From Chloroflexota bacterium (GTDB lineage Bacteria; Chloroflexota; Limnocylindria; Limnocylindrales; CSP1-4), in contig JALOOH010000022.1 in NCBI GenBank assembly GCA_025454515.1, positions 1 to 45,066 on the forward strand: a DNA stretch of 45,066 bases, in the 5' to 3' direction. Positions 1 through 45,066 of the stretch are shown here, in pieces (positions within the stretch are counted from its first letter, which is position 1; every line of letters starts with the position of its first letter). The position numbers were made by a program, and so were the translations under genes. Under the pieces are notes generated by a model. It saw nothing but the letters and a program-made list of their open reading frames with translations. It searched no databases and had not been told where the DNA came from.

Positions 1-1
1 G

Positions 2-220
2 GCGAAGGAGCCCGAGCGATGGGAGGCGGTCCGCGGCATGTACGTCATCGACCGCGGCGAGTCCAAGCCGCCGCTCCTGTACTGGATCGACGGCACGCGG
101 CTCTGGACCACCCCCCTCGAGGCCGTGGCGGGCACCGCGCCGTCGTCCGGCGCCGGCTCCGCGTCCCCGCAGACGGAGGGCGCCTCCGAGGCCCCGGCGG
201 AGACGATCGTCTCCCCCTGA
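2..220 (+). CDS. Partial CDS (5' truncated by window edge), hypothetical protein C-terminus
   Basis: Frame 2 is open from the window edge (AKEPERWEAVRGMYVIDRGESKPPLLYWIDGTRLW...) to TGA at 218-220; low-complexity C-terminus. Confidence 0.5.
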   Translation, partial: AKEPERWEAVRGMYVIDRGESKPPLLYWIDGTRLWTTPLEAVAGTAPSSGAGSASPQTEGASEAPAETIVSP

Positions 221-266
221 CCGCCCGGGTCGCGGCCGGCGACGGGGGGCGTGGGATAATCCCGCC

Positions 267-702
267 ATGTCCGCGGGCCGCATCGAGGTCGTCGTCGAGA
301 GCGTCCGGGTGCACATGCTCTCGAGAGCCGGAGCGGCCGCTGACCCACGACCTGATGACCGCGCTCATGCGCGACCTCGGCGCGCGGGTGCGGGAGGTGG
401 ACATCGTGCGGCTCGAGGCCGAGACGTTCTTCGCGCGGATCGTCATCGAGGCGGACGGACGCCTCCACGAGGTGGACGCCCGCCCCTCCGATGCGCTCGC
501 GCTCGCGGTGCGGACCGGAGCGCCCGTGTACGCGGCCGAGGACGTGCTCGACCGGGCCGGGGTGCGACCCGAGCCGGACGATGAGGACGACGCCGACCGC
601 TCGGCGCCCGACGGATCGGACGAGCGCCTGTCGGTCTTCCGGGACTTCGTCAACTCCCTCGACGCGGACGATCCCGGCGAGGGGGGAGGTTCCCGGGGCT
701 GA
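267..702 (+). pseudogene. Bifunctional nuclease (BFN/DUF151) family gene with internal deletion and frame change
   Basis: Frame 3 encodes the N-terminus MSAGRIEVVVESVRVHML. Frame 1 encodes the C-terminal part EPERPLTHDLMTALMRDLGARVREVDIVRLEAETFFARIVIEADGRLHEVDARPSDALALAVRTGAPVYAAEDVLDRAG. The expected ~35-aa middle (ILKE..RYLPIWIGP.EA.AI) is missing and the two parts are in different frames. Confidence 0.75.
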
Positions 703-711
703 CCCGCCCGG

Positions 712-1509
712 TCAGTCCGCCGACGGCCGCGTACCGCCGGATGCCAGGATCGGCTCCCCGCGTCGCAGGGCGCGCTGGCGGTCCGACCACATCCGCAGGC
801 GGAGCGACCAGAAGTCCTTCACCGCGCGCCACACGACGGAGACCTTCGCCCCCGTCTGCGAGCCGGCCGTCCTCGGGTGATGCGGGACGCCCACCTCCAC
901 GACGCTCCGGCCGCTCGCCCGCAGCTTGATGAGCATCTCCGCCGAGAAGAACGCCCCGCCGGACGCGACGCGGATCCCGTCGAGGGCCTCGCGCCGGAAG
1001 AGCTTGCACGCGCAGTCCACGTCGGTCACGCGCAGGCCGAACCAGACGCGGTTCGCGAACCGGTAGATCCGCGCGTACGCCGTCCGGACGAACGGGTCGG
1101 CGCGCTTGATCCTGAAGCCGACGACCACGTCCGGATGGTCGGCCTCCTCCATCCGGGCGGACAGCCGACCCAGGTCGGCGACCCGGAACTGGCGGTCGCC
1201 GTCGGTGAACGCGATGTGCGCGTAGCGGGACGCCCGGAAGCCCGACCGGAGGGCCGCGCCATACCCCAGGTTCGTCGGGTGGTGGACGGCCCGGACGACG
1301 CCCGGGTGCGCGGCCGCGAGCCGGTCGGCGATGCGCGGCGTGGCGTCGCGGGACCCGTCGTCCACGATGACGATCTCGAATCGCTCCGCGAGGGACGGCA
1401 GCGTCGCGAGCGCCTCGTCCACGAGGGGCTCCAGGTTGGCCTCCTCGTCGTGGGCCGGGAAGAAGTACGAGAGCTCCGGCAGGCGGGCCGGGGCGGCGGG
1501 CGCGGTCAT
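712..1509 (-). CDS. Glycosyltransferase family 2 (dolichyl-phosphate-mannose-synthase-like)
   Basis: MTAPAAPARLPELSYFFPAHDEEANLEPLVDEAL...IVIVDDGSRDATPRIADRLA...NLGYGAALRSGFRA...FTDGDRQF; GT-A fold motifs. Confidence 0.9.
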   Translation of the reverse strand: MTAPAAPARLPELSYFFPAHDEEANLEPLVDEALATLPSLAERFEIVIVDDGSRDATPRIADRLAAAHPGVVRAVHHPTNLGYGAALRSGFRASRYAHIAFTDGDRQFRVADLGRLSARMEEADHPDVVVGFRIKRADPFVRTAYARIYRFANRVWFGLRVTDVDCACKLFRREALDGIRVASGGAFFSAEMLIKLRASGRSVVEVGVPHHPRTAGSQTGAKVSVVWRAVKDFWSLRLRMWSDRQRALRRGEPILASGGTRPSAD

Positions 1510-3113
1510 GGCGTGGCTCCTCGGTCCGATGCGACCCGGTAGACGGTCTGGTTCCCCGCGACGAAGACCGGCTCGAGCACGAACGCCTCCTCGAGGTCCC
1601 GCAGGTCCGGCCAGCCCGGGATCACGTACACGGGTCGCTCCGGGAGATCGGCGCGGATGACGTCCGCCATGTCGCCCAGACCCTCGTCGAGCCGCGTCCG
1701 GTCGTCCACGATCCGCAGGTCGCCGCGGCGGCCCTCCACGATGGTCCCATACCAGAGCGGGGTCGAGTAGCTCCACCAGCTCACGACGGTGGCGTCGGGC
1801 TCGAACGCCGCGAAGGCGGACTCGACGAACGAGCGCGCGTCGAGGATGCCGACCTCGCTCGCCCGACGCTCCGACGCCGGGAGGCGTGCGGCCTGGGGGA
1901 GGACGAGCGCGACCGCGAGCAGGGCCGCGGCGACCGCGCCGGCGACGCCGGCCGGGGCAGGTCCGGCCGACGCGCGGGGACGGCGCGCCGCGCCCTCCAC
2001 GAGCTCCACGATCCACCCGGCGCCGACGACGAGCCAGCTCACCGCGACGATCGCCGGCCCCAGGTGGTAGCGGTCGATCTCCGCGTTGTCGTAGACCGCG
2101 GCGAAGACGAGGGTGATGACGAAGGCGGGCACCGTGAGGAGTGCGTACCGGGGCCGACGGATCGCCGTCACCACGGCCGCCGGGACGGCCGCGATGGCGA
2201 GGAGCCCCAGCTGGCCGGTCATCGCGTCCACCATGGCGCGAAGGGTGTCGAGCGGTCGCGCGAGCGGATCCCCCAGGGAGCCGCGGAACTGCTCTCCCAG
2301 CACGATGTACCAGAAGCCGTCCCACGTGCCGGGGCGCGCGTAGATGAGCGGGCGATCCAGCGCGACCGCGAGGGGCAGCTGGAGGTACGCGAGCGCCGCG
2401 ACCCCGAGGACGGTGACGGCGCACCCGAGGAGCATGCGCGGCCGCAGCAGGATCCGCGGCTCGGTGGCCAGGACGAACAGCGCGATCCCCGGGGCGACGA
2501 GGAGCATGAGCGCCTGGTTGCCCAGCGACGCGCCGTAGACGGCCGCGGCGGCGACGAGCCAGCGGTCCGTGCGGTCCAGGCCGGCCCGGCGACGGTCGCC
2601 CCAGACGACGAGCAGCAGCAGCACGACGCCGAGGAGGAGGGCGTGCAGCGCGTGGGGGTCGGCGTGGGTCGCGAGGTACCAGGCCTCGGGCATCAGGGCG
2701 ACGACGAGCCCGCCCGCGAGCGCGAGGACGGGCCGCTCCGTCAGCCGCCCGAACAGGAGCGTGGCGACCGCGGCCGCCCCGCCGATGAGCAGCGCGTTCA
2801 GCAGGTTCATGACGAACGCGGGCGAGCCGAACGGCTGGAGGACGACCGACGCGAGCCACCCGAGCGCGACGTACGTTGGGTAGCCGGTCGGGTGGGCGGT
2901 GCCGAAGACCGGACCGACGGTCTGCATCTCCCCGGTGTCCCAGAACGCGACGCCGGGGAGCAGGTGGAGCCACCCGAGCGCGAACGCGACGAGGCCGGCG
3001 ACGAGGGCGGCCGCGACGAGCGCGCGGGCGCGGCCCGGGTCGTCGACGGGGGCCGGCTCGCCGACGCGGCCGGACGGCGCCGTCGCGTCCCCGCCGGCGG
3101 GCGACCCGGTCAC
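1506..3113 (-). CDS. DUF2723-like multi-pass membrane protein
   Basis: GWLHLLPGVAFWDTGEMQTVGPVFGTAHPTGYPTYVALGWL with many TM segments; GTG start overlaps the upstream stop (3110-3113) and its stop overlaps the GT2 start (1506-1509). Confidence 0.8.
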   Translation of the reverse strand: MTGSPAGGDATAPSGRVGEPAPVDDPGRARALVAAALVAGLVAFALGWLHLLPGVAFWDTGEMQTVGPVFGTAHPTGYPTYVALGWLASVVLQPFGSPAFVMNLLNALLIGGAAAVATLLFGRLTERPVLALAGGLVVALMPEAWYLATHADPHALHALLLGVVLLLLVVWGDRRRAGLDRTDRWLVAAAAVYGASLGNQALMLLVAPGIALFVLATEPRILLRPRMLLGCAVTVLGVAALAYLQLPLAVALDRPLIYARPGTWDGFWYIVLGEQFRGSLGDPLARPLDTLRAMVDAMTGQLGLLAIAAVPAAVVTAIRRPRYALLTVPAFVITLVFAAVYDNAEIDRYHLGPAIVAVSWLVVGAGWIVELVEGAARRPRASAGPAPAGVAGAVAAALLAVALVLPQAARLPASERRASEVGILDARSFVESAFAAFEPDATVVSWWSYSTPLWYGTIVEGRRGDLRIVDDRTRLDEGLGDMADVIRADLPERPVYVIPGWPDLRDLEEAFVLEPVFVAGNQTVYRVASDRGATP

Positions 3114-4480
3114 CACCCCATCGCCCCGCGCCACACGACGCCCCACAGCTGCGCGAGCGCCGAGATGCCGATGAGCGCGAAGCCGACCCTCCGCCAGCGG
3201 TCCGACAGGCCGTCGAGGCCGAGCGCCGCCACGGGCAGGAGGAACGGCGCCCAGTCGAGTGAGAAGCGGTACCCGAACTGGACCCAGCCCTGGCTGAAGT
3301 GCATGAGGTCGAGCAGGGCGACGAGGCCCGCCGCCACGACGCCGCCGGCCACCACCGGGTCGCCCCAGCGACGGCGGATCGCCGGGAGGACGAGCAGCCA
3401 CGCCGGGCTCGTGAGCAGCAGGCTCATGCCCACCGCATCGGGCACGAGCCAGGGGCAGTCCGGGTCGAAGAGGCCGCGGGGCGCGTCGGCCGGCGTGCAG
3501 GCGGGCAGGACGTTCGGCGGCTGGAGCAGCATGATCGCGAGGTTGCGCGGGACGTAGCGCGGATCCTCGATGGACCAGTCGCCCACGTAGCCGAGCTCGG
3601 GATAGGCGTCCACCTCCTGGCGGTAGAGGTACTCGTACGCGGGGTTGAACAGGTGCCCCGAGGCGGCGTACGTGTAGCCGACGAGCCCAACCAACGGGAT
3701 GGCCGCCCCGAGCGCCACCGACGCGAGGCGGCGCCTCATCGAGCCGCCCCCGACGAACAGGAAGTACGAGCCGCCGAGCAGGACCGGCATCCGCGCGGCC
3801 GCGGCGAGCCCGAGGAGGAGCCCGGCGGCGACGAGCGGCGGGTCGACGAAGCGGCGCAGCCCCGCGGCCGGATCGAGGCCGACGACGCGCTCCCGAGCGA
3901 GGCCGATCGCCACGGCGCCGAGGACGAGCGGCAGCGCGACGACGTGCGCGGTCCACCACGTGGTCCCGACCGACGCCGCGTACCAGAGCACCGTCCCGAA
4001 GCCGAGGAAGAGGGTGGTGGCCAGCCGCGTGGAGCGCCGGATCTCGATCTCGCCGAGCATGCGGAACGCGACCCCGACGACGAGTGCCGCGGCGAGCGCG
4101 GTCAGCAGCTGCGCGTCCGTGGCGAGCCCCCAGACCGCGACGAACGGCAGCAGCGCGAGCGCCGGCAGCGGCGGGAACGGCAGGAGCCCGCGCCCCGTCT
4201 CGGACCCGTCGGGCCCGAGGATCGGCATGACGTCGTTGTAGTAGTCGTTGCCCGGCGCCGGGTACGGGATCGTCAGGTGACCGTCCAGCCACGCCATCCC
4301 CTGCCAGACGAAGTGCCGGTAGAGGTTCTCCCGGTCCAGGTTCGACAGGCCGTAGACGACGAGCAGCAGAAGGACGACCGCCCCGCCGACGGCGACGGAC
4401 GGGACGGACTCCAGGATGCGGGCGGGCTCGCGGGCCGGTCGAGCCGTCGTGGGGTGACCCGGGGCTATACTCGGTTGCAC
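3110..4480 (-). CDS. Multi-pass membrane protein, GT-C glycosyltransferase-like
   Basis: Polytopic ORF (YGLSNLDRENLYRHFVWQGMAWLDGHLTIPYPAPGNDYYNDVMPILGPDG...). Start codon uncertain; GTG at 4480 chosen. Confidence 0.7.
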   Translation of the reverse strand: MQPSIAPGHPTTARPAREPARILESVPSVAVGGAVVLLLLVVYGLSNLDRENLYRHFVWQGMAWLDGHLTIPYPAPGNDYYNDVMPILGPDGSETGRGLLPFPPLPALALLPFVAVWGLATDAQLLTALAAALVVGVAFRMLGEIEIRRSTRLATTLFLGFGTVLWYAASVGTTWWTAHVVALPLVLGAVAIGLARERVVGLDPAAGLRRFVDPPLVAAGLLLGLAAAARMPVLLGGSYFLFVGGGSMRRRLASVALGAAIPLVGLVGYTYAASGHLFNPAYEYLYRQEVDAYPELGYVGDWSIEDPRYVPRNLAIMLLQPPNVLPACTPADAPRGLFDPDCPWLVPDAVGMSLLLTSPAWLLVLPAIRRRWGDPVVAGGVVAAGLVALLDLMHFSQGWVQFGYRFSLDWAPFLLPVAALGLDGLSDRWRRVGFALIGISALAQLWGVVWRGAMGW

Positions 4481-4537
4481 CTCAACGCTCGTGCAGGAGG
4501 CCGAACTCGTTTGACCGGCCCTGAACGGGGCGGCCCC

Positions 4538-7500
4538 ATGGAGGGTGCGACCGCGGAGACCGGGACGACGAGGACCGGGAGCGACTACCGCGCGATCGCG
4601 ATCCTCGTCGCGGTCGGGATCGCCCTCCGGCTCATCATCGCATACGTCCTCCTCGAGCCGGGTTCGGGCTTCGGCGTGGACGTCGCGGCGTTCCGCTACT
4701 GGGCGGACAACCTCGCCGCGTACGGGCCCTTCGGCTTCTACGACCGCGGGTTCTTCGCCGACTACACCCCGGGCTACCTGTACATCCTCTGGCTCGTCGG
4801 GATCGTGGGCAGCTTCTTCGGAGGCGCGGGCGACCTCATCAAGCTGCCGCCGATCCTCGCCGACGGGGCGCTCGCGTTCGTGGTCTGGTGGATGGTCCGC
4901 GACATCGGCGGCGGCCGGCGCGCGGCGCTCATCGGTGCGGCGCTCGTCCTGTTCAACCCGGTCACCTGGTTCGACAGCGCGGTCTGGGGCCAGGTGGACT
5001 CGGTCGGGACGGTCGTCCTGCTCCTCGCCGTCCGGCAGCTCTGGAGGGGGCGGATGATCTCCGCCACGGTCCTCACGACCGTCGCCGCGATCATCAAGCC
5101 GCAGTTCGGGATCCTCATCCCGATCGCCGCTGCCCTCATCCTCCACCGGTACCTCGTGACCCGGCCGCATCGCGACGGCCCCCCGGGGATCGCGTGGCGG
5201 TGGCTCGCGCGCGTCGGGGTCCGCCGCCCGTCCCGCGAGGGCCTCGCCGATCTCGCCGGCGTCCTCGTCGCCGGGATCGGGACGGCCTTCCTGCTCTCGG
5301 TGCCGTTCGCGCTCATGCCGTGGGACCTCGCCCGGAAGATCGTCACGACGGCCGCGCAGTACTCGTACCTGACGGTCAACGCCTACAACCCGTGGGCGCT
5401 GCTCTCGCTTGACGTCGGGGGCGTGGTGAACGGCCTCGCGGCGAACGGCACGTGGGTGCTCGACGTCGCTCGCGACCCCGGCCAGCCCTTCTACTCCTTC
5501 GGCCCGGTCCCGGCGATCGCCGTGGGCACGGCCCTGCTCCTCGCGTTCATCGCCGTGCTCTGCGCGATCGTGTGGCGGCGCGACGATCGCCGGACGCTCC
5601 TCGTGGTCCTCACCGTCATGGCGATCGGTTTCTTCGTCCTGCCGACCCGCGTGCACGAGCGCTACCTGTACCCGGCCTTCGCGCTCGGCGCGATCCTCGC
5701 CGCCACGTCGACGCGCTGGCGGGTGGCGTACGTGGTCCTCGCGATCGCGAGCTTCCTCAACCTCTACGCGATCCTCACGCACCCGTTCTACGACAACCCG
5801 GGGATCTCCGACTGGCTGGGGATCGGCGACCTCGTCCGCTCTCCCGGCGGCGTGGCGGTCGTCGCCATCGCCCACGTCGGCGTCTTCCTCTGGTCCCTCA
5901 CGCGGCTGCGTCGAAGCGCCGTCGAGCAGGACGCGGAGGAGGCGCGCGCGGACCTGCTCGCCGAGGAGGCCGTCGACGCGATCGCGCTGGGCGACGCCGC
6001 CGTGCAGGGCGGCGATGCGGCCGCACGCCCCCCGCGCGTGCCGCCCGCGTCCGACGGCGCCGCCGCTGCCGCGGCCGCGACCGCCGCCGGGGCAGCGACC
6101 GCCGCCACGTGGGACGAGGACCGCCCGCCCGGCGACGCACGGGACGACGCGTGGGACGAGGAGCCCGACGACATCGCGTCCGGGGACGAGCCCGAACGCC
6201 GCCGCGGGATCCCGGGATGGCTGCGCGGGCTCGGTCGGTACCGGACGCACGACCGGTCGGCCCTCCTCGTGCGCGAACGTGGCGGCCGCCTCGACCGGCT
6301 CGACCTCTGGATCCTGTTCGTCCTCGTCGTGGCCGCGCTCGTGCTCCGCACGTACCGCCTCTCCGAGCCGTACCGGATGCACTTCGACGAGGTCTACCAC
6401 GCGCGCACCGCTACGGAGTTCCTCCAGTTCTGGCGGTACGGAGAGCCGCACGAGATCTACGAGTTCACCCATCCGCACCTCGCGAAGTACGCGATCGCGC
6501 TGGGGATCATGGCCTTCGGCAACGACCGGGTCGTCGCCACGAGCGACACGGGCACCCCCGTCGCGGACGCCGCGATCGAGGAGGTCTGGGACGACGGGCT
6601 GACCGCGACCGCCACTGGTGGCGGCCGGCTCTACCTCGCCACGGGCGCGACGGTCGATGCCTACGACCTCGCGAGCCGGGCGCGCGTCGCGACGATCGAG
6701 GCGCCGGGGGCGGCCGCCGTCGCCGTGGACGAGTCATCCCACCGGCTCCTCATCGGCACCCGCAGCGGGACGGTGCTCACGCTCGACACGATGTCCGCGC
6801 TCGAGGCCCCGCGGACCGAGGACGACGTCGGCGTGGCCGACCCCGCCCCGGACGTCCTGGCGACCCTGGGCGCGCCGATCGTGCGGCTGTGGGTGACGCC
6901 CGACGGGACGACGATCGCCGCGGCGCTCGAGGATGACGTCCTCGTGACCCTCGACGCGTTCTCCGGGGAGGAGCTCGGGCGGACCACGATCCCGGGACTC
7001 GGCGGGATCTCCGACGGCGGCTCCGCGCCGTCGATCGTCGTCGACACGTCCGGCGTCACGGACGCCAGGGCGCTCGCCGCGGAGCTGTTCCGCGTCGCCG
7101 GCCTCGACGAGGCGTCCACGGTCGAGCGGCTCGAGGCAGGTGCAGGAGGGCCCGTCGTCCTCGCCGGGGGCCTCGACGGCGCCGTGAAGACCGCTGTCGA
7201 GGACGCGATCGCCGCCGGCACCCTCCCGGGGGTCTCCGTGCAGGACCGCGCCCGGCTTGCCGTGGCGTCCGCCGCCGGCATCGACTTCGTGGACCCGGCG
7301 GACGCGAGCGTCACGGACACGGTCACGCTCCCCGACGCCGCAGCCGCGAGCGACCTGGCGAAGGTGACGGGCGTCGGGAACCCCGCGCTGTACGCCGTCG
7401 GGGGCCGCTCGCTGTGGCGCGTGGACCTCGGCACGGACGCCGGTACGTCGCCGCCAGCCGTGACCCGCACGCTCGCGATGCCGGGCGAGGTCCGGCGGGT

Positions 7501-9973
7501 GCTGTTCGACGACGCCACCCAGCAGGTGCACGTCCTGGGGCGGACGCCGGACGGATCCGCCGACACGATCTATGTCGTCGAGCCGAACGGGGTGACCGTC
7601 TATGCGGACGCGCGCCTGCCGTTCGATGCGGTCGCCTGGGCTTTGGATTCGGACGAGCAGCACCCCGCGAGCGACCGGCAGCAGATCCTCGCGTTCGCCG
7701 GGAGCGGCGCGTCGGCGGCCGTCTCCGCCGGGGCGCACGCGTTCGCCTGGCGGCTCCCGGGCGTCATCTTCGGCGCGCTGACGGCCGGCGTTCTCTTCCT
7801 GCTCCTGCGCATGCTCTTCCGCCGCCGGGCCGTCGCGGTGGTCGCGGGGATCCTCGTCCTCGCCGACGGGATGATGTTCGTCCAGTCGCGGATCGCGATG
7901 AACGACGTCTACGTCGGCTTCTTCGTGCTCGCGGCCTTCGCGCTGTTCGCCGCGCTGTGGACCGGCCGGCTGCGCGGCTGGCTCGCGTTCGCCCTCGTGA
8001 TGCCGCTCGTGGGGGTGCTGTTGGGGCTCGGCCTCGCGTCGAAGTGGGTCGCGCTGTACGCGCTCGGGGGGATCGGGATCCTCATCCTCATCCGGTCGGC
8101 GCTCGGAAGGGTCCTGCTCGTCCTGGGCCTGGCGGCGATCAGCGCGACGCTCGGCTACATGGCGATCGCCACGAGCCCGGACGCGACGACGAGCAGCGGG
8201 AACCTCTTCTTCCTCGCGATGATGATCGGGCTCACGCTCCTGGCCGTCGTGGTCACCGTGCTGCGGCCCGTCGCGTGGACGCTCGACGAGATGCGGTTCG
8301 CCGTCTACGTGCCGGGCGCCCTCGGCATCGCCGGCGCGCTCGTCGCCTTCGCGATGGGCATCGGGCAGCTCCCGCCCGCCGGCGAGCCGTCGGCCGGCCT
8401 CATCGTCCTGGCGATCTCCGGCGCTCTCGTCGCCCTGTCGCTCCTCGCGGTCGTCGCGTTCCGCGTCGGCGCGCGCTACGGCATGGGCCCGCTCGCCCCG
8501 CCGCCCGCCGCGGACGACCCCGCGAGCCTGCTCCCGCCCGCCGACCCGGCGCCGGAGGGCTGGCTCCACTTCGGCTCCGGCTGGGGGCTCCCGGCCGTCT
8601 GGCTCGTGGTGAGCCTCGCGCTCGTACCGGTGGCGGTGTACGTCGCGAGCTACATCCCGTGGGTCGCGCTCGGCAACAGGTTCACCGAGGGCTTCCCGGC
8701 GGCGAACGCCGGCCAGACGCTCCTGGACCTGACACGGTCGATGTACGACTACCACAACAACCTGCGCGCGACGCACGCCGCCTCGTCGCCGTGGTGGGCG
8801 TGGCCGTTCGACCTCAAGCCGGTCTGGTTCTACCAGGGGAGCTTCGACGGCACGTCCGCGGCCATCTACGACTCCGGGAACCTGGGGATCTGGTGGATGG
8901 GCGTCGTCGCGATGGCCTTCGTCGCGTGGCAGTCGTTCCGCCGGCGGAGCCTCGCGCTCGCGCTCATCGCCGTCGGCTTCTTCGTCATGTGGCTGCCCTG
9001 GGTCCGGATCGACCGTGCGACCTTCCAGTACCACTACTACGTCGCGCTGATCTTCCTCATCGCCGCGGTCGCGTACCTCATCGCGGACGTGTGGCACGGG
9101 CCGTCGAGGCGGACATGGCTGCTCGTGCGGGTCGCGGCGGCCATCGCGGTCATGGGGCCGGCCCTCATGTGGCTGTTCCGTCTCCCGCTCTGCGCGATCG
9201 TGGGGGTCGAGAAGGCCTATGCGGGCTCCCCGGCCTGCGCCCCCACCGTGGGCCAGCTCGTCGTGACGCAGCGCATCGGGGCGATCGTCGTCGTCCTGGT
9301 CGTCACCGGGATCCTCGTCGCGTGGCAGATGCTCGCGCTCGAGCGCGCCGCACGCGACGCGCGGGAGGGCCGCGTCCCGCGCGAGGAGGCCCGCCTCCGC
9401 CGCGACCGCCACCTCTTCGCGATCGCCCTCATCGCGGCAGCCGGCGCCGCCGGCCTCGTGATGACCGGCTTCCTGAGCGACAGCGCGCCGCTCCTCGAGC
9501 AGGACGGGATCTACCCGGAGCTGATCGCCCTCGCCGCGCTCGTCCCGCTCGGGATCTGCGCGTACGTCATCGTCACAGCGCGCGACGCGCGCCGGTTCGC
9601 GCTCGGCTTCATCTGGGCCGTGGCGCTGCTCTTCGTGTTCTTCTACCCGAACATCTCGGCGCTGCCGCTGCCGTCGCAGCTCTTCAACGCGTACCAGGGG
9701 ATCCTGCCCACCTGGCTCTACGTCTTCCAGTTCCCCGTGAACACGGACCCGCCCGTGACCGTGAAGCTGCTGGACGTGTGGCCGGCCGTGCTCTTCGTTT
9801 CGCTCCTCGCGACGTCCGCGGTCGTGGCCTACAGCACGTGGTCGTGGCGCGTGACGCTCGCGGAGCGTGCGGCCGAGCGGGGCGCCGCTCCGGGCGAGGG
9901 AGAGGCTCCGGGCGAGGGAGAGGCTCCGGGCGAGGGAGAGGCTCCGGGCGAGGGAGAGGCTCCGGGCGTCTGA
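4538..9973 (+). CDS. 1811-aa double GT-C protein: N-terminal PIG-M/GT87-like mannosyltransferase module, acidic/Ala-rich linker, C-terminal protein O-mannosyltransferase (GT39) module split by a beta-propeller-like insert
   Basis: One uninterrupted ORF. N-module: FADYTPGYLYILWLVGIVG...NPVTWFDSAVWGQVDSVG. C-module: YRMHFDEVYHARTATEF...THPHLAKYAIALGIMAFGND//AFAWRLPGVIFGALTAGVLF...MMFVQSRIAMNDVYVGFF...GLASKWVALYALGG; C-terminal (APGEGE)4. Confidence 0.85.
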   Translation: MEGATAETGTTRTGSDYRAIAILVAVGIALRLIIAYVLLEPGSGFGVDVAAFRYWADNLAAYGPFGFYDRGFFADYTPGYLYILWLVGIVGSFFGGAGDLIKLPPILADGALAFVVWWMVRDIGGGRRAALIGAALVLFNPVTWFDSAVWGQVDSVGTVVLLLAVRQLWRGRMISATVLTTVAAIIKPQFGILIPIAAALILHRYLVTRPHRDGPPGIAWRWLARVGVRRPSREGLADLAGVLVAGIGTAFLLSVPFALMPWDLARKIVTTAAQYSYLTVNAYNPWALLSLDVGGVVNGLAANGTWVLDVARDPGQPFYSFGPVPAIAVGTALLLAFIAVLCAIVWRRDDRRTLLVVLTVMAIGFFVLPTRVHERYLYPAFALGAILAATSTRWRVAYVVLAIASFLNLYAILTHPFYDNPGISDWLGIGDLVRSPGGVAVVAIAHVGVFLWSLTRLRRSAVEQDAEEARADLLAEEAVDAIALGDAAVQGGDAAARPPRVPPASDGAAAAAAATAAGAATAATWDEDRPPGDARDDAWDEEPDDIASGDEPERRRGIPGWLRGLGRYRTHDRSALLVRERGGRLDRLDLWILFVLVVAALVLRTYRLSEPYRMHFDEVYHARTATEFLQFWRYGEPHEIYEFTHPHLAKYAIALGIMAFGNDRVVATSDTGTPVADAAIEEVWDDGLTATATGGGRLYLATGATVDAYDLASRARVATIEAPGAAAVAVDESSHRLLIGTRSGTVLTLDTMSALEAPRTEDDVGVADPAPDVLATLGAPIVRLWVTPDGTTIAAALEDDVLVTLDAFSGEELGRTTIPGLGGISDGGSAPSIVVDTSGVTDARALAAELFRVAGLDEASTVERLEAGAGGPVVLAGGLDGAVKTAVEDAIAAGTLPGVSVQDRARLAVASAAGIDFVDPADASVTDTVTLPDAAAASDLAKVTGVGNPALYAVGGRSLWRVDLGTDAGTSPPAVTRTLAMPGEVRRVLFDDATQQVHVLGRTPDGSADTIYVVEPNGVTVYADARLPFDAVAWALDSDEQHPASDRQQILAFAGSGASAAVSAGAHAFAWRLPGVIFGALTAGVLFLLLRMLFRRRAVAVVAGILVLADGMMFVQSRIAMNDVYVGFFVLAAFALFAALWTGRLRGWLAFALVMPLVGVLLGLGLASKWVALYALGGIGILILIRSALGRVLLVLGLAAISATLGYMAIATSPDATTSSGNLFFLAMMIGLTLLAVVVTVLRPVAWTLDEMRFAVYVPGALGIAGALVAFAMGIGQLPPAGEPSAGLIVLAISGALVALSLLAVVAFRVGARYGMGPLAPPPAADDPASLLPPADPAPEGWLHFGSGWGLPAVWLVVSLALVPVAVYVASYIPWVALGNRFTEGFPAANAGQTLLDLTRSMYDYHNNLRATHAASSPWWAWPFDLKPVWFYQGSFDGTSAAIYDSGNLGIWWMGVVAMAFVAWQSFRRRSLALALIAVGFFVMWLPWVRIDRATFQYHYYVALIFLIAAVAYLIADVWHGPSRRTWLLVRVAAAIAVMGPALMWLFRLPLCAIVGVEKAYAGSPACAPTVGQLVVTQRIGAIVVVLVVTGILVAWQMLALERAARDAREGRVPREEARLRRDRHLFAIALIAAAGAAGLVMTGFLSDSAPLLEQDGIYPELIALAALVPLGICAYVIVTARDARRFALGFIWAVALLFVFFYPNISALPLPSQLFNAYQGILPTWLYVFQFPVNTDPPVTVKLLDVWPAVLFVSLLATSAVVAYSTWSWRVTLAERAAERGAAPGEGEAPGEGEAPGEGEAPGEGEAPGV
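6523..7737 (+). other. ~400-aa beta-propeller/YVTN-like domain inserted inside the PMT module
   Basis: Repeated strand-rich motifs (GGRLYLATGATVDAYDLASRARVATIEA; SSHRLLIGTRSGTVLTLDT; DGTTIAAALEDDVLVTLDAFSGEELGRTTIPG; VTLPDAAAASDLAKVTGVGNPALYAVGGRSLWRVDL) between the FGND and FAWRLP segments, which are nearly contiguous in ordinary PMTs. Confidence 0.7.
9887..9968 (+). repeat. 18-bp in-frame tandem repeat (gctccgggcgagggagag), 4 full copies plus 10 bp
   Basis: Read directly; encodes (APGEGE)4-APG at the C-terminus of the GT-C/PMT protein. Confidence 0.95.
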
Positions 9974-10027
9974 CCGACCCCGGACCCCGGCATCTCCGGG
10001 ACCCGGCACGCCCCGCGTCCGGCCGGC

Positions 10028-11218
10028 TCAGGCCCCCGGCCGGGGTGCCGCGGCAGGCGCCGGCGGGACCTCCGCGGTGAAGTCGCGCGGGAGCGACCCC
10101 TGGGCCGCCGTGCGCCGGATCACGAAGCCGTAGTAGTCGTCCACCCGCCGGGCGACCCCGCGCCAGCTGAACTCCTCCGCGCGCTCGCGGCCGCTCGCGC
10201 CCATCCGCTCGCGGAGCGCCGGGTCGTCCAGGAGGCGCCCGATCGCCGCCGCCAGCGCGTCCCGGTCCCCCGGCGGCACGAGCAGCGCCTGCTCGCCGCG
10301 CCGCACGACCCCCTTGTACCCGTGGATGTCGCTGCACACGATCGGGACCCCGGCCGCCATCGCCTCCAGCAGGACGATGCCGAAGGATTCGCGCCCAGTC
10401 GCGGGCGAGACGAAGACGTCCGCCGTGCGGAACAGCTGTGCCTTCTCGTCGTCGCTCACGCGGCCGAGGAACTCCACGCCCTGGAGGCGGCGCGTGGCCA
10501 CGTACCGGCGGCACTCGCGCTCCTGGGGGCCGCCCCCCACGAGGAGCAGGCGCGTATCCTCGCGGCCCTCGCGCCGCAGGACGCGGAACGCCTTGAGGAG
10601 GTGGATCAGGCCCTTGCGCTCCTCGAACCGCCCGACGAACAGGATGTTCCGGGCCCCGTCCTGCCACCGGGTCAGCGGGACGGCCCGCTGGAACCGGTCC
10701 ACGTCCACCCCGTTGGGGATGACCTTGTAATCGCCCGGGAAGTAGCGGTCGATGAAGTGACGCGCGGCGGCGCTCACCGCGATCCGGCCGTGGAGGCGCG
10801 CCGCGTAGCCGGCGAGCGCCCGCCTGCCGAACTCGTACGAGGGGGAGAATCCGGCGTACGCGTGGAAGGTCGCGACGTTCACGCTCCGCGACTCCTTGAG
10901 CACGGACAGCGACAGGAACGGCACGAACGGCTCGTGGAAGTGGAGCAGGTCGAACCGCTCGGCCTCGAGCATCGCCCGCGCCTGCCGGTCGAAGTTCGGC
11001 GAGATCGTGATCGTGCCCACGGAGCCGTTGGCCGGGAAGCTGAATCCCTTGCCGAGGCGGACGACGTCGCCCTCGGAGCCCCTCTGCGTCCCGTGGCTGC
11101 TGCTGATGATGCGGACCTGGTGGTCCCGGACGCGCAGCTCCTCGTACAGGTGGCGGACGTGGTCGTTCACGCCCCCGGGGAGCGGGTACACGTACGGGGT
11201 GACGAGGCCGATCTTCAT
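10028..11218 (-). CDS. GT4 glycosyltransferase, PimA-like phosphatidylinositol mannosyltransferase
   Basis: MKIGLVTPYVYPLPGGVNDHVRHLYEELRVRDHQVRIISS...FHEPFVPFLSLSVLKES...FVGRFEERKGLIHLLKAF...SPATGRESFGIVLLEAMAAGVPIVCSDIHGYKGVV. Confidence 0.88.
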   Translation of the reverse strand: MKIGLVTPYVYPLPGGVNDHVRHLYEELRVRDHQVRIISSSHGTQRGSEGDVVRLGKGFSFPANGSVGTITISPNFDRQARAMLEAERFDLLHFHEPFVPFLSLSVLKESRSVNVATFHAYAGFSPSYEFGRRALAGYAARLHGRIAVSAAARHFIDRYFPGDYKVIPNGVDVDRFQRAVPLTRWQDGARNILFVGRFEERKGLIHLLKAFRVLRREGREDTRLLLVGGGPQERECRRYVATRRLQGVEFLGRVSDDEKAQLFRTADVFVSPATGRESFGIVLLEAMAAGVPIVCSDIHGYKGVVRRGEQALLVPPGDRDALAAAIGRLLDDPALRERMGASGRERAEEFSWRGVARRVDDYYGFVIRRTAAQGSLPRDFTAEVPPAPAAAPRPGA

Positions 11219-11230
11219 CGTCGGGCCCCA

Positions 11231-12025
11231 TCATCCCGCCCCGACGGGCTCACGCCAGTGCCGTCCGGCGGGCCACCGCCCTCGCGTCCCATCGCCGCGC
11301 ACGAGGCCCGCGATCCCGTCGCGCCAGCCCCGTCCGTACTTGGCGAGCTGTCTGCCGAAGGTGGGCAGCTGCTCGAGCGTGCCGTGGAACGCCCCGGCCC
11401 ACCGCGTCTCGCCGGCCTCGATCGCGGCGCGCAGATCGTCGGGGGTCGAGCCCCGGAAGAGCGTCAGCCCGGTCGCGACGGCGGCGGCTCGGTGCGCGTC
11501 GCTGCTGCCGAGCGCGGGGAGGGCCAGCTCCTCCGCGAGCCGGACGGCGGTGGCGTGACCCACGCGCCCGAACGTCGTCGGGTTGAACGCCTCGATCGCG
11601 TCGAAGCGGTGGCGCGGGTCCGGTTCGGCCGCCAGGCGTCGGATGGAGCGCGCGGAGACGCACAGCGGGTACGGGGTGGCCGGGTGCGCGGCGACGGCGA
11701 TCCCTCCCTGGTCGTGGATGCGGGCGAGCGTCTCGCGCAGCGAGCGCAGCGGCGGCACCCGCTCCGTCAGGAAGAGCCCCAGGACGTGGCCGCCGCGCGT
11801 CGAGACCTCCTCGGCGACGACGACCCGGACGGGCATCCCGCGGGCCTCGGCGATCCTGCTGGCGGCCTCTGCCGCGTCGATCCGATCGTGGTCGGCGATC
11901 GCGATGACGTCCACCGACGCCATCGCCTCGACGTGCTCGAGGATGGTCACGACGCCGTCCACCCCGTCGGACGCGAGCGTGTGGACGTGCAGGTCCGCGC
12001 GCCCGAGCCGGACATGCGCGGTCAT
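11231..12025 (-). CDS. PHP-domain metal-dependent phosphoesterase
   Basis: RADLHVHTLASDGVDGVVTILEH...IAIADHDRIDAAEAA...AAHPATPY...GSSDAH. Confidence 0.9.
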   Translation of the reverse strand: MTAHVRLGRADLHVHTLASDGVDGVVTILEHVEAMASVDVIAIADHDRIDAAEAASRIAEARGMPVRVVVAEEVSTRGGHVLGLFLTERVPPLRSLRETLARIHDQGGIAVAAHPATPYPLCVSARSIRRLAAEPDPRHRFDAIEAFNPTTFGRVGHATAVRLAEELALPALGSSDAHRAAAVATGLTLFRGSTPDDLRAAIEAGETRWAGAFHGTLEQLPTFGRQLAKYGRGWRDGIAGLVRGDGTRGRWPAGRHWREPVGAG

Positions 12026-13041
12026 CGATCGCCGCCGCCCGGCGGGCGCCCTCCCGCCCCGGCGGCGAGGTCCGGCCAGATCGGATGGAACACCGCCCAC
12101 CACTGCTCCGGCGACTGGGCGACCGACTCCTCGATGAGCCGGGCGGTCTGCTCGAGGAATCGCACGACACGGACGCGGAGCCGCCCCTCGGCAGGGACCG
12201 GGACCTCGCGCATCCACCCGCGGTACCGACCGTCCCCCACCCGGACGACGGACTCCCAGAACACGCGCGCCCCGGTGTCCGCCGCGAGGATCGCCGCCCC
12301 CGTCGGCAGCGGGGCCGGGTGGCCGAAGAGCTCGACCTCCGTGCCCCCGCCTGAGATGTCGCGGTCCACGACGAGGAGCGCGGCCCCGCCCTCCTCGATC
12401 GCCTCCTTGAGTCGTCGCCGCGCCTGCGCGAGGCCCACGAGCTCGATGCCGGTCCCGGACCTCGTGCGCGCCATCCACGCCTGCATCTCGGGGTCGTCCA
12501 CCGTCTCCATCACGCCGACGACCGGCGGCCGCCGCTCGTGCCCGCCGACCCACGCGAGGATCTCCACCGGGCCGATGTGCGCGCCGATGTAGATGACGCC
12601 CCGCGGCTCGGCGAACGAGGCCGCCACGGTCGCCGGCGTCACCACGTGGAGCCGCTCGACCACGTACGCCTCGGAGAGGGTCGTCGCGCGCAGGGTCTCG
12701 ACGTAGTAGCGCGCGAGGTGCCTGTACGCGGCGCGGACCAGCGACTCGAGCGCCCGCGGATCCGAGGCCGCGCGCCGGGCTCGGGCCGGTCCTCGACCCT
12801 CTGCGGCGAGCCACGCGCAGACGCGGCCGAGGTTCGCGCGCGCCATCGCGGCGCGGCCGGGCGTCGCGCGGTACCAGAGCTCGCCGACCGAGTCGGCGGC
12901 GGCGAGCAGGGGCGTCTCCGGCAGCCGGCACGCGACGGCCGTCGCGCCCGTCAGCGCGCGCGCCCGGAGGCGCTGCGCCCGCGTCCCGCGCCCGCCCAGG
13001 ACGTCCTCGAGGTCGCCCGACGCGCCCGGCAGGTCCGTCAC
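12022..13041 (-). CDS. Lysophospholipid acyltransferase family (LpxL/HtrB/PatA-like)
   Basis: GVIYIGAHIGPVEILAWVGG...RRRLKEAIEEGGAALLVVDRDISGGGTEVELFGHPAPLPTGAAILAADTGARVF; GTG start overlaps upstream stop. Confidence 0.85.
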   Translation of the reverse strand: MTDLPGASGDLEDVLGGRGTRAQRLRARALTGATAVACRLPETPLLAAADSVGELWYRATPGRAAMARANLGRVCAWLAAEGRGPARARRAASDPRALESLVRAAYRHLARYYVETLRATTLSEAYVVERLHVVTPATVAASFAEPRGVIYIGAHIGPVEILAWVGGHERRPPVVGVMETVDDPEMQAWMARTRSGTGIELVGLAQARRRLKEAIEEGGAALLVVDRDISGGGTEVELFGHPAPLPTGAAILAADTGARVFWESVVRVGDGRYRGWMREVPVPAEGRLRVRVVRFLEQTARLIEESVAQSPEQWWAVFHPIWPDLAAGAGGRPPGGGDR

Positions 13042-14042
13042 GGCCGTCCCGCGCCTCCGGGGTCCAGCCCGTACTCGGGGAGACGCGCGAGCAGTGCGGC
13101 GCGCTCCTCCTCGCTCGTCGGCCACATCGACTTGAAGACCCACCACTGGTCCGGAGTGCGGCGGATCGCGGACCCGAGCGCGTCGGCGATCGCCTGCGTC
13201 GCGCGCGCGACCTCGGCGGGCTCCGTCGACGCCACCTGCACGACGGGGCCGATCCAGCCGGCGTGCCAGCCGTCCCTGCGCCTGTGCATCGCGAACGGCG
13301 CGATGACCGCCCCCGTCCGCGCGGCGAGGACGGCCGGGCCGGCCGGGAGCGTCGTCCATTCGCCGAGGAACCGCGTGGGGACGCCGTCCGGCCTGTACCC
13401 CCAGTCCACGAGGAGCGCGACGGCCTCGCGGCGCCGGAGCGCCCCGTAGAGCTCGCGGAGGTTCCGCCACGGGAGGAGCCGCACTCCCCACCGCTCCCGC
13501 TCCACCCTGAGGAGCTCGAAGAGGTCCTTGTACTCCGTGTCGTCCGCGATGACGGAGATCGCCCAGCCGCGGTCGGCGATGGCGGCCGCGCCGATCTCGT
13601 TGTACGCCATGTGCGCGGCGACGATGATGACGCCCCGTCCCATGTCGAAGGCCTTCTGCAGATCGCCGGCCGCCGCCGTGTCCACGTTCGAGAGGATCTC
13701 GCTGCGCCCGAGCGCCGGCATGCGCATGAGGTCCACGACATAGCCGGCGTAGTTGCGGTACATGCGGCGGGCGAGCCGGTCCACGCGGCGGTCCGACGGG
13801 TCCGTCCCGAGGACTCGCGCGAGGCTCGCGCGCGACGCCCGGCGGCGCGCCGGCCACGCGAGGTACGTGCCCTGCGCGAGGACCCCGCCGACGCCCTTCG
13901 ACGCGGCTTCGGGGACGCGGCCGAGGGCCCAGGCCGCGCCACGGTAGGCCCGCACGACGGCCCGCTCGCGGACGCGCGTGACGAGGCCGCGGTCCTCGCC
14001 CGCGGCCCCCGCGCCCCGGGTCATCCCGCGCGCCGACGTCAC
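13038..14042 (-). CDS. Second lysophospholipid acyltransferase family protein (PatA-like)
   Basis: RMYRNYAGYVVDLMRMPAL...RGVIIVAAHMAYNEIGAAAI...VALLVDWGYRPDGVPTRFLGEWTTLPAGPAVLAARTGAVIAPF; GTGA overlap with upstream stop. Confidence 0.85.
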   Translation of the reverse strand: MTSARGMTRGAGAAGEDRGLVTRVRERAVVRAYRGAAWALGRVPEAASKGVGGVLAQGTYLAWPARRRASRASLARVLGTDPSDRRVDRLARRMYRNYAGYVVDLMRMPALGRSEILSNVDTAAAGDLQKAFDMGRGVIIVAAHMAYNEIGAAAIADRGWAISVIADDTEYKDLFELLRVERERWGVRLLPWRNLRELYGALRRREAVALLVDWGYRPDGVPTRFLGEWTTLPAGPAVLAARTGAVIAPFAMHRRRDGWHAGWIGPVVQVASTEPAEVARATQAIADALGSAIRRTPDQWWVFKSMWPTSEEERAALLARLPEYGLDPGGAGRP

Positions 14043-14758
14043 CGCTTCGCCGCGCTCGCCTGCGCCCGGACGCTCGCGACGCGCTGGACGACCGTGATCG
14101 TGGCGAGGACGAAGATGGCGCCCACGCCGAGGAGGAACGGCGCGTTGCCGGCGGTCGTGAGGCCGGCCGTGGGATCGGCGGGATCCCACGGAGCGACGCC
14201 ACCGAGGATGCCGGTGAGGATCAGCGCGACGGTCAGGACGACGAGGCGGATCTCGCGGGGGGCGAGGCCCACGCTCGCGAGGCCGGAGCCCGGCGAGAAG
14301 CCGAGCCCCTCCGCGCGGGCGCGGGCGTAGCTGACCATGAAGGCCGACGAGAGGGCGAGGATCGACAGCGTCGCGCCGAGGTCGTTGCCGGCGGCCATGC
14401 ACCCGACGGCGACCCCGACCCACGTGATGGCCTCGCCCCAGCGGTCGAACGTGGAATCGAAGAACGCGCCGAGCGGGCCGACCTTCCCGGTGGCCCGGGC
14501 GAGCGTCCCGTCGAACATGTCGAAGACGCCGCCGACCATCACGACGATCCCGGCGACCAGCCAGAGCTGGAACCCCGCGAGGAGTGCCGCCACGATCGTG
14601 ATCCCGAACCCGAGGAGCGTGAGCCCGTTCGGCGTGAGCCCGAGGCGCCCGAAGAAGAGGGCGATGGGCTCGAAGACCTTCTTCACGGCCTGCCGCTGCT
14701 CGGCCGACGTGAGCGAGCCACTGCGCTCGCGACCGGGGGTCCCGCCCTGCGATGTCAT
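14039..14758 (-). CDS. CDP-alcohol phosphatidyltransferase (PgsA/phosphatidylinositol-phosphate-synthase-like)
   Basis: CDP-alcohol motif DMFDGTLARATGKVGPLGAFFDSTFDR; multiple TM segments. Confidence 0.92.
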   Translation of the reverse strand: MTSQGGTPGRERSGSLTSAEQRQAVKKVFEPIALFFGRLGLTPNGLTLLGFGITIVAALLAGFQLWLVAGIVVMVGGVFDMFDGTLARATGKVGPLGAFFDSTFDRWGEAITWVGVAVGCMAAGNDLGATLSILALSSAFMVSYARARAEGLGFSPGSGLASVGLAPREIRLVVLTVALILTGILGGVAPWDPADPTAGLTTAGNAPFLLGVGAIFVLATITVVQRVASVRAQASAAKR

Positions 14759-14759
14759 G

Positions 14760-15050
14760 TCAGCCCTCCACCCCGAGGAGCTCGCGCTCGCGCGCGGCCA
14801 GCTCGCGGAACGCCTCCGGTCGGATCGCCACCCGCGTCTCGCGGCCGTTCCGCCGCGTCTCGACGATCCCCGCTGCCCGGAGGCGCGAGATGTGCCAGCT
14901 CACGAGCGGCTGCGAGAGACCCACCGTCTCGACGAGGTCGCTCACGCTGGCCGCCCCGGCGGCGAGCCGCCGGATGATCCGCAGGCGATTGACGTCGGCG
15001 AGCGCCCGGTGGGCGTCGCGCAGCGCGCGGAGGTCCGTGGGCTGGTCCAC
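14760..15050 (-). CDS. ArsR-family winged-helix regulator
   Basis: LADVNRLRIIRRLAAGAASVSDLVETVGLSQPLVSWHISRLRAAGIVETRRNGRETRVAI. Confidence 0.9.
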   Translation of the reverse strand: MDQPTDLRALRDAHRALADVNRLRIIRRLAAGAASVSDLVETVGLSQPLVSWHISRLRAAGIVETRRNGRETRVAIRPEAFRELAARERELLGVEG

Positions 15051-15159
15051 GACGGAGGCGATCGAGCGGCGGATGCGGCCGGGGCTGGGCAGAAGAGGGT
15101 CCTCGTCGGGTGCGACGCGAGCGCCGTGCGGCGCCTGCGATTCATATAAACGGGCATTG

Positions 15160-15189
15160 ATGATAGGAGCCGCTCCAGCGGCCTGTCAA
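15160..15189 (-). promoter_or_regulatory. Sigma70-like promoter for the ArsR/phospholipid operon
   Basis: Minus strand TTGACA (15189-15184), 18-nt spacer containing GGAGC-G-GCTCC, then TATCAT (15165-15160); an AT-rich patch (TTTATATGAAT) follows downstream. Confidence 0.7.
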
Positions 15190-15394
15190 GGTCGCCACGA
15201 CCGTGCGCGGCGGCGCCTGGCGTCGGATCCGAGCCGGCCGACGGGAGGAACGCCCCTTCCCCGCGCGGGAGACCCGCGCTAGCATCAGCGCGGATCGCGG
15301 ACAGTGCGATCGGTCGGCGACCCCGACGGACGAGGGCAGGCGATCCCGGGGCCCGGGTCCGGCGGCCGCTCCGGCCGGCTATGGGGTGCGAGCG

Positions 15395-16837
15395 ATGAAC
15401 GGCATCCGACGGCGCGTCGCGGCTCTCGCGGCCGCCCTTTCCCTCGCCGTCCTGGTCCCGGCGGCGGTGCCGGCGGGCGCGGCGGCGATCGTCCCCGGCG
15501 GCGGTGTCATCTACGGCTCCGTCATCGGCCAGGACCACGGCACGCTCATGGGCGGCACCGTCACCGCCTGCCTCGTCTACGGAGGCTGCTGGCGCGCGAC
15601 GATCGACTCGCAGCAGACGTACCGGTTCGACGACCTTCCCGGCGGCGCCTTCACGATCGGCGTGACGCCGCCCTCGTACGGCGCGCGCTACGTGCCCGGC
15701 TGGTACGCGGCGTGGTCGCCGGGGAACTTCACCGCCTCGTACGGGAACGCGACGCTCGTCTACGCCGCGCCCCAGAAGATCCTGCCCCCGATCGTCGTGC
15801 CGGTCCGGGCGCCCACGCTCGGCTCGATCACCGGGCGCGTGCTCGCCTCCACCGGCGCGCCGCTCACGGGTGGCTCGGTGATGGCGTGCGGGCTCACCGC
15901 CGGATGCTGGAGCGTGGCGATCGGCTGGGACGGCCTGTACGCCCTCGGCGGGCTGCTGCCGGACCGGTACCGGATCTCCATCTCGCCGCCGCCGAACACC
16001 GCGTACCCGAGCGGCTGGTACTCGGCGTGGGCGCCCGGCTCCTTCACGACGAACCCGGGGGCGGCGACCCTCGTGTGGGTCGGTGCGGGGAACGTCGCGC
16101 TGCCCACGATCATCGTCCCCGCACCCGTCCTCCTCCGCGGGTCGATCTCCGGCTCGGTCATCGGCTCGGACGGCGGCTCGCTCGCCGGCGCCACGGTCAC
16201 GGCATGTCCGCCGATCGGACCGTGCACGGCGCGCACCGTCGCCTGGGACGGCACGTACCTCCTGCCGAATCTCGCGCCCGCGAACTACCTCGTCTCCATC
16301 GCGCCGGCCCCCGGCGCCCCCTACCTCGCGGGCTTCTACTCGTCCTTCTCCGCCGGGTACTTCAACCCGGTCCTGGCGAACGCGAGCGCGGTGCCCGTGG
16401 CGTACGTGAACGTGGCGCTCCCGCGCATCGTCGTGCCGCGGTTCCTCGTGGTCGGCGGCCCCGCGGCCACGCCGGCGGCTCCCGCCACCCCGTCCGGCCC
16501 GGCCGCGGGGACGACGGCCGCCCGGCCGCTCGCGCTCACGTCGTGGATCCGGCCCGCGGCGACGACGCAGGTCCGCTCCATGGTCTCCGTGCCCGCGGGC
16601 GCCAAGGTCGAGCTCGTCGCCCGGACCGAGACCTACTACGTCGGCCGCTCGGTCGAGGTCTGGCGCCGCGTCGACGGCGGCGCGTGGGCCCGGGTCGCGA
16701 CCCGGACGGTCGCGGCGGACGGCCGCGTCGTGTATCGGTTCACCGCCCGCGACGACGCGGCGTACCGGCTGCGCATGCCGGCCACCGCGACGGCGCTCGA
16801 GGCGGTCGGGCTCGTCCGGAGGGTCCGGGTCCGCTGA
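15395..16837 (+). CDS. Secreted protein with three carboxypeptidase-regulatory-like (Ig-like) repeats and a C-terminal domain
   Basis: Signal peptide MNGIRRRVAALAAALSLAVLVPAAVPAGAAA. Three repeats start IYGSVIGQDHGTLMGGTVTAC / ITGRVLASTGAPLTGGSVMAC / ISGSVIGSDGGSLAGATVTAC; all contain a Cys pair and a GxYxxxxxGxF-type motif. Confidence 0.8.
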   Translation: MNGIRRRVAALAAALSLAVLVPAAVPAGAAAIVPGGGVIYGSVIGQDHGTLMGGTVTACLVYGGCWRATIDSQQTYRFDDLPGGAFTIGVTPPSYGARYVPGWYAAWSPGNFTASYGNATLVYAAPQKILPPIVVPVRAPTLGSITGRVLASTGAPLTGGSVMACGLTAGCWSVAIGWDGLYALGGLLPDRYRISISPPPNTAYPSGWYSAWAPGSFTTNPGAATLVWVGAGNVALPTIIVPAPVLLRGSISGSVIGSDGGSLAGATVTACPPIGPCTARTVAWDGTYLLPNLAPANYLVSIAPAPGAPYLAGFYSSFSAGYFNPVLANASAVPVAYVNVALPRIVVPRFLVVGGPAATPAAPATPSGPAAGTTAARPLALTSWIRPAATTQVRSMVSVPAGAKVELVARTETYYVGRSVEVWRRVDGGAWARVATRTVAADGRVVYRFTARDDAAYRLRMPATATALEAVGLVRRVRVR

Positions 16838-16891
16838 CGCGGGACGGCCGCCGGGCACTCCGACGGCCGCCGGATCGCGCGCACCGCCACC

Positions 16892-16929
16892 CGAAGGAGG
16901 GGCGGCCCCCCGGGGCCGCCCCTCCTTCG
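16892..16929. terminator. Perfect 18-bp inverted repeat, likely factor-independent terminator
   Basis: cgaaggaggggcggcccc-cc-ggggccgcccctccttcg just after the repeat-protein gene; no strong U-tract. Confidence 0.7.
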
Positions 16930-17001
16930 TGCCGTCCGCCGGCGCCCGATGGGCCGGTCGGCCGCTCGCGCGCACCGTCTCCGCGTGCGACCATCGGGGG
17001 G

Positions 17002-18537
17002 ATGCGCGCCCGTTTCGCCGCCGCCGTCGTCCTCGTCGCCGCGCTCGTCGTCCCCGTGGCGATGACGGCCGTGGCTCTCTCCCTGCCGCCACCCGCGGAC
17101 GCGGCCCCCGTCGAGGGGCCCGCGGAGGCCGTCCCGTGGACGGCGCCCGCGACGGAGGAGGGGGCCGAGGGCCCTGCCACCGCGATGCCGTGGACGGCCG
17201 CGCCCCCGAAGGCGGAGATCTACGCGTCCCAGGTGTCCGTCGTCCCGGGCGAGCGGATCGACCTCCACGTGAGCACGCCCGCGAAGACGTACCGGATCCG
17301 CGTGTACCGCGAGGCCGCGACGGCGGACGGCCGCCGTGTCGAGCTGTTGCGGTACCGCGTCGACGACCGGAAGGGCGTGGACCAGCGCAGGCGGATGACG
17401 ATGGACGCGCGATCGACGCCGCGCGCGAACTGGACCGTGACGGACACGGTCCGGACGACCAGGGCCTGGAAGCCCGGCGTCTACACGATCCTCGCCCTCG
17501 ACGCGAACGACACGCGCAGCTCGGCGATCGTCGTCGTCCGATCGCCGACGATCCGCCCCGAGGCCCCGCTCCTCGTCGTGCCCGTGCTCACGTACCAGGC
17601 GTACAACGACTGGGGCGGAGCGTCCTCGTACCTCGACGCACGCGGCGTGCGGTCGTACCGGGTGAGCTTCGACCGGCCCTACGTGGCCGGCCCGGGGCTC
17701 TGGTGGTCCACCCGGGACAGCAAGCTCGCCGGCTTCGTCGCGGGGAGCACGGACGATCTCCAGTACACCACCGACTACGACCTGTCGATCGCCCCGCCGA
17801 CGACGTTCCCCAGCTTCACGGTCCTCGCCAGGCACACGGAGTACGCCTCGAAGGCGATGTACGACTGGCTCGAGGAGGGGGTCCGCGTCCGCGGCGCGAT
17901 GGGGCTCGCGAACTTCGGCGCGAACGCCCTGTACTGGCAGGTCCGGCTGGAGCCGGCGACCGACGGAGCGAACCGGCGCACCGCCCCGCGGGAGATCGTC
18001 ATCTACCGCAACGACAGCGTGACCGAGGACCGCTCGCCCCGCGACCCGATCGTGGGGCCGACGACCACGACACGGTTCCGCGACGCCCCGGTGGGACGAC
18101 CGGAGGGCCTGCTGCTCGGCGCCCAGTTCCGCGCCAAGCTCGGGTCCGACTCGGACGACCGGTGGCCGATGGGGGTCGGCCCGGGGGTCCCATGGTCGCT
18201 CCTCGAGGGGACCGGCTGGACGCCCGGGTCCACGTACATCTGGAACCTCATGGCCGGCGAGGGCGACATGCCGATCCCCGGGCCCGAGGGGACCGTCACC
18301 ATGCCGATCCTCACGTCGCGGGCCGTGAGCACGACGCTCGAGGTCGTGTTCCCGGCGGCGACGCTGCGCACCTTCCCGTCCGGTGGGCGCGTCTTCAACG
18401 CCTCGACGCTCGGGTGGCCGCACCTGCTGCCGCCCGCCGAGTTCGATCCCGGCGTGAGCGACACGAGCTTCGGGACGTTCACCCGCAACATCCTCTCCTG
18501 GGTGGACGGCGACGACGGCGGCCCGCACGGCCCCTGA
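17002..18537 (+). CDS. Secreted N,N-dimethylformamidase beta-subunit-like protein
   Basis: Signal peptide MRARFAAAVVLVAALVVPVAMTAVALSLPPPADA; LTYQAYNDWGGASSY, FTVLARHTEYASKAMYDWLE, ANFGANALYWQVRLEP resemble DMFase-beta core motifs. Confidence 0.7.
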   Translation: MRARFAAAVVLVAALVVPVAMTAVALSLPPPADAAPVEGPAEAVPWTAPATEEGAEGPATAMPWTAAPPKAEIYASQVSVVPGERIDLHVSTPAKTYRIRVYREAATADGRRVELLRYRVDDRKGVDQRRRMTMDARSTPRANWTVTDTVRTTRAWKPGVYTILALDANDTRSSAIVVVRSPTIRPEAPLLVVPVLTYQAYNDWGGASSYLDARGVRSYRVSFDRPYVAGPGLWWSTRDSKLAGFVAGSTDDLQYTTDYDLSIAPPTTFPSFTVLARHTEYASKAMYDWLEEGVRVRGAMGLANFGANALYWQVRLEPATDGANRRTAPREIVIYRNDSVTEDRSPRDPIVGPTTTTRFRDAPVGRPEGLLLGAQFRAKLGSDSDDRWPMGVGPGVPWSLLEGTGWTPGSTYIWNLMAGEGDMPIPGPEGTVTMPILTSRAVSTTLEVVFPAATLRTFPSGGRVFNASTLGWPHLLPPAEFDPGVSDTSFGTFTRNILSWVDGDDGGPHGP

Positions 18538-18547
18538 CGGTCGGAGC

Positions 18548-18565
18548 CCGCGGGACGACCCGCGG
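18548..18565. terminator. Hairpin ccgcggg-acga-cccgcgg between convergent genes
   Basis: 7-bp stem, 4-nt loop between converging CDSs ending at 18537 and 18574. Confidence 0.5.
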
Positions 18566-18573
18566 CGCGGCGG

Positions 18574-19272
18574 TCAGCGCTGCCGCGATGGCGTGGCGTG
18601 CCGATGCTCGCCCTGCTCCTCCGCGCGGGCGAGGATCCAGGCGAGGTCCGCGAGCCGGTTGAGGTAGGGGACCAGGTACGCGCCCGCCACCAGCCCAGCC
18701 CGGTCCAGCGCCACCGCGCGCCGCTCCGCGCGGCGGACGATCGTCCGGGCGACCTCCAGCGCCGCCGAGGCGCGGGTCTCGCCGGGGACGATGAACTCGC
18801 GGGGCATCTCCACCCGTGGCTCGAGGTCGGCGATCAGCACCTCCAGGCCGTCCACCATCTCGAGCGACACGCGCGTGCTGCCGTCCTGCAGACGGCCCCA
18901 CGCGTCCGGGTTCGCGGCGAGCTCGGCGGCGACGACGAACAGCTCGCGCTGGAGGCGGAGGATCACCTCCGCGATCCCGTCCAGCGCGGGCGACAGGGTC
19001 CCGTGGCGTGCCATCTCGGCCAGCTCCGCGCGCGCGAGGCCGAAGGCGGCGACCGCCTCGTCCAGGGTGCCGTACGCCTCGGTCCGCGGGTCGTCCTTCG
19101 CGATCCTGCCGCCGCCGAACAGCAGGCTCGTGGAACCGTCGTCGCCGCGCCGGGTGACGACGGACGACGATGCGAGGGGGTCGCCCGCCCCGTCGGCGCG
19201 CCCGACCGTGCCGGACGCAGCGGCCTCGGGGCCGGCCGCGCCCGGCGACGCGGCTTCGTCGGACCCCGTCAC
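18574..19272 (-). CDS. PduO-type cob(I)alamin adenosyltransferase
   Basis: VTRRGDDGSTSLLFGGGRIAKDDPRTEAYGTLDEAVAAFGLAR...FIVPGETRASAALEVARTIVRRAERRAV...YLNRLADLAWILAR. Confidence 0.92.
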   Translation of the reverse strand: MTGSDEAASPGAAGPEAAASGTVGRADGAGDPLASSSVVTRRGDDGSTSLLFGGGRIAKDDPRTEAYGTLDEAVAAFGLARAELAEMARHGTLSPALDGIAEVILRLQRELFVVAAELAANPDAWGRLQDGSTRVSLEMVDGLEVLIADLEPRVEMPREFIVPGETRASAALEVARTIVRRAERRAVALDRAGLVAGAYLVPYLNRLADLAWILARAEEQGEHRHATPSRQR

Positions 19273-19610
19273 CACATCAGGCCCGCGTCGCGCGGGTCCC
19301 ATCGCTCGGCGAGGAGCGTGACCTTCACCGGATGCTCGAGCACGGACTCCGCCTGCTCGCGGACCTGGGCGATCATGGAGCCCGCGTACGGGCAGAACGG
19401 CGTCGTGAGGATCATCTTGATCTCCGACTCGTTCTCGCCGACGAGGATCTGCCTGATGAGGGCGAGCTCGACGACGTTCATCCCGATCTCCGGGTCCACC
19501 ACCGACCGCAGCGCGTCGAGGATCGCGAGCTCGCGCGCCCGCTTGACGGGGTCGAACGCCGCGGCATCGGTGGAGAGGTCGGCGGTCGAGGGGGAGGTGG
19601 CGTCGGTCAT
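19269..19610 (-). CDS. DUF59/MIP18-family (PaaD/SufT-like) iron-sulfur assembly protein
   Basis: LDALRSVVDPEIGMNVVELALIRQILV...MILTTPFCPYAGSMIAQVREQAE. Confidence 0.88.
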   Translation of the reverse strand: MTDATSPSTADLSTDAAAFDPVKRARELAILDALRSVVDPEIGMNVVELALIRQILVGENESEIKMILTTPFCPYAGSMIAQVREQAESVLEHPVKVTLLAERWDPRDAGLMW

Positions 19611-19726
19611 CGTGTCATCTGATCCCGGTGCGGCTGGGTGCCGCACAGCGTACCACTCCGCGGCGAGATACCCGAGTGGACCGGTCGGATATGGGATCGG
19701 CGTGCGGGCGGGCGCCGGGCGGGACG

Positions 19727-20047
19727 TCAGGCGGGGGCGGTGACGACGACCCCGGGGGCCTGCAGCTGCTCGGGGAGCCCGGCCGCCTCGTCGGGCGTGT
19801 ACCCGGGCCCGGCGAGCGACCCGTCGGCCTCGATGAACTCGGCGTACAGGTCCGGGTGGGCCGCCGCGTACACGTACGCCTGCGCGATGCCGACCCGCCG
19901 CAGCTCCGGATGCCTGGTGAGGATCTCGACGAGCGCGAGGCCGCTCCGCCGCATGTCGAGGAGCTGGCGCACGGTGACGCGGCTCCCGTAGCAGAACGGC
20001 TCCCCGTTCATGACCAGCGGGTCGGTCTGCACCCACTTGATCGTCAC
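19727..20047 (-). CDS. DUF433-like protein
   Basis: WVQTDPLVMNGEPFCYGSRVTVRQLLDMRRSGLALVEILTRHPELRRVGIAQAYVYAAAHPDLYAEF. Confidence 0.7.
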   Translation of the reverse strand: MTIKWVQTDPLVMNGEPFCYGSRVTVRQLLDMRRSGLALVEILTRHPELRRVGIAQAYVYAAAHPDLYAEFIEADGSLAGPGYTPDEAAGLPEQLQAPGVVVTAPA

Positions 20048-20048
20048 G

Positions 20049-20537
20049 TCAGGCGCCCTTGTAGATGGCGTCGAGGATCGGGTTCCGGACGCGCGCGTCG
20101 CCGGAGAAGCGACGGTAGTAGCGGAAGACCGCGACGGCCGCGTCGATGCCGGCGTTCATCGGCTCGCGCTCCGCCTCGTCCAGCATCGCGGCGCAGGCGC
20201 CACGCAGACCCTCCATGAGGGCGATCGCGTCGTCCATGGGGACCCTGCGGCGCCGGTAGACGGGCGCGACCCAGTCGGCCCACTCGCGCGTCCAGATCGG
20301 GTCGCCCGACGCGACGGCCTTCGCGATCCGCTCGACCATCACCTCGGTGTCGCGCAGGAGGTTCCGGAGGCCCGTCTCATCCCAGCGCGCGCGCATCTGC
20401 GGCGATGCGGCGAGGGCGTCGCGGAGGGCCTTCTCGCCCAGGCGGGCACGGGCGGCGAGGAGGCGCGCGGCCGCGTCCGGGAGACCGGCCGTCATGTCCG
20501 GGGGCATGGCCCCGAGTGCGGGGTGGCTCACGAGCAT
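20049..20537 (-). CDS. Alpha-helical protein of unknown function (RsbRD_N-like helical bundle, tentative)
   Basis: Predicted helical ORF (LLRDTEVMVERIAKAVASGDPIWTREWADWVAPVYRRRRVPMDDAIALMEGLRGACAAML...). Sits 1 nt upstream of the DUF433 gene. Confidence 0.65.
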   Translation of the reverse strand: MLVSHPALGAMPPDMTAGLPDAAARLLAARARLGEKALRDALAASPQMRARWDETGLRNLLRDTEVMVERIAKAVASGDPIWTREWADWVAPVYRRRRVPMDDAIALMEGLRGACAAMLDEAEREPMNAGIDAAVAVFRYYRRFSGDARVRNPILDAIYKGA

Positions 20538-20630
20538 CGAGTCTAGCGTCCCGACCGCTCCGGTGCCGGCCGGCCGCGACGGGGCGGGGCCCGGCTGCCC
20601 GGCCCGCCGGGCCACCGGTACCATGTCGCC

Positions 20631-21119
20631 GTGACAGTGCCGCGACCCACTCCGGCCGGCGAGCCCGGCGACACGCGCGCTCCGGGGGCCCAGCGCGCGG
20701 ACCCTCCCCGCGCCCGCCCGGCCGCGCCTGCCGCCCGCGATCGCGCGGATCGGTCGCTCGCGTACGGGATCGTCGCGGGCGTCATCGGCGCGGCCGTCCT
20801 GTTCGTCCTGGCCGGGCCGCTCAGCGTGGACACCGGCCTGCTCGCGGTCGGCGTCGCGATCGGCTGGGTCGTCGGGGTCGCAGTCCGGACGGGCGCCGGT
20901 CGCGCCGGCGGGGCGGCGCGACCGGCGGGTGGGAGAGCCGTCACGGCGGTCGCGCTCGCCGTCGGCGGCAGTGTCGCAGCCTGGGTCGGCGCATGGGCCT
21001 GGTCGCGCGTGCAGGGAGGCGTGCTCGGGCCTGTGGATTTCGTGTCCCAGGTCTACGGGCTCCTGCTCCCGGTGCAGCTGGTCTTCACCGCCGCTGCGGC
21101 GTGGATCGGCTCCCGATGA
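20631..21119 (+). CDS. Small integral membrane protein, unknown function
   Basis: GTG start; four hydrophobic segments; stop overlaps the next start (21116-21119). Confidence 0.65.
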   Translation: MTVPRPTPAGEPGDTRAPGAQRADPPRARPAAPAARDRADRSLAYGIVAGVIGAAVLFVLAGPLSVDTGLLAVGVAIGWVVGVAVRTGAGRAGGAARPAGGRAVTAVALAVGGSVAAWVGAWAWSRVQGGVLGPVDFVSQVYGLLLPVQLVFTAAAAWIGSR

Positions 21120-21661
21120 CCGGTGACGCCCGCGACGACGGCCTCACCCGTATCGCGTTCCGGCCACCCGTCGAGGCGGACCATCGACGGCTCGTCGACG
21201 TCGTGGACCACTGGTTCGGCCGGCCCGTGCGGGCCCGGCTCGGCCGGATGTGGTTCGAGCACTTCACGGGCACCTCGCTCGTCGGCGAGACGCTCGATCC
21301 GCGCTCCGCGGACCCCGACCTCCCACGCGTCGTCGCGTTCCTCGTCGGCTTCGCGAGCCCCGACCGGCCGGGCGACGCCGTGATCCACCTCGCCGCGATC
21401 GCGCCCGAGTGGCGACGTCGCGGGTTCGGGACGGCGATCCACGAGCGCTGGCTCCGCGACCGTGCCGCGGACGGCGCGGTCCGTGCATCGGTCGTGATCC
21501 CGCCCGACGAGCGTGTCGCGTACCTCTTCTACCGATCGCTCGGGTTCGAGCCCGTGACGGCGGGCTCACGTCCGCTCTGGGGCGTGCCGGCGTTCGCGGA
21601 TCACGAAGGGGACGGCGCGGACCGCGCGATCCTGACCCGCGGCATCGCGGCGCCGAGCTGA
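21116..21661 (+). CDS. GNAT-family N-acetyltransferase
   Basis: VIHLAAIAPEWRRRGFGTAIHERWL...VAYLFYRSLGFEPV. Confidence 0.85.
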   Translation: MTGDARDDGLTRIAFRPPVEADHRRLVDVVDHWFGRPVRARLGRMWFEHFTGTSLVGETLDPRSADPDLPRVVAFLVGFASPDRPGDAVIHLAAIAPEWRRRGFGTAIHERWLRDRAADGAVRASVVIPPDERVAYLFYRSLGFEPVTAGSRPLWGVPAFADHEGDGADRAILTRGIAAPS

Positions 21662-21671
21662 GCGCGGCAGT

Positions 21672-21700
21672 CGGCGGCGCGCGCGTGCCGCGCGCCGCCG
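21672..21700. terminator. 12-bp perfect stem, 5-nt loop, bidirectional terminator between convergent genes
   Basis: cggcggcgcgcg-cgtgc-cgcgcgccgccg. Confidence 0.65.
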
Positions 21701-21706
21701 GTCGGT

Positions 21707-22864
21707 TCAGCGGTGCGACGCCCCGATGCGTCCCTCCGCGGCCAGGCGCCCGAAGCGCTCGAGGGCGCCGTCGATGTCGGCGGCGACGGTCATCCTCCCG
21801 AGGCTCAGGCGAACGGCCCCCATCCCCACCCTCGGCTCCACGCCCATCGCGGCGAGGACGGGCGAGAGCTCGATCGAGTCCGCATGGCACGCCGAGCCGG
21901 TCGAGGCCGCGACGTCGCCGACGGCGGCCAGCACGTCGGCGCCGGGCCGCCCCACGAACGAGACGTTCAAGGTGTTGGGCAGGCGCTCGACGGGATGGCC
22001 GTTGAGGACGACATCGTCGCCGAAGAGCGCCCGCAGGCCGTCCCAGAGGCGGTCGCGCATGGCCCGGACGCCCTCCATGGGTGCGAGGTCGGCGGCGAGG
22101 CACGCCGCCTCGCCGAGGGCGGCGTCGAGCAGCGCGCTCTCCGTCCCGGCCCGACGCCCGGACTCGTGGCCGGCGCCGTGGACGAGGGGCTCGAGCCGGA
22201 CGCCCCGCCGGACGTAGAGGGCGCCGATGCCCTTCGGCGCGTAGGCCTTGTGGCCCGCGATCGACAGCAGGTCCACCCCCAGGTCGTCGACGCGGGTCGG
22301 GATCTTGCCGATGGTCTGGGCGGCGTCGGTATGAAACAGGACGCCGGCCTCGCGGGCGATCGCCCCGATCTCGGCGATCGGCTCGACGGTGCCGACCTCG
22401 TTGTTCGCGTGCATCACGGAGACGACGAACGTGCGGGCGGTCAGCGCCCGCCGGACGTCGTCGGGGTCGACGCGACCGAAGCGGTCCACCGGGACGCGTG
22501 TGACCGTCGCACCCAGCCGTTCCAGGAAGCGGGCCGGCTCCAGGATCGCCGGGTGCTCGACCGCGGTGGTCACGATGCCCTCGGTCCCGTCCGGGCGGGC
22601 GAACCAGGCGCCGACCAGGGCCGCGTTGTTCGCCTCGCTGCCACCGCTCGTGAAGACGATCTCCTCGGCGGCGGCGCCCAGCAGGTCGGCCACCCGGCCG
22701 CGAGCCCCATCGACGATCGCGCGAGCCTCGCGCCCGCCGGGATGCAGCGCGGAGGGGTTCGCGAACGGGCCGCCCAGCAGACGGCGCATGACGGCGGCGA
22801 CCCGGGGGTCGATCGGGGTGCTCGCGTTGTAGTCGAGGTAGATGCCCGCGGCGTCGCGGCTCAT
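21707..22864 (-). CDS. Cysteine desulfurase (NifS/IscS family)
   Basis: IYLDYNASTPIDPRV...FTSGGSEANNAAL...VMHANNEVGTVEPIAEIG...HTDAAQTIGKIP...LLSIAGHKAYAPKGIGALYVRRG...GTESALL...STGSACHAD. Confidence 0.93.
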   Translation of the reverse strand: MSRDAAGIYLDYNASTPIDPRVAAVMRRLLGGPFANPSALHPGGREARAIVDGARGRVADLLGAAAEEIVFTSGGSEANNAALVGAWFARPDGTEGIVTTAVEHPAILEPARFLERLGATVTRVPVDRFGRVDPDDVRRALTARTFVVSVMHANNEVGTVEPIAEIGAIAREAGVLFHTDAAQTIGKIPTRVDDLGVDLLSIAGHKAYAPKGIGALYVRRGVRLEPLVHGAGHESGRRAGTESALLDAALGEAACLAADLAPMEGVRAMRDRLWDGLRALFGDDVVLNGHPVERLPNTLNVSFVGRPGADVLAAVGDVAASTGSACHADSIELSPVLAAMGVEPRVGMGAVRLSLGRMTVAADIDGALERFGRLAAEGRIGASHR

Positions 22865-23562
22865 CCGGGGCCTCCTCCCGTCTCGACGGGGAGCCCCGCG
22901 AGACGCCACTCCGGATACCCGTCCTCGAGCCGGCGCGCCCGGCGGCCGAGACGTCGGAGCAGCGCCACTCCCTGGGGCGACATCGCGCAGTAGGGTCCCC
23001 GGCAGTAGGCGACGATCTCCACGTCGGTCGGGAGCTCGGCAAGTCGCGTCTCGAGCTCGGACAGCGGGATGCTCACGGCACCCGCGATGTGTCCTGCGGC
23101 GAACTCCTCGGCCGGCCGGAGGTCCACGACCACGGCATCGCCGGCGCGGACGCGCGCGACGAGCTCCTCGCGTCCCACCGCCTCGACGGGCGCCCCGAGG
23201 TAGCGGGCCGCGGCCTGCTCGGTCGTCCCGAGGCGCGACGCGACGGCCTGCAGGGCGGCCAGGAGCGCGTACGCGTCGTCGTGGGCGAGGACATACAGGA
23301 CGCGCGTCCCGACCCGGCGCGAGGTGACGAGCCCGCCGCGGCGGAGCACCTGGAGGTGCGCGGACGCCAGGGCGACCGAGATGTCGGCGCGGGCCGCGAG
23401 GGCCTCCACGGATCGCTCGCCCTGGGCGACGAGCTCGAGCAGCTCGATCCGGTGCGGATTGGCGAGCGCCTTGCCGACCTGTGCGAACGCCTCGTGGAGG
23501 TCGTCCTTGGCGACCCGGGTCCCGACCGTGGCTGCGCCGTGCGCCGCATCCGTGCCTCTCAT
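22861..23562 (-). CDS. ArsR-type winged-helix regulator fused to rhodanese domain
   Basis: N-term KALANPHRIELLELVAQGERSVEALAARADISVALASAHLQVLRRGGLV; C-term VVDLRPAEEFAAGHIAGAVSIPLSELETRL...IVAYCRGPYCAMS with CRGPYC active-site loop. Confidence 0.92.
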   Translation of the reverse strand: MRGTDAAHGAATVGTRVAKDDLHEAFAQVGKALANPHRIELLELVAQGERSVEALAARADISVALASAHLQVLRRGGLVTSRRVGTRVLYVLAHDDAYALLAALQAVASRLGTTEQAAARYLGAPVEAVGREELVARVRAGDAVVVDLRPAEEFAAGHIAGAVSIPLSELETRLAELPTDVEIVAYCRGPYCAMSPQGVALLRRLGRRARRLEDGYPEWRLAGLPVETGGGPG

Positions 23563-23567
23563 GCTGA

Positions 23568-23589
23568 TATTCTATAACTCGTTTGAATA
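23568..23589. promoter_or_regulatory. AT-rich inverted repeat in the divergent intergenic region, candidate ArsR-rhodanese operator
   Basis: TATTC-tataactcgttt-GAATA, an AT-rich island in GC-rich DNA between the regulator (-) and DsrE gene (+). Confidence 0.5.
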
Positions 23590-23633
23590 ATCGACATCGA
23601 GCACCGTCCCGGCTCGGCTCCCGGAGGGCGACG

Positions 23634-23984
23634 ATGAAGATCCTCATCATCCTGAACGAGCCGGCGTACGGCAACGAGCGCACGTACAACGGGATGCGCC
23701 TGGCCGTCTCCCTCGCGAAGGACGACGGGATCGACCTGCGCGTCTTCCTGATGGGTGACGCCGTGACCGCCGCGCGGACCGCCCAGAAGACGCCCGACGG
23801 CTACTACAACCTCGAGCGGATGCTCAAGGGGTTGGTCCATAGGGGGATCGCCGTGGGCGCGTGCGGGACCTGCATGGACGCGCGCGGCATGGTCGACGAC
23901 CCGCTCGCGGAGCCGGTCCGGCGCGGGACGCTCGCCGAGCTGACCGAGTGGACGATCTGGGCGGACAAGGTCGTCACCTTCTGA
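23634..23984 (+). CDS. DsrE/DsrF-family sulfur-relay protein
   Basis: MKILIILNEPAYGNERTYNGMRLAVSLAKDDGIDLRVFLMGDAVTAARTAQKTPDGYYNLERMLKGLVHRGIAVGACGTCMDARG. Confidence 0.9.
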   Translation: MKILIILNEPAYGNERTYNGMRLAVSLAKDDGIDLRVFLMGDAVTAARTAQKTPDGYYNLERMLKGLVHRGIAVGACGTCMDARGMVDDPLAEPVRRGTLAELTEWTIWADKVVTF

Positions 23985-24047
23985 CCCGCCGCCCGGCGTG
24001 GCAGTGCCCGCGCCCGCGGCCGCCGCCCGGCGCGCCCGAGGCTCGAC

Positions 24048-24602
24048 CTAGCGCCGCATCTTCTCCGGGTTCGGCGCCCGGCGCTGGACCGTCGGGTCGT
24101 TCGACAGCGTCCGCTCGCGCGCCTCGCGGATCCGCTCCGCCAGGTCGGGACCCGTCGCGCGGATCGCGCCGGTCAGATCGGCCCGGGCGGCCGGGATCGT
24201 CGCGCCGGGGTCCGTCACCCTGTCCTCGGCGGCCGCCCCGCCCCCGTCGCCGGCCGTCGCTGGCGCGCCCCGTACCGGGCCATCCTCGCCCAGGAAGGGC
24301 ATCCCCTGGCGCTCCACGGCGTCGAGGCTCATCCGGAGCGCGGCCGTCTTCTGCGCCGCGACCTCGCGGACGTACGCGGCCTCCTCGTCGGGCGTCATCG
24401 AACGCTCGCGCACCGCGTCGCGCGGGTGTCCCACCGACAGCCAGACGAGGTGGTATCGGTCCATCGTCCCCCACGCTGCCGCCAGCAGGAGGTCGGACTC
24501 GGCCAGCCACGAGCGGAGGGCATCCATCGACGGCGTCCGCTCGATGCGCTCGCCGTCGGCGACGAGCGTCCGCGTGCGCAGGATGAGCTCGTCGCGCGTC
24601 AT
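24048..24602 (-). CDS. Hypothetical protein
   Basis: ORF MTRDELILRTRTLVADGERIERTPSMDALRSWLAESDLLLAAAWGTMDRYHLVWLSVGHPRDAVRERSMTPDEE..., close to the class IV aminotransferase on the same strand. Confidence 0.6.
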   Translation of the reverse strand: MTRDELILRTRTLVADGERIERTPSMDALRSWLAESDLLLAAAWGTMDRYHLVWLSVGHPRDAVRERSMTPDEEAAYVREVAAQKTAALRMSLDAVERQGMPFLGEDGPVRGAPATAGDGGGAAAEDRVTDPGATIPAARADLTGAIRATGPDLAERIREARERTLSNDPTVQRRAPNPEKMRR

Positions 24603-24609
24603 CCGCCGC

Positions 24610-25518
24610 TCATCCCGGGCCGCGCGACGCCTTCTCGATCCACGCCTCTCGTCGATCGCGCAGCTGGAGCGTGATCGGTCCGGCACCGCCCCGACCGATC
24701 GCCTCCCCGTCGAGCCTGCCGACCGGGATGATGCCGGCGACGCTGCTCGAGAGGAGGACCTCGTCCGCGCGCAGCAGGTCGGCGCGCGTGAGCTCGTCCT
24801 CCTCCGGCTCCAGGTCGTGGATCGGTGCATGCTCGAGCAGCCACGCCCGCGTCGTGCCCGCGAGGCAGCCCGACCCGAGTGGCGGCGTGAGGATCCGACC
24901 GCGGCGGATCGCGAAGACGTTCGCGCTCGTCGCCTCGCTCACGTGTCCCGTCGTGTCGAGGATGAGCGCGTCGTCCGCGCCCGCGCGCTCCGCCTCGAGG
25001 CGCGCGTACACGCTCTCCGCCCGCGACGTGGTCTTGACGCCGGCGAGCGGCGAGCCCGGGTCACGCCGCACCGACGAGGTCACGAGCGCGAGCCCGTCGC
25101 GCAGGACGGAGGCGGGGGGCGGCGTGTGCGGCCATGCGACGATGACGACCGTGGGTCCGGACGATGGCCCTGCCGGTGCGAGCCCCCGTGCCGCGTACGG
25201 CCCGCGCGTGACGGTGATGCGCAGGGCGGCGTCGCCGGGGTGGCGGCCGGACGAGCCGTCATCGGCGAGGCCCTCGGCGGCGAGGATCGCGGCGATGCCG
25301 GCGACGATCGGGGCGTCGTCGGGCGGGAGCGCGATCCCGAGCGGGACGGCGCTCTCGCGGAGGCGCTCGAGGTGCGCGTCGAGCTCGACCACGACGCCGC
25401 GGCGTGCGCGCAGCGTCTCGAAGATGCCGTCGCCGAGCATGAAGCCGCGGTCGAAGGCGGAGATCGTGGGGGCGTCGGCGGGGACGACCTTCCCGTCGAC
25501 CCAGACGTGCTGTGGCAT
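24610..25518 (-). CDS. Class IV (fold-type IV PLP) aminotransferase: IlvE/D-amino-acid aminotransferase/PabC-like
   Basis: MPQHVWVDGKVVPADAPTISAFDRGFMLGDGIFETLRARRG...GVKTTSRAESVYARLEAERAGADDALILDTTGHVSEATSANVFAI. Confidence 0.9.
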   Translation of the reverse strand: MPQHVWVDGKVVPADAPTISAFDRGFMLGDGIFETLRARRGVVVELDAHLERLRESAVPLGIALPPDDAPIVAGIAAILAAEGLADDGSSGRHPGDAALRITVTRGPYAARGLAPAGPSSGPTVVIVAWPHTPPPASVLRDGLALVTSSVRRDPGSPLAGVKTTSRAESVYARLEAERAGADDALILDTTGHVSEATSANVFAIRRGRILTPPLGSGCLAGTTRAWLLEHAPIHDLEPEEDELTRADLLRADEVLLSSSVAGIIPVGRLDGEAIGRGGAGPITLQLRDRREAWIEKASRGPG

Positions 25519-25693
25519 GCCTCCAGCCTAGCGCGACCGCACACCCGGCTGCTCGGCGGTGCGAGGACGCACCGTCACCGGGCCCGGGGAGGTGCCGGGT
25601 GGCCCTGCCGTGCGGCCCGTCTGTACCCGGGACCATATCGGCCGATGCAGGCCCTTTCGGGACGTTCGGCCGGTCTACACGGCGTGGCAGACT

Positions 25694-25727
25694 CGCGAAC
25701 ATTCGCATGGTTCCGGCAGGTATAGGT
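25694..25727 (+). promoter_or_regulatory. Candidate promoter/operator of heme operon
   Basis: Palindrome GCGAA-CA-TTCGC (25694-25705) followed by a TATAGG -10-like element upstream of the GTG start. Confidence 0.35.
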
Positions 25728-25745
25728 AGTTTCGGGAGTTTCACG

Positions 25746-26489
25746 GTGCCGACGCGGAGCAAGCCGACCGGGCGCGGACGCGAGTGGATGGGCCTGGGAG
25801 AGGCGGCCAGGCTGCTCGGCGTCTCGCCCACCACCCTCCGGCGATGGGCCGACGACGGGGTGGTCCGCTCGTTCGTGACCCCGGGCGGGCACCGGCGATT
25901 CCTCCGGTCCTCCCTCGAATCGATGATCCCGCACGACCGCGGCGGCAGACTGCCTCTGCAGCAGCTCGGCGAGACCCCCGAGCGGATGGCCCGCGCCTAC
26001 CGGCGGAGCACCGTGACGGAGGGACCGGACGCGGCCTGGATCCGTGCGATGGAGAGCACCGAGCGCGACCCGCTCCGCGAGCGGGGACGCGGCCTCTCGA
26101 CCGCGCTCCTCGCGTACCTCGACGCCGCCGACGACGCCGAGCGGAAGGCGCGGCTGGACGAGGCGTCCGCCGTCGCGGCCGAGTACGGCCGCGTGGCGCG
26201 ACTCCACGGCGCCACGGTCCACGACACCGTCGCGACGTTCCTCCGCTTCGCGCGACCGTTCGTGGGCGAGATCGCGACCTTCGCCCGGCGTCGCAACCTG
26301 GACACGAAGGAGGCGACGAGCCTCCTGGAGTCCACGCTGGCGGCGCTCGACGCGCTCCTCCTGGTGACGATCGAGGCGCACGAGGCGGCTCCGGGCGGCG
26401 GCGGCCGCCCCAACGCGATCGCCGCGGAAGCCGGGCCCGTGGCCTGCGGGCAAGCGTCGCCGCTCGCGCTCGCCGAGGTGGTGGCATGA
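25746..26489 (+). CDS. MerR/BldC-type HTH regulator with C-terminal helical-bundle domain, first gene of heme operon
   Basis: MGLGEAARLLGVSPTTLRRWADDGVVRSFVTPGGHRRFLRSSLESM, then a helical region (LSTALLAYLDAADDAERKARLDEASAVAAEYGRVARLHGATVHDTVATFLRFARPFVGEIATFARR). GTG start preferred; an in-frame ATG lies at 25707. Confidence 0.8.
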   Translation: MPTRSKPTGRGREWMGLGEAARLLGVSPTTLRRWADDGVVRSFVTPGGHRRFLRSSLESMIPHDRGGRLPLQQLGETPERMARAYRRSTVTEGPDAAWIRAMESTERDPLRERGRGLSTALLAYLDAADDAERKARLDEASAVAAEYGRVARLHGATVHDTVATFLRFARPFVGEIATFARRRNLDTKEATSLLESTLAALDALLLVTIEAHEAAPGGGGRPNAIAAEAGPVACGQASPLALAEVVA

Positions 26490-27730
26490 CCGGGCGGCCC
26501 CTCGCGCCGCTCGTCGCGCTCACCGTCCACGCCCGGCGGGTCCCCAGCCTCGACCGCGAGGCCTTCGCCGCGCACGCCGCCCCGCTCGCCGATGCGCGGG
26601 GGACGATCCTCCTGCACACGTGCCACCGCGTGGAGCTGTACGCATGGTCGCCGGCGCTCCAGGGCGCCGCGCTCCCGCCCCTGCCCGCGGGTGGCGTGCG
26701 TCTCGACGGGACCGAGGCGGCGAGCCACCTGTTCACCGTCGCGGCCGGGATGGACAGCGTCGTCATCGGCGAGGACCAGATCCTCCACCAGCTGCGCGAC
26801 TGCCTGGCGGCACGGCACGAGCACACCGCCGCGACACCCGGGTCCTGCCCTGCCGGCGGGGCCGCCGGTGCCATCGGCGTCACTCTCGCGGGCCGGGACG
26901 CGGCCGCTGCGCCGCTCGACCCGGTCCTGGAGCGCCTCTTCCAGCACTCGCTCCACGTCGGCCGGCAGGCGCACGCCTGGCGCGACGGCGCGCCCCGGTC
27001 GCTCGCCGACGTGGCGCTCGACCGGATCGGCCGCGACCACGAGACGCTCGAGGACCGGCCCGTCCTCATCGTGGGTGCCGGCGCGATGGGCCGGATCTCC
27101 GCGCTCGCCGCCGCCCGCCGCGGCGCCCGCGTCCTCGTGACGAACCGGACCGAGGAGCGGGCCGCGGCGCTCGCGCACGACGTCGCGGGCGTACCGGTGC
27201 CCTTCGCGCCCGGCGCGGGGCTCCCCGCCGTCGCCGGCGTCATCGTCGCGGCCGGCGGCCCGTGGCCCGTCGACCCGGCGACCTCCCGTCGTCTCGGCCA
27301 GGCGGGCGCGGTCGTCGTCGACCTGTCGTCCCCCCCGGCGATCCCGCCGGACGTCCAGGCCGCGCTCGGGCCCGCGTTCATCTCGGTGGACGACCTCGCG
27401 CGCGCTCCCGAGGCGAAGCCGCACGAGCGCCTCCGGCGCCGGGTGGACCGCCTCGTGGCCGAGACCGCCGCGGAGTTCGAGGCGTGGACGGCGACGCGCG
27501 GCTGCGTCCCCGCGATCCGCGCGATCGCCGACCACGCCGAGGCGCGTCGTGCAGCGGAGCTCGACCGGCTCCTCCGCCGCGCCCCGACGCTCGAGCCCGA
27601 GGTCCGCGACCTCGTGGACGAGATGTCCCAGCGCCTCGTCGCCGGCCTGCTCCACGGACCGCTCGCCGCTCTCCGCTCGGATTCGAGCGGCGAGCGCGAC
27701 GCGCTCGTCCGCGAGCTCTTCGGCCTGTGA
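26486..27730 (+). CDS. hemA: Glutamyl-tRNA reductase
   Basis: ILLHTCHRVELYAW...GMDSVVIGEDQILHQLRDCL...VLIVGAGAMGRISALAAARRGARVLVTNRTEERAAALAHDV. Confidence 0.92.
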   Translation: MTGRPLAPLVALTVHARRVPSLDREAFAAHAAPLADARGTILLHTCHRVELYAWSPALQGAALPPLPAGGVRLDGTEAASHLFTVAAGMDSVVIGEDQILHQLRDCLAARHEHTAATPGSCPAGGAAGAIGVTLAGRDAAAAPLDPVLERLFQHSLHVGRQAHAWRDGAPRSLADVALDRIGRDHETLEDRPVLIVGAGAMGRISALAAARRGARVLVTNRTEERAAALAHDVAGVPVPFAPGAGLPAVAGVIVAAGGPWPVDPATSRRLGQAGAVVVDLSSPPAIPPDVQAALGPAFISVDDLARAPEAKPHERLRRRVDRLVAETAAEFEAWTATRGCVPAIRAIADHAEARRAAELDRLLRRAPTLEPEVRDLVDEMSQRLVAGLLHGPLAALRSDSSGERDALVRELFGL

Positions 27731-29448
27731 CCGGTCCGCAGCAGGCGCCCGTGCCGCCCGCCCCCCCGGCGGCACGGGTCCTGCGGCTCGGCACGCGGGG
27801 GAGTGCGCTCGCGCTCATCCAGTCGCGGGAGGTGGCGGCTGCGCTCGAGGCGGTCGGGGTCCCGGTGGAGCTCGTCGTGATCCGGACCGCGGGCGACGAC
27901 CAGGCGCCCGACACCGCGTGGGGCGAGGGCGCGTTCGTCGGCGCCCTGGAGCGAGGCCTGCTCGACGGCTCGATCGACCTCGCCGTCCACAGCGCGAAGG
28001 ACGTGCCCACGACGGTGGACGCCCGGCTCGCGATCGCCGCGTACCGGCCCCGCCAGGACCCGCGCGACGCCCTCGTCTGCCGCGAGCGCGGCGGCTCGGT
28101 CGCCACCCTCCCTCGCGGTGCCCGCGTGGGGACCGACAGCCCGCGGCGCTCCGCGTTCCTTCTCGCGCAGCGTCCCGACCTCCGGGTCCACCCGTTGAAC
28201 GGGAACGTGGACACGCGCCTCCGCCGGCTCGATTCCGGCGAGAGCGACGCGCTCGTGCTCGCCGTCGCCGGCCTCACGCGGCTCGACCGCGACGACCGGA
28301 TCGACGAGCGGATCGAGCCCGACGTCATCCCGCCGGCGCCGGGCCAGGGGGCCGTGGCGGTCCAGGTCCGTGCCGGCGACGACGTCGCGCGGGCCTCGGT
28401 CGCGCTGCTCGACGACGCGCCCACCCGCATGTGCGTCGAGGCCGAGCGCGCCTTCCTGCACGCCTCCGGCGGTGGGTGCCGCGCGCCGATCGGCTGCCTC
28501 GGGCGGATCGAGGGCGGCGAGATCGTCCTCCGCGCCGGCGTCTCCCGCGAGCCGGTCGGCCCCGGCGTCCCGGTCGCCTGGCGCGAGGCCCGCGGTCCGG
28601 TCGCGGACCGCATCGCGCTCGCCGAGGCCCTCGCGGCCGCGCTCCGTCCGGCGCGCGGGGCCGATGCACCCGGCGCGGCGCGCCGCCCGACGGTCCTCGT
28701 CACGCGGCCGGAGGACCAGGCCGGCCCGCTCGTCGCCGCGCTCGACGCGCGGGGGATCGGCGCGGTCGTCATCCCGACGATCGCCGTCGAGCCGGCCGAT
28801 CCGGCGCCCATCGAGGCCGCGGCCCGCCGGCTGCCGGAGTTCGACTGGGTCGTGGTCACGAGCCCGAACGGCGCGCGGGCGCTCCTCGCGGCCGCCGCGC
28901 GCGCCGGCGCCCACCCGGGCTCCGCGCGCTGGGCCGCGGTCGGGGCGGCGACGGCGCTCGTCCTCGATCCGGCGGACGTCGGCCCGGTCTTCGTCCCGTC
29001 CGCCGGCTCGGGCGCCGCGCTCGGCGCGGAGCTGCCCGTCCGCCCCGGCGAGCGCGTCCTCCTCGCCCGGTCGGACATCGCGGACACCTCGCTCCCCGAG
29101 CGACTCGCGGCCGCCGGCGCGCGGGTCGAGGAGATCGTCGCCTACCGGACGGTCGAGGGTCCCGAGTCGTCCCGCGGCGCCCTTGTCGACGTCGTCGCGT
29201 CCGGGATGGTCGCCGCCCTCGTCTTCACCAGCGGCTCGACCGTGCGGGGCCTCCTCGCGCTCCTGCCGGCGGACCTGGCAGCAGCCGTCCGCGCGCTGCC
29301 CGCCTGCTGCATCGGCGAGCCCACGACCGCCGTCGCGACGGCCGCCGGCTTCGCACGCGTCGCGACAGCCGCCTCGCCGCGCGCCGAGGCGGTCGCCGAC
29401 CTCGTCTCCGCCACACTCGTCACCCCTGCCACCGGAGCGCTCGCATGA
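27727..29448 (+). CDS. hemCD: Hydroxymethylbilane synthase / uroporphyrinogen-III synthase fusion
   Basis: HemC: LRLGTRGSALALIQSREVA...DLAVHSAKDVPTTVD...PLNGNVDTRLRRLDSGESDALVLAVAGLTRL...GGGCRAPIG. HemD: RRPTVLVTRPEDQAGPLVAALDARG...WVVVTSPNGARAL...VEEIVAYRTV...LVFTSGSTVRGLL. Confidence 0.92.
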   Translation: MTGPQQAPVPPAPPAARVLRLGTRGSALALIQSREVAAALEAVGVPVELVVIRTAGDDQAPDTAWGEGAFVGALERGLLDGSIDLAVHSAKDVPTTVDARLAIAAYRPRQDPRDALVCRERGGSVATLPRGARVGTDSPRRSAFLLAQRPDLRVHPLNGNVDTRLRRLDSGESDALVLAVAGLTRLDRDDRIDERIEPDVIPPAPGQGAVAVQVRAGDDVARASVALLDDAPTRMCVEAERAFLHASGGGCRAPIGCLGRIEGGEIVLRAGVSREPVGPGVPVAWREARGPVADRIALAEALAAALRPARGADAPGAARRPTVLVTRPEDQAGPLVAALDARGIGAVVIPTIAVEPADPAPIEAAARRLPEFDWVVVTSPNGARALLAAAARAGAHPGSARWAAVGAATALVLDPADVGPVFVPSAGSGAALGAELPVRPGERVLLARSDIADTSLPERLAAAGARVEEIVAYRTVEGPESSRGALVDVVASGMVAALVFTSGSTVRGLLALLPADLAAAVRALPACCIGEPTTAVATAAGFARVATAASPRAEAVADLVSATLVTPATGALA

Positions 29449-30470
29449 CCCTCGCCATCGACCGGCCCGACGCCGCCGTCGCGCCGACGATCCCCCAGCG
29501 CCGGCTCCGCCGGTTCCGTCGCACCGCCGGGCTGCGCGCGCTCGTGCGCGAGACACACCTCGACCCGTCGATGCTCGTCGCCGGGCTCTTCGTCCAGCCC
29601 GGGACGGGCCGCCGCGACCCGATCGGCTCGATGCCGGGCGTCGCGCGCCTCTCGCCGGACCTCGTCGTGGAGGAGGCGCGCCGCCTCGACACGCTCGGCG
29701 TCGGCGGGCTCATCCTGTTCGGGCTCCCCGACGCGAAGGACGGCGTGGGGTCCGGCGCATGGGCCCGGGACGGCATCATCCAGGAGACGCTCTCCCGCCT
29801 GCGCGAGGCGGACGTCTCGCTCCCGCTCATCGCGGACACGTGCCTCTGCGAGTACACGGACCACGGGCACTGCGGACCGCTCGCGCAGGACGGCAGCGTC
29901 GCGAACGACCTCGCGATCGCGCTCCTCGCCGAGACCGCCGTCTCGCAGGCTGCCGCGGGGGCCGACGTCGTCGCTCCGTCCGCGATGATGGACGGCCAGG
30001 TCGCCGCGATCCGCGCGGCGCTCGACGCCGCCGGGCACCGCGAGACCGCGATCCTGGCGTACGCGGCGAAGACGGCATCGGCGTTCTACGGCCCGTTCCG
30101 CGAGGCTGCAGACTCCGCGCCGGCGTTCGGCGATCGGCGCGGCTACCAGATGGACCCGGCGAACGCCCGCGAGTCGATGCTCGAGATCGCCCTCGACGTC
30201 GCCGAGGGCGCCGACGCGATCCTCGTGAAGCCGGCGCTCCCGTCGCTCGACATCCTCGCCCGCGCCCACGACCGCTTCGACCTGCCGATCGGGGCATACC
30301 AGGTGAGCGGCGAGTACGCGTCGATCGTGGCGGCGGCCCAGAACGGCTGGCTCGACCGGCGCCGCGCGCTCCTCGAATCGACGACGTCGATCGTCCGGGC
30401 CGGCGCCTCGTTCGTCATCACGTACGCCGCCGCGGAGATCGCGGAATGGCTCCGGGAGGATCCGCGATGA
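29445..30470 (+). CDS. hemB: Delta-aminolevulinic acid dehydratase (porphobilinogen synthase), Zn-type Cys motif
   Basis: LIADTCLCEYTDHGHCG; AYAAKTASAFYGPFREA; ILVKPALPSLDIL; YQVSGEYA. Confidence 0.96.
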   Translation: MTLAIDRPDAAVAPTIPQRRLRRFRRTAGLRALVRETHLDPSMLVAGLFVQPGTGRRDPIGSMPGVARLSPDLVVEEARRLDTLGVGGLILFGLPDAKDGVGSGAWARDGIIQETLSRLREADVSLPLIADTCLCEYTDHGHCGPLAQDGSVANDLAIALLAETAVSQAAAGADVVAPSAMMDGQVAAIRAALDAAGHRETAILAYAAKTASAFYGPFREAADSAPAFGDRRGYQMDPANARESMLEIALDVAEGADAILVKPALPSLDILARAHDRFDLPIGAYQVSGEYASIVAAAQNGWLDRRRALLESTTSIVRAGASFVITYAAAEIAEWLREDPR

Positions 30471-31783
30471 CCGCCCCCGTCACCCCCTCCGCGACCCCCG
30501 CGTCTCGCGGTCCCGGCCGCCAGGCAGACCTCATCGCCCGCGCCGAGCGCCTCTTCCCCGGCGGCGTCAACAGCCCCGTCCGCGCCTTCCGCTCGGTCGG
30601 TCGGCCGCCGCTCGTCCTCGCCTCCGGCTCCGGTGCGCGCGTCCGCGACGCCGACGGTGTGGACTACGTCGACTACATCGGGGCGTGGGGCCCCGCGATC
30701 CTCGGCCACGCCCACCCGGCCGCGGTCGAGGCGGTCCGCTCGGCCGCCCTCGACGGGTTCGCGCTCGGCGCGACGTCACCGGGCGAGATCACGCTCGGCG
30801 AGGCCATCCGGGCCGCGATGCCGTCGATGGAGATGCTCCGCTTCACCTCCTCGGGCACCGAGGCCGCGATGAGCGCGCTCCGCCTCGCCCGTGGCGCGAC
30901 GGGCCGGCCGCTCGTCGTGAAGTTCGCGGGCGGGTACCACGGCCACTCCGACGGCCTCCTCGTGGACGCCGGATCGGGCGTCGCGACGCTGTCGATCCCC
31001 GGCAGCGCCGGCGTGACCGAGGCCGTCGCCGCGGGCACCGTCGTCGTCGCGTACAACGACCTCGAGGCCGTCCGGGCCGCGTTCGACGCGCACCCCGGGC
31101 TCGTCGCGGCCGTCGTCGTCGAGCCCGTCGCCGCGAACGTCGGCGTCATCCCGCCCGCGCCCGGGTTCCTCCAGGGGCTCCGCGAGGTGACGGCCGCCAA
31201 CGGCGCGCTCCTCGTCTTCGACGAGGTCATCACCGGCTTCCGCGTCGCGCACGGCGGCGCGCAGGCCCGCTACGGCGTGGCCCCGGACCTCACGGTCCTC
31301 GGGAAGATCATCGGCGGCGGGATGCCGGTCGGGGCGTACGGCGGCCGGCGGGACCTCATGGAGCAGGTGGCGCCGCTCGGCGGCGTGTACCAGGCCGGGA
31401 CGCTCTCCGGCCACCCGCTCACGATGGCGGCGGGAGCCGCGACGCTCGCGCTCCTCGACGCGGCCCTGTACGACCGGCTGGAGGCGTACGGCGCCGCCCT
31501 CGAGGCGGGGCTGCGCGACGCGGCCGCGGCCGCGGGCGCGCCGGTCGCGACCGCCCGGGTGGGAGCCCTCCTCACCGTCTTCTTCCGGCCCGAGCCGCCG
31601 ACCGACGCCGCCGAGGCGCTCGACGCGGACCGCGCCGCGTTCGCGCGGTTCTTCGGCGCGATGCTCGACGCGGGGATCCTCCTGCCGCCGTCGCAGTTCG
31701 AGGCGTGGTTCGTCGGGGCGGCCCACGGCGACGCCGAGCTCGCCGCGACGCTCGACGCGGCGGCTGCCGCGTTCCGCGCATGA
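30467..31783 (+). CDS. hemL: Glutamate-1-semialdehyde 2,1-aminomutase
   Basis: RLFPGGVNSPVRAFRSVG...FTSSGTEAAMSALRLARGATGR...KFAGGYHGHSDGLLV...FDEVITGFRVAHGGAQARYGV.PDLTVLGKIIGGGMPVGAYGG. Confidence 0.97.
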   Translation: MTAPVTPSATPASRGPGRQADLIARAERLFPGGVNSPVRAFRSVGRPPLVLASGSGARVRDADGVDYVDYIGAWGPAILGHAHPAAVEAVRSAALDGFALGATSPGEITLGEAIRAAMPSMEMLRFTSSGTEAAMSALRLARGATGRPLVVKFAGGYHGHSDGLLVDAGSGVATLSIPGSAGVTEAVAAGTVVVAYNDLEAVRAAFDAHPGLVAAVVVEPVAANVGVIPPAPGFLQGLREVTAANGALLVFDEVITGFRVAHGGAQARYGVAPDLTVLGKIIGGGMPVGAYGGRRDLMEQVAPLGGVYQAGTLSGHPLTMAAGAATLALLDAALYDRLEAYGAALEAGLRDAAAAAGAPVATARVGALLTVFFRPEPPTDAAEALDADRAAFARFFGAMLDAGILLPPSQFEAWFVGAAHGDAELAATLDAAAAAFRA

Positions 31784-32958
31784 CGGCGGAGCGGGGCGCG
31801 ACGCGGAGCCGGCGCCGCCCGGCCGCCGACCCGGCCCCGGCCGCTGCCGCCGACCCGGCCCCGGCCGCTGCCGCCGACCCGGCCCCGGCCGCCCAGCCCA
31901 CCGCGCGGTACCTCCGCGCGGCCCGTCGCCTCCCGGTCGACGCCACGCCGGTCTGGTTCATGCGCCAGGCCGGCCGGTCCCTGCCCGAGTACCGCGCCGT
32001 CCGCGAGCGCGCCACCCTGGTCGAGATCACCCGTGACGCGGCGCTCTGCGCCGAGGTCACGATGCAGCCGGTCCGCCGCCTCGGCGTGGACGCGGCGATC
32101 CTCTTCGCGGACATCACGACGCCGTTCGCCGGGATGGGCGTGGCCTTCGACATCGTCGAGGGGCGCGGCCCCGTCCTCGAGCGGCCGATCAGGACCGCGG
32201 CGGACGTCGCCGCGCTCGTGCCCTTCGAGCCCGCCCGCGACGTCGCGCCCCTCCTCGAGGCGATCCGGCTCATCCGCGCGGAGTCGCCGGTCCCGCTCAT
32301 CGGCTTCGCCGGCGCCCCGTTCACGCCGCTCGCGTGCTATCTCGTCGAGGGCGGCCCCTCCCGCGAGTTCGTCCGGACCCGGACGCTCATGCACGCGGAC
32401 CCGGGGACGTGGTCGATGCTCATGAAGATCCTCACCGACACGACCGCGCGATACCTCCGCGCGCAGGTCGAGGCCGGCGCGCAGGCCGTCCAGGTCTTCG
32501 ACTCCTGGGTGGGCGGCCTGTCCCCGTTCGACTACTCCCGGTCGGTGGCGCCCTGGATGGCGCGACTGTTCGACCAGCTCGCGAGCCTCGGCGTCCCCAC
32601 GTGCCACTTCGGCACCGGGACTGCGGGGATCCTGCGGCAGCAGGCCGAGGCCGGCGGCGACATCGTGGGGCTCGACCACCGCATCTCCCTGGCGGACGGC
32701 TGGGCGCTCGTGGGCGACCGCGCGGTGCAGGGGAACCTCGACCCGGTCCTCCTCCTGGGCCCCTTCGATGCCGTGGCCGATGCCGCCCGCTGGGTCCTCG
32801 ACCAGGCGGCCGGGCGACCCGGCCACGTCTTCAACCTGGGGCACGGCGTGATCCCGGCGACCGATCCCGACGACCTCCGTCGCCTCGTGGATCTCGTCCA
32901 CGAGAGCCGCCCGGCCCAGCGCGACCACTCCGGCACATCGAACGGAGCGTCCCGATGA
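31780..32958 (+). CDS. hemE: Uroporphyrinogen decarboxylase
   Basis: TPVWFMRQAGRSLPEYRAVRER...AAILFADITTPFAGMGVAFDIVEGRGP...LIGFAGAPFTPLACYLVEGG...VFDSWVGGLSPFDY. Confidence 0.96.
   Translation: MTAERGATRSRRRPAADPAPAAAADPAPAAAADPAPAAQPTARYLRAARRLPVDATPVWFMRQAGRSLPEYRAVRERATLVEITRDAALCAEVTMQPVRRLGVDAAILFADITTPFAGMGVAFDIVEGRGPVLERPIRTAADVAALVPFEPARDVAPLLEAIRLIRAESPVPLIGFAGAPFTPLACYLVEGGPSREFVRTRTLMHADPGTWSMLMKILTDTTARYLRAQVEAGAQAVQVFDSWVGGLSPFDYSRSVAPWMARLFDQLASLGVPTCHFGTGTAGILRQQAEAGGDIVGLDHRISLADGWALVGDRAVQGNLDPVLLLGPFDAVADAARWVLDQAAGRPGHVFNLGHGVIPATDPDDLRRLVDLVHESRPAQRDHSGTSNGASR
31825..31891 (+). repeat. 24-bp in-frame tandem repeat at hemE 5' end (DPAPAAAA x2 plus a partial third copy)
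   Basis: gacccggccccggccgctgccgcc repeated, third copy partial; encodes a low-complexity N-terminal extension. Confidence 0.85.
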
Positions 32959-33905
32959 CCACTCCCGCCGTCCTCCTCCTCGCCTACGGCAGCCCCGACT
33001 CGCTCGACCAGGTCGAGGCGTACTACACGGACATCCGCCGGGGGAACCCGCCGACGCCCGAGCTCCTCGCGGAGCTCACGGACCGCTACCGCGCGATCGG
33101 CGGCGGGTCGCCGCTCTCGCGGATCGTGGAGGATCAGCGCGCGGCGCTCGAGACCGAGCTCGCCCGCCGCGGCCGCCCGATCCCCGTGTACGCCGGCATG
33201 CGCCACATCGCGCCCCGGATCGCGGCCGTCATCGAGCGCATGGCCGACGACGGGGTGACCGACGCGGTCGCCATCCCGCTCGCGCCGCAGGCGTCGATGA
33301 GCGTCGAGGGCTACCGCCGCGCCGTGGACGCCGCGTGCGCCGCCCTCGGCGACCGTGCCCCGCGCATCGCGTTCGTCGCGTCGTGGTGCCGGGAGCCCGC
33401 GTTCATCGAGGGCCTGGCCGAGACCACCGGCGAGGCGCTCGCCCGCTTCCCCGACCCGGCCGCCGTCCGGCTCATGTTCACCGCGCACAGCCTGCCGCAG
33501 CGGGTCGTGGACGCCGGCGACGTCTACCCGGACGAGCTCGTCGCCACGTCGCGCCTCGTCGCCGACGCCCTCGGCCGGGAGGCGTACGACTTCGCGTACC
33601 AGAGCGCCGGCCGGACCGACGAGCCGTGGCTGGGCCCGGAGATCCTCGCTGAGATCCGCCGCCTCGCCGGCGACGGGGCGACCGAGCTCGTCGTCAGCCC
33701 CGTCGGGTTCATCGCGGACCATCTCGAGGTCCTGTACGACATCGACATCGAGGCGCAGGGCGTCGCCCGCGAGGTGGGGATCCACCTGGAGCGGCCCCGG
33801 ATGCTCGACGACGACCCGCACCTGGTCTCGGCGCTCGCCGGGATCGTCGAGCGGACGCTCCCCCCGACGGGCGCGGCCTTCCCGGCCGCCTCCGCCGGCC
33901 GCTGA
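32955..33905 (+). CDS. hemH: Ferrochelatase (protoporphyrin or coproporphyrin type)
   Basis: AVLLLAYGSPDSLDQVEAYYTDIRRG...YRAIGGGSPLSRI...VYAGMRHIAPRI...LMFTAHSLPQRV...FAYQSAGRTDEPWLGPEI...VVSPVGFIADHLEVLYDIDIEA. Confidence 0.93.
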   Translation: MTTPAVLLLAYGSPDSLDQVEAYYTDIRRGNPPTPELLAELTDRYRAIGGGSPLSRIVEDQRAALETELARRGRPIPVYAGMRHIAPRIAAVIERMADDGVTDAVAIPLAPQASMSVEGYRRAVDAACAALGDRAPRIAFVASWCREPAFIEGLAETTGEALARFPDPAAVRLMFTAHSLPQRVVDAGDVYPDELVATSRLVADALGREAYDFAYQSAGRTDEPWLGPEILAEIRRLAGDGATELVVSPVGFIADHLEVLYDIDIEAQGVAREVGIHLERPRMLDDDPHLVSALAGIVERTLPPTGAAFPAASAGR

Positions 33906-33922
33906 CCCCAGGAGGATCCCTC

Positions 33923-35197
33923 GTGGACCAGACGATCGCGACCCACGCCGTCACGACCTCCGCCACCGCGCCCGCGCCCCCGACGAAGCCGCCGGCCATC
34001 CCCGGTCCGCCGTCGGGCCTCCGCGCCGGCCATCCGGGCGGCCACCCGGGGGCGATCCCCGGCGCCGGTTCCGTGCGCCCGACCGGCTACGTCTTCGGCC
34101 GCGCGCCGATGATGCTGTACTGGGAGATGACCCGGTCGTGCGGCCTGGTCTGCCGCCACTGCCGCGCCGAGGCCAACGCCGAGCGCCACCCCGACGAGCT
34201 CACGACGGCCGAGGGCGAGGCGCTCCTCGACCGCGTCCTCGGCTTCGGGGACCCGATGCCGCACGTCGTCTTCACCGGCGGCGACCCCCTCCGTCGACCC
34301 GACCTCCCGGACCTCGTCCGCGCCGCCCGCGCCCGCGGGATCGGTGCCTCGCTCGCGCCGGCGGCCACGCCGGAGCTCACCCGCGACGCCCTGCTCCGCC
34401 TGAAGGAGGCGGGAGTCCAGAACATCAGCCTCAGCCTGGACGGCTCCAACGCCGTCCGCCACGACGGCTTCCGCGGCGTGGAGGGCACGTTCGACCTGAC
34501 CGTGAAGGCGGCCGGCTGGGCGCAGGAGGCCGGGCTCCCGGTGCAGCTCAACACGCTCGTGACGAACGAGACGCTCGACGACCTGCCGGCGATCTTCGAC
34601 CTCTGCCCCAGCCTGGGGATCATGCGCTGGAGCCTCTTCTTCCTCATCAGCGTGGGCCGCGGCACGGACCTGCAGGAGATCAGCCCGGCCGAGAGCGAGA
34701 AGCTCATGGCCTGGCTGCTCGAGATCGGGAAGACCGCGCCGTTCCAGGTGAAGACGACCGAGGCGACGCACTACCGCCGGATCGCGATCCGGACGATGCA
34801 CGACCGCGGGATGACGGACGAGGAGATCGCGCAGACGAGCATCGGGCGCGGGTTCGGGATCCGCGACGGCAACGGGATCATGTTCATCAACTTCGACGGC
34901 GACATCTACCCGTCGGGCTTCCTCCCCGTCGCCGCGGGCAACGTCCGCCGCGACGATATCGTCGACGTGTACCGGAACAGCCCGCTCTTCCGCTCGCTCC
35001 GCGACGTGGCGAGCTTCAAGGGCCGCTGCGGCCGCTGCGAGTACAACGCCCTGTGCGGCGGCTCGCGCGCCCGCGCGTTCACGTGGACGGGCGACCCGCT
35101 CGAGACCGACCCGCTCTGCCCGTACGTGCCGCCGGCCGCGGACGATGTGGCTGCCGCGGCGATCGCCGCGGCCGCGACCGCGGCGCGCGCCGGGTAG
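33923..35197 (+). CDS. Radical SAM/SPASM protein of the AhbD/NirJ-related (TIGR04053-like) group
   Basis: MTRSCGLVCRHCRAEANAERH (CX3CX2C); SPASM CGRCEYNALCGGSRARAFTWTGDPLETDPLC; GTG start with AGGAGG upstream. Confidence 0.88.
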   Translation: MDQTIATHAVTTSATAPAPPTKPPAIPGPPSGLRAGHPGGHPGAIPGAGSVRPTGYVFGRAPMMLYWEMTRSCGLVCRHCRAEANAERHPDELTTAEGEALLDRVLGFGDPMPHVVFTGGDPLRRPDLPDLVRAARARGIGASLAPAATPELTRDALLRLKEAGVQNISLSLDGSNAVRHDGFRGVEGTFDLTVKAAGWAQEAGLPVQLNTLVTNETLDDLPAIFDLCPSLGIMRWSLFFLISVGRGTDLQEISPAESEKLMAWLLEIGKTAPFQVKTTEATHYRRIAIRTMHDRGMTDEEIAQTSIGRGFGIRDGNGIMFINFDGDIYPSGFLPVAAGNVRRDDIVDVYRNSPLFRSLRDVASFKGRCGRCEYNALCGGSRARAFTWTGDPLETDPLCPYVPPAADDVAAAAIAAAATAARAG

Positions 35198-35225
35198 GGC
35201 GGGCGGGGCGGGGCCGGGGTCGCGC

Positions 35226-36734
35226 ATGCACGCGGTCGTCGTCGGTGGCGGGGTCACGGGCCTCACGGCCGCGTACGTCCTCGGCCGGGCCGGGATCCGG
35301 ACCACGCTGCTCGAATCGTCGGACCGCCTCGGCGGCAAGGTCCGCACCTTCACGGGCGACGGCTTCGTCGTCGAGGAGGGGCCCGATTCGTTCATCGCGG
35401 TGCGGCCCGCCGCGGCGCAGCTCTGCCGCGAGCTGGGCCTGGGCCCCGATCTCGTCGGGACCGTGGACCCACGGACCGTGTACGTCCTGCGCGGCGACCG
35501 CCTCGTCCCGATGCCCGACGGGCTCGCACTCGTCCTGCCGACGAAGTTCCTGCCCTTCGTGACCACGCGGCTGTTCTCGTGGCCCGAGAAGGCGCGGATG
35601 GGGCTCGACCTCGTCCTCCCGCGCGGCCCGATGGAGGGCGACGACACGGTCGGCCGCCTCCTCCGGCGACGGCTGGGGGACGCCCTTGTGGACCGGCTCG
35701 CGGGCCCCCTCGTCGGCGGCATCTACGGCACGTCGATCGACGAGCTGAGCCTCCTCGCGGTGATCCCCAGCCTGCGGGAGAACGAGCGCGAGCACCGGAG
35801 CCTCCTCCTCGCGAGCGTCGCGGAGGCGCGGCTGCGGAAGGCGCGCGAGAACGAGCGAGCGGCCGCCCGCGCGGCCGCGGACGCGGCAGCCGCGGCGGGC
35901 GGACCGGGCGGACCGGGCGGACCGGGCGGGCCGGGCGGACCCCCGCCGGGACCGGCGCCGCGATCCGTCTTCCTCAGCCTGCGCGGCGGGATGACGCGGA
36001 TGACCGACGCGCTCGCGACGGCCATCGAGGGCATGAGCTGCGTGGACGTCCGCCTCGGTGCATCGGTCGTCGCGCTCCAGCCCGCCGGCGGGGGCTCGCG
36101 CCTCCTCCTGGCGGACGGGAGCCGCCTCGACGCCGACGCCGTCGTCCTCGCGTCGCCCGCGCCGGCGACCGCCGACATCCTCGACGATGCCGCGCCGGTC
36201 ACGGCCGCCGCGCTGCGGACGATCAGGTACGGCAGCGCGACGATCGTGACGCTCGCGTACCGCGACGACCAGCTGACGCGGCCGATCGTGGGTCACGGGT
36301 ACGTCGTCGCCGCCGATGGCACGAACCCGCTCTCCGCCTGCACGATCACGTCCGGCAAATGGCCGGGACGCGCTCCGGCAGGCACCGTCCTGCTCCGCGC
36401 GTACCTCCGGACCGAGGGCGACGGCGCGCTGCCGGCGTCCGCATCGGACGATGAGGTGGCCGCCGCCGCGCGCACCGTCGTGGAGCGGACGCTCGGACCG
36501 CGCGGGGAGCCGATCGTCTGCCGCGTCGCTCGGTGGGAGGGCGCGATGCCGCGCTACACGCTCGGCCACCTCGACCGCGTGGCCGCTGCGGAGGCGGGAC
36601 TCGCGGGCCTCCCCGGGGTCGTCCTTGCCGGGGCCGCCTACCGGGGTGTGGGCCTGCCCGACTGCGTCACGCAGGCGCGAGCGGCCGCGGCCCGGGTCCT
36701 CGAGATGGCCCCGGGGGTCGCCGCCGCGGCCTGA
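35226..36734 (+). CDS. hemY: Protoporphyrinogen/coproporphyrinogen oxidase (HemY/CgoX type)
   Basis: HAVVVGGGVTGLTAAYVLGRAGIRTTLLESSDRLGGKVRTFTGDGFVVEEGPDSFI...GPLVGGIYGTSIDELSL...VVLAGAAYRGVGLPDCVTQARAAAARVL. Confidence 0.93.
   Translation: MHAVVVGGGVTGLTAAYVLGRAGIRTTLLESSDRLGGKVRTFTGDGFVVEEGPDSFIAVRPAAAQLCRELGLGPDLVGTVDPRTVYVLRGDRLVPMPDGLALVLPTKFLPFVTTRLFSWPEKARMGLDLVLPRGPMEGDDTVGRLLRRRLGDALVDRLAGPLVGGIYGTSIDELSLLAVIPSLRENEREHRSLLLASVAEARLRKARENERAAARAAADAAAAAGGPGGPGGPGGPGGPPPGPAPRSVFLSLRGGMTRMTDALATAIEGMSCVDVRLGASVVALQPAGGGSRLLLADGSRLDADAVVLASPAPATADILDDAAPVTAAALRTIRYGSATIVTLAYRDDQLTRPIVGHGYVVAADGTNPLSACTITSGKWPGRAPAGTVLLRAYLRTEGDGALPASASDDEVAAAARTVVERTLGPRGEPIVCRVARWEGAMPRYTLGHLDRVAAAEAGLAGLPGVVLAGAAYRGVGLPDCVTQARAAAARVLEMAPGVAAAA
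35901..35944 (+). repeat. 9-bp tandem repeats encoding (GGPGGP)n in a hemY internal loop
   Basis: ggaccgggc x3 then gggccgggc; encodes GGPGGPGGPGGPGGPPPGP after an Ala/Arg-rich helix. Confidence 0.9.
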
Positions 36735-36785
36735 CGCGGCGCCACGGCCGCGCCACCGACACGCCGACGCCCCACGGACGCGCGA

Positions 36786-36809
36786 ACGCCCCGGGCGATG
36801 CCGGGGCGT
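36786..36809. terminator. 9-bp perfect hairpin downstream of heme operon
   Basis: acgccccgg-gcgatg-ccggggcgt; a second hairpin gccggccg-cca-cggccggc lies at 36832-36850. Confidence 0.65.
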
Positions 36810-36884
36810 CGTCGGTCATGTGATCTCGAGCGCCGGCCGCCACGGCCGGCATGGCGCGATCCCTCGACGGGGACCGGGCGGACC

Positions 36885-37016
36885 CTAGTGCAGGCTGTGC
36901 GGCCCGTGGAGCATCCAGTCGTCGGCCGCGGTGCCGCGCGCGGAGTCCGCGGCCAGGTTCGCGCCGAGGAACGCGACGCCGGCGGTGATCGTGATGAGAG
37001 CGATCGCGATGAGCAT
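36885..37016 (-). CDS. Small single-pass membrane protein (tentative)
   Basis: MLIAIALITITAGVAFLGANLAADSARGTAADDWMLHGPHSLH; ORF extends upstream to 37073. Confidence 0.4.
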   Translation of the reverse strand: MLIAIALITITAGVAFLGANLAADSARGTAADDWMLHGPHSLH

Positions 37017-37255
37017 GGGTATCGTCCGTTCCAGCGTGGGGATCAGTGGGGCCGGCACGGGCTCGTCCAACACGAGCGGGCAGCAGCCACATCGATCCGA
37101 CGCCCGTGATTCTGACTGGTACGGACCAATCGGTCAAGCGGCCGGAGGTCCCGGGCCGAGGTGCCGACCGGCTCCCGCGAACCGGCGGACCAGCCTCGTC
37201 CCTCCCCCGCGCGCAGCCCGGCCGACCACCGGCAGCGGGCGCCCGCCGGGACGTC

Positions 37256-37651
37256 TCACGCCGGCTCGACCCGGCGCACCGTCGTGACGCGGTCGAGCGA
37301 CCGATCGAATGACGCGACGACGCCCAGGCCCGTCCGCTCGGCGCAGGCGACGAGATACGCTTCGGCGAAGTCGAGCCGGTGCACGTCGTACACCTCGACA
37401 GCCCGCTGGAGCAGGTCCGCGTCCTGGACGCGGATCGGCGGGAACGCGAGCACCGAGCGCAGGATCGCAGCGACCCGATCGCGCGGCGTCTCGTAGTAGG
37501 ACTCGAGGACGCACGCGAGCTCGGCGAGGATCAGGTCCGGCAGGAGGACGCCGTCGGCGCCGGCGAGGTAGCGGGTCGCGCGGGCCGCCTGCTCCGGCGG
37601 GTCGCCCGTGAGATGGCGGACCAGGACGTTCGTGTCGACGAACGCGGTCAC
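37256..37651 (-). CDS. PIN-domain toxin (VapC-like)
   Basis: VTAFVDTNVLVRHLTGDPPEQAARATRYL...ELACVLESYY...HRLDFAEAYLVACAERTGLGVVASFDRSLDRV; GTGA overlap with antitoxin stop. Confidence 0.9.
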   Translation of the reverse strand: MTAFVDTNVLVRHLTGDPPEQAARATRYLAGADGVLLPDLILAELACVLESYYETPRDRVAAILRSVLAFPPIRVQDADLLQRAVEVYDVHRLDFAEAYLVACAERTGLGVVASFDRSLDRVTTVRRVEPA

Positions 37652-37896
37652 CGCCGACGGCGCCCGCGCGCGGCGTGCACGTCGCGGACGATGTCGTCCC
37701 ACTGCGTGCTGCGCCTGGCCGCGGGGATCTCGACCGAACCGGCCAGCGCGAGCAGGTCCGGTGTGCGTGCGATGACCGCATGGTCACCCTCCACGCGGAA
37801 GACCACGCGGTCGCCCTCCACGAGCGAGAGCGCCTCCCGGACCGCGTGCGGGATCGTGACCTGGCCCTTCGAGGTCAGTCGCGCTGCGATCTCCAC
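37648..37896 (-). CDS. AbrB/SpoVT-type antitoxin (VapB-like)
   Basis: ARLTSKGQVTIPHAVREALSLVEGDRVVFRVEGDHAVI. Confidence 0.9.
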   Translation of the reverse strand: MEIAARLTSKGQVTIPHAVREALSLVEGDRVVFRVEGDHAVIARTPDLLALAGSVEIPAARRSTQWDDIVRDVHAARGRRRR

Positions 37897-37910
37897 GGCG
37901 CCCTCCTGTT

Positions 37911-37934
37911 CCTTACTGTCTCTCAGAAGTAAGG
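37911..37934. promoter_or_regulatory. Perfect 7-bp inverted repeat upstream of the toxin-antitoxin operon, candidate autoregulatory operator
   Basis: CCTTACT-gtctctcaga-AGTAAGG, 15 bp upstream of the antitoxin ATG. Confidence 0.6.
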
Positions 37935-37953
37935 ATAGCAGGGATCGATCGCC

Positions 37954-37986
37954 GCCCGGTCACCGCCCGGTCACCGCCCGGTCACC
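37954..37986. repeat. Three tandem copies of 11-bp gcccggtcacc
   Basis: Read directly; between the TA promoter and the pabB stop. Confidence 0.9.
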
Positions 37987-39446
37987 TACCCCACCTCGCT
38001 GCAACCCACCGCGCGCAGCGGACCGCGGGCCTTCGCCCGTGTCTCCTCCCATTCCGCGTCCGGGTCGCTGCGGCGGGTGATCCCGCCGCCCACGTGCAGG
38101 GTGAGGCGCCGGCCGTCGGCCACGAAGGTCCGGATGAGGATGCTCGACCCCATCGCCCCGTCCGGGCCCAGCCAGAGCGCGGTCCCGCAGTAGGGGCCCC
38201 GGCGGACGGGCTCGAGCTCCTCGATGAGCCGCATCGCGCGGATCTTCGGCGCGCCGGTGATCGACCCGCCCGGGAAGGCGGCCGCCAGGAGGTCGAACGC
38301 GTCGAGCCCCGGCAGGAGACGCCCGACGACGGTCGAGACGAGGTGCTGGACGGCCGCCGTCCGCTCGAGCCGACACAGGCGCGGGACGCGCACGCTGCCC
38401 GGCCGGCACACGCGGCCCAGGTCGTTGCGGAGGACGTCCACGATCATGACGTTCTCGGCGCGGTCCTTGTCGCTGCCGAGCAGCTCGGCCGCGAGCATGC
38501 GATCCTCGGCGCGCGTGCTCCCGCGCGGGCGCGTCCCCTTGATCGGGTCGGTCTCGACCCCGCCGCGCGCGTCGACCGACAGGAACGGCTCCGGCGAGGC
38601 GGACGCGATGGCGCGCGTCGCGCCCGTCGACGGATCCGGCCCCAGGTCGAGGTACGCCGCGAACGTTGCCGGGTCGCCGGCCCGCAGGGCAGCGAAGATC
38701 GGCCACGGATCGCCGGCGAAGCGAGCCTCGAGCCGTCGGGCGAGGTTCGCCTGGTACAGATGGCCGGCGGCGATCGCCGCCCGGATGCGCTCGACGCGGT
38801 CGCCCCACGCGGCACGGTCGAGCCCGGAGGCGAAGCGCACCGGGGCGGCGGCCGTCGCGTGCGGCGCTCCCGCCCCGCCCCCGCCCGCGTGCGCGCGCGC
38901 CCCCGCGAGCCGCGCGCGCACCTCCCCCAGCCGCTCCGCAAGTCGATCCTCGTCGCCGTCGACCGGCCGACCGCACAGCAGGACGCGCCCTTCGCGGCGA
39001 TCGACCGCCACGGCCCAGTCGTGCAGCGCGAGCGACAGCAGGGGAAGGGGCTGGTCGTCGGCCGCCAGCGACGGGATCCGCTCCAGCTCGCGCCCCACGT
39101 CGTACCCGACGTACCCGACGAGGCCGCCGGTGAACGGAGGGAGGTCGGCGGGCGAGGCGCCGCCCGGGCCCATCCGCGCGAGGAGCGCCCGTGCCGGCGC
39201 GAACGTCGCCCCGCGCGGGCCCGGCTCGCGGACGACCGCCAGCGGGTCGGCCGTCACGTACGTCCAGCGCGACCGGCGACCGGTCCGCGCGCTGTCGAGC
39301 ACGGCCAGGCCGGGAAGCCCGCGCAGCGCCTCCGCGATCGCGGGGACCTCCGCCCCGGTGACCTCCGGCACCTCCACGGGGGTACCTCCGGCGGTCCCGA
39401 TAGGCATCCCGGTCGTCTGGCGGACGCTCACCATGGGGCGCATCAT
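37986..39446 (-). CDS. pabB: Aminodeoxychorismate synthase component I / chorismate-binding enzyme
   Basis: GHLYQANLARRLEARF...SASPEPFLSVDARGGVETDPIKGTRPRGSTRAEDRMLAAELLGSDKDRAENVMIVDVLRNDLGRVC...FPGGSITGAPKIRAMRLIEELEP. PIKGTRPRG is PabB-like. Confidence 0.9.
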   Translation of the reverse strand: MMRPMVSVRQTTGMPIGTAGGTPVEVPEVTGAEVPAIAEALRGLPGLAVLDSARTGRRSRWTYVTADPLAVVREPGPRGATFAPARALLARMGPGGASPADLPPFTGGLVGYVGYDVGRELERIPSLAADDQPLPLLSLALHDWAVAVDRREGRVLLCGRPVDGDEDRLAERLGEVRARLAGARAHAGGGGAGAPHATAAAPVRFASGLDRAAWGDRVERIRAAIAAGHLYQANLARRLEARFAGDPWPIFAALRAGDPATFAAYLDLGPDPSTGATRAIASASPEPFLSVDARGGVETDPIKGTRPRGSTRAEDRMLAAELLGSDKDRAENVMIVDVLRNDLGRVCRPGSVRVPRLCRLERTAAVQHLVSTVVGRLLPGLDAFDLLAAAFPGGSITGAPKIRAMRLIEELEPVRRGPYCGTALWLGPDGAMGSSILIRTFVADGRRLTLHVGGGITRRSDPDAEWEETRAKARGPLRAVGCSEVG

Positions 39447-39520
39447 CGCATCGAACGGACCGGCGTCCGTCGGCGGCCGTGTGACGCGCCGCGCGCCGCC
39501 GCCGCCGCACGAGGTCGCCC

Positions 39521-40591
39521 ATGCCCGTCCTCCGCCTGGACCCCGATCGCCTGCAGCCGGCGTTCGACGCGCTCGCGGCCCGCGTCGAGTCGGGCGTGGT
39601 GAGCGCGGCGGTCCTCGCGGTCGGCACCTCGGACGGGCTCGTGCGCGACGAGGCGTTCGGGATGGTGGGCGAGGACCTCGCGGGCGTGGACGACCGCTTC
39701 TACATCGCGTCGATCACGAAGCCCATCGTGGCGACCGCCGTCGTCCAGCTCGCGGCGGAGGGGCGGATCTCACTGCGGGAGCCGCTCCGGACGTACCTGC
39801 CGGACCTCTCCGAGGGCCACGCCGCGGTGACCGCGTGGCACGTCCTCACGCACACGTCGGGGATCCCGGACGACCCGTTCGGCGGGTGGGACGGCACCCC
39901 GCGCGACGAGCTCGTGCGGCGTGCCATGTCGCGTCCGCTCGACTTCGCCCCCGGATCCCGGTACGCCTACTGCAGCTCCTCGTTCTTCGTTCTCGGCGAG
40001 CTGCTGGCCCGGGCGGACGGGGTGCCGTTCGAGGAGTCGCTGCGGCGCCGCGTCCTCGCGCCGATGGGGATGTCGGCCACGAGCTTCTCGCCGACCGACC
40101 CGCCGGGGACGTGGGTCCCGGTCCTCGACGCGCCGACGGAGGGGATGGACGCGGCGGCGACCGCCGCCCTGCTCGGACACCTCGCGTCGATCGCCATGCC
40201 GGGCGGGGGCCTGTGGAGCACCGCCGGTGACCTCCTCCGGTTCGCGCGCGCGTGGCTCCGCGGCGGCTCGCTCGACGGCGCGCAGCTGCTGCCCGCGGCG
40301 TGGATCGACCTCATGGGTCGCGAGCAGACGACGGGGATCCGCGAGGCGAGCCCGGACGGGATCGCGCCGGAACGCGACCCACGCTACGCGCTCGGCTGGG
40401 GCAAGCCCGTGGGCGGTGGCGACGTTCCGTGCTCGGACCGCGCCGTGGAGCATGGCGGGATCAGCGGGACGCGCCTGTTCGTCGACCCGGCGACGGACCT
40501 CGCGATCGTCGTGCTGGCGAACCGCTGGGATCACGCGGAGACGTCGCGCGCGGTCGTGGCGGCCGTCCACTCCGCGCTGGTGCCTGCATGA
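39521..40591 (+). CDS. Serine hydrolase, beta-lactamase/DD-peptidase (S12) family
   Basis: FYIASITKPIVATAVVQLAAEGRISLREPLRTYLPDL (SxxK), RYAYCSSSFFVLGELL (YxS), VEHGGISGTRLFVDP. Confidence 0.9.
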   Translation: MPVLRLDPDRLQPAFDALAARVESGVVSAAVLAVGTSDGLVRDEAFGMVGEDLAGVDDRFYIASITKPIVATAVVQLAAEGRISLREPLRTYLPDLSEGHAAVTAWHVLTHTSGIPDDPFGGWDGTPRDELVRRAMSRPLDFAPGSRYAYCSSSFFVLGELLARADGVPFEESLRRRVLAPMGMSATSFSPTDPPGTWVPVLDAPTEGMDAAATAALLGHLASIAMPGGGLWSTAGDLLRFARAWLRGGSLDGAQLLPAAWIDLMGREQTTGIREASPDGIAPERDPRYALGWGKPVGGGDVPCSDRAVEHGGISGTRLFVDPATDLAIVVLANRWDHAETSRAVVAAVHSALVPA

Positions 40592-41772
40592 GCCCGCGTC
40601 CGCGCGCCCGCGACCTCGGGATCCACATCGGCCGGCTTCCGTCCGGGCGATGGAACGCGATCACGGACGTGGAGGGCGTCCGCGTGGGCCACGCGACGAT
40701 CGTCCGCGGCGATGGCCCGCTCGTGGTCGGCGAGGGCCCGGTCCGGACGGGCGTGACCGTCATCCTGCCGCACGACGGCAACCCGTTCCTCGAGCCCGTC
40801 TTCGCGGGCTGGCACTCGCTCAACGGGAACGGGGAGCTGACGGGGACGGCGTGGCTCGACGAGGTCGGCCTCCTCTCCGGGCCGATCGCACTGACGAACA
40901 CGCACAGCGTGGGCGTCGTGCACGACGCGATCATCGAGTACGCGGTCCGCTCGCACCCCGCCGGGACCGTCTTCTGGTCGCTCCCCGTCGTGGGGGAGAC
41001 GTACGACGGGACCCTGAACGACATCAACGGGTTCCACGTGCGCCCCGCCCACGTCGCCGAGGCGCTCGAGGCCGCGGCGCAGGGGCCGGTCGCGGAAGGC
41101 TCCGTCGGCGGCGGCACCGGGATGATCTGCCACGAGCTCAAGGGCGGGATCGGCACCGCGTCCCGCGCCCTCCCGGCCGACCACGGCGGCTGGACGGTGG
41201 GCGTCCTCGTCCAGGCCAACTACGGCGTCCGCCACGACCTCCGCATCGACGGGGTCCCGGTCGGCCGGCACATCCCCGTCGCGGACGTGCCGAGCCCGTA
41301 CGGAGGGAAGCGGGCCGCCGGCCCCGGCACGCCCGGCGCCGGCTCGATCATCGTCGTCGTCGCGACGGACGCTCCCCTGCTCCCGCACCAGTGCCGCCGG
41401 CTCGCGCAGCGGGCGGGCCTGGGCCTGTCGCGCGCGGGCGGGTACGGCCGCAACTCCAGCGGCGACATGTTCCTCGCGTTCGCGACCGGGAACCGCGGCA
41501 TCCCGGACATCTCCGGGTCGGACCGGGCCGGCCCCGGGACGACCGACGTCCGCATGGTGCTCGACGACCGCGTGGACGGGCTGTTCACGGCGGCGGTGGA
41601 TGCGACCGAGGAGGCGATCGTGAACGCCCTCCTCGCCGCCGACACGATGACCGGGATCGACGGCGTGACCGCGCACGGGTTGGACGCCGAGCGCGTGGCG
41701 CGCATCATGGACGCGCACGGGAGGGGCCCCGACGGACCGGGGCGGGCGATCGACGCTGGGGAGGGACGATGA
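40588..41772 (+). CDS. P1/S58 (DmpA-like) aminopeptidase
   Basis: NAITDVEGVRVGHATIVRG...VRTGVTVILPHDGNPF...PIALTNTHSVGVVHDAIIEY...GGGTGMICHELKGGIGTASR...GYGRNSSGDMFLAFATGN. Confidence 0.93.
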   Translation: MSPRPRARDLGIHIGRLPSGRWNAITDVEGVRVGHATIVRGDGPLVVGEGPVRTGVTVILPHDGNPFLEPVFAGWHSLNGNGELTGTAWLDEVGLLSGPIALTNTHSVGVVHDAIIEYAVRSHPAGTVFWSLPVVGETYDGTLNDINGFHVRPAHVAEALEAAAQGPVAEGSVGGGTGMICHELKGGIGTASRALPADHGGWTVGVLVQANYGVRHDLRIDGVPVGRHIPVADVPSPYGGKRAAGPGTPGAGSIIVVVATDAPLLPHQCRRLAQRAGLGLSRAGGYGRNSSGDMFLAFATGNRGIPDISGSDRAGPGTTDVRMVLDDRVDGLFTAAVDATEEAIVNALLAADTMTGIDGVTAHGLDAERVARIMDAHGRGPDGPGRAIDAGEGR

Positions 41773-42656
41773 CGACACGCCAGGGCCTCCGACCCGCCAC
41801 CCTGGAGGACGTCCCCGCGATCGCGCGGATCGCCGCCGCGAGCGACGAGCCGATCGAGACGCCCGGCGTCCCCGGCTCCCCATACGCCGAGCATCTCCTC
41901 GCGCGGGGGACGGTGGTCGTGGCCGAGTCCGATGGCGTCGTGGTGGGGTACGCGGCCGCGGTCCCGATCGGCTCGTGGCGGCACGTGACGGACCTCTTCG
42001 TCCACCCCGCGGCCCGCGGGCACGGCTGGGGCCGCGGCCTCCTCGCCAACATTCTCGAGGGCGCGCCCGCGGCCACCACGTTCGCGTCCGACGATCCGCG
42101 GGCGCTCCCCGTCTACGTGCGCGCCGGGCTCCGGGCACTGTGGCCCAACCTGTACCTGGAGGGCCGGGCCGTCCGCCTGGCCGACCCGGGCCTCGTCGTG
42201 CGCCCCGTCTCGATCGACGAGGCCGCCGCGACCGAGCGCGGCTTCGCCGGCGTGGACCGCGCGGCGGACCACGTGTACTGGGGGACCAGGCGCGAGGCCA
42301 CCCCGTTCCTCGTGCTCGACGGCGCGGAGCCGGTCGGCGCCGGCTGTGCCGTCCACCGCCGCGGCCGGCCTGGCCGGTGGCTGCCGCATCTCGCGATCGC
42401 TCCCGGGGCGGACGCCGTCGCCGTCGCCGTCGCGGCGGTCCATGCCACGGGGGCCGGCGGGCAGGCGTCGCACGCGGGGGCGGAGGTCCGCGGCTCCGCC
42501 GCGCACGCCACGTCGGTGTGCGTGCCCGGCCCGCATCCGGCCCTCCCGGTCCTGCTCGACGCGGGGTTCAAGGTCGTGGACCGCGACATCTTCCTCGCGA
42601 CGTCGCCCACGTTCGTCGACCCCGAGCGCCTGCTGCCGGACCCGAGCCTCCTGTAG
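41769..42656 (+). CDS. GNAT-family N-acetyltransferase (possibly tandem-domain)
   Basis: RPATLEDVPAIARIAAASDEP...VVAESDGVVVGYAAAVPIGSWRHVTDLFVHPAARGHGWGRGLLANIL, followed by a second weaker GNAT-like half. Confidence 0.85.
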   Translation: MTTRQGLRPATLEDVPAIARIAAASDEPIETPGVPGSPYAEHLLARGTVVVAESDGVVVGYAAAVPIGSWRHVTDLFVHPAARGHGWGRGLLANILEGAPAATTFASDDPRALPVYVRAGLRALWPNLYLEGRAVRLADPGLVVRPVSIDEAAATERGFAGVDRAADHVYWGTRREATPFLVLDGAEPVGAGCAVHRRGRPGRWLPHLAIAPGADAVAVAVAAVHATGAGGQASHAGAEVRGSAAHATSVCVPGPHPALPVLLDAGFKVVDRDIFLATSPTFVDPERLLPDPSLL

Positions 42657-42665
42657 CGACGGTCG

Positions 42666-42683
42666 GCCCGCCGGCCGGCGGGC
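42666..42683. terminator. Perfect 18-bp palindrome between convergent genes
   Basis: gcccgccggccggcgggc. Confidence 0.45.
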
Positions 42684-42741
42684 ACGCGGGCGCCCGGGCC
42701 GCCCCGCGTCGCTCGGCAGCCGCCGGCCGGGCCGCCGGCGC

Positions 42742-43233
42742 TCAGGCGTCGCCGAGGTGGTCGATCCGGCTGAAGGCCGCCAGCGCCTCGCGACAGGCGT
42801 CCAGCTCCCGTGCGACCCGCCGCACGATCCACGGGTCCACCCGCGGCGTGTCCTCGATCGCGACCGTCGGCCCGTACGGGCCATCGTCGAGGACGATCCC
42901 GGTCGTCGTCCGGTAGTCGCTGAGCCACGCCGCCTGCAGGCGCACGAGCGCGTCCACGACGACCGCGCGGTCGAAGAGCCAGTCCGCCTCCGCGGCATTC
43001 AGCGCTGCCACGATGTCGTCGAGTCGCACCGCGCGGCCCCGCTCGATCCGTGCGATGAGACGGAGCACCCGGTAGCGCGCGAAGGGGTCGCCCGCCTCGG
43101 CGAGGACCGGCGGACGCGGCGACGCGTCCGGGAGGCCGGGCGGGGCGGGGCGGAGCGCGAGCCGTCCGGGGATCGGTCGGGGGTCGGACACGTCGGGGAG
43201 GCTCCGGCGAGGTGCGGGGATGGGCGCGGCCAC
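42742..43233 (-). CDS. Hypothetical protein
   Basis: ORF with globular C-terminus FARYRVLRLIARIERGRAVRLDDIVAALNAAEADWLFDRAVVVDALVRLQAAWLSDYRTTTGIVLDDGPYGPTVAIEDTPRVDPWIVRRV. Confidence 0.65.
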   Translation of the reverse strand: MAAPIPAPRRSLPDVSDPRPIPGRLALRPAPPGLPDASPRPPVLAEAGDPFARYRVLRLIARIERGRAVRLDDIVAALNAAEADWLFDRAVVVDALVRLQAAWLSDYRTTTGIVLDDGPYGPTVAIEDTPRVDPWIVRRVARELDACREALAAFSRIDHLGDA

Positions 43234-43414
43234 GGCCTCGGGTGCGGCGGGGCGCGGGCGGACGCGGTGTCCGTCCGAGGCAGGATACGCCCCGCGGCCG
43301 GCGCGACCCCACCGTGTCTTAACCGTTTCTTATGCGCACGCGGCACCGTTTCCAGCGACACTGCACGCTACCGCCCGGCGACGCCCATCCTCCCGGCGCG
43401 GACCAGGAGCTGAC

Positions 43415-44905
43415 GTGGACGACGACCGACCGCAGAACGACGCGCCCGGCTGGGGCGCCGCGAACCCGAACCTCGCCGCCGGGCGCCCGCAGGGACCCGC
43501 GTGGGCGCCGCAGCCCGGCGCACAGCAGGCGACGCCCCAGGGCGCCGCGTACGCCACGCCCGCGACGCCGCCGGCCCCGTCCGGAGCCCCCCCGTCCGGC
43601 GGCTGGGTCGCCGCTCCTCCTCCGCCGCGTCGTGGCGGCATCGGCGGCTACATCGCCGTCGCCCTCGCGACGGCGGCGATCTCGGCGGTGCTCGCCTTCT
43701 CCGGCGGCGTCGTCGTCGGCGCCGGGATCGGTGCGAGCGTCGCCGGCGAGATCGCCTCGAACGGGCCGGTGCCGGCCGCCTCCACGAAGCCCGGCGACCC
43801 GAACTCGTTCGGGCTCTTCACCGAGGCGTGGGAGATCCTGCGGAAGAACTACGTCGACCAGGCGGCACTCGAGGCCAAGGACATCACGTACGGCGCGATC
43901 CGCGGGATGACCGACGCGATCGGCGACACCGAGCACACCCGCTTCCTCACGCCGGACGAGCTCGCGCGCCAGGAGCAGGACCTGAGCGGATCGTTCGCCG
44001 GCATCGGCGCGGTCCTCTCCGAGGTCGGCGCCGAGCTCATCGTCCAGTCGGTCATCCCCGGCACTCCCGCCGAGCGCGCGGGCGTGAAGGCCGGCGACCG
44101 GATCCTCGCGGTGGATGGTGCCGACACGACGGGCAAGAGCGTGGACGACGTCGTCCGCGAGGTCCGCGGCGACGAGGGGACGCAGGTCACCCTCACGCTC
44201 GTGCACAAGGGCGAGTCCGACCCGTTCGACGTGACGATCACCCGCGCGGTCATCGCGGTGCCGGCCGTGAGCTGGGCGATGTACCCGGGCACGGACACCG
44301 CGGTGGTCCGCCTCGAGCAGTTCCAGGCGGATTCCGGCGACGACATGATGAAGGCTCTCAAGGCCGCGAAGGAGGCCGGGGCGGAGAGGTTCGTCCTCGA
44401 TCTCCGGGCGAACCCCGGCGGGTACGTCGGCGAGGCGGTCGAGGTCGCCAGCCAGTTCCTCGACGGCGGGACCGTCTACATCCAGCGGAACGCGCAGGAC
44501 GACCGGGAGGCGGTCCCGGCCCTCCCGAACGGCGAGGCGAGATCGCAGCCGCTCGTCGTCCTCGTCGACGCCGGCAGCGCCAGCTCGTCGGAGATCGTCT
44601 CCGGGGCCCTCCAGGACGCGGGCCGCGCGACGCTCGTCGGCGAGAGGACCTTCGGCACGGGCACCGTCCTCACGCCGTACAGGCTCTCCGACGGCTCGGC
44701 GCTCTATGTGGGCACCGTCGAGTGGCTGACGCCCAAGGGCAACGAGATCTGGCGCAGGGGCATCGACCCGGATGTCGTCGTGGCCATCCCCGACGATGGG
44801 CGGATCGTCGTCCCGTCCGAGTTCGCGGAGCTCGGCGCCGACGGCATCGTGAAGGCGAACGACGCGCAGCTGCAGCGGGCGCTCGAGATCCTCGCGCAGG
44901 AGTAG
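43415..44905 (+). CDS. S41-family C-terminal processing peptidase (CtpA-like) with PDZ domain and N-terminal Pro/Ala-rich cytoplasmic tail
   Basis: TM IAVALATAAISAVLAFSGGVVVGA; AIGDTEHTRFLTPDE; PDZ VQSVIPGTPAERAGVKAGDRILAVDG; FVLDLRANPGGYVGEAVEVASQFL; VDAGSASSSEIVSGALQDAGRATLVGERTFGTGTV. Confidence 0.92.
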   Translation: MDDDRPQNDAPGWGAANPNLAAGRPQGPAWAPQPGAQQATPQGAAYATPATPPAPSGAPPSGGWVAAPPPPRRGGIGGYIAVALATAAISAVLAFSGGVVVGAGIGASVAGEIASNGPVPAASTKPGDPNSFGLFTEAWEILRKNYVDQAALEAKDITYGAIRGMTDAIGDTEHTRFLTPDELARQEQDLSGSFAGIGAVLSEVGAELIVQSVIPGTPAERAGVKAGDRILAVDGADTTGKSVDDVVREVRGDEGTQVTLTLVHKGESDPFDVTITRAVIAVPAVSWAMYPGTDTAVVRLEQFQADSGDDMMKALKAAKEAGAERFVLDLRANPGGYVGEAVEVASQFLDGGTVYIQRNAQDDREAVPALPNGEARSQPLVVLVDAGSASSSEIVSGALQDAGRATLVGERTFGTGTVLTPYRLSDGSALYVGTVEWLTPKGNEIWRRGIDPDVVVAIPDDGRIVVPSEFAELGADGIVKANDAQLQRALEILAQE

Positions 44906-44947
44906 ACCGGGCGCGAGGCCGCTTCGCGGGCCCGGGCCGGAGGGCTC

Positions 44948-45013
44948 GGCCGGGTCGGGCCCCCGGTCGCCGCGGCCTTCGCGGGGCCGGCCGGGTCAGG
45001 CCCCTGGTCGGCG
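44948..45013. repeat. Imperfect 25-bp direct repeat, 41-bp period, downstream of S41 peptidase gene
   Basis: ggccgggtcgggcccccggtcgccg (44948-44972) and ggccgggtcaggcccctggtcggcg (44989-45013). Confidence 0.6.
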
Positions 45014-45066
45014 GCGGCGGTCCCGGACGCCGCGCCCGGCGGACCGCGCGAGCCGCCGCGCGAGCA

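Follow-up and report, generated by a model that had tools for sequence, protein, structure and literature searches.

A predicted seven-bladed β-propeller within the first extracytoplasmic loop of a class-wide bacterial PMT family

A tandem GT-C/PMT gene and its neighbours

Candidatus Limnocylindria (Chloroflexota) are uncultured bacteria of soil and water. CSP1-4, the lineage analysed here, is a member of this class (PMC10608941). The window, a 45,066-nucleotide stretch of one of its contigs, holds an unbroken reading frame whose product has a GT-C module at its N terminus, connected by a linker to a protein O-mannosyltransferase (PMT) module that is itself split by a large insertion (Table 1). 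The intact frame and the same architecture in dozens of independent MAGs rule out an assembly artefact or frame error. The N-terminal module gives a weak Pfam match to Alg6_Alg8 (25.7 bits, cut-off 25), is also GT87-like and retains, among other residues, invariant D28, E354 and R355 across the aligned homologs; a PDB sequence search with this module gave no match. Its fusion to the PMT is class-wide. At the other end of the gene, an 18-bp exact tandem repeat of 4.6 copies (window 9,887–9,968) encodes the C-terminal GEGEAP tail of the protein.

Table 1. Features at the locus, in window coordinates.
Feature	Position	Strand	Basis
GT2, probable polyprenyl-phosphate-sugar synthase (ArnC/DPMS-like)	715..1500	−	PF00535 1.4e-27; PDB matches
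TMEM260-like (PF11028) GT-C gene, divergent	1509..3080 (5′ end provisional)	−	Pfam 2.4e-22
Tandem GT-C/propeller-PMT gene	4538..9973	+	1811 aa; ATG 4538; class-wide homologs with the same architecture
N-terminal GT-C module, residues 21–465	4598..5932	+	Pfam; alignment of 20 class-wide homologs
Start of PMT module, residues from 588: TM1, DE motif D617/E618, juxtamembrane helices, HPHLAKYAIALGIMAFGN	6299..6523	+	Invariant D, E, HP, K; model helices
Inserted seven-bladed β-propeller (predicted) including nested module, residues 663–1067	6524..7738	+	AlphaFold2, Foldseek, profile matches
Nested α/β module, PBP_dimer-like, residues 822–914	7001..7279	+	PDB profile matches; hhalign; own-genome PBP
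Rest of PMT module: TM2 onward, EL2 Rx4D, PMT_4TMC, EL5 RxxF	7739..9787	+	PF16192; invariant columns; residue check
PIM-like gene run, convergent, downstream: GT4, PHP domain, PIM-acyltransferase-like, PIP-synthase-like	10031–14758	−	

The PMT module (residues 588–1750) scores above the Pfam cut-offs for both PF02366 (46.5 bits, cut-off 22.7) and, in its C-terminal half, PF16192 (PMT_4TMC; 51.8 bits, cut-off 32.4; 9.6e-14). Profile A1 retrieves the solved fungal Pmt4 (9i5k) and yeast Pmt1 by sequence. The residue pairs of the GT39 PMT motif are all in place, with D617/E618 in the first extracytoplasmic loop (EL1), R1118/D1123 in EL2 and R1493/F1496 in EL5; across 43 homologs the columns of D617, D1123 and R1493 do not vary, and that of F1496 shows at least 90% conservation. 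The catalytic residues of the mycobacterial enzyme MtPMT, namely D74, D176, R441 and Y444 (PMC12331936), correspond to D617, D1123, R1493 and F1496, respectively; the catalytic residues of yeast Pmt are likewise preserved. The start of the module, where the homolog alignment has its invariant D, E, HP and K, is modelled by AlphaFold2 with helices H2–18, H31–47 and H61–73. On the NCBIfam equivalog NF058602 (PrMnsylTfPmt), the module scores 35.5 bits, below the cut-off of 800, placing the protein in the PMT superfamily but outside that equivalog. Enzymes of the MtPMT/Rv1002c type (GT39) thus have their transmembrane layout, DE motif, EL2 Rx4D, EL5 RxxF/Y and both Pfam families in common with this protein, which differs from them by 405 additional residues in EL1 and by the N-terminal GT-C module.

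Upstream, on the opposite strand, the GT2 gene and the TMEM260-like gene (715–3,080) form a conserved divergent pair beside the PMT. The GT2 product matches ArnC (9hwj) and the dolichol-P-mannose synthase DPMS (5mlz) in the PDB; a GT2 lies upstream in 19 of 20 relatives, in divergent orientation in 18, and a TMEM260-like gene in 13 of the 20. Two different families of O-mannosyltransferase type adjoin in bacteria here. Downstream, a GT4 gene adjoins the PMT in 59 of 80 named loci, these being the best 80 of 369 relatives.

Placement and fold of the insertion

The insertion splits EL1 between the juxtamembrane HPHLAK..FGN helix and the AFAWRLPG of TM2. The first-pass annotation had reported that about 400 residues part these two PMT motifs, and we measure 405, at 6,524–7,738, one base from the 6,523–7,737 proposed. 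It had also held that the motifs are nearly adjacent in ordinary PMTs, as proves to be the case: in ordinary PMTs, including those of other Chloroflexota, HPPLGK and the FGDN helix end are joined directly to SFGWR, for example in locus L173 ('...THPPLGKLLIADSILIFGDNSFGWRF'), and in the solved Pmt4 structure 9i5k the equivalent segments lie ~32 residues apart. Aligned PMT modules of the class (n = 43) carry insertions of 287–498 residues at the identical junction. HMM-measured junctions hold 335–525 residues in 72 of 72 measurable named relatives among the best 80 of 369 (73 values were obtained, of which one, −495, was set aside as a domain mis-assignment). Occupation of the same junction in all of these modules and relatives excludes chance.

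Several lines of evidence identify the insert as a propeller. First, AlphaFold2 modelled the PMT module from 43 sequences with high confidence (pLDDT 89.1, pTM 0.88), in the order TM1, two loop helices, strand domain and TM2; the confidence of this whole-module model suggests that the propeller holds a fixed position. Second, the insert modelled alone (pLDDT 90.8, pTM 0.89) has ~28 propeller strands beyond the nested module, the number in a closed toroid of seven four-stranded blades. Third, Foldseek returned as its best folds WD40 propellers, proteins known to be seven-bladed, at probability 1.00 and with TM-scores of up to 0.79 on the target; with the whole module as query, fungal Pmt4 appeared at rank 14. 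Fourth, a profile of the insert (A2) matched YncE at 1.3e-9, together with WD40 proteins. In the window sequence of the insert itself, no Pfam repeat family passes. A low-complexity or chance strand pattern is ruled out by the AlphaFold2 models and Foldseek. The strand-rich repeats originally read as a compact extracytoplasmic propeller in the loop of the DE motif are thus borne out by the models of module and insert, Foldseek, the profiles and family-wide conservation, and we regard the predicted seven-bladed architecture as solid. The insert shares its fold and strand pattern with the seven-bladed WD40/YVTN proteins PkwA (5yzv), TUP1, WDR5 and YncE but, unlike those propellers, sits inside the loop of a membrane enzyme.

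In the AlphaFold2 model, a second unit with a β-α-α-β-α-β arrangement is nested between two long propeller strands. When this unit alone was searched against PDB profiles, its best single-domain natural matches were penicillin-binding proteins (PBPs): 4ovd at 9.6e-7, followed by 4ye5 and 7rcz, the top row of the search being a repeat protein without a significant single stretch. Compared by hhalign with the PBP_dimer region at the N terminus of PBPs from the phylum, the unit scored 99.1%, a value flattered by the choice of the PBP rows by similarity; the PDB search, in which PBP rows were not preselected, is the independent test. The class B PBP of the same genome also matches. A direct Pfam search of the window sequence of the nested module gave no family, PF03717 included, at E up to 1. 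Profile and profile–profile comparison relate the module to the PBP_dimer (PF03717) region of class B PBPs, from which it differs in being a single unit of ~90 residues, without a transpeptidase, within a propeller. The nested module is present in most family members and absent from many, whose inserts measure ~290–350 residues. At two loci, L031 and L032, the nested module is 147 residues long and includes an extended stretch that is probably a coiled coil.

Bacterial PMTs have been described (PMC12331936) as having no counterpart of the large soluble domain found in eukaryotic PMTs. The eukaryotic MIR domain is a β-trefoil inserted between TM7 and TM8, which in Pmt4 covers and uncovers the active site and is required for catalysis (PMC12705809). 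Eukaryotic Pmt1/2 and Pmt4 share with the present protein the catalytic core (9i5k, 6p25) and the presence of a large β domain in an extracytoplasmic loop; the MIR domain, however, occupies the TM7–TM8 loop, whereas the propeller lies between TM1 and TM2, and Pfam finds no MIR domain in this protein. In the open-licence PMC literature, we found no published description of a propeller in a PMT or of a large domain at this PMT position, so the suggestion that the architecture is undescribed has stood so far, and the propeller-PMT is apparently a real, undescribed variant of a known enzyme family.

Distribution, origin and selection

In a set of 300 Chloroflexota genomes, the insert profile matches 38 of 39 class members; in the lone exception (G039), the gene is present only as a fragment at a contig edge. 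Among the matches listed from outside the class, none spans the insert model with its flanks. A wider spread through the phylum was rejected: the outside matches listed (best 1.5e-8) are partial and cover only inner stretches of the model that are propeller-like or PBP-like, and neither of two such loci inspected (G166 and G228) has a PMT core. A scan of genome contigs gave 369 relatives, the best 80 of which are all Chloroflexota. Class membership was assigned from taxon names (Chloroflexota, Candidatus Limnocylindrales and CSP1-4) together with the labels of kinship that the genome search supplied. Of the long-frame PF02366 loci L191–L206, only L198 matched the core HMM, and the non-matching ones were left out.

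In a maximum-likelihood tree built from the PMT core with the insert removed, the 43 insert-bearing rows form one side of a branch with 100/99 support, beside uninterrupted PMTs of other classes. This single split indicates one gain of the insert, with no loss among the 43 rows. Separate ordinary PMTs (L180 and L190) also occur in one family of the class (f4), where the propeller form therefore makes up a lineage of its own. The insert is retained under purifying selection: within a genus, its dN/dS is 0.27–0.39, against 0.09–0.27 for the core, and its identity 57–75%, against 79–92%. Conserved residues of the insert (E1015, P1016, D1037, H998 and Y952) concentrate in its last third, near the return to the membrane.

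Possible roles of the propeller

We favour the reading that the gene encodes a protein O-mannosyltransferase dependent on polyprenyl-phosphate-mannose, in which the EL1 propeller recruits acceptor proteins or gates access to the active site. Membership in the PMT superfamily, the place of the insert, its fold, its one gain in a single class and the purifying selection on it are computed results, whereas mannose transfer and the position and role of the propeller are inferred; we give the combined proposal a probability of roughly 0.5. With one end fixed to the juxtamembrane helix that lies behind the DE motif and the other to TM2, the propeller would lie above or next to the active-site groove on the periplasmic side, where it could recruit acceptor proteins or open and close the route to the active site. 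Its role would resemble that ascribed to the eukaryotic MIR domain, with a different fold and in a different loop. The adjacent GT2, the probable maker of the sugar donor, is consistent with mannose transfer, and the nested PBP_dimer-like module, where present, may offer a further binding surface.

This reading draws on the retained counterparts of the MtPMT catalytic residues, the confident model and propeller fold, the single gain without loss, the dN/dS of the insert, the conserved residues near the membrane return and the upstream GT2 genes. A β-domain gate has a precedent in the Pmt4 MIR domain (PMC12705809), and the double tether in the loop of the DE motif would place the propeller well for a similar job. 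Counting against recruitment or gating is the faster evolution of the insert relative to the core; against a protein acceptor, the PIM-like glycolipid genes nearby, which make a lipid or glycan acceptor possible. A bolder version, in which the class independently evolved an acceptor-selecting or gating domain convergent with MIR and a PBP-type module later tied glycosylation to envelope growth, is speculative and we think it improbable.

The same PIM-like genes lead to one of two competing proposals that we consider unlikely, in which the acceptor of the PMT-fold mannosyltransferase is a glycolipid or a glycan of the cell surface, PIM/lipomannan-like in kind, and that glycan is bound by the propeller. 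The downstream genes resembling PIP synthase, PIM acyltransferase and GT4, the frequency of GT4 beside the PMT and the tandem N-terminal GT-C module, a hint of multi-step glycan assembly, speak for it. Characterized enzymes of the Pmt1/Pmt4 type use Ser/Thr acceptors, however, and it is these enzymes that the protein matches in sequence and fold, along with PF16192; the adjoining TMEM260-like gene, a second of O-mannosyltransferase type, also tells against a glycan acceptor.

The other proposal, to which we assign a similarly low likelihood, sees the propeller chiefly as a scaffold by which the PMT docks into a larger complex of the envelope (the machinery of secretion, of the cell wall or of division), without contact with acceptors. 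β-Propellers are common protein–protein platforms, and the nested module, which would be one contact, is similar to the N-terminal domain found in class B PBPs; but because many members lack that module, it cannot account for the general function, and a terminus would have sufficed for a mere dock, whereas the insert lies in the catalytic loop. Least probable is a structural lid or stabilizer without a specific binding role, fixed by chance in the class ancestor: the fast evolution and variable length (287–525 residues) of the insert would suit it, but purifying selection, the absence of loss in 43 tree rows and the near-invariant polar residues E1015 and D1037 argue otherwise.

For acceptor choice by bacterial PMTs, the WW-like EL4 motif of MtPMT is, to our knowledge, the one described example. 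A class-wide propeller that was gained once and lies next to the catalytic Asp amounts to a natural experiment in how GT-C enzymes choose acceptors and are gated, and it shows that EL1 tolerates a 400-residue domain. Its size and independent fold open the propeller to direct tests with binding assays and cryo-EM, in which it would be a built-in fiducial.

Finally, divergent second propeller-PMT paralogs with very long frames, of 2,616 and 3,001–3,713 residues, were seen in two genomes, at loci L038 (G008:C7:173000-181500) and L039 (G020:C67:4500-12500).
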